A DNA stretch of 64,000 bases from Klebsiella sp. BIGb0407 (GTDB lineage Bacteria; Pseudomonadota; Gammaproteobacteria; Enterobacterales; Enterobacteriaceae), in the NCBI RefSeq assembly GCF_024807845.1, contig NZ_JANUEQ010000007.1, forward strand, positions 62,001 through 126,000. Reading direction: 5' to 3'. A model generated the notes under the pieces. The model worked only from the letters and a program-made list of their open reading frames with translations. It was not told the DNA's origin and did no database searches. The position numbers and the translations under genes are program-made. The first letter of the stretch is position 1. Every line of letters starts with the position of its first letter. Shown one piece after another: positions 1 to 64,000 of this stretch.

Positions 1-1486
<1,486 letters not shown>

Positions 1487-2128
1487 ATGGCTGTCGCTGC
1501 CAACAAACGTTCGGTAATGACACTGTTTTCCGGTCCTACTGATATCTATAGCCATCAAGTACGTATTGTACTGGCGGAAAAAGGTGTTAGCGTTGAAATT
1601 GAACATGTGGAAGCGGATAACCTGCCTCAGGATCTTATCGATCTCAACCCGAACCATAGTGTACCGACCCTGGTCGATCGTGAGCTGACGTTATGGGAAT
1701 CTCGTATCATCATGGAATACCTTGATGAGCGTTTCCCGCATCCTCCGCTGATGCCAGTTTATCCGGTTGCGCGCGGTGAGAGCCGTCTGTATATGCATCG
1801 TATTGAGAAAGACTGGTACACGCTGATGAACGTCGTCATGAACGGTTCTGCTCATGAGGCTGATGCTGCACGTAAACAGCTGCGCGAAGAGCTGCTGGCT
1901 ATTGCTCCAGTATTTACTCAAAAGCCATTCTTCCTGAGTGATGAATTCAGCCTGGTTGACTGCTACCTGGCTCCATTACTGTGGCGCTTACCGCAGATGA
2001 ATATCGAACTGACGGGTGTGGGCTCGAAAGAGATGAAAGGCTATATGACACGCGTATTTGAACGTGATTCGTTCCTGGCTTCATTGACTGAGCCAGAGCG
2101 TGAAATGCGTTTGCAAACGCGGGGCTAA
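1487..2128 (+). CDS. sspA: Stringent starvation protein A
   Basis: Encodes a 213-residue GST-fold protein. In E. coli SspA binds RNA polymerase, is needed for phage P1 late transcription and helps acid and stationary-phase survival by lowering H-NS levels. The sequence matches E. coli SspA throughout: an N-terminal thioredoxin-like domain (about 1-85, with VPTLVDRELTLWESR) and a C-terminal helical domain (about 90-213). The start is the ATG at 1487, preceded by TTGGAGG; an in-frame upstream ATG at 1442 lacks both a ribosome site and family support. The stop is followed three bases later by sspB, so the two form an operon. Confidence 0.97.
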   Translation: MAVAANKRSVMTLFSGPTDIYSHQVRIVLAEKGVSVEIEHVEADNLPQDLIDLNPNHSVPTLVDRELTLWESRIIMEYLDERFPHPPLMPVYPVARGESRLYMHRIEKDWYTLMNVVMNGSAHEADAARKQLREELLAIAPVFTQKPFFLSDEFSLVDCYLAPLLWRLPQMNIELTGVGSKEMKGYMTRVFERDSFLASLTEPEREMRLQTRG

Positions 2129-2131
2129 TTG

Positions 2132-2623
2132 ATGGAAATGTCGGAACTGTCTCCGCGTCGTCCTTATCTATTAAGGGCTTTTTATGAATGGTTGCTCGAT
2201 AACGAGTTAACGCCACATGTTGTTGTGGATATCTCGTTGCCTGATGTGCAGGTTCCGCTGGAATATGCGCGTGACGGGCAAATCGTTCTGAATATCGCGC
2301 CTCGTGCAGTGGGCAATCTTCAGTTAACCAACGACTCGGTGAGTTTTAGCGCCCGTTTTGGCGGTGTTCCGCGTCAGGTCTATGTCCCTATGGCGGCGGT
2401 ACTTGCTATCTATGCACGTGAAAACGGCGCAGGAACGATGTTTGAACCGGAAGCCGGTTACGAAGAAGGCGCTGAAAGTCATAATGATGCTGACGAGCCA
2501 ACGTCAGAGCCACTGATGCAGGTTATTGATGGCGATCGTGATGACCAGGACGATTCAGATAACAATCCTGATGACGAGCCGCCGCCGCGAGGTGGTCGCC
2601 CGGCACTGCGTGTGGTGAAGTAA
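2132..2623 (+). CDS. sspB: ClpXP adaptor / stringent starvation protein B
   Basis: Encodes a 163-residue homodimeric adaptor that delivers ssrA-tagged peptides and other substrates such as RseA to the ClpXP protease. Residues 1-~110 form the substrate-binding fold (RRPYLLRAFYEWLLDN, NIAPRAVGNL, ARFGG). A long acidic linker rich in D and E follows, ending in the conserved ClpX-binding tail GGRPALRVVK. The ATG at 2132 is favoured over the TTG at 2129 because the family begins with M-D/E-x-S. The gene follows the sspA stop with a 3-base gap and is followed by a strong terminator, as expected for a two-gene operon. Confidence 0.97.
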   Translation: MEMSELSPRRPYLLRAFYEWLLDNELTPHVVVDISLPDVQVPLEYARDGQIVLNIAPRAVGNLQLTNDSVSFSARFGGVPRQVYVPMAAVLAIYARENGAGTMFEPEAGYEEGAESHNDADEPTSEPLMQVIDGDRDDQDDSDNNPDDEPPPRGGRPALRVVK

Positions 2624-2661
2624 CTGCCCCGGTAAAATCGGGTCATTCACAGGTTATTATC

Positions 2662-2703
2662 AAGGCCTGAGTTCGGTTAACGGACTCAGGCCTTTTGTTT
2701 TTG
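2662..2703 (+). terminator. Intrinsic terminator of sspAB
   Basis: An 11-bp stem (AAGGCCTGAGT at 2662-2672 with its complement at 2683-2693) is followed by TTTTGTTTTT. Confidence 0.9.
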
Positions 2704-2742
2704 TTCAGCAAGATCCGCCGTAAACCCTCGCCCCATATGAAC

Positions 2743-2812
2743 TGATACGCATCTTCAGCCGTTCCCGCCAGCCCTAAATCATCCCATTAACGAACAGACA
2801 AAGTGCGTATCA
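2743..2812. repeat. 9-bp inverted repeat upstream of the colicin/immunity remnant
   Basis: TGATACGCA (2743-2751) recurs as its exact complement TGCGTATCA (2804-2812), 52 bases away. The arms are too far apart for a simple terminator. They may be a scar of the event that removed a bacteriocin locus, or chance. Confidence 0.35.
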
Positions 2813-2891
2813 CGCCCGTTTTTTGTGATTATTTTTTAACCAAAATCACTATATTCCTGTAGCGGGGAGACACATCAAGGAGGAGGTGGAT

Positions 2892-3200
2892 ATGAGTGGT
2901 GGAGATGGAAAAAACCATAGCAGTGGGGCGCATGCAACAGGCGGGGTAAAGGGGTCATCCGGTAAGGGAGGCCCCTCTTCAGGGAAAGGTGGCTATGACG
3001 GGCATAATCTCGGCGGCCACACCAAGGATAACGGCAACGGAACGTCCACAACCACGGATATCCGTGTTACTGAACACCCAGGTGGCTCTGATCTTATTTA
3101 TTATCCTGAAGGGGATAATGATGGAAGCACTAACGCCATTATTAAAGAGATTAAAGAATGGCGAACTAAAAATGGTAAGCCAGGATTCAAAAAGGGCTAA
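2892..3200 (+). CDS. Chimeric remnant: E-type colicin N-terminus fused to C-terminal half of a colicin immunity protein
   Basis: An intact 102-codon frame. The start [14 protein letters not shown] closely follows the opening of nuclease E colicins (MSGGDGRGHNTGAH, recalled), and the next ~35 residues are the Gly/Ser-rich disordered region typical of their translocation domain. From about residue 59 the sequence switches to the second half of DNase-colicin immunity proteins of the Im2/Im9 family: [13 protein letters not shown], then a short acidic loop, then [16 protein letters not shown]. In Im9 this part holds helix III, whose Asp51, Tyr54 and Tyr55 contact the nuclease; equivalents are present. 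Helices I and II of the immunity protein and nearly all of the colicin (receptor-binding and nuclease domains) are missing. The ribosome site AAGGAGG (2878-2884) is excellent; a GTG at 2886 overlaps it and is unlikely. I infer an in-frame deletion inside a former colicin-immunity operon. Whether the product is made or does anything is unknown. Confidence 0.8.
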
Positions 3201-3243
3201 GTTTTGCTAACGGATTGCGAGGCGTTTTCAGATAACGTAGAAA

Positions 3244-3280
3244 ATGACCTGATAACCGCGTTATCAGGCCATTTTTTTTG
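3244..3280. terminator. Bidirectional terminator between the colicin remnant and gltD
   Basis: A 13-bp stem with one mismatch (3244-3256 with 3260-3272) is followed by eight T on the plus strand and preceded by an A-run that serves the minus strand, so it can end both converging transcripts. Confidence 0.85.
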
Positions 3281-3281
3281 C

Positions 3282-4709
<1,428 letters not shown>

Positions 4710-7700
4710 TTACTGCGCCTGCACCCGCAGCTCAGCTGCGGAACGACTGCGGTGACCTAACAATGCTTTAACATCACTAGACTTCGGTTTAACTAAGGTA
4801 AATTTCGCTGCAAACTCCGGCCAGTTAGCCAGAATTTCTTCGCCACGCAAGGAACCTGTTAACTGTACGTGCTCGGTAATCAGACCACGTAAATGCTCTT
4901 CATGAATAGCCAGGTCTTCTACCTGTAACAGCTCGACCAGTTCCGGGTTAACGCGTTTACGGAACTCACCGTCTTCATCCAGGACATAGGCGAAACCACC
5001 GGTCATACCTGCCCCGAAGTTCACACCCGTCTGACCCATAACACAGACGATACCGCCGGTCATATACTCACAGCCGTTATCGCCGATACCTTCAACAACG
5101 GTGATAGCGCCTGAGTTACGTACCGCGAAACGCTCACCGGCACGGCCTGCTGCAAACAATTTACCGCCGGTCGCACCGTACAGACAGGTGTTACCGATGA
5201 TAGTGGCTTCATGTGCACGGAAGGCTGAACCTACCGGTGGACGTAACGAGAGTAAGCCGCCCGCCATGCCTTTACCGACATAGTCATTCGCATCCCCGGT
5301 CAGATGCAGTTCAACCCCACCTGCGTTCCAGACGCCGAAGCTCTGGCCTGCGGTACCGCTGAAGTGCGCCTTAATTGGGTCAGCCGCCAGTCCCTGGTCA
5401 CCGTGGGTCTGGGCAATATAGCCAGACAGGGATGCACCCACAGAGCGGTCGGTATTACGAATATCAAACCAGAAGGTTTTGCTTTGTTTGTCATCAACAT
5501 ACTGCTTAGCCTGACTTAACAGCCGCTGGTTAAGCTCACCATTATCAAACGGTGGGTTATGTTCGGTGCAATACACGGCTTTACCTGGCGCCGGGGTTGC
5601 TGTTTTCAACAGCTTCGACAAGTCCAGACGCTGTTGTTTAGCGGTAAAACCTTCCAGCTCTTTTAACAGGTCAGTACGACCGATTAAGTCCACCAGACGT
5701 TTTACGCCGAGCTGCGCCATCAACTCACGGGTTTCACGGGCGATAAATTCAAAGTAATTAGTCACTTTGAACGGCAGGCCGTGATAGTGGTTCTTACGCA
5801 GTTTATCGTCCTGAGTTGCCACACCCGTTGCACAGTTGTTGAGGTGGCAAATTCGCAGGTATTTACAGCCCAGAGCGACCATCGGACCGGTACCAAAACC
5901 GAAGCTTTCAGCGCCGAGGATTGCAGCCTTAATGATATCGAGTCCGGTTTTCAGACCGCCATCCACTTGCAGACGGATTTTATGGCGCAGACCGTTTGCG
6001 ACTAAGGCTTGTTGTGTTTCTACCAGACCCAATTCCCACGGACAGCCCGCATATTTCACTGAAGAGAGTGGGCTGGCACCGGTACCACCGTCATAACCGG
6101 CGATGGTAATCAGGTCAGCATAGGCTTTAGCCACGCCGGTAGCGATAGTGCCCACACCCGGTTCGGAAACCAGTTTGACCGAGATCATCGCTTTCGGATT
6201 AACCTGTTTCAGGTCAAAAATCAGCTGTGCCAGGTCTTCAATCGAATAAATATCATGGTGCGGTGGTGGCGAAATTAAGGTTACCCCCGGTACGGAGTAG
6301 CGTAATTTAGCGATGTAAGGGGTGACTTTGTCCCCAGGCAACTGACCACCTTCGCCAGGTTTAGCACCCTGGGCGACTTTTATCTGAATAATGTCAGCAT
6401 TCACCAGGTAAGCCGGGGTTACACCGAAGCGGCCGGAGGCGACCTGCTTGATACGGGACACTTTATTGGTGCCGTAACGCGCCGGATCCTCGCCGCCTTC
6501 ACCTGAGTTGGAGTTACCGCCAATGCTGTTCATGGCTTCGGCCAGTGACTCATGTGCTTCCGGGCTCAGGGCACCGATTGACATGGCCGCACTGTCAAAA
6601 CGTTTGAACAGTTCGCTTGCAGATTCAACCTCTTCAATCGCAACAGGTTCATCCTGAGGATTAAGGGCAAACATATCGCGTAAAGTAGCGACAGGGCGCT
6701 CATTGACTAATTTGGAATATTCCAGGTAGTCATTGTAGTCAGCGCTTTGCACTGCTTTTTGCAGCGTCTGTACCACATCCGGGTTGTAAGCGTGATACTC
6801 ACCGCCGTGGACATATTTCAGTAATCCACCCTGGTCCAGCGGCTTACGGGCAAGCCACGCACGCTTGGACAGATTCAGTAAATCTTGCTGGAAGTCGGTG
6901 AAGCTGGCACCGCCGATACGGCTAACCACGCCCTGGAAGCACAGGGAAACGACGTCATCATGCAGGCCAACGGCCTCAAACAGTTTTGAGCAGCGATAAG
7001 AGGCGATAGTCGAGATGCCCATTTTGGACATTATCTTATACAGCCCTTTATTGATGCCGTTGCGGTAGTTTTGCATCACTACACGGTAGTTCTTATCGAT
7101 AGTGCCGTTATCCACCAGTCTGGCGAGTGATTCATAGGCCAGATACGGGTAAATCGCGGTTGCACCGAAGCCAAGCAGCACGGCGAAATGGTGCGGGTCA
7201 CGGGCACTGGCTGTTTCAACGATAATGTTCGCATCACAACGCAGACTGCGTTCTACCAGACGAGTCTGGATAGCGCCAACCGCCATAGGGGCCGGAACCG
7301 GTAATCTGTTTTTATCGATATTACGGTCAGACAACACCAGTAACACGGTACCACTGCGAACCATGCGTTCAGCTTCGTCACAGAGTTCTGTTACCGTCTC
7401 ATGCAGTGATTTTTCGCGGGCATCGTAGGTAATATCCAGGGTGTTAGCCTGATAATGCTGTTCATCTAAAGAAGTCAGCTGCTGGAAATCAGACCACAGT
7501 AAAATCGGCGATTTAAAGCTCAGACGGTGGGCCTGACCTTCAGCTTCGCAGAACACGTTCATCTCACGGCCGATACTGGTGGCCAGTGACATCACATGAG
7601 CTTCACGCAGCGGATCGATTGGCGGGTTAGTCACCTGTGCAAACTGCTGACGGAAGTAGTCATAAATGATACGTGGCTGGCTGGAGAGCACGGCAAATGG

Positions 7701-9170
7701 GGTATCGTCGCCCATTGAACCAACCGCTTCCTGGCCATTTTCACCCAGCACACGGATGATAGTATCCAGCTCTTCGCTGCTGTAGTTAAACTGTTTCTGA
7801 TAACTGGCAAGCGTATCATCGTCCAGAGAACGTGAACCCACCTGGTCATCCGGCAAGTCTTCCAGCGCTATCAGACGACGAACGTTTTTCTCCATCCACG
7901 CCTGATAAGGGTGACGGCTTTTCAAATCGTTATCGGTTTCGCCTGAATGGAGGATGCGGCCGGCGCGGGTGTCAATCACCATCAGTTCGCCAGGACCAAC
8001 ACGCCCTTTCTCTACGACTTCATCGGGCTGGTAATCCCAGATACCGACTTCGGAAGCACAGGTAATCAGCTTATCTTTAGTAATAACGTAACGCGCCGGG
8101 CGCAGACCGTTTCTGTCCAGGTTACAGGCAGCAAAGCGGCCATCGGACATAACGATACCTGCCGGACCATCCCACGGCTCCATATGCATGGAGTTAAAGT
8201 CGAAGAAGGCACGCAGTTCCGGATCCATGTTCGGGTTATTCTGCCAGGCTGGCGGAACCAGTAAACGCATGGCTCGGACAATATCCATCCCGCCTGCCAG
8301 CAGCAATTCCAGCATATTATCCAGTGAACTGGAGTCTGAACCCGTTTCATTGACGAAAGGCGCAGCCGACTGCAAGTCAGGGATCAGTGGCGTCTGGAAT
8401 TTATAAGTACGCGCTTTGGCCCATTGACGGTTACCGGTGATGGTGTTGATTTCACCATTATGCGCCAGATAACGGAACGGCTGCGCTAATGGCCAGCGTG
8501 GTACGGTATTGGTTGAGAAACGCTGGTGGAACAGACAAATGGCTGACTCCAGACGTAAATCAGCAAGATCCAGATAGAAGCGCGGTAAGTCTGTCGGCAT
8601 GCACAGACCTTTATAGATGTTCACGACATTGGACAGACTACAGACATAAAAGTCTTTATCTGCCAGCAGGCGTTTTTCGATACGGCGACGCGCGATAAAC
8701 AGGCGACGTTCCATATCACGCGGGCTCCAGCCAGCAGGAGCATTAACAAAAATCTGTTCAATACGCGGCAGAGAGGAGAGGGCGATTTCACCTAGCACGC
8801 CTTCATTGGTAGGCACTTCGCGCCAGCCAACAATAGACAAGGTTTCGTTTTGCAGTTCTTCTTCAACTACCTGACGAGCCGCACTGGCAAGTACAGGATC
8901 CTGGTTTAAGAAAAGCATACCAACGGCGTAATTTTTTGCTAAACGCCAGCCAGCTTCTTCAGCAACAATGCGGAAGAAACGGTCCGGTTTTTGCAGCAAC
9001 AGACCACAACCATCACCGGTCTTACCATCGGCAAGGATTGCCCCACGGTGTTGCATGCGTGCGAGTGCGTGAATCGCAGTACGCACCACTTTATGGCTTG
9101 GCTCGCCTTCTATATGGGCAATCAGACCGAAACCACAGTTATCCTTCTCAAGGGATTTGTCGTACAACAT
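4710..9170 (-). CDS. gltB: Glutamate synthase (NADPH) large subunit
   Basis: Encodes 1486 residues. The N-terminal ~420 residues are a class II glutaminase: Cys12 in DNCGFG would become the catalytic N-terminal nucleophile after an 11-residue propeptide is removed, and HNGEINT and NETGSDSS follow. The central and FMN-binding synthase domains (about 450-1190) contain [13 protein letters not shown] and the 3Fe-4S loop [15 protein letters not shown]. The last ~270 residues form the glycine-rich beta-helix typical of the family. The ATG at 9170 has a GGGGAGG ribosome site 9 bases before it; longer starts annotated in E. coli are not supported here. The operon faces a long gap with two operator-like palindromes; in E. 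coli it is controlled chiefly by Lrp and by nitrogen and carbon signals. Confidence 0.98.
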
Positions 9171-9468
9171 ATCAGTGAACCTCCCCAGGCTCTGCGTGAC
9201 TCCTCTGTTCGGTTATACGTAGGCACAGCTAAGGTGCGGCAACGGGATGGGTGCATATGGCACCTGCCTCGTGTGTCGCCCTCTTGTGGCCAACGTATCC
9301 GGTTTCGCAAGGGTTAAACTTGCTCAGAGGGAATCTCAATTACTGCATAAATATGATGAGTGAAACACCCATCCAGAAAGCTTCCAGCGGATAACCAAGT
9401 TATCGGGAAAGCGCATATACGTCAAATAGCATTGCTTTGTCAGGGGAATAGAGTATTTGCCATTTAAT

Positions 9469-9482
9469 GTGATTTAAATCAA
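9469..9482. promoter_or_regulatory. FNR-like palindrome
   Basis: GTGATTTAAATCAA matches the FNR consensus TTGAT-N4-ATCAA at all but the first base. It lies about 300 bases upstream of gltB and 538 upstream of arcB. The assignment rests on consensus matching only. Confidence 0.45.
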
Positions 9483-9533
9483 TGCATTACCAATTTTTTA
9501 ACCAGAGCTGGGTTAAGCGGATGCTTTGGTTTT

Positions 9534-9549
9534 TGTGATCCGGATCACT
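9534..9549. promoter_or_regulatory. CRP-like palindrome
   Basis: TGTGATCCGGATCACT contains a perfect 14-base palindrome and matches the CRP half-sites TGTGA-N6-TCACA at nine of ten positions. Its centre lies 66 bases from that of the FNR-like site. CRP is reported to act on gltBD in E. coli, which makes this a plausible true site. Confidence 0.5.
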
Positions 9550-10020
9550 ATGAGTGAGCGTTTTTAATTTAACATTCCTCTAATATATTTGATATTTTCA
9601 GGATTAAAAACTATGCGCGATCTCAATGGCGAATCAATTAGCTGTTTTTTAGGATTTAATAACATTTTACAAAGTTAAATGGTGAGATATAAGAAAAAGC
9701 TATTACTGGAGACAGACTAAATCTGCAATTTATGTGCATTAATATGCAAAAGGTATAGCTTCGCCGTGACTGTTGATCTGTGTCATCGTCAAAGTTATGT
9801 AGAAATGGCAACCTAATTCCCCATTCATTATGGGGGGTATATCAGACTATTCCATTCGGTAAATTAGTCAATAAGTTTATTGGGTATTTTGGCTGTCTTT
9901 TAACAGCGATATGGCGCGATGCGAGTGGAAGGAAGAGACGTGCATCATTCCTGGCTTTAAGTCTGGGTCATCGCTCAATTTGCGGTATATTTAACGTCTC
10001 GATAGTAAAGGAAACTGCCC

Positions 10021-12360
10021 ATGAAACAACTCAGAAGATTAGCGCAGTATTACGTTGATTTAATGGTAAAGCTCGGCCTGGTTCGTTTTTCCCTGCTCTT
10101 AGCCTCAGCCTTAGTCGTGACTGCCATGGTAGTACAAATGGCTGTGACTCTGCTGATGAGCGGACGGGTTGAGAGTATTGATGTTGTACGCTCTATTTTC
10201 TTTGGGTTATTGATTACACCCTGGGCCGTGTACTTTTTATCGATCGTTGTCGAACAGCTTGAAGAATCCAGACAGCGGTTATCGAAAATGGTTTCTAAGT
10301 TAGAAGAGATGCGTGAGCGAGACTTGAGTCTTAATGTGCAACTCAAAGACAATATTAATCAGCTCAATCTGGAAATTGCTGAGCGTGTTAAAGCAGAGAC
10401 CGAGCGCCAGAACATGCTGGAACAGCTTAAGGTTGAAATGCAGGAACGCGAAGTGACGCAAATCAGGCTTGAGCAACAGTCCTCTTTCTTACGATCCTTC
10501 CTTGATGCTTCACCAGATCTGGTTTTTTACCGCAATGAAGATAAAGAGTTTTCCGGCTGTAACCGGGCCATGGAATTGCTGACAGGCAAAAGCGAGAAAC
10601 AGCTTATTCAGCTGAAACCTCAGGATGTCTATTCTGCCGATGCGGCATTAAAAGTGAATGAGACAGATGAAAAAGTCTTTCGCCATAACGTTTCCCTGAC
10701 TTACGAACAATGGCTTGAATACCCCGATGGACGCAAAGCTTGTTTTGAAATTCGTAAAGTTCCTTACTATGACCGAGTGGGTAAACGCCATGGTTTAATG
10801 GGCTTTGGGCGCGATATTACTGAACGTAAACGCTATCAGGATGCGCTGGAGCGAGCCAGTCGGGATAAAACCACCTTTATTTCTACTATCAGCCATGAAC
10901 TACGTACCCCACTAAACGGTATTGTCGGTCTGAGCCGTATTCTGCTGGATACTGAATTGACGGAAGAACAGACTAACTATCTGAAAACTATCCATGTTTC
11001 AGCTATCACTCTGGGTAATATTTTCAATGATATTATCGATATGGATAAACTTGAACGTCATAAAGTTCAGCTCGATAACCAGCCTATAGATTTCACCAGT
11101 TTCCAGGCTGAACTTGAAAACCTGTCCGGACTACAGGCACAACAGAAAGGGCTGACATTTGTGATGGAGCCTGAACTGCCTGTTCCCCATAAAGTGGTCA
11201 CTGATGGAACCCGGTTGCGTCAAATCTTATGGAACCTTATCAGTAATGCGGTGAAATTTACCCCTAAGGGTGGACAGGTCACGGTACGTATTCGCTATGA
11301 GGCAAATCAGAACCTGTGTTTTGAGGTTCAGGATTCAGGTATTGGTATCCCTGAGGATGAGCAAGATAAAATCTTTGCTATGTATTATCAGGTCAAAGAC
11401 CAGCATGGCGGTAAACCGGCAACTGGAACCGGTATTGGGCTTGCCGTATCACGTCGACTGGCCAAAAGTATGGGGGGCGATATTACGGTGAGTAGTACTC
11501 CGGGTGAGGGCTCTGTGTTTGTGCTAAAAGTCCAGGCTCCGAGCGTGGCAGAAGAAGTTGAAGATACGCTTGATGATGATATGCCGCTGCCAGCGTTACA
11601 TGTTTTGCTGGTAGAAGATATTGAGCTAAATGTCGTGGTTGCCCGCTCAGTACTGGAAAAACTCGGTAATAGTGTTGATATCGCCATGACCGGAAAAGAA
11701 GCGCTGGAGATGTTTGAACCCGGAGAGTATGACCTGGTGTTGCTGGATATCCAGCTGCCGGATATGACCGGAATGGATATCTCACGCGTACTTAATCAGC
11801 GCTTTACCAAAGATTCCCTGCCACCGCTGGTGGCGTTAACGGCGAATGTGCTAAAGGATAAAAAAGAATATCTCGATGCGGGTATGGATGATGTGCTGAG
11901 TAAGCCGCTGGCAGTACCGGCATTGATGTCTATTATTAGAAAATATTGGGATTCGCAGGACCCGGAAGAAACTGAAGTTCCGGTGGCAACAACAGCGGAT
12001 TCTCAGCAAGCATTACTCGATATTCCGATGCTTGAACAATATATTGACCTGGTGGGGCCAAAGATAATTATCGACGGGCTCACTATGTTCGAAAAAATGA
12101 TGCCAGGATATCTGGAAATTCTCGACTCAAATATGACTGCCAGAGATGATAAAGGCGTCGTTGAGGAAGGGCATAAGATTAAAGGTGCAGCGGGCTCGGT
12201 AGGTCTGCGCCATTTACAGCAAATAGCCCAACAAATTCAATCGCCGGACTTGCCAGCCTGGTCTGATAATGTCGGAGAATGGATAGAGCAGTTAAAACAT
12301 GAATGGCAGCATGATGTAGACGTGTTGAAAGCCTGGGTTTCCGCGGTTGGGCAAAAATGA
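10021..12360 (+). CDS. arcB: Aerobic respiration control sensor histidine kinase
   Basis: Encodes a 779-residue tripartite hybrid kinase (E. coli: 778) that senses quinone redox state and phosphorylates ArcA when oxygen is low. Two membrane helices lie near residues 22-48 and 58-78, followed by a coiled-coil linker and a PAS domain (about 155-275) with the redox cysteines Cys180 (FSGCNRAM) and Cys241 (RKACFEI). The kinase core has His292 in SHELRTPLNG and ATP-binding boxes DSGIGIP and TGTGIGLAVS. The receiver domain has Asp576 in LLLDIQLPD, and the C-terminal Hpt domain has a His near 718 in GHKIKGAAGS. All phosphorelay residues are intact. The start has AAGGAAA about 8 bases upstream. Its 3' end overlaps the terminator of arcZ, which runs toward it. 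Confidence 0.98.
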   Translation: MKQLRRLAQYYVDLMVKLGLVRFSLLLASALVVTAMVVQMAVTLLMSGRVESIDVVRSIFFGLLITPWAVYFLSIVVEQLEESRQRLSKMVSKLEEMRERDLSLNVQLKDNINQLNLEIAERVKAETERQNMLEQLKVEMQEREVTQIRLEQQSSFLRSFLDASPDLVFYRNEDKEFSGCNRAMELLTGKSEKQLIQLKPQDVYSADAALKVNETDEKVFRHNVSLTYEQWLEYPDGRKACFEIRKVPYYDRVGKRHGLMGFGRDITERKRYQDALERASRDKTTFISTISHELRTPLNGIVGLSRILLDTELTEEQTNYLKTIHVSAITLGNIFNDIIDMDKLERHKVQLDNQPIDFTSFQAELENLSGLQAQQKGLTFVMEPELPVPHKVVTDGTRLRQILWNLISNAVKFTPKGGQVTVRIRYEANQNLCFEVQDSGIGIPEDEQDKIFAMYYQVKDQHGGKPATGTGIGLAVSRRLAKSMGGDITVSSTPGEGSVFVLKVQAPSVAEEVEDTLDDDMPLPALHVLLVEDIELNVVVARSVLEKLGNSVDIAMTGKEALEMFEPGEYDLVLLDIQLPDMTGMDISRVLNQRFTKDSLPPLVALTANVLKDKKEYLDAGMDDVLSKPLAVPALMSIIRKYWDSQDPEETEVPVATTADSQQALLDIPMLEQYIDLVGPKIIIDGLTMFEKMMPGYLEILDSNMTARDDKGVVEEGHKIKGAAGSVGLRHLQQIAQQIQSPDLPAWSDNVGEWIEQLKHEWQHDVDVLKAWVSAVGQK

Positions 12361-12467
12361 CCCCGGCCTCGGCCGGGGTGCGCGAATAGAGCGCCAACAC
12401 CAGGGAAAATGGCGTTGTACTTTGCTTTATTACTTTAATTGTATAGTACAACCTTAAATTAAATTCT
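12353..12467 (-). ncRNA. arcZ: Small RNA ArcZ
   Basis: Read on the minus strand, this stretch reproduces the conserved 3' part of ArcZ: the CCCTGGTGTTGGCGC seed region, then TTCGCGCACCCCGG, the GC-rich terminator stem (12361-12378) and a T-run at 12353-12357 inside the arcB stop region. ArcZ is an Hfq-dependent RNA that activates rpoS translation and represses flhDC and, in E. coli, the convergent arcB message; it is itself repressed by ArcA. A TATAGT -10 box is seen on the minus strand at 12474-12479, which would start the RNA near 12467 and give about 115 nt (121 in E. coli). The processed short form would begin near 12400. The 5' end is an estimate. Confidence 0.85.
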
Positions 12468-12482
12468 GACTGCACTATACAA
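12439..12482. repeat. Inverted repeat at the arcZ promoter
   Basis: TTGTATAGT (12439-12447) and its exact complement ACTATACAA (12474-12482) flank the predicted arcZ start. The right arm contains the arcZ -10 box. It could be a protein-binding site, or pair in the 5' part of longer transcripts. Confidence 0.4.
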
Positions 12483-12577
12483 GATAGCAAAGATTAGAAA
12501 TCTTGTTATATAAAGTCGTTAAACATGTGCGTTATTGTAAATAAATTATTCCGGTAAGCCTGTATGGGAAGAAACAG

Positions 12578-13231
12578 ATGAAAAAAATTGGCGTAGTGTT
12601 GAGTGGTTGTGGTGTTTATGATGGTAGTGAAATTCATGAAGCAGTATTAACCCTGCTGGCACTCGCTCATTCAGAAGCAGAAGCCGTTTGTTTCGCGCCA
12701 GATAAAGCCCAGTCAGAAGTCATTAACCATTTGACGGGGGATAAAGTTGAGCAAAAACGATCGATACTCCAGGAATCCGCACGTATTACCCGAGGTAATG
12801 TTCGACCTTTGCACGAGGCGAGAGCCGAAGAGCTTGATGGACTGATAGTACCTGGTGGTTTTGGTGCGGCAAAAAATCTGAGTACCTTTGCTACAGAGGG
12901 GATCGACTGCACGGTGGATAGTGATTTAACCCGGCTGGTACGTGACTGCCATGCACAAGGAAAACCCTTGGGTTTTATGTGTATTGCCCCCGTTATGCTG
13001 CCAAAAATTTTAGATATTCCGCTGCGTATCACCATTGGCACTGATATCGATACCGCAGAAATGCTGGAAGATATGGGTGCAGAGCATGTCCCTTGCCCGG
13101 TGGATGACATTGTGGTTGATGAAGAGCACAAAATCGTGACCACTCCGGCTTATATGCTGGCGACGCGTATTGATGAAGCGGCTGCGGGCATCAATAAGCT
13201 GGTATCGCGCGTTCTGGTACTGACCGAATGA
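12578..13231 (+). CDS. elbB: Isoprenoid biosynthesis / glyoxalase-type DJ-1 family protein ElbB
   Basis: Encodes 217 residues, as in E. coli ElbB (GatZ-independent DJ-1/PfpI superfamily, reported to have weak glyoxalase III activity and linked by name to isoprenoid synthesis). The nucleophile-elbow cysteine lies in LGFMCIAP near residue 138, and the family motif [14 protein letters not shown] lies near 90. Lengthwise identity with E. coli is high. The gene is preceded by a 217-base gap holding arcZ on the other strand. Its last four bases overlap the mtgA start (ATGA), so the two are translationally coupled. The physiological substrate is not settled in any species. Confidence 0.95.
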
Positions 13232-13956
13232 CAAGACGGCGCTTTACTCTGCTCCACAGGCTAAAGCGCATTATCTGGCGTGCTGCTCTGATTATTATCG
13301 GGTTATGGCTCTCAGGCATTGTTCTGTTTAGCCTGGTACCGGTTCCTTTTTCAGCGGTGATGGTTGACCGACAGGTCAGTGCCTGGCTGGAGGGGGATTT
13401 CAGCTATCACGCGCGTTCCGACTGGGTCAGTATGGATGACATCTCGCCGTGGATGGGGCTGGCGGTGATCGCGGCTGAAGATCAAAAATTCCCCGACCAC
13501 TGGGGCATTGATGTCGGCGCTATTGAGAAAGCTCTGTCCTACAATGAACATAATGAAAATCGTGTTCGTGGTGCCTCGACGATTTCACAGCAGACGGTAA
13601 AAAACCTTTTTTTGTGGGATGGGCGCAGCTGGGTGCGTAAAGGGCTCGAGGCGGGGTTAACCCTGGTGACGGAAACAGTCTGGAGTAAACGGCGTATTTT
13701 AACCGTGTATCTGAATATCGCTGAGTTCGGAGAGGGCATTTTTGGCGTTGAGGCGGCGGCCCGGCATTACTTTAAAAAATCTGCCAGACAGCTGACTGCG
13801 TCGGAAGCTGCACTGTTAGCTGCCGTCCTGCCTAATCCGATACGGTTTAAGGTGAATGCGCCATCAAGCTATGTGATTTCGCGCCAGCGCTGGATTTTAA
13901 GGCAGATGCGTCAGCTGGGCGGTGAGTCATTTATGCAGCAGCATAATCTGCACTAA
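13228..13956 (+). CDS. mtgA: Monofunctional peptidoglycan glycosyltransferase
   Basis: Encodes 242 residues, the same length as E. coli MtgA. The enzyme polymerises lipid II into glycan strands on the outer face of the inner membrane and assists division. One membrane anchor is seen at about residues 18-38. The GT51 domain follows with the catalytic Glu84 in [15 protein letters not shown], then [17 protein letters not shown] and [15 protein letters not shown]. It lacks a transpeptidase domain, as expected. The start overlaps elbB by four bases. A hairpin shared with the end of npr follows. Confidence 0.97.
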
Positions 13957-13988
13957 AGAGAAAGATGAAGACCTGACTAGTCTTCATC
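13957..13988 (-). terminator. Terminator of the npr operon, overlapping its last codons
   Basis: GATGAAGAC (13964-13972) pairs with GTCTTCATC (13980-13988). On the minus strand the hairpin is followed by TTTCTCTTT. It includes the npr stop codon and may also limit mtgA read-through. Confidence 0.6.
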
Positions 13989-14249
13989 AAATCCGGCATT
14001 GAATAACGCTATTACCGCAGCCAGCGCCTGTTCTTCCTGCGGGCCGCTGACTTCCACCTCGATATGCCCCCCTTGGGAAGAGTCCAGCATTAGCAGGGCT
14101 ATCACACTGCTGGCTTCGGCTTCGGTGCCCGCCTCGTTGCGTAGCATGACTTCAGCATCGAAACTTTGCACCAGTTCGAACAGTTTCATGGCCGGGCGCG
14201 CATGCATGCCCAGCTTATTGGTGATTTGAACCGTTTGCTTTACCGTCAT
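13977..14249 (-). CDS. ptsO: Nitrogen-PTS phosphocarrier protein NPr
   Basis: Encodes a 90-residue HPr-like protein (also named npr) that carries phosphate from EI-Ntr to EIIA-Ntr. The phosphorylated histidine is His16 in [12 protein letters not shown], and the regulatory-site region around [10 protein letters not shown] is conserved. NPr is also reported to inhibit LpxD. It overlaps the upstream rapZ by four bases and ends the long minus-strand run that begins at yrbG. The C-terminal acidic FDED matches E. coli. Confidence 0.97.
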
Positions 14250-15100
14250 TGTTTGCGTTTTTCTAACGTTCTGTGGCGTGACTGAACGTTTTTACCACGC
14301 GAACGAAAATAATCCGCAAGCTGTTCTGCAATGTAAACCGAACGGTGCTTACCCCCGGTACAACCAATCGCGACCGTCAGATAGCTACGGTTATTGGTTT
14401 CCAGCATGGGTAGCCATAACTCCAGGTAACTCCGGGTCTGGTAAATAAAGTTATGGACTTCAGTATGACGGTCAAGGAAGGCCGCAACCGGACGATCGAG
14501 GCCAGTCATCGGACGCAGTTTCGGATCCCAGTGTGGGTTTGGCAGGAAACGCACGTCGAAGACGTAATCTGCATCTATCGGGATCCCATGCTTAAACCCG
14601 AATGATTCAAATACCATCGTCAGTTCGCGCTCTCGCTTGCCCAGCAGGCGAGTACGGAGCATCTCAGCCAGCTCATGTACTGACATCTCTGAAGTATCAA
14701 TAATCAAGTCAGCACGAGACTTCAGAGGCTCAAGTAAATGACTTTCTTCATCAATCGCACTCTCAAGAGAGAGGTTCTTGCTTGATAAAGGGTGCAGGCG
14801 GCGCGTATCGCTATAACGACGGATCAGCGTATTGCGATCGGCATCTAAAAAGAGCAGCTGCGGAGTAAAGTCATCCGGCAGATTATCCATCGCCTGCTCA
14901 AAAATTTCCGGTGACTCTGGCATATTACGCACGTCGATGCTGATTGCCGCTGAGATTTCACGGCCACTCAACGTCTTTGCCAGGTCGGGTAACAGCACGA
15001 CTGGCAGGTTATCAACGCAATAAAACCCCATATCCTCCAGTGCGCGCAGAGCAACAGATTTCCCCGACCCTGAAGTACCGCTAACGATCATCAGTACCAT
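14246..15100 (-). CDS. rapZ: RNase adapter protein RapZ
   Basis: Encodes 284 residues. RapZ binds glucosamine-6-phosphate and the small RNA GlmZ and presents GlmZ to RNase E, so tuning GlmS synthesis. It has an N-terminal P-loop (GTSGSGKS, residues 8-15; E. coli has GRSGSGKS), a kinase-like fold to ~150, and a C-terminal domain with the [10 protein letters not shown] metabolite loop near 248 and the basic RNA-binding tail [18 protein letters not shown]. Its neighbours in the PTS-Ntr operon are conserved. glmM, in the same hexosamine pathway, lies elsewhere in this window. Confidence 0.97.
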
Positions 15101-15143
15101 ATGCTCACTCTCCAGATTTAGCTGTCTTTTCTATCAAAACATT

Positions 15144-15644
15144 TTACTCATTACGGGTATCAGCAGCAGAACTGGTTGTGTCTGTGATGATATTGTAGAG
15201 ATCCGTATCATTACTCGCTAACCGTAAGCGTCGGCAGATATTTTTATCAGCCAGACGTTTTGCGACCAAAGACAGAGTATGCAGATGCGTTTTCGTCTGT
15301 CCGGCAGGCACCAGTAAAGCAAATAGTAAGTCTACGGGTTGATTGTCTATCGAGTCAAAAACGATGGGTGTTTCCAGCTGGATAAAAACGCCAACAGCTG
15401 TTGTTGTATCTTCTTCGATTTTGCCATGAGGAATAGCAATACCATTACCAATACCGGTACTGCCCATACGCTCACGCGTGAGAACAGCCTCAAAGACAAC
15501 CTGAGTGGGCAGACCGAGCTGTTTTGCTGCCAGTTCGCTGATGATTTCCAGCGCACGCTTTTTACTCTGGCAGTGCACAGCACTGCGGGTACATTCTTGA
15601 TTAAGGACACTGCTCAATTGCAAAATCGGATCGTTATTTGTCAT
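15144..15644 (-). CDS. ptsN: Nitrogen-PTS enzyme IIA
   Basis: Encodes 166 residues (E. coli: 163). EIIA-Ntr receives phosphate from NPr; in its dephosphorylated form it inhibits the potassium transporter TrkA and stimulates KdpD. The active-site His73 lies in GIAIPHGK. The fold is a PTS EIIA type-2 domain spanning almost the whole protein. A three-residue extension at the C-terminus relative to E. coli is the only oddity. It stands between hpf and rapZ, as in other enterobacteria. Confidence 0.97.
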   Translation of the reverse strand: MTNNDPILQLSSVLNQECTRSAVHCQSKKRALEIISELAAKQLGLPTQVVFEAVLTRERMGSTGIGNGIAIPHGKIEEDTTTAVGVFIQLETPIVFDSIDNQPVDLLFALLVPAGQTKTHLHTLSLVAKRLADKNICRRLRLASNDTDLYNIITDTTSSAADTRNE

Positions 15645-15670
15645 AAGTTCACCTAAGCATGGTATGCGAA

Positions 15671-15698
15671 CGGCCCGTTACCGGAAGTAAACGGGCCG
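15671..15698. terminator. Hairpin between hpf and ptsN
   Basis: CGGCCCGTT (15671-15679) pairs perfectly with AACGGGCCG (15690-15698). On the minus strand only a short TT follows, so it is more likely an mRNA-stabilising or partial attenuation element within the operon than a full terminator. Confidence 0.55.
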
Positions 15699-15724
15699 AT
15701 AAAGCATACTGAATGCCTGGATTA

Positions 15725-16012
15725 TCAATGTTGTTTTAATTTATCTTTATGTTTAGTTAACTGACGAGCTAATTTATCAATCAGACCATCAATCGCGGCG
15801 TACATATCCTGACCTTCCGCACTTGCGTGCAATTCTCCACCATTCACATGTAGCGTAGCATCCGCTATCTGAGTCACTTTTTCTACTTTTAAGACAATAT
15901 AAACCTGGTTAATTCTTTCGAAGTACTGTTCCAGTTTTGCAAATTTTGTGTTCAAAAACTCACGTATTGCATCAGTGATTTCAACGTTTTGACCAGTAAT
16001 GTTGAGCTGCAT
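15725..16012 (-). CDS. hpf: Ribosome hibernation promoting factor HPF (short form)
   Basis: Encodes 95 residues, the short HPF that binds the 30S decoding groove and promotes 100S ribosome dimers with RMF in stationary phase. The sequence keeps the beta-alpha-beta-beta-beta-alpha pattern, the start MQLNITGQNVEITDAIREF and the basic C-terminal helix ARQLTKHKDKLKQH. It follows rpoN after 22 bases, which suggests co-transcription. No C-terminal dimerisation domain is present. Confidence 0.97.
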   Translation of the reverse strand: MQLNITGQNVEITDAIREFLNTKFAKLEQYFERINQVYIVLKVEKVTQIADATLHVNGGELHASAEGQDMYAAIDGLIDKLARQLTKHKDKLKQH

Positions 16013-16034
16013 ATTGTCTTCCTTATCAGTGAGG

Positions 16035-17471
16035 TCAAATCAGCTTTTTACGCTGATTCGACGGTGGGATGGATAAAGACTCTCTATACTTCGCAACCGT
16101 TCGGCGAGCAACCATAATACCTTGTTCGGATAGTAGTGAAGTGAGCTTACTATCGCTGAGTGGTTTCGCCGGGTTTTCTGCAGCAACCAGTTTTTTAACT
16201 AATGCCCTGATTGCCGTTGAGGACGCTTCACCGCCCCCTTCTGTATTGACATGACTTGAGAAAAAATACTTCAGCTCAAAAATACCTCTTGGGCTGTGAA
16301 GATATTTTTGAGTGGTTACGCGTGAAATGGTCGACTCATGCATTTCAACGGCTTGAGCGATATCGGCTAGTACCATGGGCTTCATATGTTCGGCCCCATA
16401 CTCAAAAAAATCCTGCTGCTGTTCGACAATACAGCAACTGACACGAAGAAGCGTATCATTTCGACTTTCAAGGCTTTTTATCAGCCATCGGGCATCTTGC
16501 AGATGGCTGCGAATAAATTGCGAGTCGCTGTCATTGCGGGCGCTATTATTGCCCATTGCCGCATATTGCTGATTAATTTTAAGACGCGGAATACTCTCTG
16601 AATTGAGCTCGACGGTCCATTTATCCTGATGCTTACGTACCAGAACATCAGGAATAACGTATTCAGGCTCATCCATCTGGATCGACTGACCGGGGCGAGG
16701 ATCCAGGGACTGGATCAGATCAATTGCCTCTTTCAGGACATCTTCTTTCAGCCGGGTAACACGCATCAAATTACGGAAATCATGATTTGCCAGCAAGTCT
16801 AAATGCTCACTGACGATAAGACGTGCCTGAGCTAAAAAGGGTGTCTCTTTCGCATACTGTGATAGCTGAACCAGCAGGCAATCTCTTAGATCCCGGGCGG
16901 CAACACCGACCGGGTCAAAGCGCTGGATACGTTTAAGTACCGCTTCGACCTCTTCGAGACTGATTTCATCATCGCCTAAGCTTTCCAGAATATCTGACAC
17001 TGGGACGGTGAGATAGCCGGTATCATCGACTGCATCAACAATCGCAGTGGCAATCGCAGTATCGGTCTCAGAAAATGGCGTTAGTGAGACCTGCCATGTC
17101 AGATAATCCTGAAGCGACTGGGTCGTCTCGCCCTGATAGACCGGTAACAGGTCATCAATGTAGTCTGTACCTGTTCCGGAAGGTGTACCCGCAGTGTAGA
17201 TTTCATCCCAGCTGGCATCCAGTGGCAGCTCTTCAGGCATATCTTTTTGTTCAAGTGCTTCACGCGTATCCAGGCTATCGGTATCTGCCACATCCTGAAT
17301 TTCAATTTCATCATGTGGGTCGGTTTGCTCAAGCAAGGGGTTACTTTCCAGTGCTTGCTGGAGTTCTTGCTGAAGTTCCAGCGTCGACAACTGTAACAGA
17401 CGAATAGCCTGTTGCAGCTGTGGCGTCATCGCAAGCTGTTGGCTAAGCCGTAATTGCAAACCTTGCTTCAT
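16035..17471 (-). CDS. rpoN: RNA polymerase sigma-54 factor
   Basis: Encodes 478 residues (E. coli: 477). Sigma-54 directs polymerase to GG-N10-GC promoters that need AAA+ activators, for nitrogen assimilation and other functions. Region I (1-~50) is glutamine- and leucine-rich ([20 protein letters not shown]). Region II is acidic. Region III contains the core-binding part, and the DNA-binding part ends in the RpoN box [10 protein letters not shown] near residue 455. The gene begins 42 bases after lptB ends. Its neighbourhood with the nitrogen PTS genes is the standard one. Confidence 0.98.
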
Positions 17472-17513
17472 AATCAGTGCCAGTATCCTTTATACATGCG
17501 TCATGTCACGCGG

Positions 17514-18239
17514 TCAGAGCCTGAACTCTTCTCCCAGATAGACACGTTTCACCTGTTCATCTTCAAGAATTTCAGCCGGCGTCCCATGGGCAATCATATG
17601 CCCCTGGCTGACGATATAAGCACGCTCGCATACTGCCAGCGTTTCACGCACATTATGGTCAGTTATCAGAACACCGAGCCCGCTGTCGCGTAAATGCTCA
17701 ATAATACGTTTGATATCCAGAACCGATATCGGATCAACGCCCGCGAAGGGCTCATCCAGCAGAATGAATTTTGGGTTTGCTGCCAGGGCGCGAGCGATTT
17801 CAACGCGGCGACGTTCCCCCCCGGATAGCGATTGCCCGATACTGTCGCGCAGATGCTGAATATGGAACTCTTCCAGCAGCTCATTCGCACGGTCATCACG
17901 CTGTTCTGGCGTCAGATCGTCACGAATTTGCAATACCGCCATCAGGTTATCAAAAACGCTCAGATGACGGAAAATCGATGCTTCCTGTGGAAGATAGCCA
18001 ATTCCTCGACGTGCCCGGGCGTGCAGGGGCAGTAAACTGATGTCTTCATCATCAATAATGATATTACCTGCGTCACGCGGAACAATGCCAACGACCATAT
18101 AAAACGTAGTCGTTTTACCGGCACCATTGGGGCCAAGCAGGCCAACAATTTCACCTGAATTTACCGTCAGGCTGACGTCTTCAACAACACGTCGTTTTTT
18201 GTAGGCCTTCGCAAGATTTTTTGCAATTAAGGTTGCCAT
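17514..18239 (-). CDS. lptB: Lipopolysaccharide export ATPase LptB
   Basis: Encodes 241 residues, the ATPase of the LptB2FGC inner-membrane complex that powers LPS extraction toward the cell surface. Walker [10 protein letters not shown] is near residue 36, the Q-loop LPQEASIF near 84, the signature LSGGERRR near 139 and Walker [12 protein letters not shown] near 158, with the switch histidine in ITDHNVRE near 195. The start lies 6 bases after the lptA stop, so coupling is likely. Confidence 0.98.
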
Positions 18240-18245
18240 AACGAA

Positions 18246-18797
18246 TTAGTTACTCTTCTGCTGCGCCGGTTGCTGACCGTTTTTATCCTGTAACTGGGAA
18301 GGAACAAGAACGGTGGTAACGCGTTTACCTTTATCACTAAACGCCTGCATTTTCTGCTCTTTCACCAGATAGGTTATCTTGTCTCCTTTGACATTGCTAT
18401 CCAGTTGCTCAAGATATGCATTGCCGGTCAGAGTGACGAAATCTTTCGCTAACTGATAGTTCAGCTTAGACGCCTGCCCTTTTACCGGTTTACCGTTGTC
18501 CTGCATCTGATAAAAAGTGGCCGGATTACCATAAGCATCAATGACTTCCTGACCCTGAGTTCCACCGGGGCGCGTCACTACGACTTTGTCGGCATTAATT
18601 TTTATGGTGCCTTGAGTGGCAACAACATTACCGGTGAAGGTAACAACATTGCCGTCCATATCCAGTGATTGCTGATCGGACTCAATGTGAATCGGTTGAT
18701 TGGTATCACCCGTCAACGCCCACGCTGAAAACGGGGCCACAAAAAGTGTACCGATCAGTACAAGGCTAAGGCTGAGTTTGTTGCGTCTGGATTTCAT
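18246..18797 (-). CDS. lptA: Lipopolysaccharide periplasmic bridge protein LptA
   Basis: Encodes 183 residues. LptA forms the beta-jellyroll bridge carrying LPS from LptC to LptD. The ATG at 18797 (MKSRRNKLSLSL) gives a signal peptide ending near AWA-LTGD and a length close to E. coli (185). A TTG seven codons earlier is not needed. OstA-fold motifs are conserved: IHIESDQQSLDM, VTFTGNVVATQGTI, TYLVKEQKMQAFSDKGKRVTTVLVPSQL. The first 32 bases overlap the end of lptC, as in E. coli. A sigma-E promoter is known inside the E. coli kdsC-lptC region; I did not locate one here. Confidence 0.96.
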   Translation of the reverse strand: MKSRRNKLSLSLVLIGTLFVAPFSAWALTGDTNQPIHIESDQQSLDMDGNVVTFTGNVVATQGTIKINADKVVVTRPGGTQGQEVIDAYGNPATFYQMQDNGKPVKGQASKLNYQLAKDFVTLTGNAYLEQLDSNVKGDKITYLVKEQKMQAFSDKGKRVTTVLVPSQLQDKNGQQPAQQKSN

Positions 18798-19341
18798 AAG
18801 AGGTTTTAACCTTTTCAATCAGCTGGGCGGTTTTATTGCGTAGATTGCCACGCATTTTCATTCCGCTGGAGTTAAAGCTGGTACCATAAAGCGTCACCTG
18901 GTCATCAGACGAGATATCCTGGGTGGTTAAATTGATACTGGCGTTATCAGTGGTAATTTTACGGAGCTGTGCATCTGGCGTCAGCGCATTAACCACTACG
19001 TTACCGTATAAATAAAGCATACGATCGTTAGTGAGTTTCGCGCGATCGGCTCGGATCTCCCACGTCGCCAGTCTCTTCTCATCATATTGAGTCATTACTG
19101 GTTTAGTGAACCAAGAAGTGGAATCCGACGAAAAATACTCGACATTTTCTGTGACTAGTCGATAGTTCAAGGCACCGGTGAGGTTATAAACTCGAGTGAT
19201 TGCCTGTTCGCTGGTATAGGTTGGTTCATCATTATTGACGATAATTGGTTCATCTTTATCGCTACCCGTGATATTCAGGCCAATCAAAATGATAGCAATT
19301 ATTGAGAGAAAAATAATAACCCAGCGTTTGGTTCTACTCAT
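18766..19341 (-). CDS. lptC: LPS export inner-membrane protein LptC
   Basis: Encodes 191 residues. LptC is a bitopic protein that anchors the periplasmic LPS bridge to LptBFG. One N-terminal transmembrane helix (about residues 7-25, VIIFLSIIAIILIGL) precedes an OstA-like beta-jellyroll with PVMTQYDEKRLATWEIRADRAKL. The start overlaps the kdsC stop by four bases and the end overlaps lptA. The order kdsD-kdsC-lptC-lptA-lptB is the standard Kdo/LPS transport block. Confidence 0.96.
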   Translation of the reverse strand: MSRTKRWVIIFLSIIAIILIGLNITGSDKDEPIIVNNDEPTYTSEQAITRVYNLTGALNYRLVTENVEYFSSDSTSWFTKPVMTQYDEKRLATWEIRADRAKLTNDRMLYLYGNVVVNALTPDAQLRKITTDNASINLTTQDISSDDQVTLYGTSFNSSGMKMRGNLRNKTAQLIEKVKTSYEIQTQQTQP

Positions 19342-19904
19342 ATAGATAGCCCTTTGGCCTCATCAAGCAAACCCTGTGACATCAGGATCAGATCACAGAC
19401 TTCCCGGACGGCACCACGCCCACCGTTAATCCGTGTAACGTAGTTTGCTTTGGGCAGTAAAAGAGGATGTGCGTCATTGACAGCAACACTCAGCCCCACT
19501 TGTTCCATCACCGGCCAGTCAATAAGGTCATCGCCAATATAGGCAACTTGGTCAGCAGTTAAATTTAGTTCAGATAATAGCTGACGATAAGCAATGAGTT
19601 TATCGGACTGTCCCTGAAAAAGATGAGAAATACCTAAAGTATGACAGCGATCTTCCAGCAGTTTAGCCTTACGTCCGGTAATTATCGCCACTTCAATACC
19701 TGAAGTGAGGACGCAGCGCAGACCATAACCGTCACGTACGTTGAAAGCTTTTAGCTCTTCACCGTTATTTCCCATATAAATCAGGCCGTCTGACATTACG
19801 CCATCGACATCCAGAATCAGCAGGCGTACCGCCGCAGCACGTGCCATGACTTGTGCGCTCACTGGCCCATAGCAAGTATTCAGTAGCACATCACCGTTAC
19901 TCAT
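19338..19904 (-). CDS. kdsC: 3-deoxy-D-manno-octulosonate 8-phosphate phosphatase
   Basis: Encodes 188 residues, matching E. coli KdsC. The HAD-superfamily C0 phosphatase removes phosphate from Kdo-8-P to give Kdo for the LPS inner core; it works as a tetramer. Catalytic Asp32 and Asp34 lie in LILDVDGVMSDG, motif II is AIITGRK near 80, and the metal site is IGDDLIDWPVM near 127. The start lies 16 bases after kdsD. Confidence 0.97.
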   Translation of the reverse strand: MSNGDVLLNTCYGPVSAQVMARAAAVRLLILDVDGVMSDGLIYMGNNGEELKAFNVRDGYGLRCVLTSGIEVAIITGRKAKLLEDRCHTLGISHLFQGQSDKLIAYRQLLSELNLTADQVAYIGDDLIDWPVMEQVGLSVAVNDAHPLLLPKANYVTRINGGRGAVREVCDLILMSQGLLDEAKGLSI

Positions 19905-19920
19905 TAATACGAATCCTTAA

Positions 19921-20907
19921 TTAAACTACGCCTGCACGTAACATGTCATGCATATGTATTACGCCCAATAAATGATCGCCATCTGCCACCATAACAGAAG
20001 TAATATGGCGTGATTCCATCAAATTCAATGCATCCACTGCAAGTGTGCCGGGACGAACGCGAATTCCACCAGCAGTCATAACATCCGCAATACGTAAGGT
20101 GTGTAAGTCCGCGCCCATGTCGAATACCCGGCGCAAATCACCATCAGTAAAAATACCTTCAATTTTCATCAAATCATCACAGATTACGGTCATCCCCATA
20201 TTTTTACGGGTGATTTCCAGTAATGCGTCACGTAATGATGCTTCTTTACTGACATGCGGGATCTCACTGCCAGTATGCATAATATCGCTAACCCGCAGCA
20301 GCAGTTTACGGCCCAGTGCGCCACCGGGGTGGGAGAGGGCGAAATCTTCGGCAGTAAAACCGCGTGCTTTTAACAAGGCCACAGCCAGTGCATCTCCCAT
20401 CACCAGTGTTGCGGTAGTGCTTGATGTCGGCGCCAGGCCCAGCGGGCAGGCTTCCTGCGGTACATGGATACACAGGTGAATATCAGCGGCTTTTCCCATG
20501 GCACTGTCGGGCCTGCCGGTCATACAAATCAGGGGAACCTTCAGACGCTTTAAGACGGGAATCAGGGCCAGAATTTCGTTTGATTCCCCTGAATTAGAAA
20601 TGGCAATGACAATATCCTTAGGCGTGACCATGCCTAAGTCGCCGTGACTTGCTTCACCGGGATGAACAAAAAATGCTGGCGTGCCGGTGCTGGCAAAAGT
20701 TGCGGCTATTTTTTTTCCAATATGACCAGATTTGCCCATACCCATGACGACAACTTTACCGGTACAACGAAATATCGCACGGCAAGTATTTGAAAAATCT
20801 TCATTAATATATTGATCCAGCTGTGCCAGACTTTCACGTTCAATGTTAAGGACATCTTTTCCTGCTTGTTGAAAGTCAAAGTCCGTAGCTAAGTCTATCT
20901 GAAGCAT
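19921..20907 (-). CDS. kdsD: D-arabinose 5-phosphate isomerase
   Basis: Encodes 328 residues, as in E. coli KdsD. The enzyme converts ribulose-5-phosphate to arabinose-5-phosphate, the first step to Kdo. An N-terminal SIS sugar-isomerase domain (about 40-180: VVMGMGKSGHIGKK, ISNSGESNE) is followed by two CBS domains (about 205-328). The ATG at 20907 fits the family; an upstream frame reaching 20982 would overlap yrbG and lacks support. It follows yrbG after 16 bases. Confidence 0.97.
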   Translation of the reverse strand: MLQIDLATDFDFQQAGKDVLNIERESLAQLDQYINEDFSNTCRAIFRCTGKVVVMGMGKSGHIGKKIAATFASTGTPAFFVHPGEASHGDLGMVTPKDIVIAISNSGESNEILALIPVLKRLKVPLICMTGRPDSAMGKAADIHLCIHVPQEACPLGLAPTSSTTATLVMGDALAVALLKARGFTAEDFALSHPGGALGRKLLLRVSDIMHTGSEIPHVSKEASLRDALLEITRKNMGMTVICDDLMKIEGIFTDGDLRRVFDMGADLHTLRIADVMTAGGIRVRPGTLAVDALNLMESRHITSVMVADGDHLLGVIHMHDMLRAGVV

Positions 20908-20923
20908 AATTTTGTTTTCCGTT

Positions 20924-21901
20924 CTATCCGACGACAGGCGATGCGAAACACCAGAGCACCACAACCCATACGATATACCCACATATTAACAGAGCGCCAA
21001 TCGGCTTGCCGACATGACGAGGTTTTCGCCAGCAAAGTACGGCAAACACAGCACTTACTGCTAACATCAACCAGTAATCGCGGGCGAAGGCGAGTGGGTC
21101 AAAACTACCTGGTGCCACGAGTGCAGGGATCCCGAGTACAAAAACAATGTTAAATATATTGGAACCGATAATATTGCCGATCGCGATATCATTTTCACCT
21201 TTACGCACTCCGGCGATGGTGGTGGCCAGCTCTGGCAGACTCGTACCAATGGCGATTATCGTTAAACCGACGACCAGGTCACTGACACCAAAGTAGTGGG
21301 CAAGAACCGTAGCGTTATCAATCACCATCCGGGTGGCAATCGGCATGATGACTAATGCGACACCAAGCCATAAAAAAGCGACAGAAAGGCTACCTTCCTG
21401 AGGTAACTCCGAAGCCTGTTCGCGAGTGAGCTTATCATTACCTGTTCGCTCTGCAAGGCGACCTATCCTAATAATAAACAGCAGATATAATACGGCGATA
21501 ATCAGCAGTAAGATGCCTTTTATTTGACTGAGTTCACCGTTAAATAAAAACAGGCCAGCGAGCAGGCTGACTAACAGCATCAAGGGCAGTTCGCGGCGCA
21601 GAATATCGGAATTCACGGCAAACGGATGCAATATCGCAGCAAGTCCGAGAATAAGCATGATATTGGTGATATTCGAGCCGATGGCTGTGCCGATAGCCAG
21701 ATCAAGTTGCCCGTGTAAGGCTGCTGCACTGGCAATAATGATTTCAGGCAGCGATGTCCCTATACTGACGACTGTCATACCAATGATTAATGGCGAAAAT
21801 CCTATGCTGCGGCACAGTATTGCTGCCGAAAAAACTAAGCGATCGGCACCATAAACCACCAACAGCAAGCCGATAATCAGTAACGCCATCGCTAACAGCA
21901 T
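20924..21901 (-). CDS. yrbG: Inner membrane calcium/sodium antiporter-family protein YrbG
   Basis: Encodes 325 residues with about ten hydrophobic segments. It belongs to the Ca2+:cation antiporter (CaCA) family, shown by the two inverted alpha-repeats with GTSLPEIIIA near residue 48 and GTSLPELATT near 218, the acidic residues that bind cations. The transported ion in enterobacteria is not established. It is the first gene of the minus-strand run leading to kdsD and lpt, and is divergent from mlaF across a 226-base promoter region. Confidence 0.95.
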   Translation of the reverse strand: MLLAMALLIIGLLLVVYGADRLVFSAAILCRSIGFSPLIIGMTVVSIGTSLPEIIIASAAALHGQLDLAIGTAIGSNITNIMLILGLAAILHPFAVNSDILRRELPLMLLVSLLAGLFLFNGELSQIKGILLLIIAVLYLLFIIRIGRLAERTGNDKLTREQASELPQEGSLSVAFLWLGVALVIMPIATRMVIDNATVLAHYFGVSDLVVGLTIIAIGTSLPELATTIAGVRKGENDIAIGNIIGSNIFNIVFVLGIPALVAPGSFDPLAFARDYWLMLAVSAVFAVLCWRKPRHVGKPIGALLICGYIVWVVVLWCFASPVVG

Positions 21902-22127
21902 GACAAATCCTTTATAAGGTATATCTGTTTACTTTGTACCATGAGAGCATCAGCAGTGCTCACAGTGACAAGTATCGTCCATCATTCCTAATTTTGACTT
22001 TATAGGACAGAAAAGTAAAACAAATGCCAGCTTTCGCTAACCTTGGCAGGTAATATTCTGTAAAAATGGTGGGTAGTTACTTCGTTTTGAAGCCATGCTT
22101 ATCGCCAGACTTGTAAAAGGAAAGATA

Positions 22128-23733
<1,606 letters not shown>

Positions 23734-23737
23734 GTTC

Positions 23738-24295
23738 ATGCAAACGAAAAAATTAGAAATTTGGGTGGGATTATTTGTACTGGTGGCGCTGGCTGCTGTG
23801 GTTTTCCTTTGCCTCAAAGTCGCCAATATCACCTCATTACGTAGTGAACCTACCTACAAGATATATGCAACATTTGACAATATTGGCAGTCTGAAAGTGA
23901 GTTCACCAGTACGACTCGGTGGTGTAGTGATTGGTCGAGTTGATAATATTCAGCTTGATGAAAAAACCTACCTGCCACGTGTCACATTAGATATTGAGAC
24001 ACGTTATAACCAGATACCTGATACCAGTTCTCTGTCTATCCGTACCTCTGGCTTACTGGGTGAGCAATTCCTGGCGTTAAACCTGGGCTTTGACGACCCT
24101 GAATTGGGTTCCAGCATTCTTAAAGATGGCGGAACCATCCAAGACACCAAATCAGCATTAGTACTCGAAGACCTGATTGGTCAGTTTTTATATAAGAGTG
24201 GCAGTGGTGAGGGAGATAACCAGCCTGCTGAACAGGGTAATAGTGCAACTCAAGAACTGCATGACGCCGCCCCACACGCTAATGCGACGAACTAA
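23738..24295 (+). CDS. mlaD: Phospholipid transporter MCE protein MlaD
   Basis: Encodes 185 residues. MlaD forms a hexameric ring in the periplasm that passes lipids between MlaE and MlaC. One N-terminal transmembrane helix (about 8-27) is followed by an MCE domain (about 38-115, with [23 protein letters not shown]) and a C-terminal helix containing [14 protein letters not shown]. The start at 23738 lies 4 bases after mlaE. The tail is polar and poorly conserved, as in relatives. Confidence 0.97.
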
Positions 24296-24312
24296 CTGAA
24301 GAGGAAAGTATT

Positions 24313-24945
24313 ATGTTTAAGCGTCTCGTAATGATTGCCATGCTGGCATTTGCGCCACTTGCGGCAATGGCCGCCGACCAGACTAATCCTTATAAGCTGA
24401 TGAATGAGGCCGCTCAGAAGACCTTTGATCGTCTGAAAGCCGAACAGCCGAAGATCCGCCAGAATCCGGACTATTTACGTGAAATTGTTCGCGAAGAGCT
24501 GCTGCCTTATGTTCAGGTAAAATACGCGGGTGCCTTGGTATTAGGACGCTATTACAAAGAGGCGACTCCAGCACAGCGAGAGGCCTATTTCAAAGCGTTT
24601 GGTGATTATCTGACACAGGCTTATGGCCAGGCTTTAGCTATGTATAACGGTCAGAACTATCAGATTGCCCCGGAACAGCCACTAGGCAATGCTGACATTG
24701 TCGCTATCCGTGTGTCTATCACCGATCCAAACGGTCGTCCGCCAATCCGCCTTGATTTCCAGTGGCGTAAAAACAGCCAAACGGGCAACTGGCAGGCGTA
24801 CGATATGATAGCTGAAGGTGTGAGTATGATTACCACCAAACAAAGCGAGTGGAGCGATTTGCTGCGTACTAAAGGTATTGATGGCCTGACCGCGCAGCTT
24901 CAGGCGATCTCTCGCCAGCCTATTACCCTGGATAATAAAAAATAA
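24313..24945 (+). CDS. mlaC: Phospholipid-binding periplasmic protein MlaC
   Basis: Encodes 210 residues. MlaC shuttles phospholipids between the MlaA-OmpC complex and MlaFEDB. The signal peptide (1-~21) ends in LAAMAA-DQ. The mature protein shows the family pattern: [35 protein letters not shown] and [29 protein letters not shown] ribosome site stands before the ATG. Its stop overlaps the mlaB start by one base. Confidence 0.97.
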
Positions 24946-25247
24946 TGGTGAGTCAGCTGAACTGGCAACGAGACGACAAGGTGCTGAAGCTGGAAGGTGA
25001 ACTTACCAGTGAAACACTCCTGCCGCTCTGGGAGCAGAGGTCCGGGGTGGCTTCAGGCGTCGAAATTATTGACTTCAGTAGCCTGACGCGTGTCGATACG
25101 GCTGGGCTTGCGTTATTGATTCACCTTATCGGACTGGCAAAACAGCAAGGAAATGATGTTGAGCTACGGCAGATGAGTGAAAATTTATACACGCTGGTGC
25201 AGCTTTACAATTTGCCTGAAAGCCTGTTCCCACACTGTTCAGCCTGA
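24945..25247 (+). CDS. mlaB: Phospholipid transport STAS-domain protein MlaB
   Basis: Encodes 100 residues. MlaB is the cytoplasmic STAS partner that stabilises and activates MlaF. The STAS core motif IIDFSSLTRVDTAGLALLIHLI lies near residues 45-66 and includes the Asp-Thr pair of the family. The ATG overlaps the mlaC stop (TAATG), a coupling signal. A terminator follows 21 bases after the stop, closing the operon. Confidence 0.95.
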   Translation: MVSQLNWQRDDKVLKLEGELTSETLLPLWEQRSGVASGVEIIDFSSLTRVDTAGLALLIHLIGLAKQQGNDVELRQMSENLYTLVQLYNLPESLFPHCSA

Positions 25248-25268
25248 TAATTTTATCGGATAACTATT

Positions 25269-25304
25269 AAAGCCCTGGAGCGGTTTCGTTTGAGGGCTTT
25301 TTTT
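25269..25304 (+). terminator. Terminator of mlaFEDCB
   Basis: AAAGCCCT (25269-25276) pairs with AGGGCTTT (25293-25300), followed by a T-run. Confidence 0.85.
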
Positions 25305-25374
25305 GGTTATTTATGCCCGGGCAACTTTCCTCTAAGATGAGAGCCCTTTTTCACTAATCGACGAATATATAGCC

Positions 25375-25629
25375 ATGGAAAATCATGAAATCCAGACCGT
25401 GCTGATGAATGCACTGCCCCTTGAAGAAGTCCACGTTTCTGGTGACGGTAGTCATTTCCAGGTGATAGCGGTGGGTGAGTTATTCGCTGAGTTGAGTCGT
25501 GTAAAAAAACAGCAAGCGGTTTATGCGCCGTTAATGCCTTTCATTGCTGATAATCGCATGCATGCGGTTTCAATTAAGACCTATACTCCGGCGGAGTGGG
25601 CTCGCGATCGTAAACTCAGTGGTTTTTAA
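25375..25629 (+). CDS. ibaG: BolA-family acid-stress protein IbaG
   Basis: Encodes 84 residues. IbaG is a BolA-like protein that binds iron-sulfur clusters with monothiol glutaredoxin Grx4 and affects acid resistance. The family signature [19 protein letters not shown] (about 19-37, with the conserved His) and [13 protein letters not shown] near the end are clear. It stands 53 bases before murA, with which it is probably co-transcribed. Confidence 0.96.
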
Positions 25630-25667
25630 TCCGTCAGTATCAGCTGATGGCCACAATTTTGATTTAA

Positions 25668-26945
<1,278 letters not shown>

Positions 26946-26978
26946 TTTTGCCGGAATAAAGCCAATTCATTGACATAA

Positions 26979-27014
26979 AAAAGAGGAAGTCGCTTAGCGT
27001 CTTCCTCTTTTAAT
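26979..27014 (+). terminator. Terminator of murA
   Basis: AAGAGGAAG (26981-26989) pairs with CTTCCTCTT after a TCGCTTAGCGT loop and is followed by TTT. The A-run before it could serve the minus strand too. Confidence 0.85.
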
Positions 27015-27152
27015 CTAGTTTAAGCCAGGGTATTTACCTGCCACGTTTCAAGTTTCCTGAAGAGGGGTCCCATTCAAACGACTGAACCTCATCGCCTACA
27101 AGTAACTTGCATCATTCTGGATACAAACCCGTTGTTACTTAACTAAATTAGT

Positions 27153-27473
27153 TTATTGGCTTTCAGTATGCTCTGTGGCTAAGGCCGGCGAATTAACTGG
27201 GGTGACGGGGGCTCTATTACGGATATGATGAGTTCTGTCGATAAATTCATCGGTAATGGCATCGTGATAGCGTGATGGCCAGATAACCCAAGGTTTTATC
27301 CCCAAAACATCCGCAATAATCAGTTCACCTTTAGGCCACGGACGTGTCAGCGTATTGGCCAGTGTTGATGAACTTAGCCCTGCCTTACGTGACTCTGCGG
27401 CCAGTGACGTTCCTTTTTTTCTTAAGCCGGCTACGATATCCGCCGGATGCCAGTCCACGTGTTGACTTTTCAT
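27153..27473 (-). CDS. sfsB: Ner-like DNA-binding regulator SfsB (Nlp)
   Basis: Encodes 106 residues, about 14 longer than E. coli SfsB. The protein is related to the Ner repressor of phage Mu; in E. coli it was linked to maltose gene activation. The winged HTH-like core is DWHPADIVAGLRKKGTSLAAESRKAGLSSSTLANTLTRPWPKGE, shared almost unchanged with E. coli, followed by ADVLGIKPWVIWPSRY. The C-terminal extra residues are unlike the family. An inverted repeat 28 bases before its start is a likely operator, and in phage Ner proteins repress their own promoters. Confidence 0.9.
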   Translation of the reverse strand: MKSQHVDWHPADIVAGLRKKGTSLAAESRKAGLSSSTLANTLTRPWPKGELIIADVLGIKPWVIWPSRYHDAITDEFIDRTHHIRNRAPVTPVNSPALATEHTESQ

Positions 27474-27500
27474 AACTTCTCCCTGTGAGTATCACTACCT

Positions 27501-27519
27501 ATTGTTACCGAATAACAAT
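27501..27519. promoter_or_regulatory. Inverted repeat upstream of sfsB, possible SfsB operator
   Basis: ATTGTTACCGAATAACAAT has perfect 7-bp arms around a 5-bp centre, 28-46 bases upstream of the sfsB start. Position and symmetry fit an autoregulatory site; direct evidence is lacking. Confidence 0.5.
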
Positions 27520-27682
27520 GGCTGTCAGGGACAGTTATATCATGAAAATATCCAAATGTTTTTTGTAAACATATAGAGCGATTAAATATGTGTCATTACG
27601 CGCAACTTACTATGTAATAAATGAAAATAAGCTGGATGAATAATATATTTGGGATAATTAATTGATTTATTGGAAACTCTAA

Positions 27683-27700
27683 CGCGCCGTAAACGGCGCG
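27683..27700 (-). terminator. Hairpin at the end of ispB
   Basis: CGCGCCGT and ACGGCGCG form an 8-bp GC-rich stem 10 bases past the ispB stop. On the minus strand it is followed by TTAGAGTTT, a weak T-tract. Confidence 0.6.
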
Positions 27701-27710
27701 CTAAATGAAT

Positions 27711-28682
27711 CTAGCGATCGCGTTGTACAGACATATGCGCCAGAGCGATAAGCGCTTCACGGTAAGGGGTGTCAGGAATGGCAGCAAGCGCGGAGATAGC
27801 CTTATCAGCCTCTTCTTCGGCACGCTGACGTGTCCACTCCAGCGATCCGCAAGCTTCCATCGCTTCCAGAACAGGCTCAAGCAGATGGCGGCCGTTACCC
27901 TGTTCAATAGCCTCACGAATCATTTTAGACTGCTCAGGTGTGCCATTACGCATGGCATGAAGCAGAGGAAGAGTAGGTTTACCTTCATTGAGGTCATCGC
28001 CGACACTTTTACCTAATGTCTGATTATCAGCACTGTAATCCAGTAAATCATCAATTAACTGGAAAGCGGTGCCAAGATAACGCCCATAGTCCTGAAGGGC
28101 GGTTTCCTGCGCTTCACTGGCTCCGGCAAGAATACCTGAACACTGGGCTGCCGCCTCAAACAGTCTGGCTGTCTTACTGTAAATTACCCGCATATAACTC
28201 TCTTCCGTGATATTTGGGTCATTGCAGTTCATCAGCTGTAAAACTTCACCTTCAGCAATAACGTTTACGGCTTCAGACATCACTTCAAGAACCTTGAGCG
28301 ATCCTAATTGCGTCATCATCTGAAAGGCACGGGTGTAGATAAAATCGCCCACCAGAACGCTGGCAGCATTACCAAATGCGGCATTTGCCGTCGCTTTTCC
28401 ACGCCGCATATCGGACTCGTCCACCACATCATCATGCAGCAGAGTTGCGGTATGGATAAATTCGATCAGCGCCGCAATGTTAATATGCGCTTTACCTTCA
28501 TATCCCAATGCGCGAGCCGCTATAACGGCTATCATCGGGCGAATTCGTTTGCCGCCGCCGCTGACGATGTAGTAGCCGAGCTGATTAATCAGCTGAACAT
28601 CAGAATTTAACTGCTCAAGGATTGCTGCATTCACGCCCGCCATATCTTGCGCGGCTAATTCATTAATTTTTTCTAGTTTCAT
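27711..28682 (-). CDS. ispB: Octaprenyl diphosphate synthase
   Basis: Encodes 323 residues, as in E. coli. IspB extends farnesyl diphosphate to the C40 chain of ubiquinone-8 and menaquinone-8. The first aspartate-rich motif is LLHDDVVDESDMRRG near residue 82 and the second is LIDDLLDYSADN near 209. GGGKRIRPM near 43 binds isopentenyl diphosphate. It is divergent from rplU across 261 bases. Essential in E. coli. Confidence 0.97.
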   Translation of the reverse strand: MKLEKINELAAQDMAGVNAAILEQLNSDVQLINQLGYYIVSGGGKRIRPMIAVIAARALGYEGKAHINIAALIEFIHTATLLHDDVVDESDMRRGKATANAAFGNAASVLVGDFIYTRAFQMMTQLGSLKVLEVMSEAVNVIAEGEVLQLMNCNDPNITEESYMRVIYSKTARLFEAAAQCSGILAGASEAQETALQDYGRYLGTAFQLIDDLLDYSADNQTLGKSVGDDLNEGKPTLPLLHAMRNGTPEQSKMIREAIEQGNGRHLLEPVLEAMEACGSLEWTRQRAEEEADKAISALAAIPDTPYREALIALAHMSVQRDR

Positions 28683-28757
28683 CGCAAAAATCTGGTTTTT
28701 GTCCTATTTATTCCGCAATTCTGCGGCTTAGCAGGAGGGTGTCGGTGAGATACTGTA

Positions 28758-28812
28758 GTACAGATTGTACTAAAAATACGAGACAGATAAATGGGGTGGC
28801 ACAGATTGTACT
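28758..28812. repeat. Repeated AGTAC/GTACT motif in the ispB-rplU promoter region
   Basis: ACAGATTGTACT occurs at 28760-28771 and again at 28801-28812, 41 bases apart, close to four helical turns. The first copy is also a 15-bp inverted repeat, AGTAC-AGATT-GTACT (28757-28771). It looks like a pair of operator half-sites acting on ispB. No known regulator is assigned. Confidence 0.5.
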
Positions 28813-28841
28813 TTTTTTCTCTGTGGAATAAACAATCGTAC

Positions 28842-28870
28842 TTGTCAAAGCGTCGCGTTTTGCGTAATAT
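28842..28870 (+). promoter_or_regulatory. Sigma-70 promoter of rplU-rpmA
   Basis: TTGTCA (28842-28847) and TAATAT (28865-28870) are separated by exactly 17 bases, followed by a GC-rich CGCGCCC discriminator as in stringently controlled ribosomal promoters. Confidence 0.8.
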
Positions 28871-28886
28871 TCGCGCCCTATTGTGA

Positions 28887-29255
<369 letters not shown>

Positions 29256-29273
29256 TACAGAGGAGCAGATTAA

Positions 29274-29531
<258 letters not shown>

Positions 29532-29558
29532 GTTTTTCGCGTCCTGATAACGGATGTA

Positions 29559-29586
29559 AGCCCCGCAAACATTGCGGGGCTTTTTA
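29559..29586 (+). terminator. Terminator after rpmA
   Basis: AAGCCCCGCA (29559-29568) pairs with its complement at 29573-29582, followed by TTTTT. Confidence 0.9.
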
Positions 29587-29623
29587 CATTCTGCATCCGA
29601 AAAATCAAAGGTATCAAACGAGC

Positions 29624-31778
<2,155 letters not shown>

Positions 31779-31785
31779 TCACTAA

Positions 31786-31813
31786 AATAGGCCGGATAAA
31801 TCCGGCCTGTTTT
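31786..31813. terminator. Bidirectional terminator between obgE and basS
   Basis: AGGCCGGA (31789-31796) pairs with TCCGGCCT (31801-31808), with T-rich sequence after it and A-rich sequence before it, serving both converging genes. It touches the basS stop. Confidence 0.8.
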
Positions 31814-32870
31814 ATTCTATCTGCCGGGGTAGCCAGCAACTGGCCAGTAACCCACTATCTTCAGGGCAGTTATCCAGCGTCAGGTAACCGTGGTGTAAAT
31901 GCACAATACGGTGGACGATACTTAAGCCAAGCCCGCTGCCACTGTAGCGTCTGTCGAGGCGTTCAAAAGGTTTTGTCAGATTCTGCCGATGCTGTTCGGC
32001 AATGCCTGGCCCCTGATCGCAGACCGTAAGCAAAATTCCCTTATCCTGCTCTACCAACAAAAGTTGAATAACGCTCTTTTCCGGGCCGTAGCGGCAGGCA
32101 TTCTCTAACAGGTTCCGTAGCATTAGCCGTAACAAGATAGCGTCTCCCTGCGTGTTACAGGCCGTTTTATCAGGCCAGATAATAGTTTGCTGGCGTTGTA
32201 TCGCCAGTTCGTCTATTTCCATTTGCAGTGGTGCAATAATATCGGCTGTCCAGTTCAGAGTCTGATAGTGCCCACTTGCCAGAGCATGTCCGGCCCGTGC
32301 GAGCATCAGAAGCTGTTCAATAGTGTGCATCAGTTGATCCGTACGTTGTAGCAGTACGGGGGCCTGTGGAACACCGCTATTTGCCATTAACTCCAGATGT
32401 AACTTAAGACCGGCTAATGGAGTGCGTAATTCATGTGCGGCATCTGCGGTGAACAGGCGTTCTTGTTGCAGGCTGTTATCCAGCCTGGCAAGTAACTGAT
32501 TAAGCACTGTTGTCACGGCGACAATCTCCTCGATGCTGGAACAAACTGGCATAGGAGAAAGATTATTCGGGGAACGATGGGACAAGCTGGTACGTAGTTT
32601 TTCTAACGGGCGTGTAATCCAGGTAATCGCCCAGAATGAAAAGAACAGAATACAGGCGATCATGACGATTGAGGGAATAAGTAACGCGGCAATAGCCTCG
32701 CGGATTTCATTTTTTATCTGCGCATTACTGACGGTTCCGGACAGGGCTTTTTCAACTAAAAAGGCAATTTGTTCCCGGCTTTCATGCCATAGCCATAATA
32801 CGCTGGCAGTTTGAAAAACAAGGGAAATCAGCGCCAGTATAATAATGAGCCGCCAGCGCATGCTGTTCAC
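31812..32870 (-). CDS. basS: Sensor histidine kinase BasS/PmrB
   Basis: Encodes 352 residues. PmrB senses ferric iron, aluminium and mild acid and controls lipid A modification with aminoarabinose and phosphoethanolamine. Two membrane helices (about 8-28 and 62-84) enclose a short periplasmic loop of ~33 residues that begins WLWHESREQI and ends in NEIREAIAALLIP, nearly as in E. coli BasS, with the acidic residues thought to bind iron. A HAMP segment follows. The phosphorylated His146 lies in DAAHELRTPLAG, and ATP-binding boxes are CDQGPGI and GSGLGLSIV. The GTG start overlaps basR by four bases. In E. coli these genes sit with eptA, not here. Confidence 0.92.
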   Translation of the reverse strand: MNSMRWRLIIILALISLVFQTASVLWLWHESREQIAFLVEKALSGTVSNAQIKNEIREAIAALLIPSIVMIACILFFSFWAITWITRPLEKLRTSLSHRSPNNLSPMPVCSSIEEIVAVTTVLNQLLARLDNSLQQERLFTADAAHELRTPLAGLKLHLELMANSGVPQAPVLLQRTDQLMHTIEQLLMLARAGHALASGHYQTLNWTADIIAPLQMEIDELAIQRQQTIIWPDKTACNTQGDAILLRLMLRNLLENACRYGPEKSVIQLLLVEQDKGILLTVCDQGPGIAEQHRQNLTKPFERLDRRYSGSGLGLSIVHRIVHLHHGYLTLDNCPEDSGLLASCWLPRQIE

Positions 32871-33529
32871 GGAAGGCTTTCCAGACGATAGCCAATACCC
32901 CGAATGGTTTTGATTCTCTCTTTACCCAATTTTCGCCGCAGATTGTGAATATGTACTTCAAGCGTATTGGAGCCAGGATCGTCCTGCCAGCTATAAATAT
33001 CTTGTTGTAGCGTTTCACGGTGAACCGTTTGCCCCAGGCGCATCATCAGGCGTGTCAGTATTGAAAACTCTTTTGGCGTAATATCTACCGCTTGATTATC
33101 CAGTACGACCTGCTGAGTCTGTAGATTTAGCGTTAAGCCATTATCTTGTAAAAGATTATCACTATGTCCTTCATGGCGACGTATCAAGGCTCTGGCACGT
33201 GCCTGGAGTTCAACCAGGGCAAAAGGCTTGACCAGGTAATCATCTGCCCCGGAATCGAGCCCGTTTACTCTGTCTTCCAGAGCATCACGAGCAGTCAGAA
33301 TAAGCACCGGGCTTTTAATTCCACGCTGGCGCCAGTGACGAAGCAGGGTAGAGCCATCCTGATCGGGCAGACCAAGATCGAGGATAATCAGACTGTATTC
33401 AGCAGATCGAACATACTGCTCTGCCTGTGATGCTGTTGCTGCAAGATCAAGGACATAACCGTCCTGGTTGAAGGCCAGTGCCAGTCCTTCCTGCAATAGC
33501 AAATCATCTTCAACAACTAATAATTTCAT
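32867..33529 (-). CDS. basR: Response regulator BasR/PmrA
   Basis: Encodes a 220-residue OmpR/PhoB-type regulator. The receiver domain (1-~115) has the acidic pair in VVEDD, phospho-acceptor Asp51 in ILDLGLPD and Lys near 101 in DDYLVKPFAL. The DNA-binding winged helix (about 125-220) shows TPKEFSILTRLMMRLGQTVHRETL and SNTLEVHIHNLRRKLG, very close to PmrA. It starts only two bases after the dacB stop, so dacB-basR-basS is probably one transcript. Targets such as eptA or arn genes are not in this window. Confidence 0.92.
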   Translation of the reverse strand: MKLLVVEDDLLLQEGLALAFNQDGYVLDLAATASQAEQYVRSAEYSLIILDLGLPDQDGSTLLRHWRQRGIKSPVLILTARDALEDRVNGLDSGADDYLVKPFALVELQARARALIRRHEGHSDNLLQDNGLTLNLQTQQVVLDNQAVDITPKEFSILTRLMMRLGQTVHRETLQQDIYSWQDDPGSNTLEVHIHNLRRKLGKERIKTIRGIGYRLESLP

Positions 33530-33531
33530 GA

Positions 33532-34965
33532 TTAATTATTCTGATAAATATCTTTATAAAGTCGGCTTTCAAAACGAACCAGAGGAATTCGACGGTTACG
33601 CTGGTCGGCGGGTTCAACCGCATAGCCAGAAAGAAACTGTACAAAGGCCATTTGTTTACCGCTCGCTGTGGTGATAAATCCGGCCATATTATAGACCCCT
33701 TGCAATGAGCCTGTTTTCGCAGAAACCTTACCGTTGACACCGGCCTGATCCAGACCCGCACGATACTGCAATGAACCATCGTGACCTGCTAATGGCAGCA
33801 TTGAGATGATATTCAGTTCGCTGTCATTTTGTGCAATATACTGCAGGACTTGCATCATCACTGCCGGAGAAATGAGATTATGGCGGGAAAGCCCGGAACC
33901 ATCGACTACGATACTGTTACCTAAATCGACACCCGCTTTTTGCCGTAACAACTGACGAACGGCATCAGCACCCGATCGCCAGGTTCCCGGTACACCAAAG
34001 CGCTGGTGCCCAATGGTACGGAATACGGTATCTGCAATCATGTTATCCGATTTTTTTAACATGGTTTTCAATAGAGTAGTCAGTGGAGGTGACTGTTTAC
34101 TGGCAATAACGGTGCCGGGTTCACTGGGCTGTGTCTGGCGCAGAATGGTTCCGCTATAGCGAATACCCGCTTGTTCCAGCTCTTTCTTAACGATAGCTCC
34201 CGCATAACCCGCACCATCCTGAACCGCGAAAGCCAGGGGTAAAGGCTCTTCTCTTTGTGGCATACAGCCAGTCAGCGTATAGCGATTTAAATCACCAGTG
34301 ACGACATCGAGCTCACAATACTGGGCTTCTGATGACCCCCTGGCTAAGGTTTTAACCTGACTAAAGACAGTAATGGGATAATAAGAAGCGATACGGACAT
34401 GTGCCATATCATTGGCTGTCGGTGCGCTGTATAACGAAACAGAGAAACAGTTACGGTCAATAATAGCGGCTGAAGGCGGGGCGCTGAAACACTGAGTCAT
34501 ATCATTCCAGGGCCAGCCGGGGCCTTTATCATGGCTGGCAAAGACGGAGGTATCTATCAGCAAATTCCCTTTAATTTGCTCCACGCCCGCCTTTCTCAGG
34601 GCAGTGACCATATTACGAATATCCTGGCGGGTGAGTGTCGGGTCACCGCTGAAGCGTACCGTCAGGTCGCCTTCCAGAGTATTATTTTGAATAGGTGCTT
34701 TGCTCTCAAGAGTAGTCGTAAAGCGAAAATCCGGACCCAGCTGCAAAAGGGCTGCTAGCGCAGTAATCACTTTTTGGGTACTTGCTGGTAACGCCATTTG
34801 CTGGCCGTGATAGTCAATAGTAGGGGAGGAATCACCTACTTTTTGTACCGTTAAAGCCAGATTAGCCCCTGCGGGCAGCTGTGACAGATATTCTTCCACA
34901 TTTGCTGCTTGCACATTTAGCGTAAGAATAGTGGTTAAACCAATGATAAGTCTAGAAAATCGCAT
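33532..34965 (-). CDS. dacB: D-alanyl-D-alanine carboxypeptidase/endopeptidase (PBP4)
   Basis: Encodes 477 residues, as in E. coli DacB. PBP4 is a periplasmic class C penicillin-binding protein that trims and cleaves peptide crosslinks. The signal peptide ends near VQA-ANVEEY (about residue 20). The catalytic serine-lysine pair is in PASTQKVITA near residue 62, SDN in KKSDNMIAD near 306 and the KTG box SAKTGSLQG near 417. The ATG at 34965 is supported by the family start MRFSRxIIG; a longer frame to 35013 is rejected. Close linkage to basRS is unlike E. coli. Confidence 0.96.
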   Translation of the reverse strand: MRFSRLIIGLTTILTLNVQAANVEEYLSQLPAGANLALTVQKVGDSSPTIDYHGQQMALPASTQKVITALAALLQLGPDFRFTTTLESKAPIQNNTLEGDLTVRFSGDPTLTRQDIRNMVTALRKAGVEQIKGNLLIDTSVFASHDKGPGWPWNDMTQCFSAPPSAAIIDRNCFSVSLYSAPTANDMAHVRIASYYPITVFSQVKTLARGSSEAQYCELDVVTGDLNRYTLTGCMPQREEPLPLAFAVQDGAGYAGAIVKKELEQAGIRYSGTILRQTQPSEPGTVIASKQSPPLTTLLKTMLKKSDNMIADTVFRTIGHQRFGVPGTWRSGADAVRQLLRQKAGVDLGNSIVVDGSGLSRHNLISPAVMMQVLQYIAQNDSELNIISMLPLAGHDGSLQYRAGLDQAGVNGKVSAKTGSLQGVYNMAGFITTASGKQMAFVQFLSGYAVEPADQRNRRIPLVRFESRLYKDIYQNN

Positions 34966-35217
34966 AATCTCGCGGTAACGGCCTGTAAACATGGTGTTCA
35001 TACTACGGTGCATCGCACTGCAAAGTAAACGATGACCCTCGATGAACTCCAGGGTAAAATAGCGGATAATTCGAAATCTTCTGCTTGGTTTGGGGTATCA
35101 CTCCGAACCCTTTTGTTACATTTGTTGGCAGGGATGAGCTTACCAACTCAGGCTATGCTCTTGGGTTACTAGCCGGCTGACTGTGCCACACAGAACTGAT
35201 TATAAGAGGTATAAATA

Positions 35218-35694
35218 ATGCAACCTATTCCGATGACTTTACGTGGTGCTGAAAAATTACGTGAAGAACTCGATTTCCTTAAATCTGTACGCCGTCCGAA
35301 AATTATCGCTGATATTGCCGACGCGCGTGAACACGGCGATTTAAAAGAAAATGCTGAATATCACGCAGCGCGTGAGCAGCAGGGCTTCTGTGAAGGACGT
35401 ATTCAGGATATTGAAGCGAAACTTTCTAATGCCCAGGTGATAGACATCACGAAAATGCCTAATAACGGTCGCGTTATTTTTGGCTCGACGGTAACAGTGT
35501 TAAACTTGGACAGCGAAGAAGAGCTGACATACCGTATTGTTGGTGACGATGAGGCTGATTTTAAACAGAATCTTATTTCTGTTAATTCACCGATTGCGCG
35601 TGGCCTGGTCGCGAAAGAGTGCGATGATGTTGTCGTTATTCGTACGCCAGGTGGTGATGTTGAGTTTGAAATTCTAAAAGTTGAATATTTATAG
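35218..35694 (+). CDS. greA: Transcription elongation factor GreA
   Basis: Encodes 158 residues. GreA enters the RNA polymerase secondary channel and stimulates cleavage of backtracked RNA. The coiled coil (1-~75) carries the acidic tip [20 protein letters not shown], with the key Asp and Glu near residues 41-44; the C-terminal globular domain follows. An AAGAGGT ribosome site stands before the ATG. A possible promoter ATGACC-N17-TAAAAT (35032-35060) would give a leader of ~150 bases; E. coli greA has a leader RNA (GraL), which I cannot confirm here. Confidence 0.98.
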
Positions 35695-35740
35695 TTTCAG
35701 CTATGCTTACTCAATGGCTTGCGTATTGTAAAGATAAGAA

Positions 35741-35764
35741 AAAGGCCGCTATGCGGCCTTTAAT
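35741..35764. terminator. Bidirectional terminator between greA and yhbY
   Basis: AAAGGCCGC (35741-35749) pairs with GCGGCCTTT (35753-35761) around TAT, with A-rich sequence before the hairpin that acts as the T-tract for the minus strand. Confidence 0.8.
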
Positions 35765-35797
35765 CAACGAGCAGAGCGTGGCATTTTGCACACGTCT

Positions 35798-36091
35798 CTA
35801 TTTCGGCAGAGAAACTTTTCTTTCTTTAGACGGACGATAAAGAACGAGTGTTTTTCCGATAACCTGGACATTACAGGCTTTGGTTTCGCGCACGATAGCA
35901 TCAACTATCAGGGTTTTAGTTTCACGATCTTCGGTTGCAACTTTCACCTTGATTAACTCGTGATGGTTAAGCGCTTGTTCTATCTCGGCCAGTACCCCTT
36001 CGGTCAAACCATTATTGCCAAGCATAACAACTGGCTTGAGTGGATGAGCGAGACCTTTGAGGTGCTGTTTTTGTTTAGTACTAAGATTCAT
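35798..36091 (-). CDS. yhbY: Ribosome assembly RNA-binding protein YhbY
   Basis: Encodes 97 residues, a CRM-domain protein that binds pre-50S particles. The family core is LKGLAHPLKPVVMLGNNGLTEGVLAEIEQALNHHELIKVKV; the GNNG loop (GSNG in E. coli) corresponds to the conserved GxxG RNA-binding loop. The ATG at 36091 matches the E. coli start MNLSTKQKQ; an in-frame extension to 36202 is not supported. It is divergent from rlmE. Confidence 0.96.
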   Translation of the reverse strand: MNLSTKQKQHLKGLAHPLKPVVMLGNNGLTEGVLAEIEQALNHHELIKVKVATEDRETKTLIVDAIVRETKACNVQVIGKTLVLYRPSKERKVSLPK

Positions 36092-36216
36092 CGTATATTT
36101 TTGCTTACGTTGGGATTGAAAACGGTTCATTCTACCGCCATCTCCAGTGTATAGCCAAATCGGCTGTGATTTTTTGCACAGCCTGCCGCTCACGATGAAC
36201 AACGTTGGATAATGAG

Positions 36217-36873
36217 ATGACAGGTAAAAAGCGTTCTGCCAGCTCCAGTCGCTGGCTACAGGAACACTTTAGCGATAAATATGTTCTGCAAGCACAGAAA
36301 AAGGGGCTACGTTCCCGTGCTTGGTTTAAACTTGATGAAATACAACAAAGTGACAAACTTTTTAAGCCAGGAATGACTATTGTTGATCTTGGTGCTGCTC
36401 CTGGTGGATGGTCACAGTATGTTGTGACAGAGATCGGGACTCAGGGAAGAATCATCGCTTGCGATCTGTTACCAATGGATCCTATTGTTGGGGTAGACTT
36501 CCTTCAAGGTGATTTTCGTGATGAGCTGGTCGTTAAGGCTCTGTTGGAACGTGTTGGTGATAGTAAGGTTCAGGTTGTCATGTCCGATATGGCACCGAAT
36601 ATGAGTGGGACGCCAGCTGTTGATATCCCCCGCTCGATGTATCTGGTAGAGCTGGCACTGGAAATGTGCCGTGATGTGCTGGCCCCGGGTGGTAGTTTTG
36701 TAGTGAAAGTGTTCCAAGGCGAAGGATTCGATGAATACCTGAGAGAAATTCGCTCCCTGTTTACGAAAGTTAAAGTACGTAAACCGGACTCTTCTCGTGC
36801 CCGCTCACGTGAAGTGTACATTGTAGCGACCGGGCGTAAACTAGATACCCCAAATAATTCGAGTGACTTGTAG
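36217..36873 (+). CDS. rlmE: 23S rRNA 2'-O-ribose U2552 methyltransferase
   Basis: Encodes 218 residues, nine more than E. coli RlmE (RrmJ/FtsJ). It methylates U2552 in the A loop on the 50S subunit and is heat-inducible in E. coli. The catalytic Lys38 (SRAWFKLDE), the SAM site [14 protein letters not shown] near 57, Asp124 ([10 protein letters not shown]) and Lys164 ([11 protein letters not shown]) are present. The extra residues are a C-terminal tail after ATGRK. The gene is followed by ftsH after ~150 bases. Confidence 0.97.
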
Positions 36874-36949
36874 CGCTGCGTTCAGCGGGTCGATGAGCAT
36901 AGACAAACGATGTGATTCGAATCGATGAATAAAGGCGAAACCAGGAAAA

Positions 36950-36978
36950 CTTGAAATATGACGGATATAGTACCCTGA
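36950..36978 (+). promoter_or_regulatory. Possible sigma-32 heat-shock promoter before ftsH
   Basis: CTTGAAA (36950-36956) is an exact match to the sigma-32 -35 element. ACCCTGA lies 15 bases later and partly resembles the CCCCAT -10. ftsH is under sigma-32 control in E. coli, which favours the reading, but the -10 is poor. Confidence 0.4.
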
Positions 36979-37026
36979 CGCTGTTTGTTAACACAGTTGT
37001 AATGTGAGGTTAATCCCTTGAGTGAC

Positions 37027-38955
37027 ATGGCGAAAAACCTAATACTCTGGCTAGTCATTGCCGTCGTGCTAATGTCAGTTTTTCAGAGCTTTGGGCCCAG
37101 CGAGTCGAATAGCCGTAGAGTGGACTATTCCACTTTCTTGTCTGAAGTGAATCAGGACCAGGTTCGCGAAGTACGTATTAACGGGCGTGAAATCAACGTT
37201 ACTTTGAAAGACAGTAACAAATACACGACATACATTCCCGTTAATGACCCTAAACTGCTTGATAACCTGTTGACCAAACAAGTGAAAGTAGTGGGTGAAC
37301 CACCTGAAGAGCCTAGCTTACTGGCTTCTATCTTCATATCCTGGTTCCCGATGCTATTGCTGATAGGGGTTTGGATCTTCTTTATGCGCCAGATGCAGGG
37401 CGGCGGTGGCAAAGGTGCCATGTCGTTCGGTAAAAGTAAGGCGCGTATGCTTACAGAAGACCAGATCAAAACAACCTTTGCGGATGTCGCAGGTTGTGAT
37501 GAAGCAAAAGAAGATGTCGTTGAACTGGTTGAGTTCCTGCGTGAACCAAGTCGCTTCCAGAAACTGGGCGGTAAGATTCCAAAAGGTGTGCTGATGGTAG
37601 GCCCACCGGGTACCGGTAAAACATTGCTGGCGAAGGCTATTGCCGGTGAAGCAAAAGTACCGTTCTTTACTATTTCTGGTTCTGACTTTGTTGAAATGTT
37701 CGTCGGTGTTGGTGCATCGCGCGTACGTGATATGTTTGAACAGGCTAAGAAAGCAGCACCTTGTATCATCTTTATCGATGAAATCGATGCTGTCGGTCGT
37801 CAACGTGGTGCTGGTTTAGGTGGTGGTCACGATGAGCGTGAGCAGACCTTGAACCAGATGCTGGTTGAGATGGATGGTTTCGAAGGCAACGAAGGGATCA
37901 TCGTGATTGCGGCAACTAACCGTCCTGATGTTCTTGACCCAGCGTTACTGCGTCCGGGCCGTTTTGACCGTCAAGTTGTGGTTGGTCTGCCAGATGTTCG
38001 TGGCCGTGAGCAAATTCTGAAAGTGCATATGCGTCGTGTGCCTCTGGCAACCGATATTGATGCAGCAATTATTGCTCGTGGTACGCCAGGCTTCTCAGGT
38101 GCTGATTTGGCTAACCTGGTCAACGAAGCAGCGCTGTTTGCAGCCCGTACTAATAAACGTGTTGTATCGATGGTTGAGTTTGAAAAAGCGAAAGACAAAA
38201 TCATGATGGGTGCGGAACGTCGCTCTCTGGTGATGACGGAAGCGCAAAAAGAATCAACCGCGTATCATGAAGCAGGACATGCGATTATTGGTCGTCTGGT
38301 ACCTGAACACGATCCGGTACATAAAGTGACTATCATTCCACGTGGTCGTGCACTTGGCGTTACCTTCTTCCTGCCTGAAGGCGACGCGATTAGCGCCAGC
38401 CGTCAGAAACTGGAAAGTCAGATCTCCACGCTTTACGGTGGTCGTCTGGCAGAAGAAATTATTTACGGTGTAGAAAAAGTTTCTACCGGGGCGTCTAACG
38501 ATATTAAAGTTGCGACTAACCTGGCACGTAACATGGTCACCCAATGGGGCTTCTCCGACAAACTCGGTCCGCTGCTGTACGCGGAAGAAGATGGTGAAGT
38601 ATTCCTGGGCCGTTCTGTTGCTAAAGCGAAACACATGTCTGATGAAACTGCGCGTATCATCGACCAGGAAGTGAAGTTATTGGTTGAGCGCAACTATGCT
38701 CGTGCTCGCCAGCTTCTGAACGAAAATATGGACATTCTTCATGCAATGAAAGATGCATTAATGAAGTATGAAACCATTGATGCTCCGCAGATTGACGACT
38801 TAATGTCTCGTCGTGAAGTGCGTATGCCAGCAGGCTGGGATGATGATTCCAGAACTAAAGGTAACTCTGGTAACAACAATGCCACGCCAAGTGCACCGAG
38901 TGCAGTTAGCCCGGCTGAGAAACCAGATGCACCTGACTCAGAAAAAACACTCTGA
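37027..38955 (+). CDS. ftsH: ATP-dependent zinc metalloprotease FtsH
   Basis: Encodes 642 residues from this ATG, or 645 from an in-frame TTG at 37018 whose spacing to the GAGG at 37006-37009 is better; the family start is MAKNLILW either way. FtsH is a hexameric membrane protease that degrades LpxC, sigma-32 and damaged membrane proteins. Two membrane helices (about 5-24 and 98-120) flank a small periplasmic domain. The AAA module has Walker A GPPGTGKT (192-199), Walker [12 protein letters not shown] and SRH region RPGRFDR. The zinc site is HEAGH (414-418). The disordered C-tail is rich in S, N and P and differs from E. coli. Confidence 0.98.
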
Positions 38956-39259
38956 GTAACGGCTAGCAACTATCACAAAGCTCTCTTGTGATAAAAACCC
39001 GGGATAAATTCCCGGGTTTTTTATTGCCTGAAAATCGCCATTTTCAGCGTTTCTCCCTATCCGGCAACTGTCTGGCTATCACCTTAAGCGCACCAAATTA
39101 ACTTAAGTGCAACGACGAAAGTGTAAAAGCGGTGTAACATCTGCGCTATCCTTATATCGAAAACTGATAGCATAGCCCCAAAGTTGATTCGTTTTAGTGA
39201 CTTATCAAACAGGAAACCGGGAGTATCAATTACCTGTGTTTCGGCTCAGGCTATAAAAT
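38956..39259. other. Intergenic region between ftsH and folP
   Basis: Holds the ftsH terminator and then about 235 bases with no gene. A 9-of-10 direct repeat, CTTAAGCGCA (39083-39092) and CTTAAGTGCA (39102-39111), lies 19 bases apart. It probably contains a folP-glmM promoter, not resolved. Confidence 0.55.
38993..39022 (+). terminator. Terminator of ftsH
   Basis: AAACCCGGGA pairs with TCCCGGGTTT around TAAAT, followed by TTT. Confidence 0.85.
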
Positions 39260-40123
39260 ATGGACAACAACCACATGTTATTACGTGCGCAGGGCGCCAC
39301 GCTTGATATGAATCATCCCCATGTTATGGGCATACTCAACGTGACCCCGGACTCTTTTTCCGATGGTGGTAAACACAACGCATTAATCGATGCGCTAAAA
39401 CATGCAAACGCAATGATTAACGCTGGTGCGACTATTATTGATGTTGGCGGCGAGTCGACCCGCCCGGGTGCTGCAGAAGTCAGTCTCGATGAAGAGCTGT
39501 CCCGTGTGATTCCCGTTGTTGAGGCGCTGGCACAGCGTTTTGAAGTTTGGATCTCGGTGGATACCTCACAGGGCGAAGTAATGAAAGAGTCGGCTCGAGT
39601 CGGCGCTCATATCATCAATGATATTCGTTCGTTGCAGATGCCTGGAGCCTTAGAAGCGGCCGCCGAAACCTGCCTGCCGGTTTGCCTGATGCATATGCAG
39701 GGTGAGCCCAGAACCATGCAGCAAACTCCCCACTACGATGATGTTTTTGCTGATGTGAATCGTTTTTTTATTGAACATATTGCTCGTTGTGAAGCGGCTG
39801 GTATTACAAAAGATAAATTGTTGCTCGACCCGGGCTTTGGTTTCGGTAAAAATCTCACCCATAACTACCAGTTACTGGCCCGTCTGTCTGAATTCCATTG
39901 CTATGACCTGCCTCTGCTGGTCGGTATGTCGCGCAAATCAATGGTCGGCCAGTTATTAAATGTCGGTCCTGAACACCGTCTGAGTGGAAGCCTGGCTTGC
40001 GCAGTTATTGCTGCAATGCAAGGGGCGCACATCATACGTGTTCATGATGTCAAAGAGACTGTAGACGCAATCCGTGTGGTTGAAGCCACCCTTTCAGCGA
40101 AGGAAAATAGTCGTTATGAGTAG
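39260..40123 (+). CDS. folP: Dihydropteroate synthase
   Basis: Encodes 287 residues from the ATG at 39260; the ATG at 39275 would give 282, the E. coli length, but neither has a strong ribosome site. FolP joins pterin diphosphate with p-aminobenzoate and is the sulfonamide target. The TIM-barrel motifs are [15 protein letters not shown] near 23, GGESTRPGA near 63, HIINDIRS near 120 and the pterin-binding [11 protein letters not shown] near 190 with SRKS near 225. The sulfonamide-sensitive arrangement looks intact. Its end overlaps glmM by 8 bases. Confidence 0.97.
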
Positions 40124-41453
40124 CCGTAAATATTTTGGTACTGATGGTATTCGTGGCCGTGTTGGTGAAGCTCCTATCACGCCTGATTTTATGTTGAAAC
40201 TGGGATGGGCAGCAGGAAAAGTTCTCGCTCGCCATGGCTCACGTAAAATTATTATTGGTAAAGATACGCGTATTTCCGGTTATATGCTTGAGTCTGCGCT
40301 GGAAGCAGGCCTTGCTGCCGCTGGCTTATCAGCGTCATTCACCGGACCTATGCCGACACCAGCAATTGCATACTTAACCCGTGCCTTCCGTGCTGAAGCT
40401 GGGATTGTTATTTCTGCCTCTCACAACCCTTTCTACGATAACGGTATTAAATTCTTCTCCATTGACGGGACTAAATTACCGGATGCGGTTGAAGAAGCTA
40501 TCGAAGCTGAAATGGAAAAAGAGCTGACCTGTGTTGACTCCACTCAACTGGGCAAGGCGAGCCGCATAGTTGATGCTGCCGGGCGTTATATTGAATTCTG
40601 TAAAGGGACTTTCCCTAACGAACTCAGCCTGAATGAGCTGAAAGTGGTGGTTGACTGTGCTAACGGTGCAACTTATCACATTGCTCCAAATGTTCTGCGT
40701 GAGCTGGGTGCGAATGTTATCGCTGTCGGCTGCGAACCAAACGGTCTGAACATTAACGAAAAATGCGGCGCGACCGACGTAGAAATGCTTCAGGCACGCG
40801 TTCTGGCAGAGAAAGCGCATCTGGGTATTGCGCTGGATGGTGATGGCGACCGTATCATCATGGTTGATGAGCACGGTAATAAAGTCGATGGCGACCAAAT
40901 CCTCTATATCATTGCTCGTGAGGCGCTACGTCAGGGTCAGTTACGCGGCGGTGTCGTCGGTACCCTGATGAGTAATATGGGGCTTGAAGTCGCTTTAAAA
41001 GAACTGGGTATTTCTTTTGCTCGTGCCAAAGTGGGCGACCGCTACGTACTGGAAAAACTGCAGGAGAAAGGCTGGCGTATTGGTGCTGAAAACTCAGGGC
41101 ATATCATTTTGCTGGACAGCACCACCACCGGCGACGGCATTGTGGCAGGTTTGCAAGTACTCACCGCGATGATGCGTAATAACATGAGTTTGGGTGATTT
41201 GTGCAGCGGTATGAAGTTATTCCCTCAGGTGCTGGTGAATGTTCGTTTTGCTGCTGGATCGAGCGACCCACTGGAAAATGCAGAAGTGAAACGTATCACT
41301 GAGGAAGTTGAACAGAAACTCGGTCGTCGTGGACGGGTGCTGTTGCGTAAGTCAGGTACCGAGCCGTTAATCCGTGTCATGGTTGAAGGTGAAGATGAAG
41401 CTCAGGTTACTGAATTTGCACATCGTATTGCAGATGCGGTAAAAGCAGTCTGA
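40116..41453 (+). CDS. glmM: Phosphoglucosamine mutase
   Basis: Encodes 445 residues, as in E. coli. GlmM converts glucosamine-6-phosphate to glucosamine-1-phosphate for UDP-GlcNAc, feeding peptidoglycan and LPS. The phosphorylated active-site Ser102 is in [14 protein letters not shown]. The metal loop [12 protein letters not shown] lies near 241, and the sugar-phosphate site [15 protein letters not shown] near 410. The start overlaps the folP stop by 8 bases. Confidence 0.98.
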
Positions 41454-41466
41454 TTGATACTTTTAT

Positions 41467-41498
41467 GACAAACCGGTCAGTATTTGTACCGGTTTGTC
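41467..41498. terminator. Hairpin after glmM
   Basis: GACAAACCGGT (41467-41477) is perfectly complementary to ACCGGTTTGTC (41488-41498). No T-run follows, so it may protect the folP-glmM message or act with Rho instead of being a classic terminator. Confidence 0.55.
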
Positions 41499-41680
41499 TG
41501 ACCAAAGTCAGTAATTTGGTGTTTTTTTCCGCAGTCAGTGCAATGTTAATAAATTGCCCTTGCGCAGCACTATGACTTTGGTTAGTATTCTCACCCGCTT
41601 CACCGGGTAATGAAAAAGGTATCCGCTTTACTGATTTGAAGCAATTTGCGCGCGGTAAACCCGCAAGGAACAGGTTGATT

Positions 41681-42013
41681 ATGTACGAAGCTCTTTTGGT
41701 TATCTTCCTTATTGTAGCATTAGGTCTTGTAGGTCTGATTATGTTGCAGCAGGGTAAAGGCGCTGATATGGGAGCCTCTTTTGGAGCAGGCGCTTCCGCT
41801 ACATTATTCGGCTCAAACGGCTCAGGTAATTTCATGACCCGTATGACCGGTATTTTAGGGACGTTGTTCTTCATACTCAGTCTGGTTCTCGGTAATCTGA
41901 GCGCTAACAAATCAGGATCGGGAAGCGAGTGGGATAATTTGAGTCAGCCAGCGCAAACTGAGCAGACTGCACCTGCGGCATCTACCATGCCAAGCAGTGA
42001 TATCCCGCAGTAA
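41681..42013 (+). CDS. secG: Preprotein translocase subunit SecG
   Basis: Encodes 110 residues. SecG assists SecYE and SecA by topological movement. Two membrane helices (about 3-22 and 54-74) enclose the glycine-rich loop QQGKGADMGASFGAGASATLFG. The ATG at 41681 matches the family start MYEALLVIF; an in-frame extension to 41636 is rejected. The tail is polar. The leucine tRNA gene follows 40 bases after the stop. Confidence 0.97.
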   Translation: MYEALLVIFLIVALGLVGLIMLQQGKGADMGASFGAGASATLFGSNGSGNFMTRMTGILGTLFFILSLVLGNLSANKSGSGSEWDNLSQPAQTEQTAPAASTMPSSDIPQ

Positions 42014-42053
42014 GAAAAAATACGGTAATAAAGACGTATCGTATTTTCAGAGT

Positions 42054-42140
42054 GCCGTGGTGGTGGAATTGGTAGACACGCTACCTTGAGGTGGTAGTGC
42101 CCGATTGGGCTTACGGGTTCAAGTCCCGTCCTCGGTACCA
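42054..42140 (+). tRNA. leuU: tRNA-Leu (anticodon GAG)
   Basis: 87 bases with encoded CCA. The anticodon stem CTACC/GGTAG encloses TTGAGGT with GAG at 42088-42090. The long class II variable arm, the T-loop GGTTCAAGTCC and the location after secG identify leuU. The acceptor stem GCCGTGG against CCTCGGT has a T-T mismatch at pair 5:68; E. coli, as I recall, has A5-T68. The mismatch is visible in the sequence and deserves a check. Confidence 0.95.
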
Positions 42141-42157
42141 ACAAGTCTTAGCATCTC

Positions 42158-42186
42158 TTGCTTTTATAGCAATACTGGCGTAATAT
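42158..42186 (+). promoter_or_regulatory. Sigma-70 promoter of the fMet tRNA / rimP-nusA-infB operon
   Basis: TTGCTT (42158-42163) and TAATAT (42181-42186) are spaced by exactly 17 bases. Transcription would begin a few bases before the tRNA. Confidence 0.8.
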
Positions 42187-42201
42187 TTGCCACGTTTCGG
42201 A

Positions 42202-42278
<77 letters not shown>

Positions 42279-42404
42279 CTTTCCCTGAGAATTATTTTTC
42301 AAATATCCTGTGAACATCTTTGATGCCTTCGCGAAAAATTTAGAAAAAAGTTCTCCTGGACAGTGTCCGGGCCGCCTATGGCGGTATACAGGGTTCAGTT
42401 ATCT

Positions 42405-42430
42405 AAAGCCCCGATTTATCGGGGTTTTTT
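42405..42430 (+). terminator. Attenuator/terminator between tRNA-fMet and rimP
   Basis: CCCCGA and TCGGGG, extended by A-T pairs and one G-T pair, form a hairpin followed by six T. In E. coli, terminators in this leader let NusA limit its own operon. Confidence 0.8.
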
Positions 42431-42489
42431 GTTATCTGATTTCAGAATAACTGGGCTTTATGCCCTTTTTTTATGTCTTGGGGGTGGGC

Positions 42490-42942
42490 TTGTCCACATT
42501 AGAGCAAAAATTAACAGAGATGATTTCGGCACCTGTCGAGGCGCTAGGTTACGAATTAGTTGGTATTGAGTTTATTCGTGCTCGCCAATCAACGCTGCGT
42601 ATCTATATTGATAGTGAAGATGGCATCAATGTTGATGATTGTGCTGATGTCAGTCATCAAGTCAGTGCGGTTTTCGACGTTGAAGACCCAATTACTGTCG
42701 CCTACAACCTAGAAGTATCCTCACCAGGTCTTGACCGTCCGTTATTTAACGCAGAACACTACCAGCGCTTTAGTGGCGAAGAGGTCGTTGTTGTATTGCG
42801 TATGGCCGTACAGAACCGCCGTAAATGGTCTGGTATCATTAAATCTGTAGACGGTGAAATGATTACGATTACGGTCGAAGGTAAAGACGAAGTGTTCGCC
42901 CTGAGTAATATCCAGAAAGCGAACCTGGTACCCCACTTTTAA
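42490..42942 (+). CDS. rimP: Ribosome maturation factor RimP
   Basis: Encodes 150 residues, needed for 30S assembly. The start is the TTG at 42490 (decoded [12 protein letters not shown]), which matches E. coli RimP and is preceded by GGGGTGGG; a frame from 42460 adds an unsupported leader. The N-terminal domain holds [14 protein letters not shown] and [16 protein letters not shown], then [10 protein letters not shown]. The C-terminal SH3-like domain starts near residue 95. The first protein gene of the nusA operon. Confidence 0.97.
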
Positions 42943-42969
42943 TAGTTTGGATTGAGGTGAAAACCCAGG

Positions 42970-44457
42970 ATGAACAAAGAAATTTTGGCTGTTGTTGAGG
43001 CCGTTTCCAACGAAAAATCTTTACCGCGTGAAAAGATCTTTGAAGCGCTGGAAAGTGCGCTGGCAACAGCGACGAAGAAAAAATATGAGCAAGAGATTGA
43101 AGTTCGTGTCAGCATTGATCGCAAAAGCGGCGATTTTGACACCTTCCGTCGTTGGTTAGTGGTTGAAGAAGTCACTTTACCTACGCGTGAAATCACTCTT
43201 GAAGCGGCCCGTTTTGAAGACCCTGCTTTTAACCCAGGTGATTATGTCGAAGATCAGATTGAGTCTGTTACCTTTGACCGTATTACCACGCAGACTGCAA
43301 AACAGGTTATCGTACAAAAAGTACGTGAAGCTGAACGCGCGATGGTTGTGGATCAATTCCGCGAGCATGAAGGTGAGATAATCACCGGTGTCGTGAAAAA
43401 AGTGAATCGTGACAATATCGCTCTCGATTTGGGTAATAACGCAGAAGCGGTTATCCTACGTGAAGATATGTTGCCGCGTGAGAACTTCCGTCCGGGTGAC
43501 CGTATCCGTGGTGTACTCTATGCAGTACGTCCGGAAGCGCGTGGCGCTCAGCTGTTTGTCAGCCGTTCTAAACCAGAAATGCTGATCGAACTGTTCCGTA
43601 TCGAAGTGCCAGAAATTGGCGAAGAAGTTATTGAGATCAAAGCCGCTGCACGCGATCCTGGCTCACGAGCAAAAATTGCTGTGAAGACCAACGATAAGCG
43701 TATCGATCCAGTCGGTGCCTGTGTGGGTATGCGTGGTGCACGTGTTCAGGCTGTTTCTACTGAGCTGGCTGGTGAACGTATTGATATCGTGCTGTGGGAT
43801 GATAATCCAGCGCAGTTTGTTATCAATGCAATGGCTCCGGCTGATGTTGCCTCTATCGTGGTTGATGAAGATAAACACACGATGGATATCGCAGTAGAAG
43901 CGGGTAACCTGGCACAGGCAATTGGTCGTAATGGCCAGAACGTTCGCCTGGCTGCACAGCTTAGCGGCTGGGAACTCAACGTGATGACCGTTGATGATTT
44001 ACAGGCTAAACATCAGGCTGAAGCACATGCTGCGATTGATATTTTCACCAAATACCTCGATATTGATGAAGATTTCGCCACAGTATTAGTCGAAGAAGGT
44101 TTTGCAACACTCGAAGAACTGGCCTACGTACCGGTTAAAGAGTTGCTGGAAATCGACGGCCTTGATGAAGATACTGTAGAAGCATTACGCGATCGCGCTA
44201 AAAACGCACTCACGACAATCGCATTGGCTCAGGAAGAATCTTTAGGCGATCAGAAACCTGCTGAAGACTTACTGGGTCTTGATGGAATGGATCGCACGCT
44301 GGCATTTAAATTGGCTGCACGTGGTGTTATCACGCTGGAAGACCTTGCTGAGCAAGGTGTTGACGACCTGTCAGATATCGAAGGCTTGACGAATGAGAGA
44401 GCCGGTGAATTGATTATGGCAGCGCGCAACATTTGCTGGTTTGGCGGCGAAGCGTAA
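42970..44457 (+). CDS. nusA: Transcription termination/antitermination protein NusA
   Basis: Encodes 495 residues, as in E. coli. NusA binds the polymerase flap and nascent RNA, promoting pausing and termination or antitermination. Domains in order: N-terminal domain (1-~125), S1 (about 135-200), KH1 and KH2 (about 205-345, with [12 protein letters not shown] and [11 protein letters not shown]), and two acidic repeats AR1 and AR2 (about 365-495) that are found in Gammaproteobacteria. infB follows after 24 bases. Confidence 0.98.
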
Positions 44458-44481
44458 TAAACTGTAGCAGGAAGGAGCAGC

Positions 44482-47178
44482 ATGACAGATGTAACCGTAA
44501 AAGCGCTGGCCACAGAGATTCAGACCTCCGTTGACCGCCTGGTACAGCAATTTGCTGATGCAGGGATCCCGAAGTCAGCTGATGACTCTGTTTCCGCGCA
44601 AGAGAAACAAACACTCCTGGCTCATTTGAACAGTGAACATGGTTCAGCGCCAGACAAGTTAACGTTACAGCGTAAAACACGTAGTACATTAAATATTCCA
44701 GGTACCGGTGGGAAAAGTAAGTCGGTACAAATCGAAGTCCGTAAGAAGCGCACCTTTGTAAAACGTGACCCGCAAGAGGCTGAACGTCTTGCCGCGGAAG
44801 AACAGGCGCAGCGTGAAGCGGAAGAGCAAGCCCGTCGTGAGGCAGAGGAAGCTGCCAAACTTGTGGCACAAGAAAAAGCTAAGCGTGATGCTGAAGAACA
44901 AGCCAGGCGCGAAGTCGCTGAGAAAGCGAAACGTGTAGCTGCGGAAAAAGATAAAGTGACTCATCAACAATCAGACGATATGACTAAAACCGCCCAAGCC
45001 GATAAAGCCCGCCGTGAAGCAGAAGCTGCTGAACTGAAACGTAAAGCAGAAGAAGAAGCACGCCGTAAACTGGAAGAAGATGCCCGCCGTGTAGCTGAAG
45101 AAGCTCGCAAAATGGCTGAAGCAAATGCCGGTGTCTGGGCTGAACAAGAAAAAGAAAAAGTAGAAGATGATAAGTCTGACTATCATGTCACGACTTCTCA
45201 GCATGCTCGCCAGGCTGAAGACGAAAACGACCGTGAAGTTGAAGCCGGACGTAACTCTCGCACCCGTACTGCAGCTAAAGCTCCGCGTCAGAAAAAAGCC
45301 GGTGGTAAACACGGTGAGTCTAAAGCTGATCGCGAAGAAGCGCGTGCAGCGGTTCGTGGCGGTAAAGGTAAGCGTAAGCCAAGTTCTCTGCAGCAGAGCT
45401 TTAACAAGCCTGCTCAGGCCGTTAACCGTGATGTTGTGATCGGTGAAACAGTTACTGTTGCTGAACTGGCAAACAAAATGGCTGTTAAAGGTTCACAGGT
45501 CATCAAAGCGATGATGAAACTGGGTGCCATGGCGACCATTAACCAGGTTATCGATCAGGAAACAGCACAGCTGGTTGCTGAAGAGATGGGCCACAAAGTT
45601 ATTCTGCGTCGTGAAAACGAACTGGAAGAAGCGGTCATGAGCGACCGTGATACCGGTGCTGCGTCAGAATCTCGTGCTCCAGTCGTTACCATCATGGGTC
45701 ACGTAGACCACGGTAAAACCTCACTGCTTGACTACATTCGTTCAACTAAAGTTGCGTCTGGCGAAGCGGGTGGTATTACTCAGCATATCGGTGCTTACCA
45801 CGTCGAAACTGACAATGGCATGATCACCTTCCTGGATACTCCGGGACACGCCGCGTTCACCTCAATGCGTGCTCGTGGTGCTCAGGCTACGGATATCGTT
45901 GTTCTGGTCGTTGCAGCAGACGATGGCGTGATGCCTCAGACTATCGAAGCTATTCAGCACGCAAAAGCGGCCCAGGTGCCGGTTGTTGTTGCTGTAAACA
46001 AAATCGATAAGCCAGAAGCAGACCCGGATCGCGTTAAAACTGAACTGTCTCAGTACGGCATTATGCCGGAAGAGTGGGGCGGTGAAAGCCAGTTCGTTCA
46101 TGTATCAGCGAAAGCCGGTACCGGTATCGACGACCTGCTTGATGCTATCCTGCTGCAATCTGAAGTTCTGGAACTGAAAGCAGTACGTGCAGGTATGGCA
46201 AGCGGCGTTGTTATCGAGTCTTACCTCGATAAAGGTCGTGGCCCGGTTGCAACTGTACTGGTTCGTGAAGGTACGCTGAACAAGGGTGATATTGTTCTGT
46301 GTGGCTTTGAGTATGGCCGCGTGCGTGCTATGCGTGATGAACTGGGACATGAAGTTACCGAAGCAGGCCCTTCGATTCCAGTAGAGATCCTCGGCCTGTC
46401 CGGTGTTCCTGCTGCGGGTGACGAAGTGACCGTCGTACGTGACGAGAAAAAAGCACGTGAAGTTGCACTGTATCGTCAGGGCAAATTCCGTGACGTTAAA
46501 CTGGCACGCCAGCAGAAGTCTAAACTGGAAAACATGTTCGCTAACATGACTGAAGGCGAAGTGTCTGAAGTGAATATCGTGCTGAAAGCGGATGTTCAGG
46601 GCTCTGTGGAAGCGATTAGTGATTCACTGCTGAAACTGTCAACCGACGAAGTAAAAGTTAAAATCATCGGTTCTGGTGTGGGTGGTATCACTGAAACGGA
46701 TGCAACACTTGCTGCTGCTTCTAACGCTATCCTGGTTGGCTTTAACGTTCGTGCTGATGCGTCTGCTCGCCGTGTTATTGATGCTGAAAGCCTGGATCTG
46801 CGCTACTACTCTGTTATCTATCACTTGATTGACGAAGTGAAAGCGGCAATGAGCGGTATGCTGTCTCCAGAACTGAAACAGCAGATCCTCGGCCTGGCAG
46901 AAGTTCGTGATGTGTTTAAATCACCGAAATTTGGCGCCATCGCAGGTTGTATGGTTACTGAAGGTGTGGTTAAACGTCACAACCCAATCCGTGTTCTGCG
47001 CGACAACGTGGTTATCTATGAAGGCGAGCTGGAATCTCTGCGTCGCTTTAAAGACGATGCCGCCGAAGTTCGTAACGGCATGGAATGTGGTATCGGTGTG
47101 AAAAACTACAATGACGTTCGCGTAGGCGACGTGATTGAAGTCTTCGAAATCATCGAGATCAAGCGTATCATTTCCTGA
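44482..47178 (+). CDS. infB: Translation initiation factor IF-2
   Basis: Encodes 898 residues (E. coli: 890). IF2 is a GTPase that brings fMet-tRNA to the ribosome. The N-terminus (1-~50) is a small helical domain, followed by a long charged coiled-coil region of E/A/R/K repeats (about 95-225) and a linker. The G domain has GHVDHGKT (406-413), DTPGHAAF and NKID. The C2 domain that binds fMet closes it. In-frame GTG (residue 159) and ATG (residue 167) codons stand where E. coli starts IF2-beta and IF2-gamma, so shorter isoforms are likely. The extra length lies in the variable N-terminal region. Confidence 0.98.
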
Positions 47179-47201
47179 TAGGCGTACCACACTTATTATC
47201 A

Positions 47202-47226
47202 GGGGGGCCGAGTGCCCCCCGTTTTG
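47202..47226 (+). terminator. GC hairpin between infB and rbfA
   Basis: GGGGGG (47202-47207) pairs with CCCCCC (47215-47220), followed by GTTTTG. A partial terminator or processing signal within the operon; rbfA begins 16 bases later. Confidence 0.55.
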
Positions 47227-47241
47227 TCTGGAGAAATTATT

Positions 47242-47643
47242 ATGGCGAAAGAATTTGGTCGCCCACAGCGTGTTTCTCAGGAACTGCAGAAAGAAATTGC
47301 CATTATCCTGCAACGTGAGATTAAAGATCCGCGCCTCGGAATGATGACGACAGTTTCTGGTGTTGAGGTTTCTCGCGATCTGGCTTATGCCAAAGTATTC
47401 GTGACATTCCTGAATGATAAAGATGAAGATTCTGTGAAAGAAGGCATCAAGGTTTTGCATGATGCTTCTGGCTACATCCGTTCTCTGCTTGGAAAAGCGA
47501 TGCGCTTGCGTATTGTTCCTGAATTGACCTTTGTCTACGATAACTCGTTGGTTGAAGGGATGAGAATGTCTAATCTGGTTTCTAATGTCATCCGTAATGA
47601 TGATGAGCGTCGTGTAAACACGGACGACACCAAGGAGGATTGA
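47242..47643 (+). CDS. rbfA: 30S ribosome-binding factor RbfA
   Basis: Encodes 133 residues, a KH-type protein needed for 16S rRNA maturation and cold growth. The start [20 protein letters not shown] is the family start, with GGAGAA upstream. [22 protein letters not shown] and [16 protein letters not shown] mark the fold. Its stop overlaps the truB ATG by one base. Confidence 0.97.
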
Positions 47644-48587
47644 TGAGTCGTCCTCGTCGTCGTGGCCGTGATATACATGGCGTATTGTTGCTGGATAAGC
47701 CCCAGGGCTTGTCTTCTAACGATGCCTTGCAGAAAGTGAAGCGTCTTTATAACGCTAACCGTGCGGGGCATACTGGTGCGCTTGATCCTCTGGCGACCGG
47801 TATGCTGCCTATTTGCCTCGGAGAAGCGACAAAGTTTTCCCAATACCTGCTGGACTCTGATAAACGCTATCGTGTGATTGCGCGTCTTGGGCAGCGTACG
47901 GATACTTCTGATGCTGAAGGGCAAGTTGTTGAAGAGCGCGAAGTGAATTTTAGTGCAGAGCAGCTTGCGCTTGCACTTGAGTCATTCCGCGGCGAGACAC
48001 AGCAAGTTCCTTCTATGTATTCAGCGCTGAAGTATCAGGGAAAACCGCTGTATGAATATGCCCGTCAGGGTATCAGTGTACCGCGAGAATCCCGTGCTAT
48101 TATTGTTTATGAACTCTTGTTCTTGCGTCATGAAGGTAATGAACTGGAACTGGAAATTCACTGCTCTAAAGGCACATATATTCGTACCATCATTGACGAT
48201 CTTGGCGAGAAGCTGGGATGTGGTGCGCATGTGACCTTCCTGCGTCGTCTGGCTGTCAGCAATTATCCTGTTGAACGTATGGTCACGCTGGAGCAACTTA
48301 ATGCTCTGATTGCAGAAGCTGAAGCTCAGGACATTGCGCCTGCCAGTCTGTTGGATCCACTATTGATGCCAATGGATAGCCCGGCAGCTGACTTCCCTAT
48401 AGTGAACCTCCTGTCAGAGGTTGCAGTCTGGTTTAAGAATGGCCAGCCTGTTCGTGTTACCGGAGCCCCACAAGAAGGTTTGGTACGCGTCACCGAAGGA
48501 AGCGAGCGAAAATTTATTGGCATGGCAGAAATCCTTGATGACGGGCGTGTTGCGCCGCGTCGTCTGGTAGTTGAATACCCTGTCTGA
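47643..48587 (+). CDS. truB: tRNA pseudouridine(55) synthase
   Basis: Encodes 314 residues, as in E. coli. TruB makes pseudouridine 55 in the T-loop of all elongator tRNAs and also acts as an RNA chaperone. The catalytic Asp48 is in [14 protein letters not shown]. Further family motifs are [20 protein letters not shown] and [19 protein letters not shown]-like domain ends the protein (about 250-314). The ATG at 47643 is favoured over the TTG one codon earlier. Confidence 0.97.
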
Positions 48588-48599
48588 ATCCGCACCAGC

Positions 48600-48628
48600 T
48601 TGCGATCGGTGGTCGCGACAGGTAAAAT
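48600..48628 (+). promoter_or_regulatory. Sigma-70 promoter of rpsO-pnp
   Basis: TTGCGA (48600-48605) and TAAAAT (48623-48628) are separated by 17 bases, giving a leader of about 100 bases in which E. coli S15 binds a pseudoknot to repress its own translation. Confidence 0.75.
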
Positions 48629-48735
48629 AACGCGGCTTACTGCCGGGTAAGTATTTTTTCTTTCCTGGCAGGTACTGTGGTTGCTGAATTAGAGATCGGC
48701 ACCCTCTTTTTTTATCTATAATTCTGGAGTTAAAA

Positions 48736-49005
48736 ATGTCTCTAAGCGTTGAAGCTAAAGCTAAAATTGTTGCTGAATTTGGTCGTGGTACTAACGACAG
48801 CGGTTCTACCGAAGTTCAGGTTGCACTGCTGACCGCACAGATTAACCATCTGCAAGGTCACTTTTCAGAGCATAAAAAAGATCACCACAGCCGTCGTGGT
48901 CTGCTGCGCATGGTTTCTCAGCGTCGTAAACTGCTCGACTACCTGAAACGTAAAGATGTTGCTCGTTATACTGACCTCATCGCTCGTTTAGGCCTGCGTC
49001 GCTAG
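48736..49005 (+). CDS. rpsO: 30S ribosomal protein S15
   Basis: Encodes 89 residues, as in E. coli. S15 binds the central domain of 16S rRNA and forms bridge B4. The signature is [40 protein letters not shown] ribosome site precedes the ATG. A terminator follows the stop; in E. coli some transcripts continue into pnp. Confidence 0.98.
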
Positions 49006-49022
49006 TTTTTGCGAGTTTCATA

Positions 49023-49049
49023 AAAGGGGCCTACGAGGCCCCTTTTTTC
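49023..49049. terminator. Terminator after rpsO
   Basis: AAAGGGGCC pairs with GGCCCCTTT, followed by TTT on the plus strand; the preceding A-run makes it able to act on the minus strand too, where E. coli encodes the small RNA SraG opposite pnp. Confidence 0.9.
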
Positions 49050-49117
49050 AACCGGAACCAAGCAATTCGGTTGAAACTGCTGTATCGTTGCTAAATGTGA
49101 TCTTTATTGCAGAGATT

Positions 49118-49175
49118 CGCGCGGCTAATGAGAAGCTTTACTCACAGAACAGGGTGAGGATTGTCATTAGTCGCG
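49118..49175 (+). promoter_or_regulatory. pnp leader hairpin (RNase III site)
   Basis: The left arm GCGGCTAATGA (49121-49131) pairs with TCATTAGTCGC (49164-49174), with a second inner stem CTCAC/GTGAG. This matches the long leader stem that RNase III cuts in E. coli so that PNPase can shut down its own synthesis. Confidence 0.75.
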
Positions 49176-49246
49176 AGGGTGTAATGAAGGTCGGGTATTA
49201 ACGGTAGTACGTCAATACGTACACCTGCATGATTAAGGATATTATT

Positions 49247-51376
49247 TTGCTGAATCCGATTGTTCGTAAATTCCAGTATGGTCAGCATACCGTCACCTTA
49301 GAGACCGGTATGATGGCTCGTCAGGCGACTGCTGCCGTTATGGTCAGCATGGATGACACCGCGGTATTAGTGACTGTTGTTGGTAAGAAAACAGCTAAAC
49401 CAGGTCAAGATTTCTTCCCACTGACAGTAAACTACCAGGAACGTACTTACGCTGCTGGCCGCATCCCGGGAAGTTTCTTCCGTCGTGAAGGTCGTCCAAG
49501 CGAAGGCGAAACGTTGATTTCTCGTCTGATTGACCGTCCGGTACGTCCACTGTTCCCGGAAGGCTTTGTTAACGAAGTTCAGCTTATTGCGACCGTGGTT
49601 TCCGTAAACCCACAGGTTAACCCTGATATCGTTGCGATGATTGGTGCTTCTGCGGCTCTGAGCCTGTCAGGTCTGCCATTCAATGGCCCAATCGGTGCCG
49701 CTCGCGTTGGTTTCCTCAACGGCCAGTACTTACTGAACCCGACTTCAGATGAACTGAAAGAGTCTAAACTGGACCTGGTTGTTGCTGGTACTACTGGTGC
49801 AGTACTGATGGTTGAGTCAGAAGCTGAACTGTTGAGCGAAGATCAAATGCTGGGTGCCGTGGTCTTTGGTCACGAGCAACAGCAGGTTGTTATCGATAAT
49901 ATCAACGCACTGGTTGCTGAAGCAGGCAAACCACGTTGGGACTGGCAGCCAGAAGCGCCTAATGACGCTCTGAATGCACGCGTTGCTGCTCTGGCAGAAT
50001 CTCGTCTGAGCGATGCTTATCTGGTGACTGATAAGCAAGAGCGTTATGAGCAAATTGGTGCGATTAAGTCTGACGTAACTGCCGCATTACAGGCAGAAGA
50101 CGAGACTTTAGATGCCGCTGAAATCAGCGACATCCTGCACGCTATCGAGAAAAACGTTGTTCGTAGCCGTGTTCTGCGTGGCGAGCCGCGTATTGATGGC
50201 CGTGAAAAAGACATGATCCGTGGTCTGGATGTACGTACTGGCGTTCTGCCACGCGTTCACGGTTCAGCACTGTTTACTCGTGGCGAAACTCAGGCTCTGG
50301 TTGCTGCGACCCTAGGTACTGCGCGTGATGCACAGAACCTTGATGAGTTGATGGGTGAGCGTACTGATAGCTTCCTGTTCCACTACAACTTCCCTCCGTA
50401 CTCTGTAGGCGAAACCGGTATGGTTGGTTCACCTAAGCGTCGTGAGATTGGTCACGGTCGTCTGGCTAAGCGTGGCGTACTGGCAGTAATGCCTGACGCA
50501 GCGACTTTCCCGTACACCGTACGTGTAGTTTCAGAAATTACTGAATCTAACGGTTCTTCTTCTATGGCTTCCGTATGTGGTGCATCATTAGCACTGATGG
50601 ATGCAGGTGTGCCTATCAAAGCTGCCGTTGCGGGTATCGCGATGGGTCTGGTCAAAGAAGGCGATAACTTTGTTGTTCTGTCTGATATTCTGGGTGACGA
50701 AGATCACCTGGGTGATATGGACTTTAAAGTTGCCGGTAGCCGTGAAGGTATCTCTGCTCTGCAGATGGATATCAAAATCGAAGGTATCACCCGTGAAATC
50801 ATGCATGCAGCACTGAACCAGGCTAAGGGTGCGCGTTTGCATATCCTGAGCGTGATGGAGCAGGCTATCAATGCACCGCGTGGCGATATTTCTGAATTTG
50901 CACCGCGCATCCATACAATTAAGATCAGTGTTGATAAGATCAAGGATATCATCGGTAAAGGCGGCGCGGTTATCCGTGCACTGACCGAAGAAACCGGTAC
51001 CACGATTGAAATCGAAGATGACGGCACTGTGAAAATCGCTGCAACCGATAACGAGAAAGCGAAACATGCTATCCGTCGTATCGAAGAAATTACCGCAGAG
51101 ATTGAAGTGGGTCGTATCTACAACGGTAAAGTCACCCGTATCGTTGATTTCGGTGCTTTCGTTGCGATTGGCGGCGGTAAAGAAGGTCTGGTTCATATTT
51201 CCCAGATTGCTGACAAACGCGTAGAGAAAGTGACTGATTATCTGCAAATGGGTCAGGAAGTACCGGTAAAAGTACTGGAAGTCGATCGTCAGGGCCGTGT
51301 TCGTTTAAGTATTAAAGAAGCCACTGAGCAATCTCCAGCTGAAACTGCCGCACCTGCTGCACCAGAAGCTGAGTAA
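49247..51376 (+). CDS. pnp: Polyribonucleotide nucleotidyltransferase (PNPase)
   Basis: Encodes 709 residues. PNPase degrades RNA from the 3' end with phosphate and can add tails; it is part of the degradosome. The start is the TTG at 49247 (TTG CTG AAT CCG), as in E. coli, with TAAGGAT upstream; an ATG at 49229 in frame is rejected. Two RNase PH domains (about 1-145 and 310-540) flank an all-alpha domain. [10 protein letters not shown] and the second-domain catalytic region around [16 protein letters not shown] are present. The KH domain ([16 protein letters not shown] near 562) and S1 domain follow. Confidence 0.98.
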
Positions 51377-51407
51377 GACTCACTGACAGTAGATAACGGT
51401 TTGTAAC

Positions 51408-51428
51408 GGGGCAGGATGCCCCATTTTG
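51408..51428 (+). terminator. Weak terminator/attenuator after pnp
   Basis: GGGGC-AGGAT-GCCCC is followed by ATTTTG. The short stem suggests partial read-through into nlpI. Confidence 0.55.
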
Positions 51429-51476
51429 CGAGCGGGGACCAGGATGTTCACCATTTGTTGTCTTCAGGAGTAGGTC

Positions 51477-52364
51477 ATGAAGCCTTTTTTGCGCTGGTGT
51501 TTTGTTGCTACAGCTATCACACTGGCAGGATGCAGCAACAATTCTGCATGGCGTAAAAACGAGGTTCTCGCAGTACCGTTACAACCGTCATTGCAGCAAG
51601 AAGTCATCCTGGCGAGAATGGAACAGATTCTTGCCAGCCGTGCTTTAACGGATGATGAACGCGCACAGCTTTTATATGAGCGCGGAGTGTTGTATGATAG
51701 TCTAGGTTTGCGAGCACTTGCGCGGAATGATTTCTCACAAGCGCTGGCAATCCGACCTGATATGCCTGAAGTATTCAATTACTTAGGCATATATTTAACG
51801 CAGGCAGGCAATTTTGACGCCGCCTATGAAGCGTTTGATTCTGTACTTGAGCTTGATCCAACTTACAACTATGCGCGTTTGAATCGTGGTATCGCCCTCT
51901 ATTACGGTGGTCGTTATCGCTTAGCGCAAGATGATCTGCAGGCGTTTTATCAAGACGATCCCAACGATCCATTCCGTAGTCTGTGGCTCTACATTGCTGA
52001 AAGCAGTGTAGATGAAAAACAGGCCAAAGAGGCGTTACAACAGCGCCTGGAAGAATCGGATAAAGAGCAATGGGGATGGAACATTGTCGAGTTCTATCTG
52101 GGCAACATTAGTGAAGTCACGCTAATGGAAAGGCTTCAGATGAACGCAACGGATAACACTTCGCTCGCTGAGCATCTCAGTGAAACCAACTTCTATTTAG
52201 GTAAGTACTACCTAAGTCTGGGGGAAAAGGACAGCGCCACGGCACTGTTCAAGTTAGCGGTAGCTAACAACGTACATAATTACGTTGAGCATCGTTATGC
52301 ATTGTTGGAATTAGCGCTCTTGGGCCAGGAGCAAGACGACCTGGCAGAATCGGACCAGCAATAG
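51477..52364 (+). CDS. nlpI: Lipoprotein NlpI
   Basis: Encodes 295 residues. NlpI is an outer-membrane TPR lipoprotein that scaffolds peptidoglycan enzymes and delivers MepS to the protease Prc. The lipobox LAGC places the acylated Cys at residue 19. Four to five TPR units span about 60-290 (for example [34 protein letters not shown]). AGGAG stands before the ATG. It lies between pnp and deaD, as in E. coli. Confidence 0.97.
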
Positions 52365-52471
52365 CTGACGTACAACGACAGCCCATAAACTTTTGTTAAA
52401 GTCATCATCTTAACGGGTGAGGGCGTTTTTGTTCGTCAATCAATCAAATTTGAGCCGGTTCACACTTTTCA

Positions 52472-52549
52472 ATGAAAATTGCTGTTAAATTTCAAGATGA
52501 GTTATGTAGACTGGCCGCCATTACTGAGGCACATGTACTACATGACTGA
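52472..52549 (+). CDS. yrbN: Small protein YrbN, upstream of and overlapping deaD
   Basis: A 25-codon frame, [20 protein letters not shown] and five more residues, whose DELCRLAAI core matches the E. coli small protein YrbN at the same place. It overlaps the deaD start by 8 bases, so translation of the two may be coupled. No clear ribosome site stands before its ATG. Its function is unknown. Confidence 0.75.
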
Positions 52550-54479
52550 ATTAAATACTACTTTCTCCGATCTCGGATTGAAATCTTCTATTATTGATGC
52601 ACTGAACGATCTGGGTTACGAAAAACCTTCCCCTATTCAGGCGGAATGTATCCCTCATCTGTTGGGTGGTCGCGATGTTCTGGGTATGGCCCAGACCGGG
52701 AGTGGTAAAACCGCTGCGTTTTCCGTTCCTTTACTGAATAACCTTGATGCTGCAATTAAAGCACCACAGATTCTGGTGCTGGCGCCAACGCGTGAGCTGG
52801 CAGTGCAGGTTGCTGAAGCAATGACTAGCTTCTCCAAGCACATGCAAGGCGTTAACGTTGTTGCTCTGTACGGTGGTCAGCGTTATGACGTGCAGCTGCG
52901 TGCTCTGCGTCAGGGACCACAAATTGTTGTCGGAACACCTGGTCGTCTGCTGGATCACCTGAAGCGTGGGACCCTTAACCTGTCCAGCCTGAAAGGTCTG
53001 GTTCTGGACGAAGCTGATGAAATGTTGCGTATGGGCTTCATCGAAGACGTTGAAACCATTATGGCGCAGATCCCTGCTGAGCATCAGACAGCATTGTTCT
53101 CTGCAACTATGCCAGAAGCGATTCGTCGTATTACCCGTCGTTTCATGAAAGATCCACAGGAAGTTCGCATCCAGTCAAGCATCACTACGCGCCCGGATAT
53201 CAGCCAGAGTTACTGGTCTGTTCACGGTATGCGTAAGAATGAAGCTCTGGTACGTTTCCTGGAAGCTGAAGATTTTGATGCTGCGATTATTTTCGTACGT
53301 ACCAAAAATGCGACGCTGGAAGTGGCTGAAGCACTTGAGGCGAGCGGTTATAACAGCGCAGCGCTGAATGGCGATATGAACCAGGCGTTACGTGAACAAA
53401 CTCTGGAACGTCTGAAAGATGGTCGCCTGGATATTCTGATTGCGACCGATGTTGCTGCACGTGGTCTGGATGTTGAGCGTATTAGCCTGGTCGTTAACTA
53501 CGACATTCCGATGGACTCAGAATCTTACGTTCACCGTATTGGCCGTACTGGTCGTGCGGGTCGTGCGGGTCGCGCTTTACTGTTTGTTGAAAACCGTGAG
53601 CGTCGTCTGCTGCGTAACATTGAACGCATCATGAAACTGACCATCCCTGAAGCAGAGCTGCCAAATGCAGAGTTGCTCGGTGAGCGTCGTCTGGCTAAAT
53701 TTGCCGCTAAAGTACAGCAACAGCTGGAAAGCAGTGATTTAGACAAGTACCGTGCGCTGTTGTCTAAAATACAGCCAAGTGAAGATGAGCTGGATATTGA
53801 AACCCTGGCTGCTGCTTTACTGAAAATGGCACAAGGTGAACGTCCTCTGATCGTTCCGGCTGATGCGCCAATGCGTCCACGTCGTGAATTCCGTGAGCGC
53901 GATGAGCGTTTTGAACGTCCTGAGCGTAGCTCACGTGATCGTTCTGAGCGTAGCCCACGCGGTGAGCGTTCTGAACGTCCTGCTGGCGCTGAAGGTGCTC
54001 CGCGCCGTGAGCGTCGTGAAGCAGGCGATATGGAACTGTATCGTATTGAAGTTGGCCGTGATGATGGTGTTGAAGTTCGTCATATTGTTGGTGCTATTGC
54101 CAACGAAGGCGATATCAGCAGCCGTTATATCGGTAACATCAAACTGTTTGCATCACACTCCACTATTGAGCTGCCGAAAGGTATGCCAGGTGAAGTTCTG
54201 CAGCACTTTACCCGCACTCGTATTCTCAATAAACCGATGAATATGCAGCTGATGGGTGATGCTCAACCGCGTCCGGAGCGTTCAGGTGAACGCCGTGGCG
54301 GTGCTGGTGCCGGTCGTGGTTTCGGCGGTGAGCGTCGTGAAGGCGGTCGTGGCCCACGTCGTGAAGGAGCGGGTGCTGGTGCAGGTCGCTTTAGCGGTGA
54401 ACGTCGTGAAGGTGCTCGCGGTCCTCGTCGTGAAGAGGGTGCTGCTGCAGCCCCACGTCGTCGTACTCCTGACGCATAA
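52542..54479 (+). CDS. deaD: Cold-shock DEAD-box RNA helicase A (CsdA)
   Basis: Encodes 645 residues (E. coli: 629). DeaD unwinds RNA in 50S assembly and in the cold degradosome. Walker A AQTGSGKT (50-57), [12 protein letters not shown] (156-159), SAT and [13 protein letters not shown] are intact. A dimerisation and RNA-binding domain follows near 440-580, split by an R/E/S-rich insert of repeats ([14 protein letters not shown]) and a GGERREG-type tail richer than in E. coli. The ATG at 52542 ([11 protein letters not shown]) fits; a longer frame back to 52479 would overlap yrbN in another frame, as in older E. coli annotation. Confidence 0.97.
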
Positions 54480-54519
54480 ATAGACAGTAAACTGCTTCTT
54501 TTAGCTTAAGAAGCAGTCG

Positions 54520-54554
54520 AAAAGCCCTGACCTTAACCGGCAGGGCTTTTTTTT
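54520..54554 (+). terminator. Terminator of deaD
   Basis: AAAGCCCTG pairs with CAGGGCTTT, followed by a run of T. A second hairpin, ACTGCTTCTT with AAGAAGCAGT (54491-54517), lies just before it. Confidence 0.9.
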
Positions 54555-54563
54555 ATCCTGTTT

Positions 54564-54581
54564 GTACTTATGTACTGGTAC
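54564..54581. promoter_or_regulatory. TrpR-type operator of mtr
   Basis: GTACTTATGTACTGGTAC matches the Trp repressor operator (GTACTAGTTAACTAGTAC-like) at most symmetric positions and overlaps a TACAAT -10-like box (54579-54584). mtr is repressed by TrpR with tryptophan in E. coli. Confidence 0.7.
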
Positions 54582-54635
54582 AATGAAGCAAAGCAGAACC
54601 ATAAGGTTTGTTGTTTCATTTAACCAGGATCCGGT

Positions 54636-55877
54636 ATGACAGATTTAGCTATGCGCAAGACCCCCTCCATTTTTGGGGGTGTCATGATAATCGGTGGCAC
54701 CATTATTGGTGCTGGTATGTTCTCATTACCGGTGGTGATGTCAGGAGCATGGTTTTTCTGGTCAATGGCCGCCCTGGTCTTTACCTGGTTTTGTATGCTG
54801 CACTCAGGTCTGATGATCCTTGAGGCTAACCTTAACTATCGGATTGGCTCCAGCTTCGATACCGTCACCAAAGATTTATTAGGTCAGGGCTGGAATATTA
54901 TTAACGGCCTGTCGATTGCTTTTGTCTTATATATTCTGACTTACGCCTATATCTCTGCCAGTGGCTCAATTATTCATCACACGCTTTTGCAGATGAATAT
55001 CGACCTTTCAGCCCGTATGGGGGGATTGCTGTTTGCTCTGTTTGTCGCTTTTATTGTCTGGCTGAGTACTAAAGCCGTCAGCCGTATGACGGCGATTGTA
55101 CTGGGCGCTAAAATTATCACCTTCTTTATGACGTTTGGTGGCCTGCTCTGGCATATCGAACCTGTCACCTTACTGAACAGTGAGGCGATTAATCCAAGCT
55201 ATCTGCCCTATCTGTTAATGACGCTTCCGTTCTGCCTGGCCTCGTTTGGCTATCATGGCAACGTTCCGAGCCTGATGAAGTTTTACGGTAAAAATCCACG
55301 GCTTATCAGCCGCTGTTTACTGTGGGGGACGGTGATGGCGCTGGTGCTGTATACCATCTGGCTGCTCGGCAGTATGGGGAATATCCCGCGTGTGGAATTT
55401 ATTAGTATTGCTGAGCGTGGTGGGAATATTGATGTGCTGGTCCAGGCACTCAGTGGGGTACTGAATAGTCGGACACTTGATTTGCTCCTGCTGATTTTCT
55501 CAAACTTTGCCGTAGCGAGCTCTTTTCTGGGCGTGACTCTGGGCCTGTTTGACTATCTGGCAGACTTGTTTGACTTTGATGATTCGAAAGCAGGGCGCCT
55601 GAAAACCGCAGCGGTGACTTTCACACCTCCGGTGATCGGTGGTTTTCTCTGGCCAAATGGTTTTATCTACGCTATCGGTTATGCGGGTCTGGCAGCAACT
55701 ATCTGGGCGGCGATTGTACCCGCCTTACTGGCTCGCGCTTCACGTAAAAAATTCGGCAGTCCGTTGTACCGGGTCTGGGGCGGCAATAGCATGATTGCCC
55801 TGATCCTCATCTTCGGTATCGGTAATGCGGTGATTCAAATTCTCTCGAGTTTTAATCTGCTGCCGGTTTATCGCTAA
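54636..55877 (+). CDS. mtr: Tryptophan-specific proton symporter Mtr
   Basis: Encodes 413 residues (E. coli: 414) with about eleven membrane helices. Mtr is the high-affinity tryptophan importer (also for indole) of the HAAAP family. The sequence [22 protein letters not shown] near residue 20 and [19 protein letters not shown] near 195 are nearly identical to E. coli. It has its own promoter region with a TrpR operator. A GC-rich hairpin follows the stop. Confidence 0.97.
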
Positions 55878-55882
55878 ATCAT

Positions 55883-55907
55883 AGCCCCCTCCCGCCGGGA
55901 GGGGGCT
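55883..55907. terminator. GC-rich hairpin between converging mtr and yhbW
   Basis: AGCCCCCTCCC pairs perfectly with GGGAGGGGGCT around a 3-base loop. There is no T-run on either side, so termination may be Rho-assisted. Confidence 0.6.
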
Positions 55908-55914
55908 GGAGGAA

Positions 55915-56919
55915 CTATAAGCTTTCGCGAACATCCATTGCTAAATCGAAGGAGTACAGTCTGGCGTCATTATCGAAGATTTGGCCATTCACCATAATCT
56001 CGTCGGCCTGGGTCTCACGCAGTAATGAAATCAAGCCGTGACGGACTTTGGCTTTATCCCCCACCAGTGACAGGCTCAATGCTTTTTCCACGCCATATTT
56101 CAACCCTCCGCTCCAGACAGTATCCATATTTTCAACCGGAGGCGGTAATAGCCCGGTTTCTCCACGATGTAATCTGACAAAAGCTTGCTGCATCGAGGTA
56201 AACAGGAATTCGGCATCACGGTTACTGTCAGCGACGACGATATTAATACACACCATGGCATAAGGCTTAGCCAGACGCTCTGATGGCACAAACTGCGTGC
56301 GGTAAAGCTGTAATGCCTGGAATAACATATCTGGTGCAAAGTGCGAGGCAAAAGCGAAGGGCAGACCTAACTGGGCGGCAAGCTGTGCGCTGTAGAGGCT
56401 GGAACCGAGTAACCAGACAGGGACTTTGGCACCGTAGCCTGGAACAGGACGGACCGCAGGATTAGCTTCTCTGGCATCAAACCATGACACCAGTTCGAGA
56501 ACATCCCGCGGGAAATTATCGATATCGCCATTCATATGGCGGCGCAGTGCCTGCATGGTACGCTGATCGCTGCCAGGCGCCCTGCCTAACCCCAAATCAA
56601 TTCGGCCAGGATAGAGCGTTTCAAGCGTACCGAACTGTTCCGCGATGACTAGCGGGGAGTGGTTGGGAAGCATCACTCCGCCAGAACCGAGTCGCAGAGT
56701 GGTGGTGTTAGCAGCCAGATAGCCAATTAATACGGAAGTTGCTGCGCTGGCAATACCGACCATATTATGGTGTTCGGCCAGCCAGTAACGATCATATTGC
56801 CGTTTTTCTGCCAGACGGGCTAAGTCCAGAGAACGACGAAAAGCCTCACCCACATCCTGACCTTCGGGGACAGGGGCTAAGTCCAGTACTGAAAAAGGAA
56901 TATTAAGAGATTCAGACAT
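55915..56919 (-). CDS. yhbW: Luciferase-like monooxygenase-family protein YhbW
   Basis: Encodes 334 residues (E. coli: 335), a flavin-dependent TIM-barrel protein of the bacterial luciferase family. [25 protein letters not shown] near residue 45, [23 protein letters not shown] and [11 protein letters not shown] are typical. Substrate and role are unknown. It stands downstream of ubiUV on the same strand, separated by a palindromic repeat. Confidence 0.94.
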
Positions 56920-57002
56920 AGCGGCTCACTTTTTATGAACAGGGTTTGCTGTAATCTCTAGTATTGCTCAATTTCAGTACTTTTTAAGTAACAATGCGAG
57001 CT

Positions 57003-57045
57003 ATACCCGTCATCTGGCTGAATCACATAGGCATCTATGTGATTC
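57003..57045. repeat. Palindromic intergenic repeat between ubiV and yhbW
   Basis: GAATCACATAG (57020-57030) and CTATGTGATTC (57035-57045) form a perfect 11-bp stem around GCAT. It is preceded by TATACCCGTCATC, which resembles the opening of a dispersed palindromic repeat I recall from other Enterobacterales. No T-run follows on the minus strand. Confidence 0.55.
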
Positions 57046-57051
57046 GCAAGC

Positions 57052-57936
57052 TTAAGGAGAGGTTATCAGCGACAGTCCTGCCACACGCCGCCAGTAACCA
57101 TTACAGTCCCGTGAGTCGGTCAGCGGAAGCGGTGCATGGCCTTGTTCATTGGCGCGGAAAGCATTGAGAATATCCAGCGTACCCAGCCCCATCGGTGAGA
57201 GGCGAACCATATCAACCAGGCCTTTCATTGAAGCCAGTTCATTCCCAAGGTTGTAGACATAGCCGCTCATGGTCTGGATCCCATTGAGGACAAAGACTTG
57301 TTGCTGTTCCTGGGAAAATACATCCCGGCCATTAGGATAGGCAATACAGCAGGTTTCACACTCATCTTTGGAACGGTTTTCTGAACGAGCGGTAAAACAA
57401 CGCGCTGACCAGGCAAGGGGTAAGTGGCCGTAGCTCAAGACTTCCACTTCGAACTGATTGCGGATCCCCAGTTCATCACATTGCAGAAGCAAGTTTTCCA
57501 GCCAGTCACGAGAGAGCTCCACCGGCATACACCAGCGTACCATTCCTTGTTTCAGCAACAGACGCAGCGTGACGGCGTTATAGCAGTTCAGCGCATGTCC
57601 GGCGACAAAAGGGAGTTTTTGTTCTGCGGCGAGATTGACGGCACCAAAATCATTGGCCTCAATCATAAACTCACCGTTGTCGATATAGCGTTTTACTTCC
57701 CTCAGCTCAGAGGGCGCCTGGATAAGCCCCAGAGTAGAAAGCACCACCTGTTTGCCCTGGCTGGCAATCATTTTAGCCATATCAAACCAATCGTCGGCTT
57801 TAGTCGCACGGCGTTTACTGCACACCGCTTCGCCAAGATAGATGACATCCGCATGGCTGTTCATCGCTGCCTGATAAAATTTTTCCAGCTGTTCAGCCGG
57901 CCAATAATAAAGTACCGGGCCTAAAGAATATTTCAT
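57052..57936 (-). CDS. ubiV: Anaerobic ubiquinone biosynthesis protein UbiV
   Basis: Encodes 294 residues (formerly YhbV), a peptidase U32-family protein. UbiU and UbiV form a 4Fe-4S heterodimer that hydroxylates the ubiquinone ring without oxygen, with prephenate as likely oxygen donor. The cluster cysteines are visible: Cys39 in GEAVCSKRR and Cys180, Cys193 and Cys197 in ARCFTARSENRSKDECETCC. The ATG at 57936 is the E. coli-like start MKYSLGPVLYYWP. The ubiU stop is 8 bases upstream. Confidence 0.96.
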   Translation of the reverse strand: MKYSLGPVLYYWPAEQLEKFYQAAMNSHADVIYLGEAVCSKRRATKADDWFDMAKMIASQGKQVVLSTLGLIQAPSELREVKRYIDNGEFMIEANDFGAVNLAAEQKLPFVAGHALNCYNAVTLRLLLKQGMVRWCMPVELSRDWLENLLLQCDELGIRNQFEVEVLSYGHLPLAWSARCFTARSENRSKDECETCCIAYPNGRDVFSQEQQQVFVLNGIQTMSGYVYNLGNELASMKGLVDMVRLSPMGLGTLDILNAFRANEQGHAPLPLTDSRDCNGYWRRVAGLSLITSP

Positions 57937-57944
57937 GGGGATCC

Positions 57945-58940
57945 CTACTGCCATTTACGATGATAAGCGCCAAGAGTGGTCTGTGTCCCTTCTGACATGG
58001 CTCCCAGAGTCTCCATCCAGTCAGGTTGTACTTGATAGGTGGTCGGGTTGGCGAGACAGCGATCGATAGCCTGACGCCAGACATGGGCAACTTGTGTCAC
58101 ATAAGCCGGGCTACGCTGGCGGCCTTCGATTTTAACCGAGACAATACCGGCGGCTTGAAGCTCAGGGAGGAGCGCCAGAGTATTGAGACTGGTCGGTTCT
58201 TCCAGAGCATGATAACGCTGACCGCCTACCAGATAACGTCCCTTACACAGCGTTGGATAGCCGGTATTTTCGTCCGGCTGATAACGGTCTATCAGCACGT
58301 CATTGAGTCGTGACTCCAGGCCTTCGGGAGTTTGTTGCCAGCGAACAAAACGTGCCGGTGAACAGGCACCGACGGTATTGGGTGACTCACCGGTGAGATA
58401 AGATGATAGGTAGCAACGACCTTCAGCCATAATACACAGGCTGCCAAAGGCGAAGACTTCCAGTGGTACCGGCGTCACTCGGGCAAGCTGTTTTACCTGA
58501 TGGATGGACAGGACGCGAGGAAGAACCACACGAGCGACATCAAAATGGCGATGATAAAAACGAATAGCCTCTTCGTTAGTGGCAGATGCCTGCACTGATA
58601 CATGGCGTTCAATGTTCGGATAACGCTGACTGGCGTATTCCAGCATCGCAATATCTGCCAGAATTAGCGCATCGGCGCCTAACTGGGCTGCCATATCCAC
58701 CGCATTTTGCCAGCGTACATAGCCGTCAGGATGAGCAAAGGTATTTATGGCAATGTGCAATTTTCGCTTATGCTGGTGGGTGTAGTTCACCGCTTCTTGC
58801 AGTTTCTTTTCGGTGAAATTAAGCCCGGCAAAATGGCGAGCGTTGGTATCATCCTTAAGGCCTATATAAACGGCATCGGCACCATTGTCGATGGCCGCTT
58901 TTAGCGCGGGAAGATTACCGGCAGGGCAAAGCAACTCCAT
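57945..58940 (-). CDS. ubiU: Anaerobic ubiquinone biosynthesis protein UbiU
   Basis: Encodes 331 residues, as in E. coli (YhbU), partner of UbiV. The U32 family pattern starts MELLCPAGNLPALKAAIDNGADAVYIG. The iron-sulfur cysteines lie in CIMAEGRCYLSSYLTGESPNTVGACSPARF (about 169-193) and near 232 in TLCKGRYL. An AGGATA ribosome site is present. It is divergent from ubiT across a 256-base gap with FNR-like half-sites, consistent with anaerobic induction. Confidence 0.96.
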   Translation of the reverse strand: MELLCPAGNLPALKAAIDNGADAVYIGLKDDTNARHFAGLNFTEKKLQEAVNYTHQHKRKLHIAINTFAHPDGYVRWQNAVDMAAQLGADALILADIAMLEYASQRYPNIERHVSVQASATNEEAIRFYHRHFDVARVVLPRVLSIHQVKQLARVTPVPLEVFAFGSLCIMAEGRCYLSSYLTGESPNTVGACSPARFVRWQQTPEGLESRLNDVLIDRYQPDENTGYPTLCKGRYLVGGQRYHALEEPTSLNTLALLPELQAAGIVSVKIEGRQRSPAYVTQVAHVWRQAIDRCLANPTTYQVQPDWMETLGAMSEGTQTTLGAYHRKWQ

Positions 58941-59049
58941 ATTTTATCCTGACTCTGAAGGTATCGCGCCAGTGCGGCGCTCTACCGCGCCTTATGCGCA
59001 GAAAATAGCTGATAAGTCGGGATTTTAGTGAACCTGCCAACAAGATATT

Positions 59050-59063
59050 TTGATTTGAGGCAG
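59050..59063. promoter_or_regulatory. FNR-like site between ubiUV and ubiT
   Basis: TTGATTTGAGGCAG has one intact FNR half-site (TTGAT) and resembles the site I recall upstream of E. coli ubiUV. The second half is weak. Confidence 0.45.
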
Positions 59064-59125
59064 TTTAAAGCGCATTGGCTGAGCAGACGGATGCAATAAG
59101 CTCTTTGGAACAACTCGCTTAATTG

Positions 59126-59139
59126 TTGATTTAACGCGC
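59126..59139. promoter_or_regulatory. Second FNR half-site between ubiUV and ubiT
   Basis: TTGATTTAACGCGC has an intact TTGAT half only. It lies 76 bases from the first and 58 bases before ubiT. Confidence 0.3.
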
Positions 59140-59196
59140 TATTGAAAATACAGATTATGGCAAAATGGTCACAAAATTCTGCCCAGGTTAATACAT

Positions 59197-59721
59197 ATGT
59201 TAAATAAACTGCATGCCCGAATCGTTAAAACAGCGCCTTCTCTTTTACGTACCCCGGTAAAGCTGGTACCTTTTGCTTTCAAGCAGCAAGTGCTTGAGCA
59301 AGTTCTGGGCTGGCAATTTCGTCAGGCGTTAGAAGATGGAGAACTGGATTTTCTCGAAGGGCGCTGGCTGAGCATTGATGTTCCCGATCTCGGCCTGCAG
59401 TGGTTTACTTCTGTAGAAGATAATAAACTGATCGTGCGTAAGTCGGCTCAGGCTGATGTTACTTTTACTGCAGAAGCTAACTATCTGCTACTGATAGCAG
59501 CGCGTAAACAAGATCCTGATACTCTGTTCTTTCAGCGTCATTTAATGATTGAAGGGGATACGGAACTTGGGCTATATGTTAAGAATCTAATGGATGCTAT
59601 TGAACTGGATGCGATGCCAAAGCCATTACGCATTGCCTTGTTCCAACTAGCAAACTTCGTTGAAACGGGTTTGAAATATCGCCCTGTTCCTGACGGCAAC
59701 TCAATAGGTGAGCCATGCTAA
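59197..59721 (+). CDS. ubiT: Anaerobic ubiquinone biosynthesis accessory factor UbiT
   Basis: Encodes 174 residues (formerly YhbT) with an SCP2 lipid-binding domain (about 45-140), thought to bind ubiquinone intermediates in anaerobic synthesis, in parallel with UbiJ under air. SIDVPDLGLQWFTSVEDNKLIVRKSAQADVTF and the DTLFFQRHLMIEGDTELGL segment match E. coli. Its last 7 bases overlap yhbS. Confidence 0.95.
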   Translation: MLNKLHARIVKTAPSLLRTPVKLVPFAFKQQVLEQVLGWQFRQALEDGELDFLEGRWLSIDVPDLGLQWFTSVEDNKLIVRKSAQADVTFTAEANYLLLIAARKQDPDTLFFQRHLMIEGDTELGLYVKNLMDAIELDAMPKPLRIALFQLANFVETGLKYRPVPDGNSIGEPC

Positions 59722-60215
59722 TTCGTGTAGAGATCCCCATAGATGCACCTGGTATCGATTCACTTTTACGCCGTAGTTTTGGTGATGAAAGTGAAGCCGA
59801 GCTGGTCAGAAAGCTGCGGGAAGATGGACTGTTAACGCTGGGGCTGGTTGCCACTGATGATGAAGGCCAGGTTGTCGGTTATGTTGCTTTTAGTCCTGTT
59901 ACTGTGGCTGGTGAAGACCGGCAGTGGGTGGGGCTGGCACCGCTTGCCGTCGATGCGACGTTACGTGGTCAGGGGATAGCTAAACAGTTAGTTTATGAAG
60001 GGCTGGATTCACTGAATGAATTTGGTTATGGCGCAGTGGTGACACTGGGAGACGAGATGTATCAGCATTTCGGTTTTCAGCCTGCCAGTCGCTATCATCT
60101 GCACTGCCGCTGGCCGGGAACAGAAACGGCCTTCCAGATCTATCCTCTGGCGGATGACGCACTCAGTGATGTGCAGGGGCTGGTGGAGTATTCCGAGCAT
60201 TTTAATCAGCTTTAA
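59715..60215 (+). CDS. yhbS: GNAT-family N-acetyltransferase YhbS
   Basis: Encodes 166 residues (E. coli: 167). The acetyl-CoA site LRGQGIAKQLVYEGL lies near residue 85, after VGLAPLAVDAT, and GDEMYQHFGFQPAS follows. The acetylated target is not firmly known. The start overlaps ubiT by 7 bases, so it is translated from the same message. Confidence 0.94.
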   Translation: MLIRVEIPIDAPGIDSLLRRSFGDESEAELVRKLREDGLLTLGLVATDDEGQVVGYVAFSPVTVAGEDRQWVGLAPLAVDATLRGQGIAKQLVYEGLDSLNEFGYGAVVTLGDEMYQHFGFQPASRYHLHCRWPGTETAFQIYPLADDALSDVQGLVEYSEHFNQL

Positions 60216-60221
60216 TCACTA

Positions 60222-60251
60222 CCTTGAAGACCTGATATAGTGTCTTCAAGG
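60222..60251. terminator. Hairpin between converging yhbS and dehydratase genes
   Basis: CCTTGAAGAC (60222-60231) and GTCTTCAAGG (60242-60251) are perfectly complementary. No T-run follows on either strand. Confidence 0.6.
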
Positions 60252-60265
60252 TCAGTTTACTGATG

Positions 60266-61261
60266 CTACGCTTGAGCAGCCTCATTGAGCAAAGAGAGAT
60301 AGCGCGTACCTGAAACATTTCTGCCAGTAACAACACACACCGTTTTACGCCCCCTGAGTTCCTTTCCATAACGAACCACTGCAGCCAGCGCTGGTGCGCC
60401 AGAAGGCTCCACAACATGGCGATGTAAATTAAGCATCGAGTGCATTGCCGCTTTGATTTCCGCTTCTGATACCGTCAGAACCCGATCAACCCGATCGCGA
60501 ATAAACGGCCAGGTCATGGTACCGGGTTCAATATACCCACTGACTCCTTCTGCAATTGATGGCTGTAAATCTACTGGTGCTGTATCGCCAAGCGCTTTCC
60601 AGCGTGCAAAGGTGGGGCTAGCTTCACTCTGGATCCCCCAGACTTTAACCGCTGGGTTAATGGCTTTAACGGCTGTGGCAATACCTGAGCTAAGCCCACC
60701 CCCACCGAGATTCACCAGAATAACTTCCGCCTCCAGCCAGTCTTCCATAATTTCCAGCCCGACCGTACCGCCCCCGGCAATCATATGCGGGTTATCGTAG
60801 GCTGAAACAAATGTCATACCTGATTGTTTAGCTGTAGCCATCGCTGCTTGCCGGGCCTCTTCGATACCATCAAAAAAGGTTATCTGAGCGCCAGAGGCTT
60901 GCATAGCTGCAACCTTCATTGGGTCTGCCGAACGAGGTAAAAAAATAGTCACCGGAATGCTGGCTACCTGGCCTGCAAAAGCCAGACCTAAACCATGATT
61001 TCCCGCCGTTGGGGCGATAACGCCAGCGCGTCGCTGCTCCGCATCCAGGCTAGCAATCACATTTGCCGCACCGCGTAGTTTAAAGCTACCCGTATGCTGA
61101 AGGCTTTCCATCTTAAGCCGGACTTCTGTTCCTGCGAGGGTGGACAACGGCTGGGAATATTCCAGAGGCGTCCGGCAAATGGTACTTTTTATCTGTTGCG
61201 CTGCGCGGTAAATATCTTTCAGAGTGACGCTGTCTGTTGCTCTGACATCTTGCTCTGTCAT
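60266..61261 (-). CDS. PLP-dependent threonine/serine dehydratase-family protein
   Basis: Encodes 331 residues of PLP fold type II, close to catabolic threonine dehydratase (TdcB) and serine racemase in length. The PLP lysine is in TGSFKLRGAAN near residue 60. The asparagine loop PTAGNHGLGLAFAG lies near 88, and the glycine loop that grips the phosphate, NLGGGGLSSGI, near 185. No C-terminal ACT regulatory domain is present, so it is not the biosynthetic IlvA. The likely reaction is deamination of threonine or serine to a keto acid, but a relative such as hydroxyaspartate dehydratase is possible. It is divergent from an ArsR-type regulator 53 bases away. This pair is not in E. coli at this site. 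Confidence 0.88.
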   Translation of the reverse strand: MTEQDVRATDSVTLKDIYRAAQQIKSTICRTPLEYSQPLSTLAGTEVRLKMESLQHTGSFKLRGAANVIASLDAEQRRAGVIAPTAGNHGLGLAFAGQVASIPVTIFLPRSADPMKVAAMQASGAQITFFDGIEEARQAAMATAKQSGMTFVSAYDNPHMIAGGGTVGLEIMEDWLEAEVILVNLGGGGLSSGIATAVKAINPAVKVWGIQSEASPTFARWKALGDTAPVDLQPSIAEGVSGYIEPGTMTWPFIRDRVDRVLTVSEAEIKAAMHSMLNLHRHVVEPSGAPALAAVVRYGKELRGRKTVCVVTGRNVSGTRYLSLLNEAAQA

Positions 61262-61289
61262 AGTATGACCTTAATAATCTAAATTTGAA

Positions 61290-61308
61290 AAATACTATAT
61301 AGGTATTT
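61290..61308. promoter_or_regulatory. Probable ArsR-type operator
   Basis: AAATAC-TATATAG-GTATTT is an inverted repeat with 6-bp arms in the 53-base gap between the divergent genes and ends 6 bases before the regulator start. AT-rich imperfect palindromes of this kind are typical for the family. Confidence 0.55.
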
Positions 61309-61314
61309 GGCTAT

Positions 61315-61662
61315 ATGAACAAGCGGGCGATAGAAATTACCGATATCCTTAAGGCTCTGAGTAATGAACAGCGATTTGTCATCGTCGGGTGGCTGGCTAA
61401 TCCACGGGCGCATTTCCCGGAACAGCAGGATGGTGACTTGGTTGACGATGGTGTTTGCGTCGGCTTTATCACGGAAAAGATTGGTCTGAGCCAGCCGACG
61501 GTGACGGGTCACCTGAATATACTGGCTAATGCAGGAATTGTGACTTCAAAACGGATAAAAAACTGGGTGTTCTATAAGCTGGTGCCGGAGCAACTGAATG
61601 AGACGATAGCGGTATTATCACAACGTGTAGCCCAAATATCTGAAAGTCATCAGTCGTCATAA
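61315..61662 (+). CDS. ArsR-family winged-helix transcriptional regulator
   Basis: Encodes 115 residues with an ArsR/SmtB fold. The N-terminus DILKALSNEQRFVIVGWLANPRAHFPEQQ is the usual first helices. The recognition helix is in EKIGLSQPTVTGHLNILANAGIVTSKRIKNWVFYKL. The metal-binding ELCVCDL motif of arsenic sensors is absent; a single Cys (DDGVCVGF) is present, so it may sense a metabolite or redox state instead. It probably controls itself and the divergent dehydratase. Confidence 0.88.
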   Translation: MNKRAIEITDILKALSNEQRFVIVGWLANPRAHFPEQQDGDLVDDGVCVGFITEKIGLSQPTVTGHLNILANAGIVTSKRIKNWVFYKLVPEQLNETIAVLSQRVAQISESHQSS

Positions 61663-61703
61663 GAGCCCGGCAACTTAGTATAGATACGCTGATGGGATAG
61701 TCT

Positions 61704-61985
61704 CTAACCCGGCATTTTTATCAGGTCGTTAAGAGAAACAACCTGGCTGACTAACCGTTCTTTTTGAATTTTACTGAGCTGTTTTACCTGGTATTCAACA
61801 CGCAGAGCCTGGGAGCGATTACCCATCTCCTGGCTGAATACCAGCAGCAGCGTTCCTCGCCCACGTAAGGCTTTAGCGCCTTTCCCAGCCTGATGCTCCG
61901 CAAAGCGACGCGACACATCGGTGGTGATACCGGTATAGAGGCGATTGTCTTGGCTGCGAATTAAATAAAGATACCAGGATGTCAT
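61704..61985 (-). CDS. yhbQ: GIY-YIG nuclease-superfamily protein YhbQ
   Basis: Encodes 93 residues (E. coli: 100), a small UPF0213/GIY-YIG protein. [39 protein letters not shown] carries the modified GIY (LYLI-YTGIT), Arg and His of the domain. Reported to have weak DNA nuclease activity in E. coli. It converges with the regulator upstream and is divergent from yhbP. Confidence 0.95.
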
Positions 61986-62038
61986 AGTCTGCGTACATAA
62001 TCAGTGAGCGGCACAGCCTATCATTGTAGGGTTTTAGT

Positions 62039-62467
62039 ATGGAATCACTCAACACTATCGGAAAATGGCTCAAAAAACAGCATGTACTGACCTACTGTGC
62101 CGGAGCCGGGGAGTCTCTCTGGTGTGCCAATGCGTTTTATATTTTTGACGAGGACGAGGTCGCCTTCTATTTCCTCAGTGAAACCACCACCCGTCATGGA
62201 CAGCTGATTGGCCAGCAGGCCATGACGGCAGGAACGATTAATGGCCAGCCGAAAACCATTGCCCTGATCCGTGGAGTTCAATTTCACGGTGAGATCCGCC
62301 TGCTTAATGATGATGAAGCCAGTATTCCTCGTACTCGCTATAACAAGCGTTTTCCCATCGCCAGAGCCATGCCTGCACCGATGTGGGTTATCCGGCTTGA
62401 TGAATTAAAAATGACCGATAACACCTTAGGTTTTGGTAAAAAACTCCATTGGGTTCGGGAATCATAG
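62039..62467 (+). CDS. yhbP: Pyridoxamine-phosphate-oxidase-like protein YhbP
   Basis: Encodes 142 residues (E. coli: 147) with a split-barrel flavin-binding fold. [39 protein letters not shown] near the start and [11 protein letters not shown] are the family features. Function unknown. It ends the region that follows E. coli order; beyond it the base composition changes sharply. Confidence 0.94.
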
Positions 62468-62477
62468 AATTTCATTG

Positions 62478-62515
62478 ATCTCTTTGCCTGGTTATAAATA
62501 AACGGGCAAAGAGAT
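62478..62515. terminator. Hairpin between converging yhbP and metalloprotease genes
   Basis: ATCTCTTTGCC (62478-62488) and GGCAAAGAGAT (62505-62515) are perfectly complementary with an AT-rich loop. No clear T-run follows. Confidence 0.6.
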
Positions 62516-62523
62516 GAGAGGAA

Positions 62524-64000
62524 CTATTTATTTGTAGCTGATGAAGAACTCTGTTTTACAGATGATGTCGGCTTTTCTTGTACTTTCGGTTGACTTGGAT
62601 TAGCCAGCTCTCTGATTAACAGACTAATAATGTCTGGGTTTTTTAATAAAAAAATAGCACGATAAAAACTATCTTGACGAAATAACTGCCCCTGAATTTT
62701 AGGTTTATTAAGGCTGGTGAAAGTAAAATCTTTATAAAGAGGATTACTCATGAAATATAATTTAGAGAAATATTTAAACTCTGCTTCCTGTGTTATTGTT
62801 CCAGCAATTTTCTTCTCTATGTTTTTGATCGATTCTTCTATATCATAAATAAATCCATCATCATTAATAGATAAATATAAATAATCATCCGGACTACCCA
62901 GGGCATGAACCGATTCATGTATCATCGTATCTGAAATTAGGTTAGTGAAGTACAATTTATTTGATGTTGGGCTATCAGGTTGCGGAAGTAAAGGTTTATC
63001 TGGCTGACTCTGACCTTTCTGGGGGAGGGACTTTTCTGAAAAATCTTTAATGTTTGCTGTATTTATAAATATTCGATCTAGTGGATCATATTCAATAGTG
63101 AATCCAAAATTTAATTCTCCTTCCCTGGAGAGTATTTTTTCATTCGGATCTGCCTGTTCTTTTTTAGTTATTACCATGATATTTTTTTTATTATCTTCAT
63201 TGAAAAAAAATCTTATCCTTTCTAACTTGTTTTTTAAACTTGATACAAAATATTTACGTGCTATGATATCAGATATACCTAACTGTTCAGTAATAAAATG
63301 ATTTAATCTCTCATCTGAATCTTTCATTGTAGCGATGGCTTTCTCAATGTTATTCATGCTTTGTTTAAAAGCATTATTACATATTTTTTCGATATCAGGA
63401 TGTGCTTTACTCTGCTCAAGATTTTTTAAGTTGTTTATTTCAAGAGTATCTATAGATCCAGGTAATAAGAAGTCATTAATTTGTGCTCTTATAACAGATT
63501 CAGCTTGTTCAACGGAAGAGAGTATTTTTTTTCCGCTACGATAAAATAGTTCTTTTAAATCTGGACTGTCGATGAATAAAGACTGTTTTTCCTTTATTTT
63601 ATCCAGATCTTCTAGATTTATGTCCTTATATATTCTATCTTGTTCATTCATTCTTAAAAATAACTTTGATAGTCTGTGTTGTATATTAAATATGGTATCT
63701 TGAGCTTCATCAGGTGTGCTGAATATGATTTTTTTTGTATCAAAATCTTTAACTACACAAATCCTGGCAATGATATTTCTGGGATTAATCTGTTGATTGG
63801 CTCTCTTACCATAAATGATAAATCTAGAAGGTGTTAAAGCTGATGTTCTTGATAAGTCTTTTCTTGCATGGAAAAATGTATTATCTTCTCTTTTGAAATA
63901 CAGATTATTACTATTCTGTTTTTCTTGATATATGGCTTCAAGGTTATTATGCAATTCAAGCTGTTGTTGATGATCATTAATTATTATACTGTGCCTGCTA
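62524..64000 (-). CDS. Putative HExxH zinc metalloprotease effector/toxin, 5' end beyond window
   Basis: At least 492 codons are open on the minus strand. A TTG at 63954 would give 476 residues, but the frame stays open to the window edge with no ATG or ribosome site, so the true start is probably to the right. About 130 residues before the stop stands DTMIHESVHALGSPDDY, a zincin HExxH motif (His346, Glu347, His350 counted from 63954), with an Asp pair five residues on that could give the third ligand. No signal peptide or membrane helix is visible; the N-terminal ~300 residues are charged, helical and unrecognised, and the tail is low complexity (SSVKQSSSSATNK). The gene is far richer in A/T than its neighbours and uses codons such as ATA and AGA often, so it looks acquired. 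Its pattern suits secreted effectors of host- or rival-targeting systems, but no specific family is recognised. Confidence 0.7.
   Translation of the reverse strand, partial: SRHSIIINDHQQQLELHNNLEAIYQEKQNSNNLYFKREDNTFFHARKDLSRTSALTPSRFIIYGKRANQQINPRNIIARICVVKDFDTKKIIFSTPDEAQDTIFNIQHRLSKLFLRMNEQDRIYKDINLEDLDKIKEKQSLFIDSPDLKELFYRSGKKILSSVEQAESVIRAQINDFLLPGSIDTLEINNLKNLEQSKAHPDIEKICNNAFKQSMNNIEKAIATMKDSDERLNHFITEQLGISDIIARKYFVSSLKNKLERIRFFFNEDNKKNIMVITKKEQADPNEKILSREGELNFGFTIEYDPLDRIFINTANIKDFSEKSLPQKGQSQPDKPLLPQPDSPTSNKLYFTNLISDTMIHESVHALGSPDDYLYLSINDDGFIYDIEESIKNIEKKIAGTITQEAEFKYFSKLYFMSNPLYKDFTFTSLNKPKIQGQLFRQDSFYRAIFLLKNPDIISLLIRELANPSQPKVQEKPTSSVKQSSSSATNK

Follow-up and report, generated by a model that had tools for sequence, protein, structure and literature searches.

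The window, a stretch of 64,000 nucleotides from Klebsiella sp. BIGb0407, contains a 102-codon open reading frame (ORF) bordered on its 5′ side by the end of a gene that we take from its protein to be sspB, and on its 3′ side by the end of an opposite-strand gene that, again named from its protein, is presumably gltD (Table 1). The ORF is composite: the first 56 codons resemble the start of a nuclease colicin, and the remaining 46 the second half of a colicin immunity protein. The first-pass annotation had described the frame and ribosome site as intact, and this holds: an ATG opens a frame of 102 amino acids that runs to a stop codon, and AAGGAGG lies directly 5′ of it. The same ribosome site is found at the colicin starts of a congener, the metagenome-assembled genome G003.

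Table 1. Features of the sspB–gltD interval (window positions)
Feature	Position	Strand	Basis or remark
sspB, left neighbour	2129–2623	+	presumed name, from the protein
Stretch upstream of the ORF, similar to DNA upstream of the G003 colicin starts	2776–2856	+	alignment versus shuffles
Ribosome site AAGGAGG, common to the G003 colicin starts	2877–2883	+	
Fusion ORF, ATG to stop (colicin N-terminus and immunity C-terminal half)	2892–3200	+	profile, protein and DNA comparison
Colicin-derived part, codons 1–56 (OBS1-like start, Gly/Ser-rich, ending TSTTTD)	2892–3059	+	
Junction (GAT of codon 56, ATC of codon 57)	3057–3062	+	
Immunity-derived part, codons 57–102 and stop (end of helix II, helix III with SDLIYYP, helix IV)	3059–3200	+	
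Spacer and terminator hairpin (3248–3268) before gltD	3201–3275	.	continues the 3′ flank of the G003 immunity gene
gltD, right neighbour	3282–4700	−	presumed name, from the protein

Residues 57–100 match the Pfam family Colicin_Pyocin (PF01320; E 5.9e-18), scoring 65.2 bits against a curated cut-off of 21.2. The match spans profile positions 39–82 of 82, so the complete four-helix domain is not present. Searches with phmmer matched the immunity half to Im8, Im7, Im2 and Im9; among PDB entries the colicin E8 immunity protein comes closest (residues 56–102, E 9.3e-20). Residues 57–102 align with the second half of these proteins up to the last residue, including the helix III hotspot, which is given as [S/T]DLIYYP in PMC4548480 and reads SDLIYYP here. 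In contrast to the Im proteins, the ORF has no helix I and almost no helix II, and what remains is fused to a colicin N-terminus. In the G003 immunity protein, which is 85 residues long and has its modelled helix II at 29–42, the retained part starts near residue 40 and so keeps the last turn of that helix. The first-pass annotation, which had both of the first two helices gone, was thus right for helix I and slightly too sweeping for helix II. NCBIfam has no family for the whole ORF, and Pfam returned none for either half run separately (45 amino acids of the 57–102 region; residues 1–56). For annotators, a half-domain match of this strength need not mean immunity.

The first 25 residues share 96% identity with two colicin starts in G003. 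Residues 35–56 are 86.4% identical to five Edwardsiella records (E 2e-4 to 6e-4), and alignment of ORF residues 4–67 to residues 3–64 of L040, a colicin from Edwardsiella tarda, gives 57% identity (E 6.8e-7). Salmonella colicins match residues 1–16 at 93.8%, which is weak on its own (E 0.6–2; 0.6 for a Salmonella Muenchen colicin), but the DNA of the Muenchen gene aligns without gaps with window 2875–2983. As the G003 colicin is assembled only to codon 25, parent codons 26–56 are known solely from other genera. Together with the PF01320 match, these colicin-start matches confirm the fusion of a colicin N-terminus to the second half of an immunity protein that had been proposed from the DNA alone.

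Residues 1–56 resemble the first 50–60 residues, a disordered N-terminal region, of the nuclease colicins of E. tarda and Salmonella enterica. After TSTTTD the Edwardsiella colicin continues HRGSITHYGGRERPDAGWS; the colicin part in the window therefore stops at D56, short of the TolB-box-like stretch (DAGWS in Edwardsiella). Unlike these colicins, the ORF has no translocation, receptor or nuclease domain: Pfam finds neither the translocation core PF03515 nor a nuclease domain in it. The TolB box is DGTGW in ColA and DGSGW in ColE9, according to PMC2821528; there is no GW dipeptide anywhere in the ORF, and hence neither motif. In a sequence comparison with the key OBS1 residues of ColE9, two of five are identical (D5 and H9) and three are substituted, K7, S11 and A15 standing for R7, T11 and S15 (ColE9 residues from PMC8561637).

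The two parts meet at about base 3059. In alignments to relatives the colicin-like sequence ends with the GAT at 3057–3059 and the immunity-like sequence starts with T3059, leaving about one base common to both parent types, as judged from relatives rather than from the true parents. From the junction onwards, window 3059–3275 matches contig C16 of G003 (L031 4813–5029) at 86% DNA identity with no gaps; the match starts within the last G003 immunity gene, passes its stop codon and reaches the terminator that precedes gltD. Upstream of the ORF, 2776–2856 aligns with G003 contig C23 (score 71; best of 200 shuffles, 39) and 2731–2856 with contig C73 (score 54; best of 200 shuffles, 32). The 3′ flank is continuous with chromosomal DNA flanking the immunity gene in G003, which argues against a chimera formed at another site, such as a plasmid, and brought ready-made into the sspB–gltD interval. 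Plasmids often carry colicin operons, but none of the 1,074 plasmid records matching the ORF covers 80% of it, and such an insertion almost certainly did not happen. The colicin half, searched alone against plasmids, matched 13 records, none over 80% of its length.

We compared the interval across four genomes of the genus, the present one included; the sspB part was matched in all four. In G003, contig C73 carries sspB, then Gp49-like and HTH genes on the other strand, then a colicin start at the contig end. The Gp49-like/HTH pair (L034 5074–5632, −), lying between sspB and the colicin start, is toxin–antitoxin-like. Contig C16 begins within an array of nine immunity genes and runs on into gltD. 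The two contigs are not joined; from sspB on one and gltD on the other we infer that they flank one locus, with C73 ending inside the colicin gene. A second copy of the colicin start, on contig C23, probably explains the contig ends.

The other two congeners have no bacteriocin gene between sspB and gltD. G001 gave no match to the ORF and has 68 bases between the two genes. The interval of G002 is about 618 bases long and holds small ORFs with no Pfam match over the cut-off (two ORFs scanned), among them one of 99 codons (L046 682–981, −). The single ORF match of G002 lies on another contig, C3, adjoining a 597-codon frame with a DNase domain. A search for remnants of the locus in G001 and G002, by alignment with window 2717–3245, gave scores of 28–33, values that have no shuffle control of their own. 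The G002 interval seems to be a variable site, and the comparison marks sspB–gltD as variable in the genus.

Very probably, a deletion removed a bacteriocin locus between sspB and gltD and left a non-functional in-frame fusion. The first-pass annotation had read the ORF as the scar of such a deletion, an idea that would have failed had relatives carried the same 102-residue gene with no bacteriocin kin at the locus and had profile searches found neither family; PF01320 was found, the G003 locus is present in the same interval, and the two-part homology and this locus together support the scar. In the ancestor, the interval would have held a nuclease-colicin operon, possibly with an immunity-gene array. 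An illegitimate deletion whose ends had about one base in common would then have fused codon 56 of the colicin with the immunity gene nearest gltD, at about codon 40 of the latter. Lost with it would be the remainder of the toxin with its nuclease domain, the first part of the immunity gene and a lysis gene, if there was one. As the two parts met in frame, the colicin start site would now open a 102-codon frame ending at the immunity stop codon; an in-frame join has one chance in three and is no evidence of function.

The loss was presumably a single event, of about 1.7 kb on a layout like that of the Salmonella operon (L044) and of more than 4.8 kb on one like that of G003; the reconstruction draws on congeners and other genera, not on an intact ancestor from within the species. 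Such a remnant is what the decay of a locus ordinarily yields, and the system is of a known kind. Its value is as a clean example of bacteriocin locus loss: both ends survive, the junction is readable and a congener keeps the locus in the same interval. No report of such a fusion, or of a bacteriocin at sspB–gltD, was found in the titles and abstract openings of the papers listed, and one may still be in print.

Within its own genome the ORF is the only match to itself and the only PF01320 match. No PF03515, PF02402 (lysis gene) or PF21431 (colicin DNase) match was found there at E 0.1 or better. As to a cognate DNase bacteriocin, there was no PF21431 match at that threshold and no match to an E-type (Salmonella) colicin at 0.01; the genome-wide nuclease-family search covered the DNase type (PF21431), and an E3-type colicin query found only the N-terminus. 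With no other bacteriocin family match there are no assembled parent copies to misjoin. This bears on the alternative that the junction is an assembly artefact, in which two genuine genes, one for a colicin and one for an immunity protein, were joined. The assembly is a draft in 22 contigs, and repeats in bacteriocin loci do break assemblies, as in G003; but neither part has a second copy in this genome, and the junction lies within a contig, with both neighbours in place and about one base in common. We consider an artefact extremely improbable.

In the 392 genomes of the family the ORF was matched in 75, and among the matches listed the complete fusion (residues 1–102) occurs in one, its own. 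Further genome contigs gave four matching loci, none of them a fusion, and in viral contigs 17 stretches fit a pattern, none being a relative. Of 5,426 E. coli genomes, 257 matched, none over 80% of a 701-base query, and the matches listed (20 out of 269 records) fall entirely within the immunity half.

Could the fusion have become a new functional small gene, kept for weak binding of helix III to DNase colicins or of the N-terminus to porins? Its start, frame and ribosome site are intact, it retains SDLIYYP and the OBS1-like D5 and H9 (with the three substitutions given above), and it shows no accelerated change. Against this stand the missing parts. The fusion has no helix I and hardly any of helix II, and PMC4548480 places most specificity determinants in the segment that starts at loop 1 and closes with helix II. 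In Im7, according to PMC2816726, helix III docks only after an intermediate of the other three helices has formed. There is no DGSGW-like motif, and with no lysis gene the product would be expected to stay in the cytoplasm, away from porins. Among the matches listed, none of the other genomes among the 392 has the fusion. The predicted structure is disordered: in AlphaFold2 runs that used no alignment, the fusion had a single helix (residues 79–93) at pLDDT 52 and pTM 0.17, and the intact immunity protein of G003 had three at pLDDT 61.7 and pTM 0.45, a weak contrast as both models are of low confidence.

The bulk of the specificity contacts and of the fold is missing, as are the TolB box and a release gene, and the sequence does not support residual binding to foreign DNases or to Tol or porins, which the first-pass annotation had thought conceivable. 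A functional gene is rated highly unlikely. Extremely doubtful, too, is its more specific version, a deletion-born chimeric immunity peptide made from the strong colicin start, with helix III weakly catching DNase colicins. To return to the deletion scar, any product made from it is probably disordered and inactive, and we take the fusion to lack function.

Neither half shows accelerated change or decay, a point against a dead scar. Over the 46 immunity codons there are 10 synonymous and 5 non-synonymous differences from G003, and G003 differs from Salmonella in the immunity part by 9 and 5; the first 25 codons differ from G003 by 8 synonymous changes and 1 non-synonymous change. The intact sequence (start, ribosome site, frame and stop) would fit either a recent deletion or some constraint, the codons being too few to separate the two.

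We also scanned for regulatory sites, using what we take to be the LexA box consensus. No box with 0–1 mismatch lies at 2601–2900 of the window, where one site with two mismatches compares with about 1.2 expected by shuffling; nor is there a box with 0–1 mismatch upstream of the two G003 colicin starts (L034 5301–6030; L033 5471–6030). Unlike these colicin starts of the genus, plasmid colicin operons of Salmonella (one) and Edwardsiella (two) do have LexA boxes. No sigma-70-like promoter was found in 2600–3300 (shuffles, 1.0).

The G003 array combines five Colicin_Pyocin genes with four Cloacin_immun genes, one of the latter truncated (69 of the 80 profile positions); several of the nine follow the 3′ tails of nuclease domains, either E3-type or HNH. 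The array is reminiscent of the immunity arrays left by toxin displacement in the type VI secretion system (T6SS) of Vibrio cholerae, as described in PMC5361080, in being a row of immunity genes behind truncated toxin tails. It differs in belonging to a colicin locus rather than a T6SS, and the window keeps half of one immunity gene. The array (L031 1–4954) seems to document how toxins displaced one another in turn at a colicin locus on the chromosome. The same G003 locus holds another in-frame fusion, of a Lysis_col part to a Cloacin_immun gene, at L031 2503–2874.
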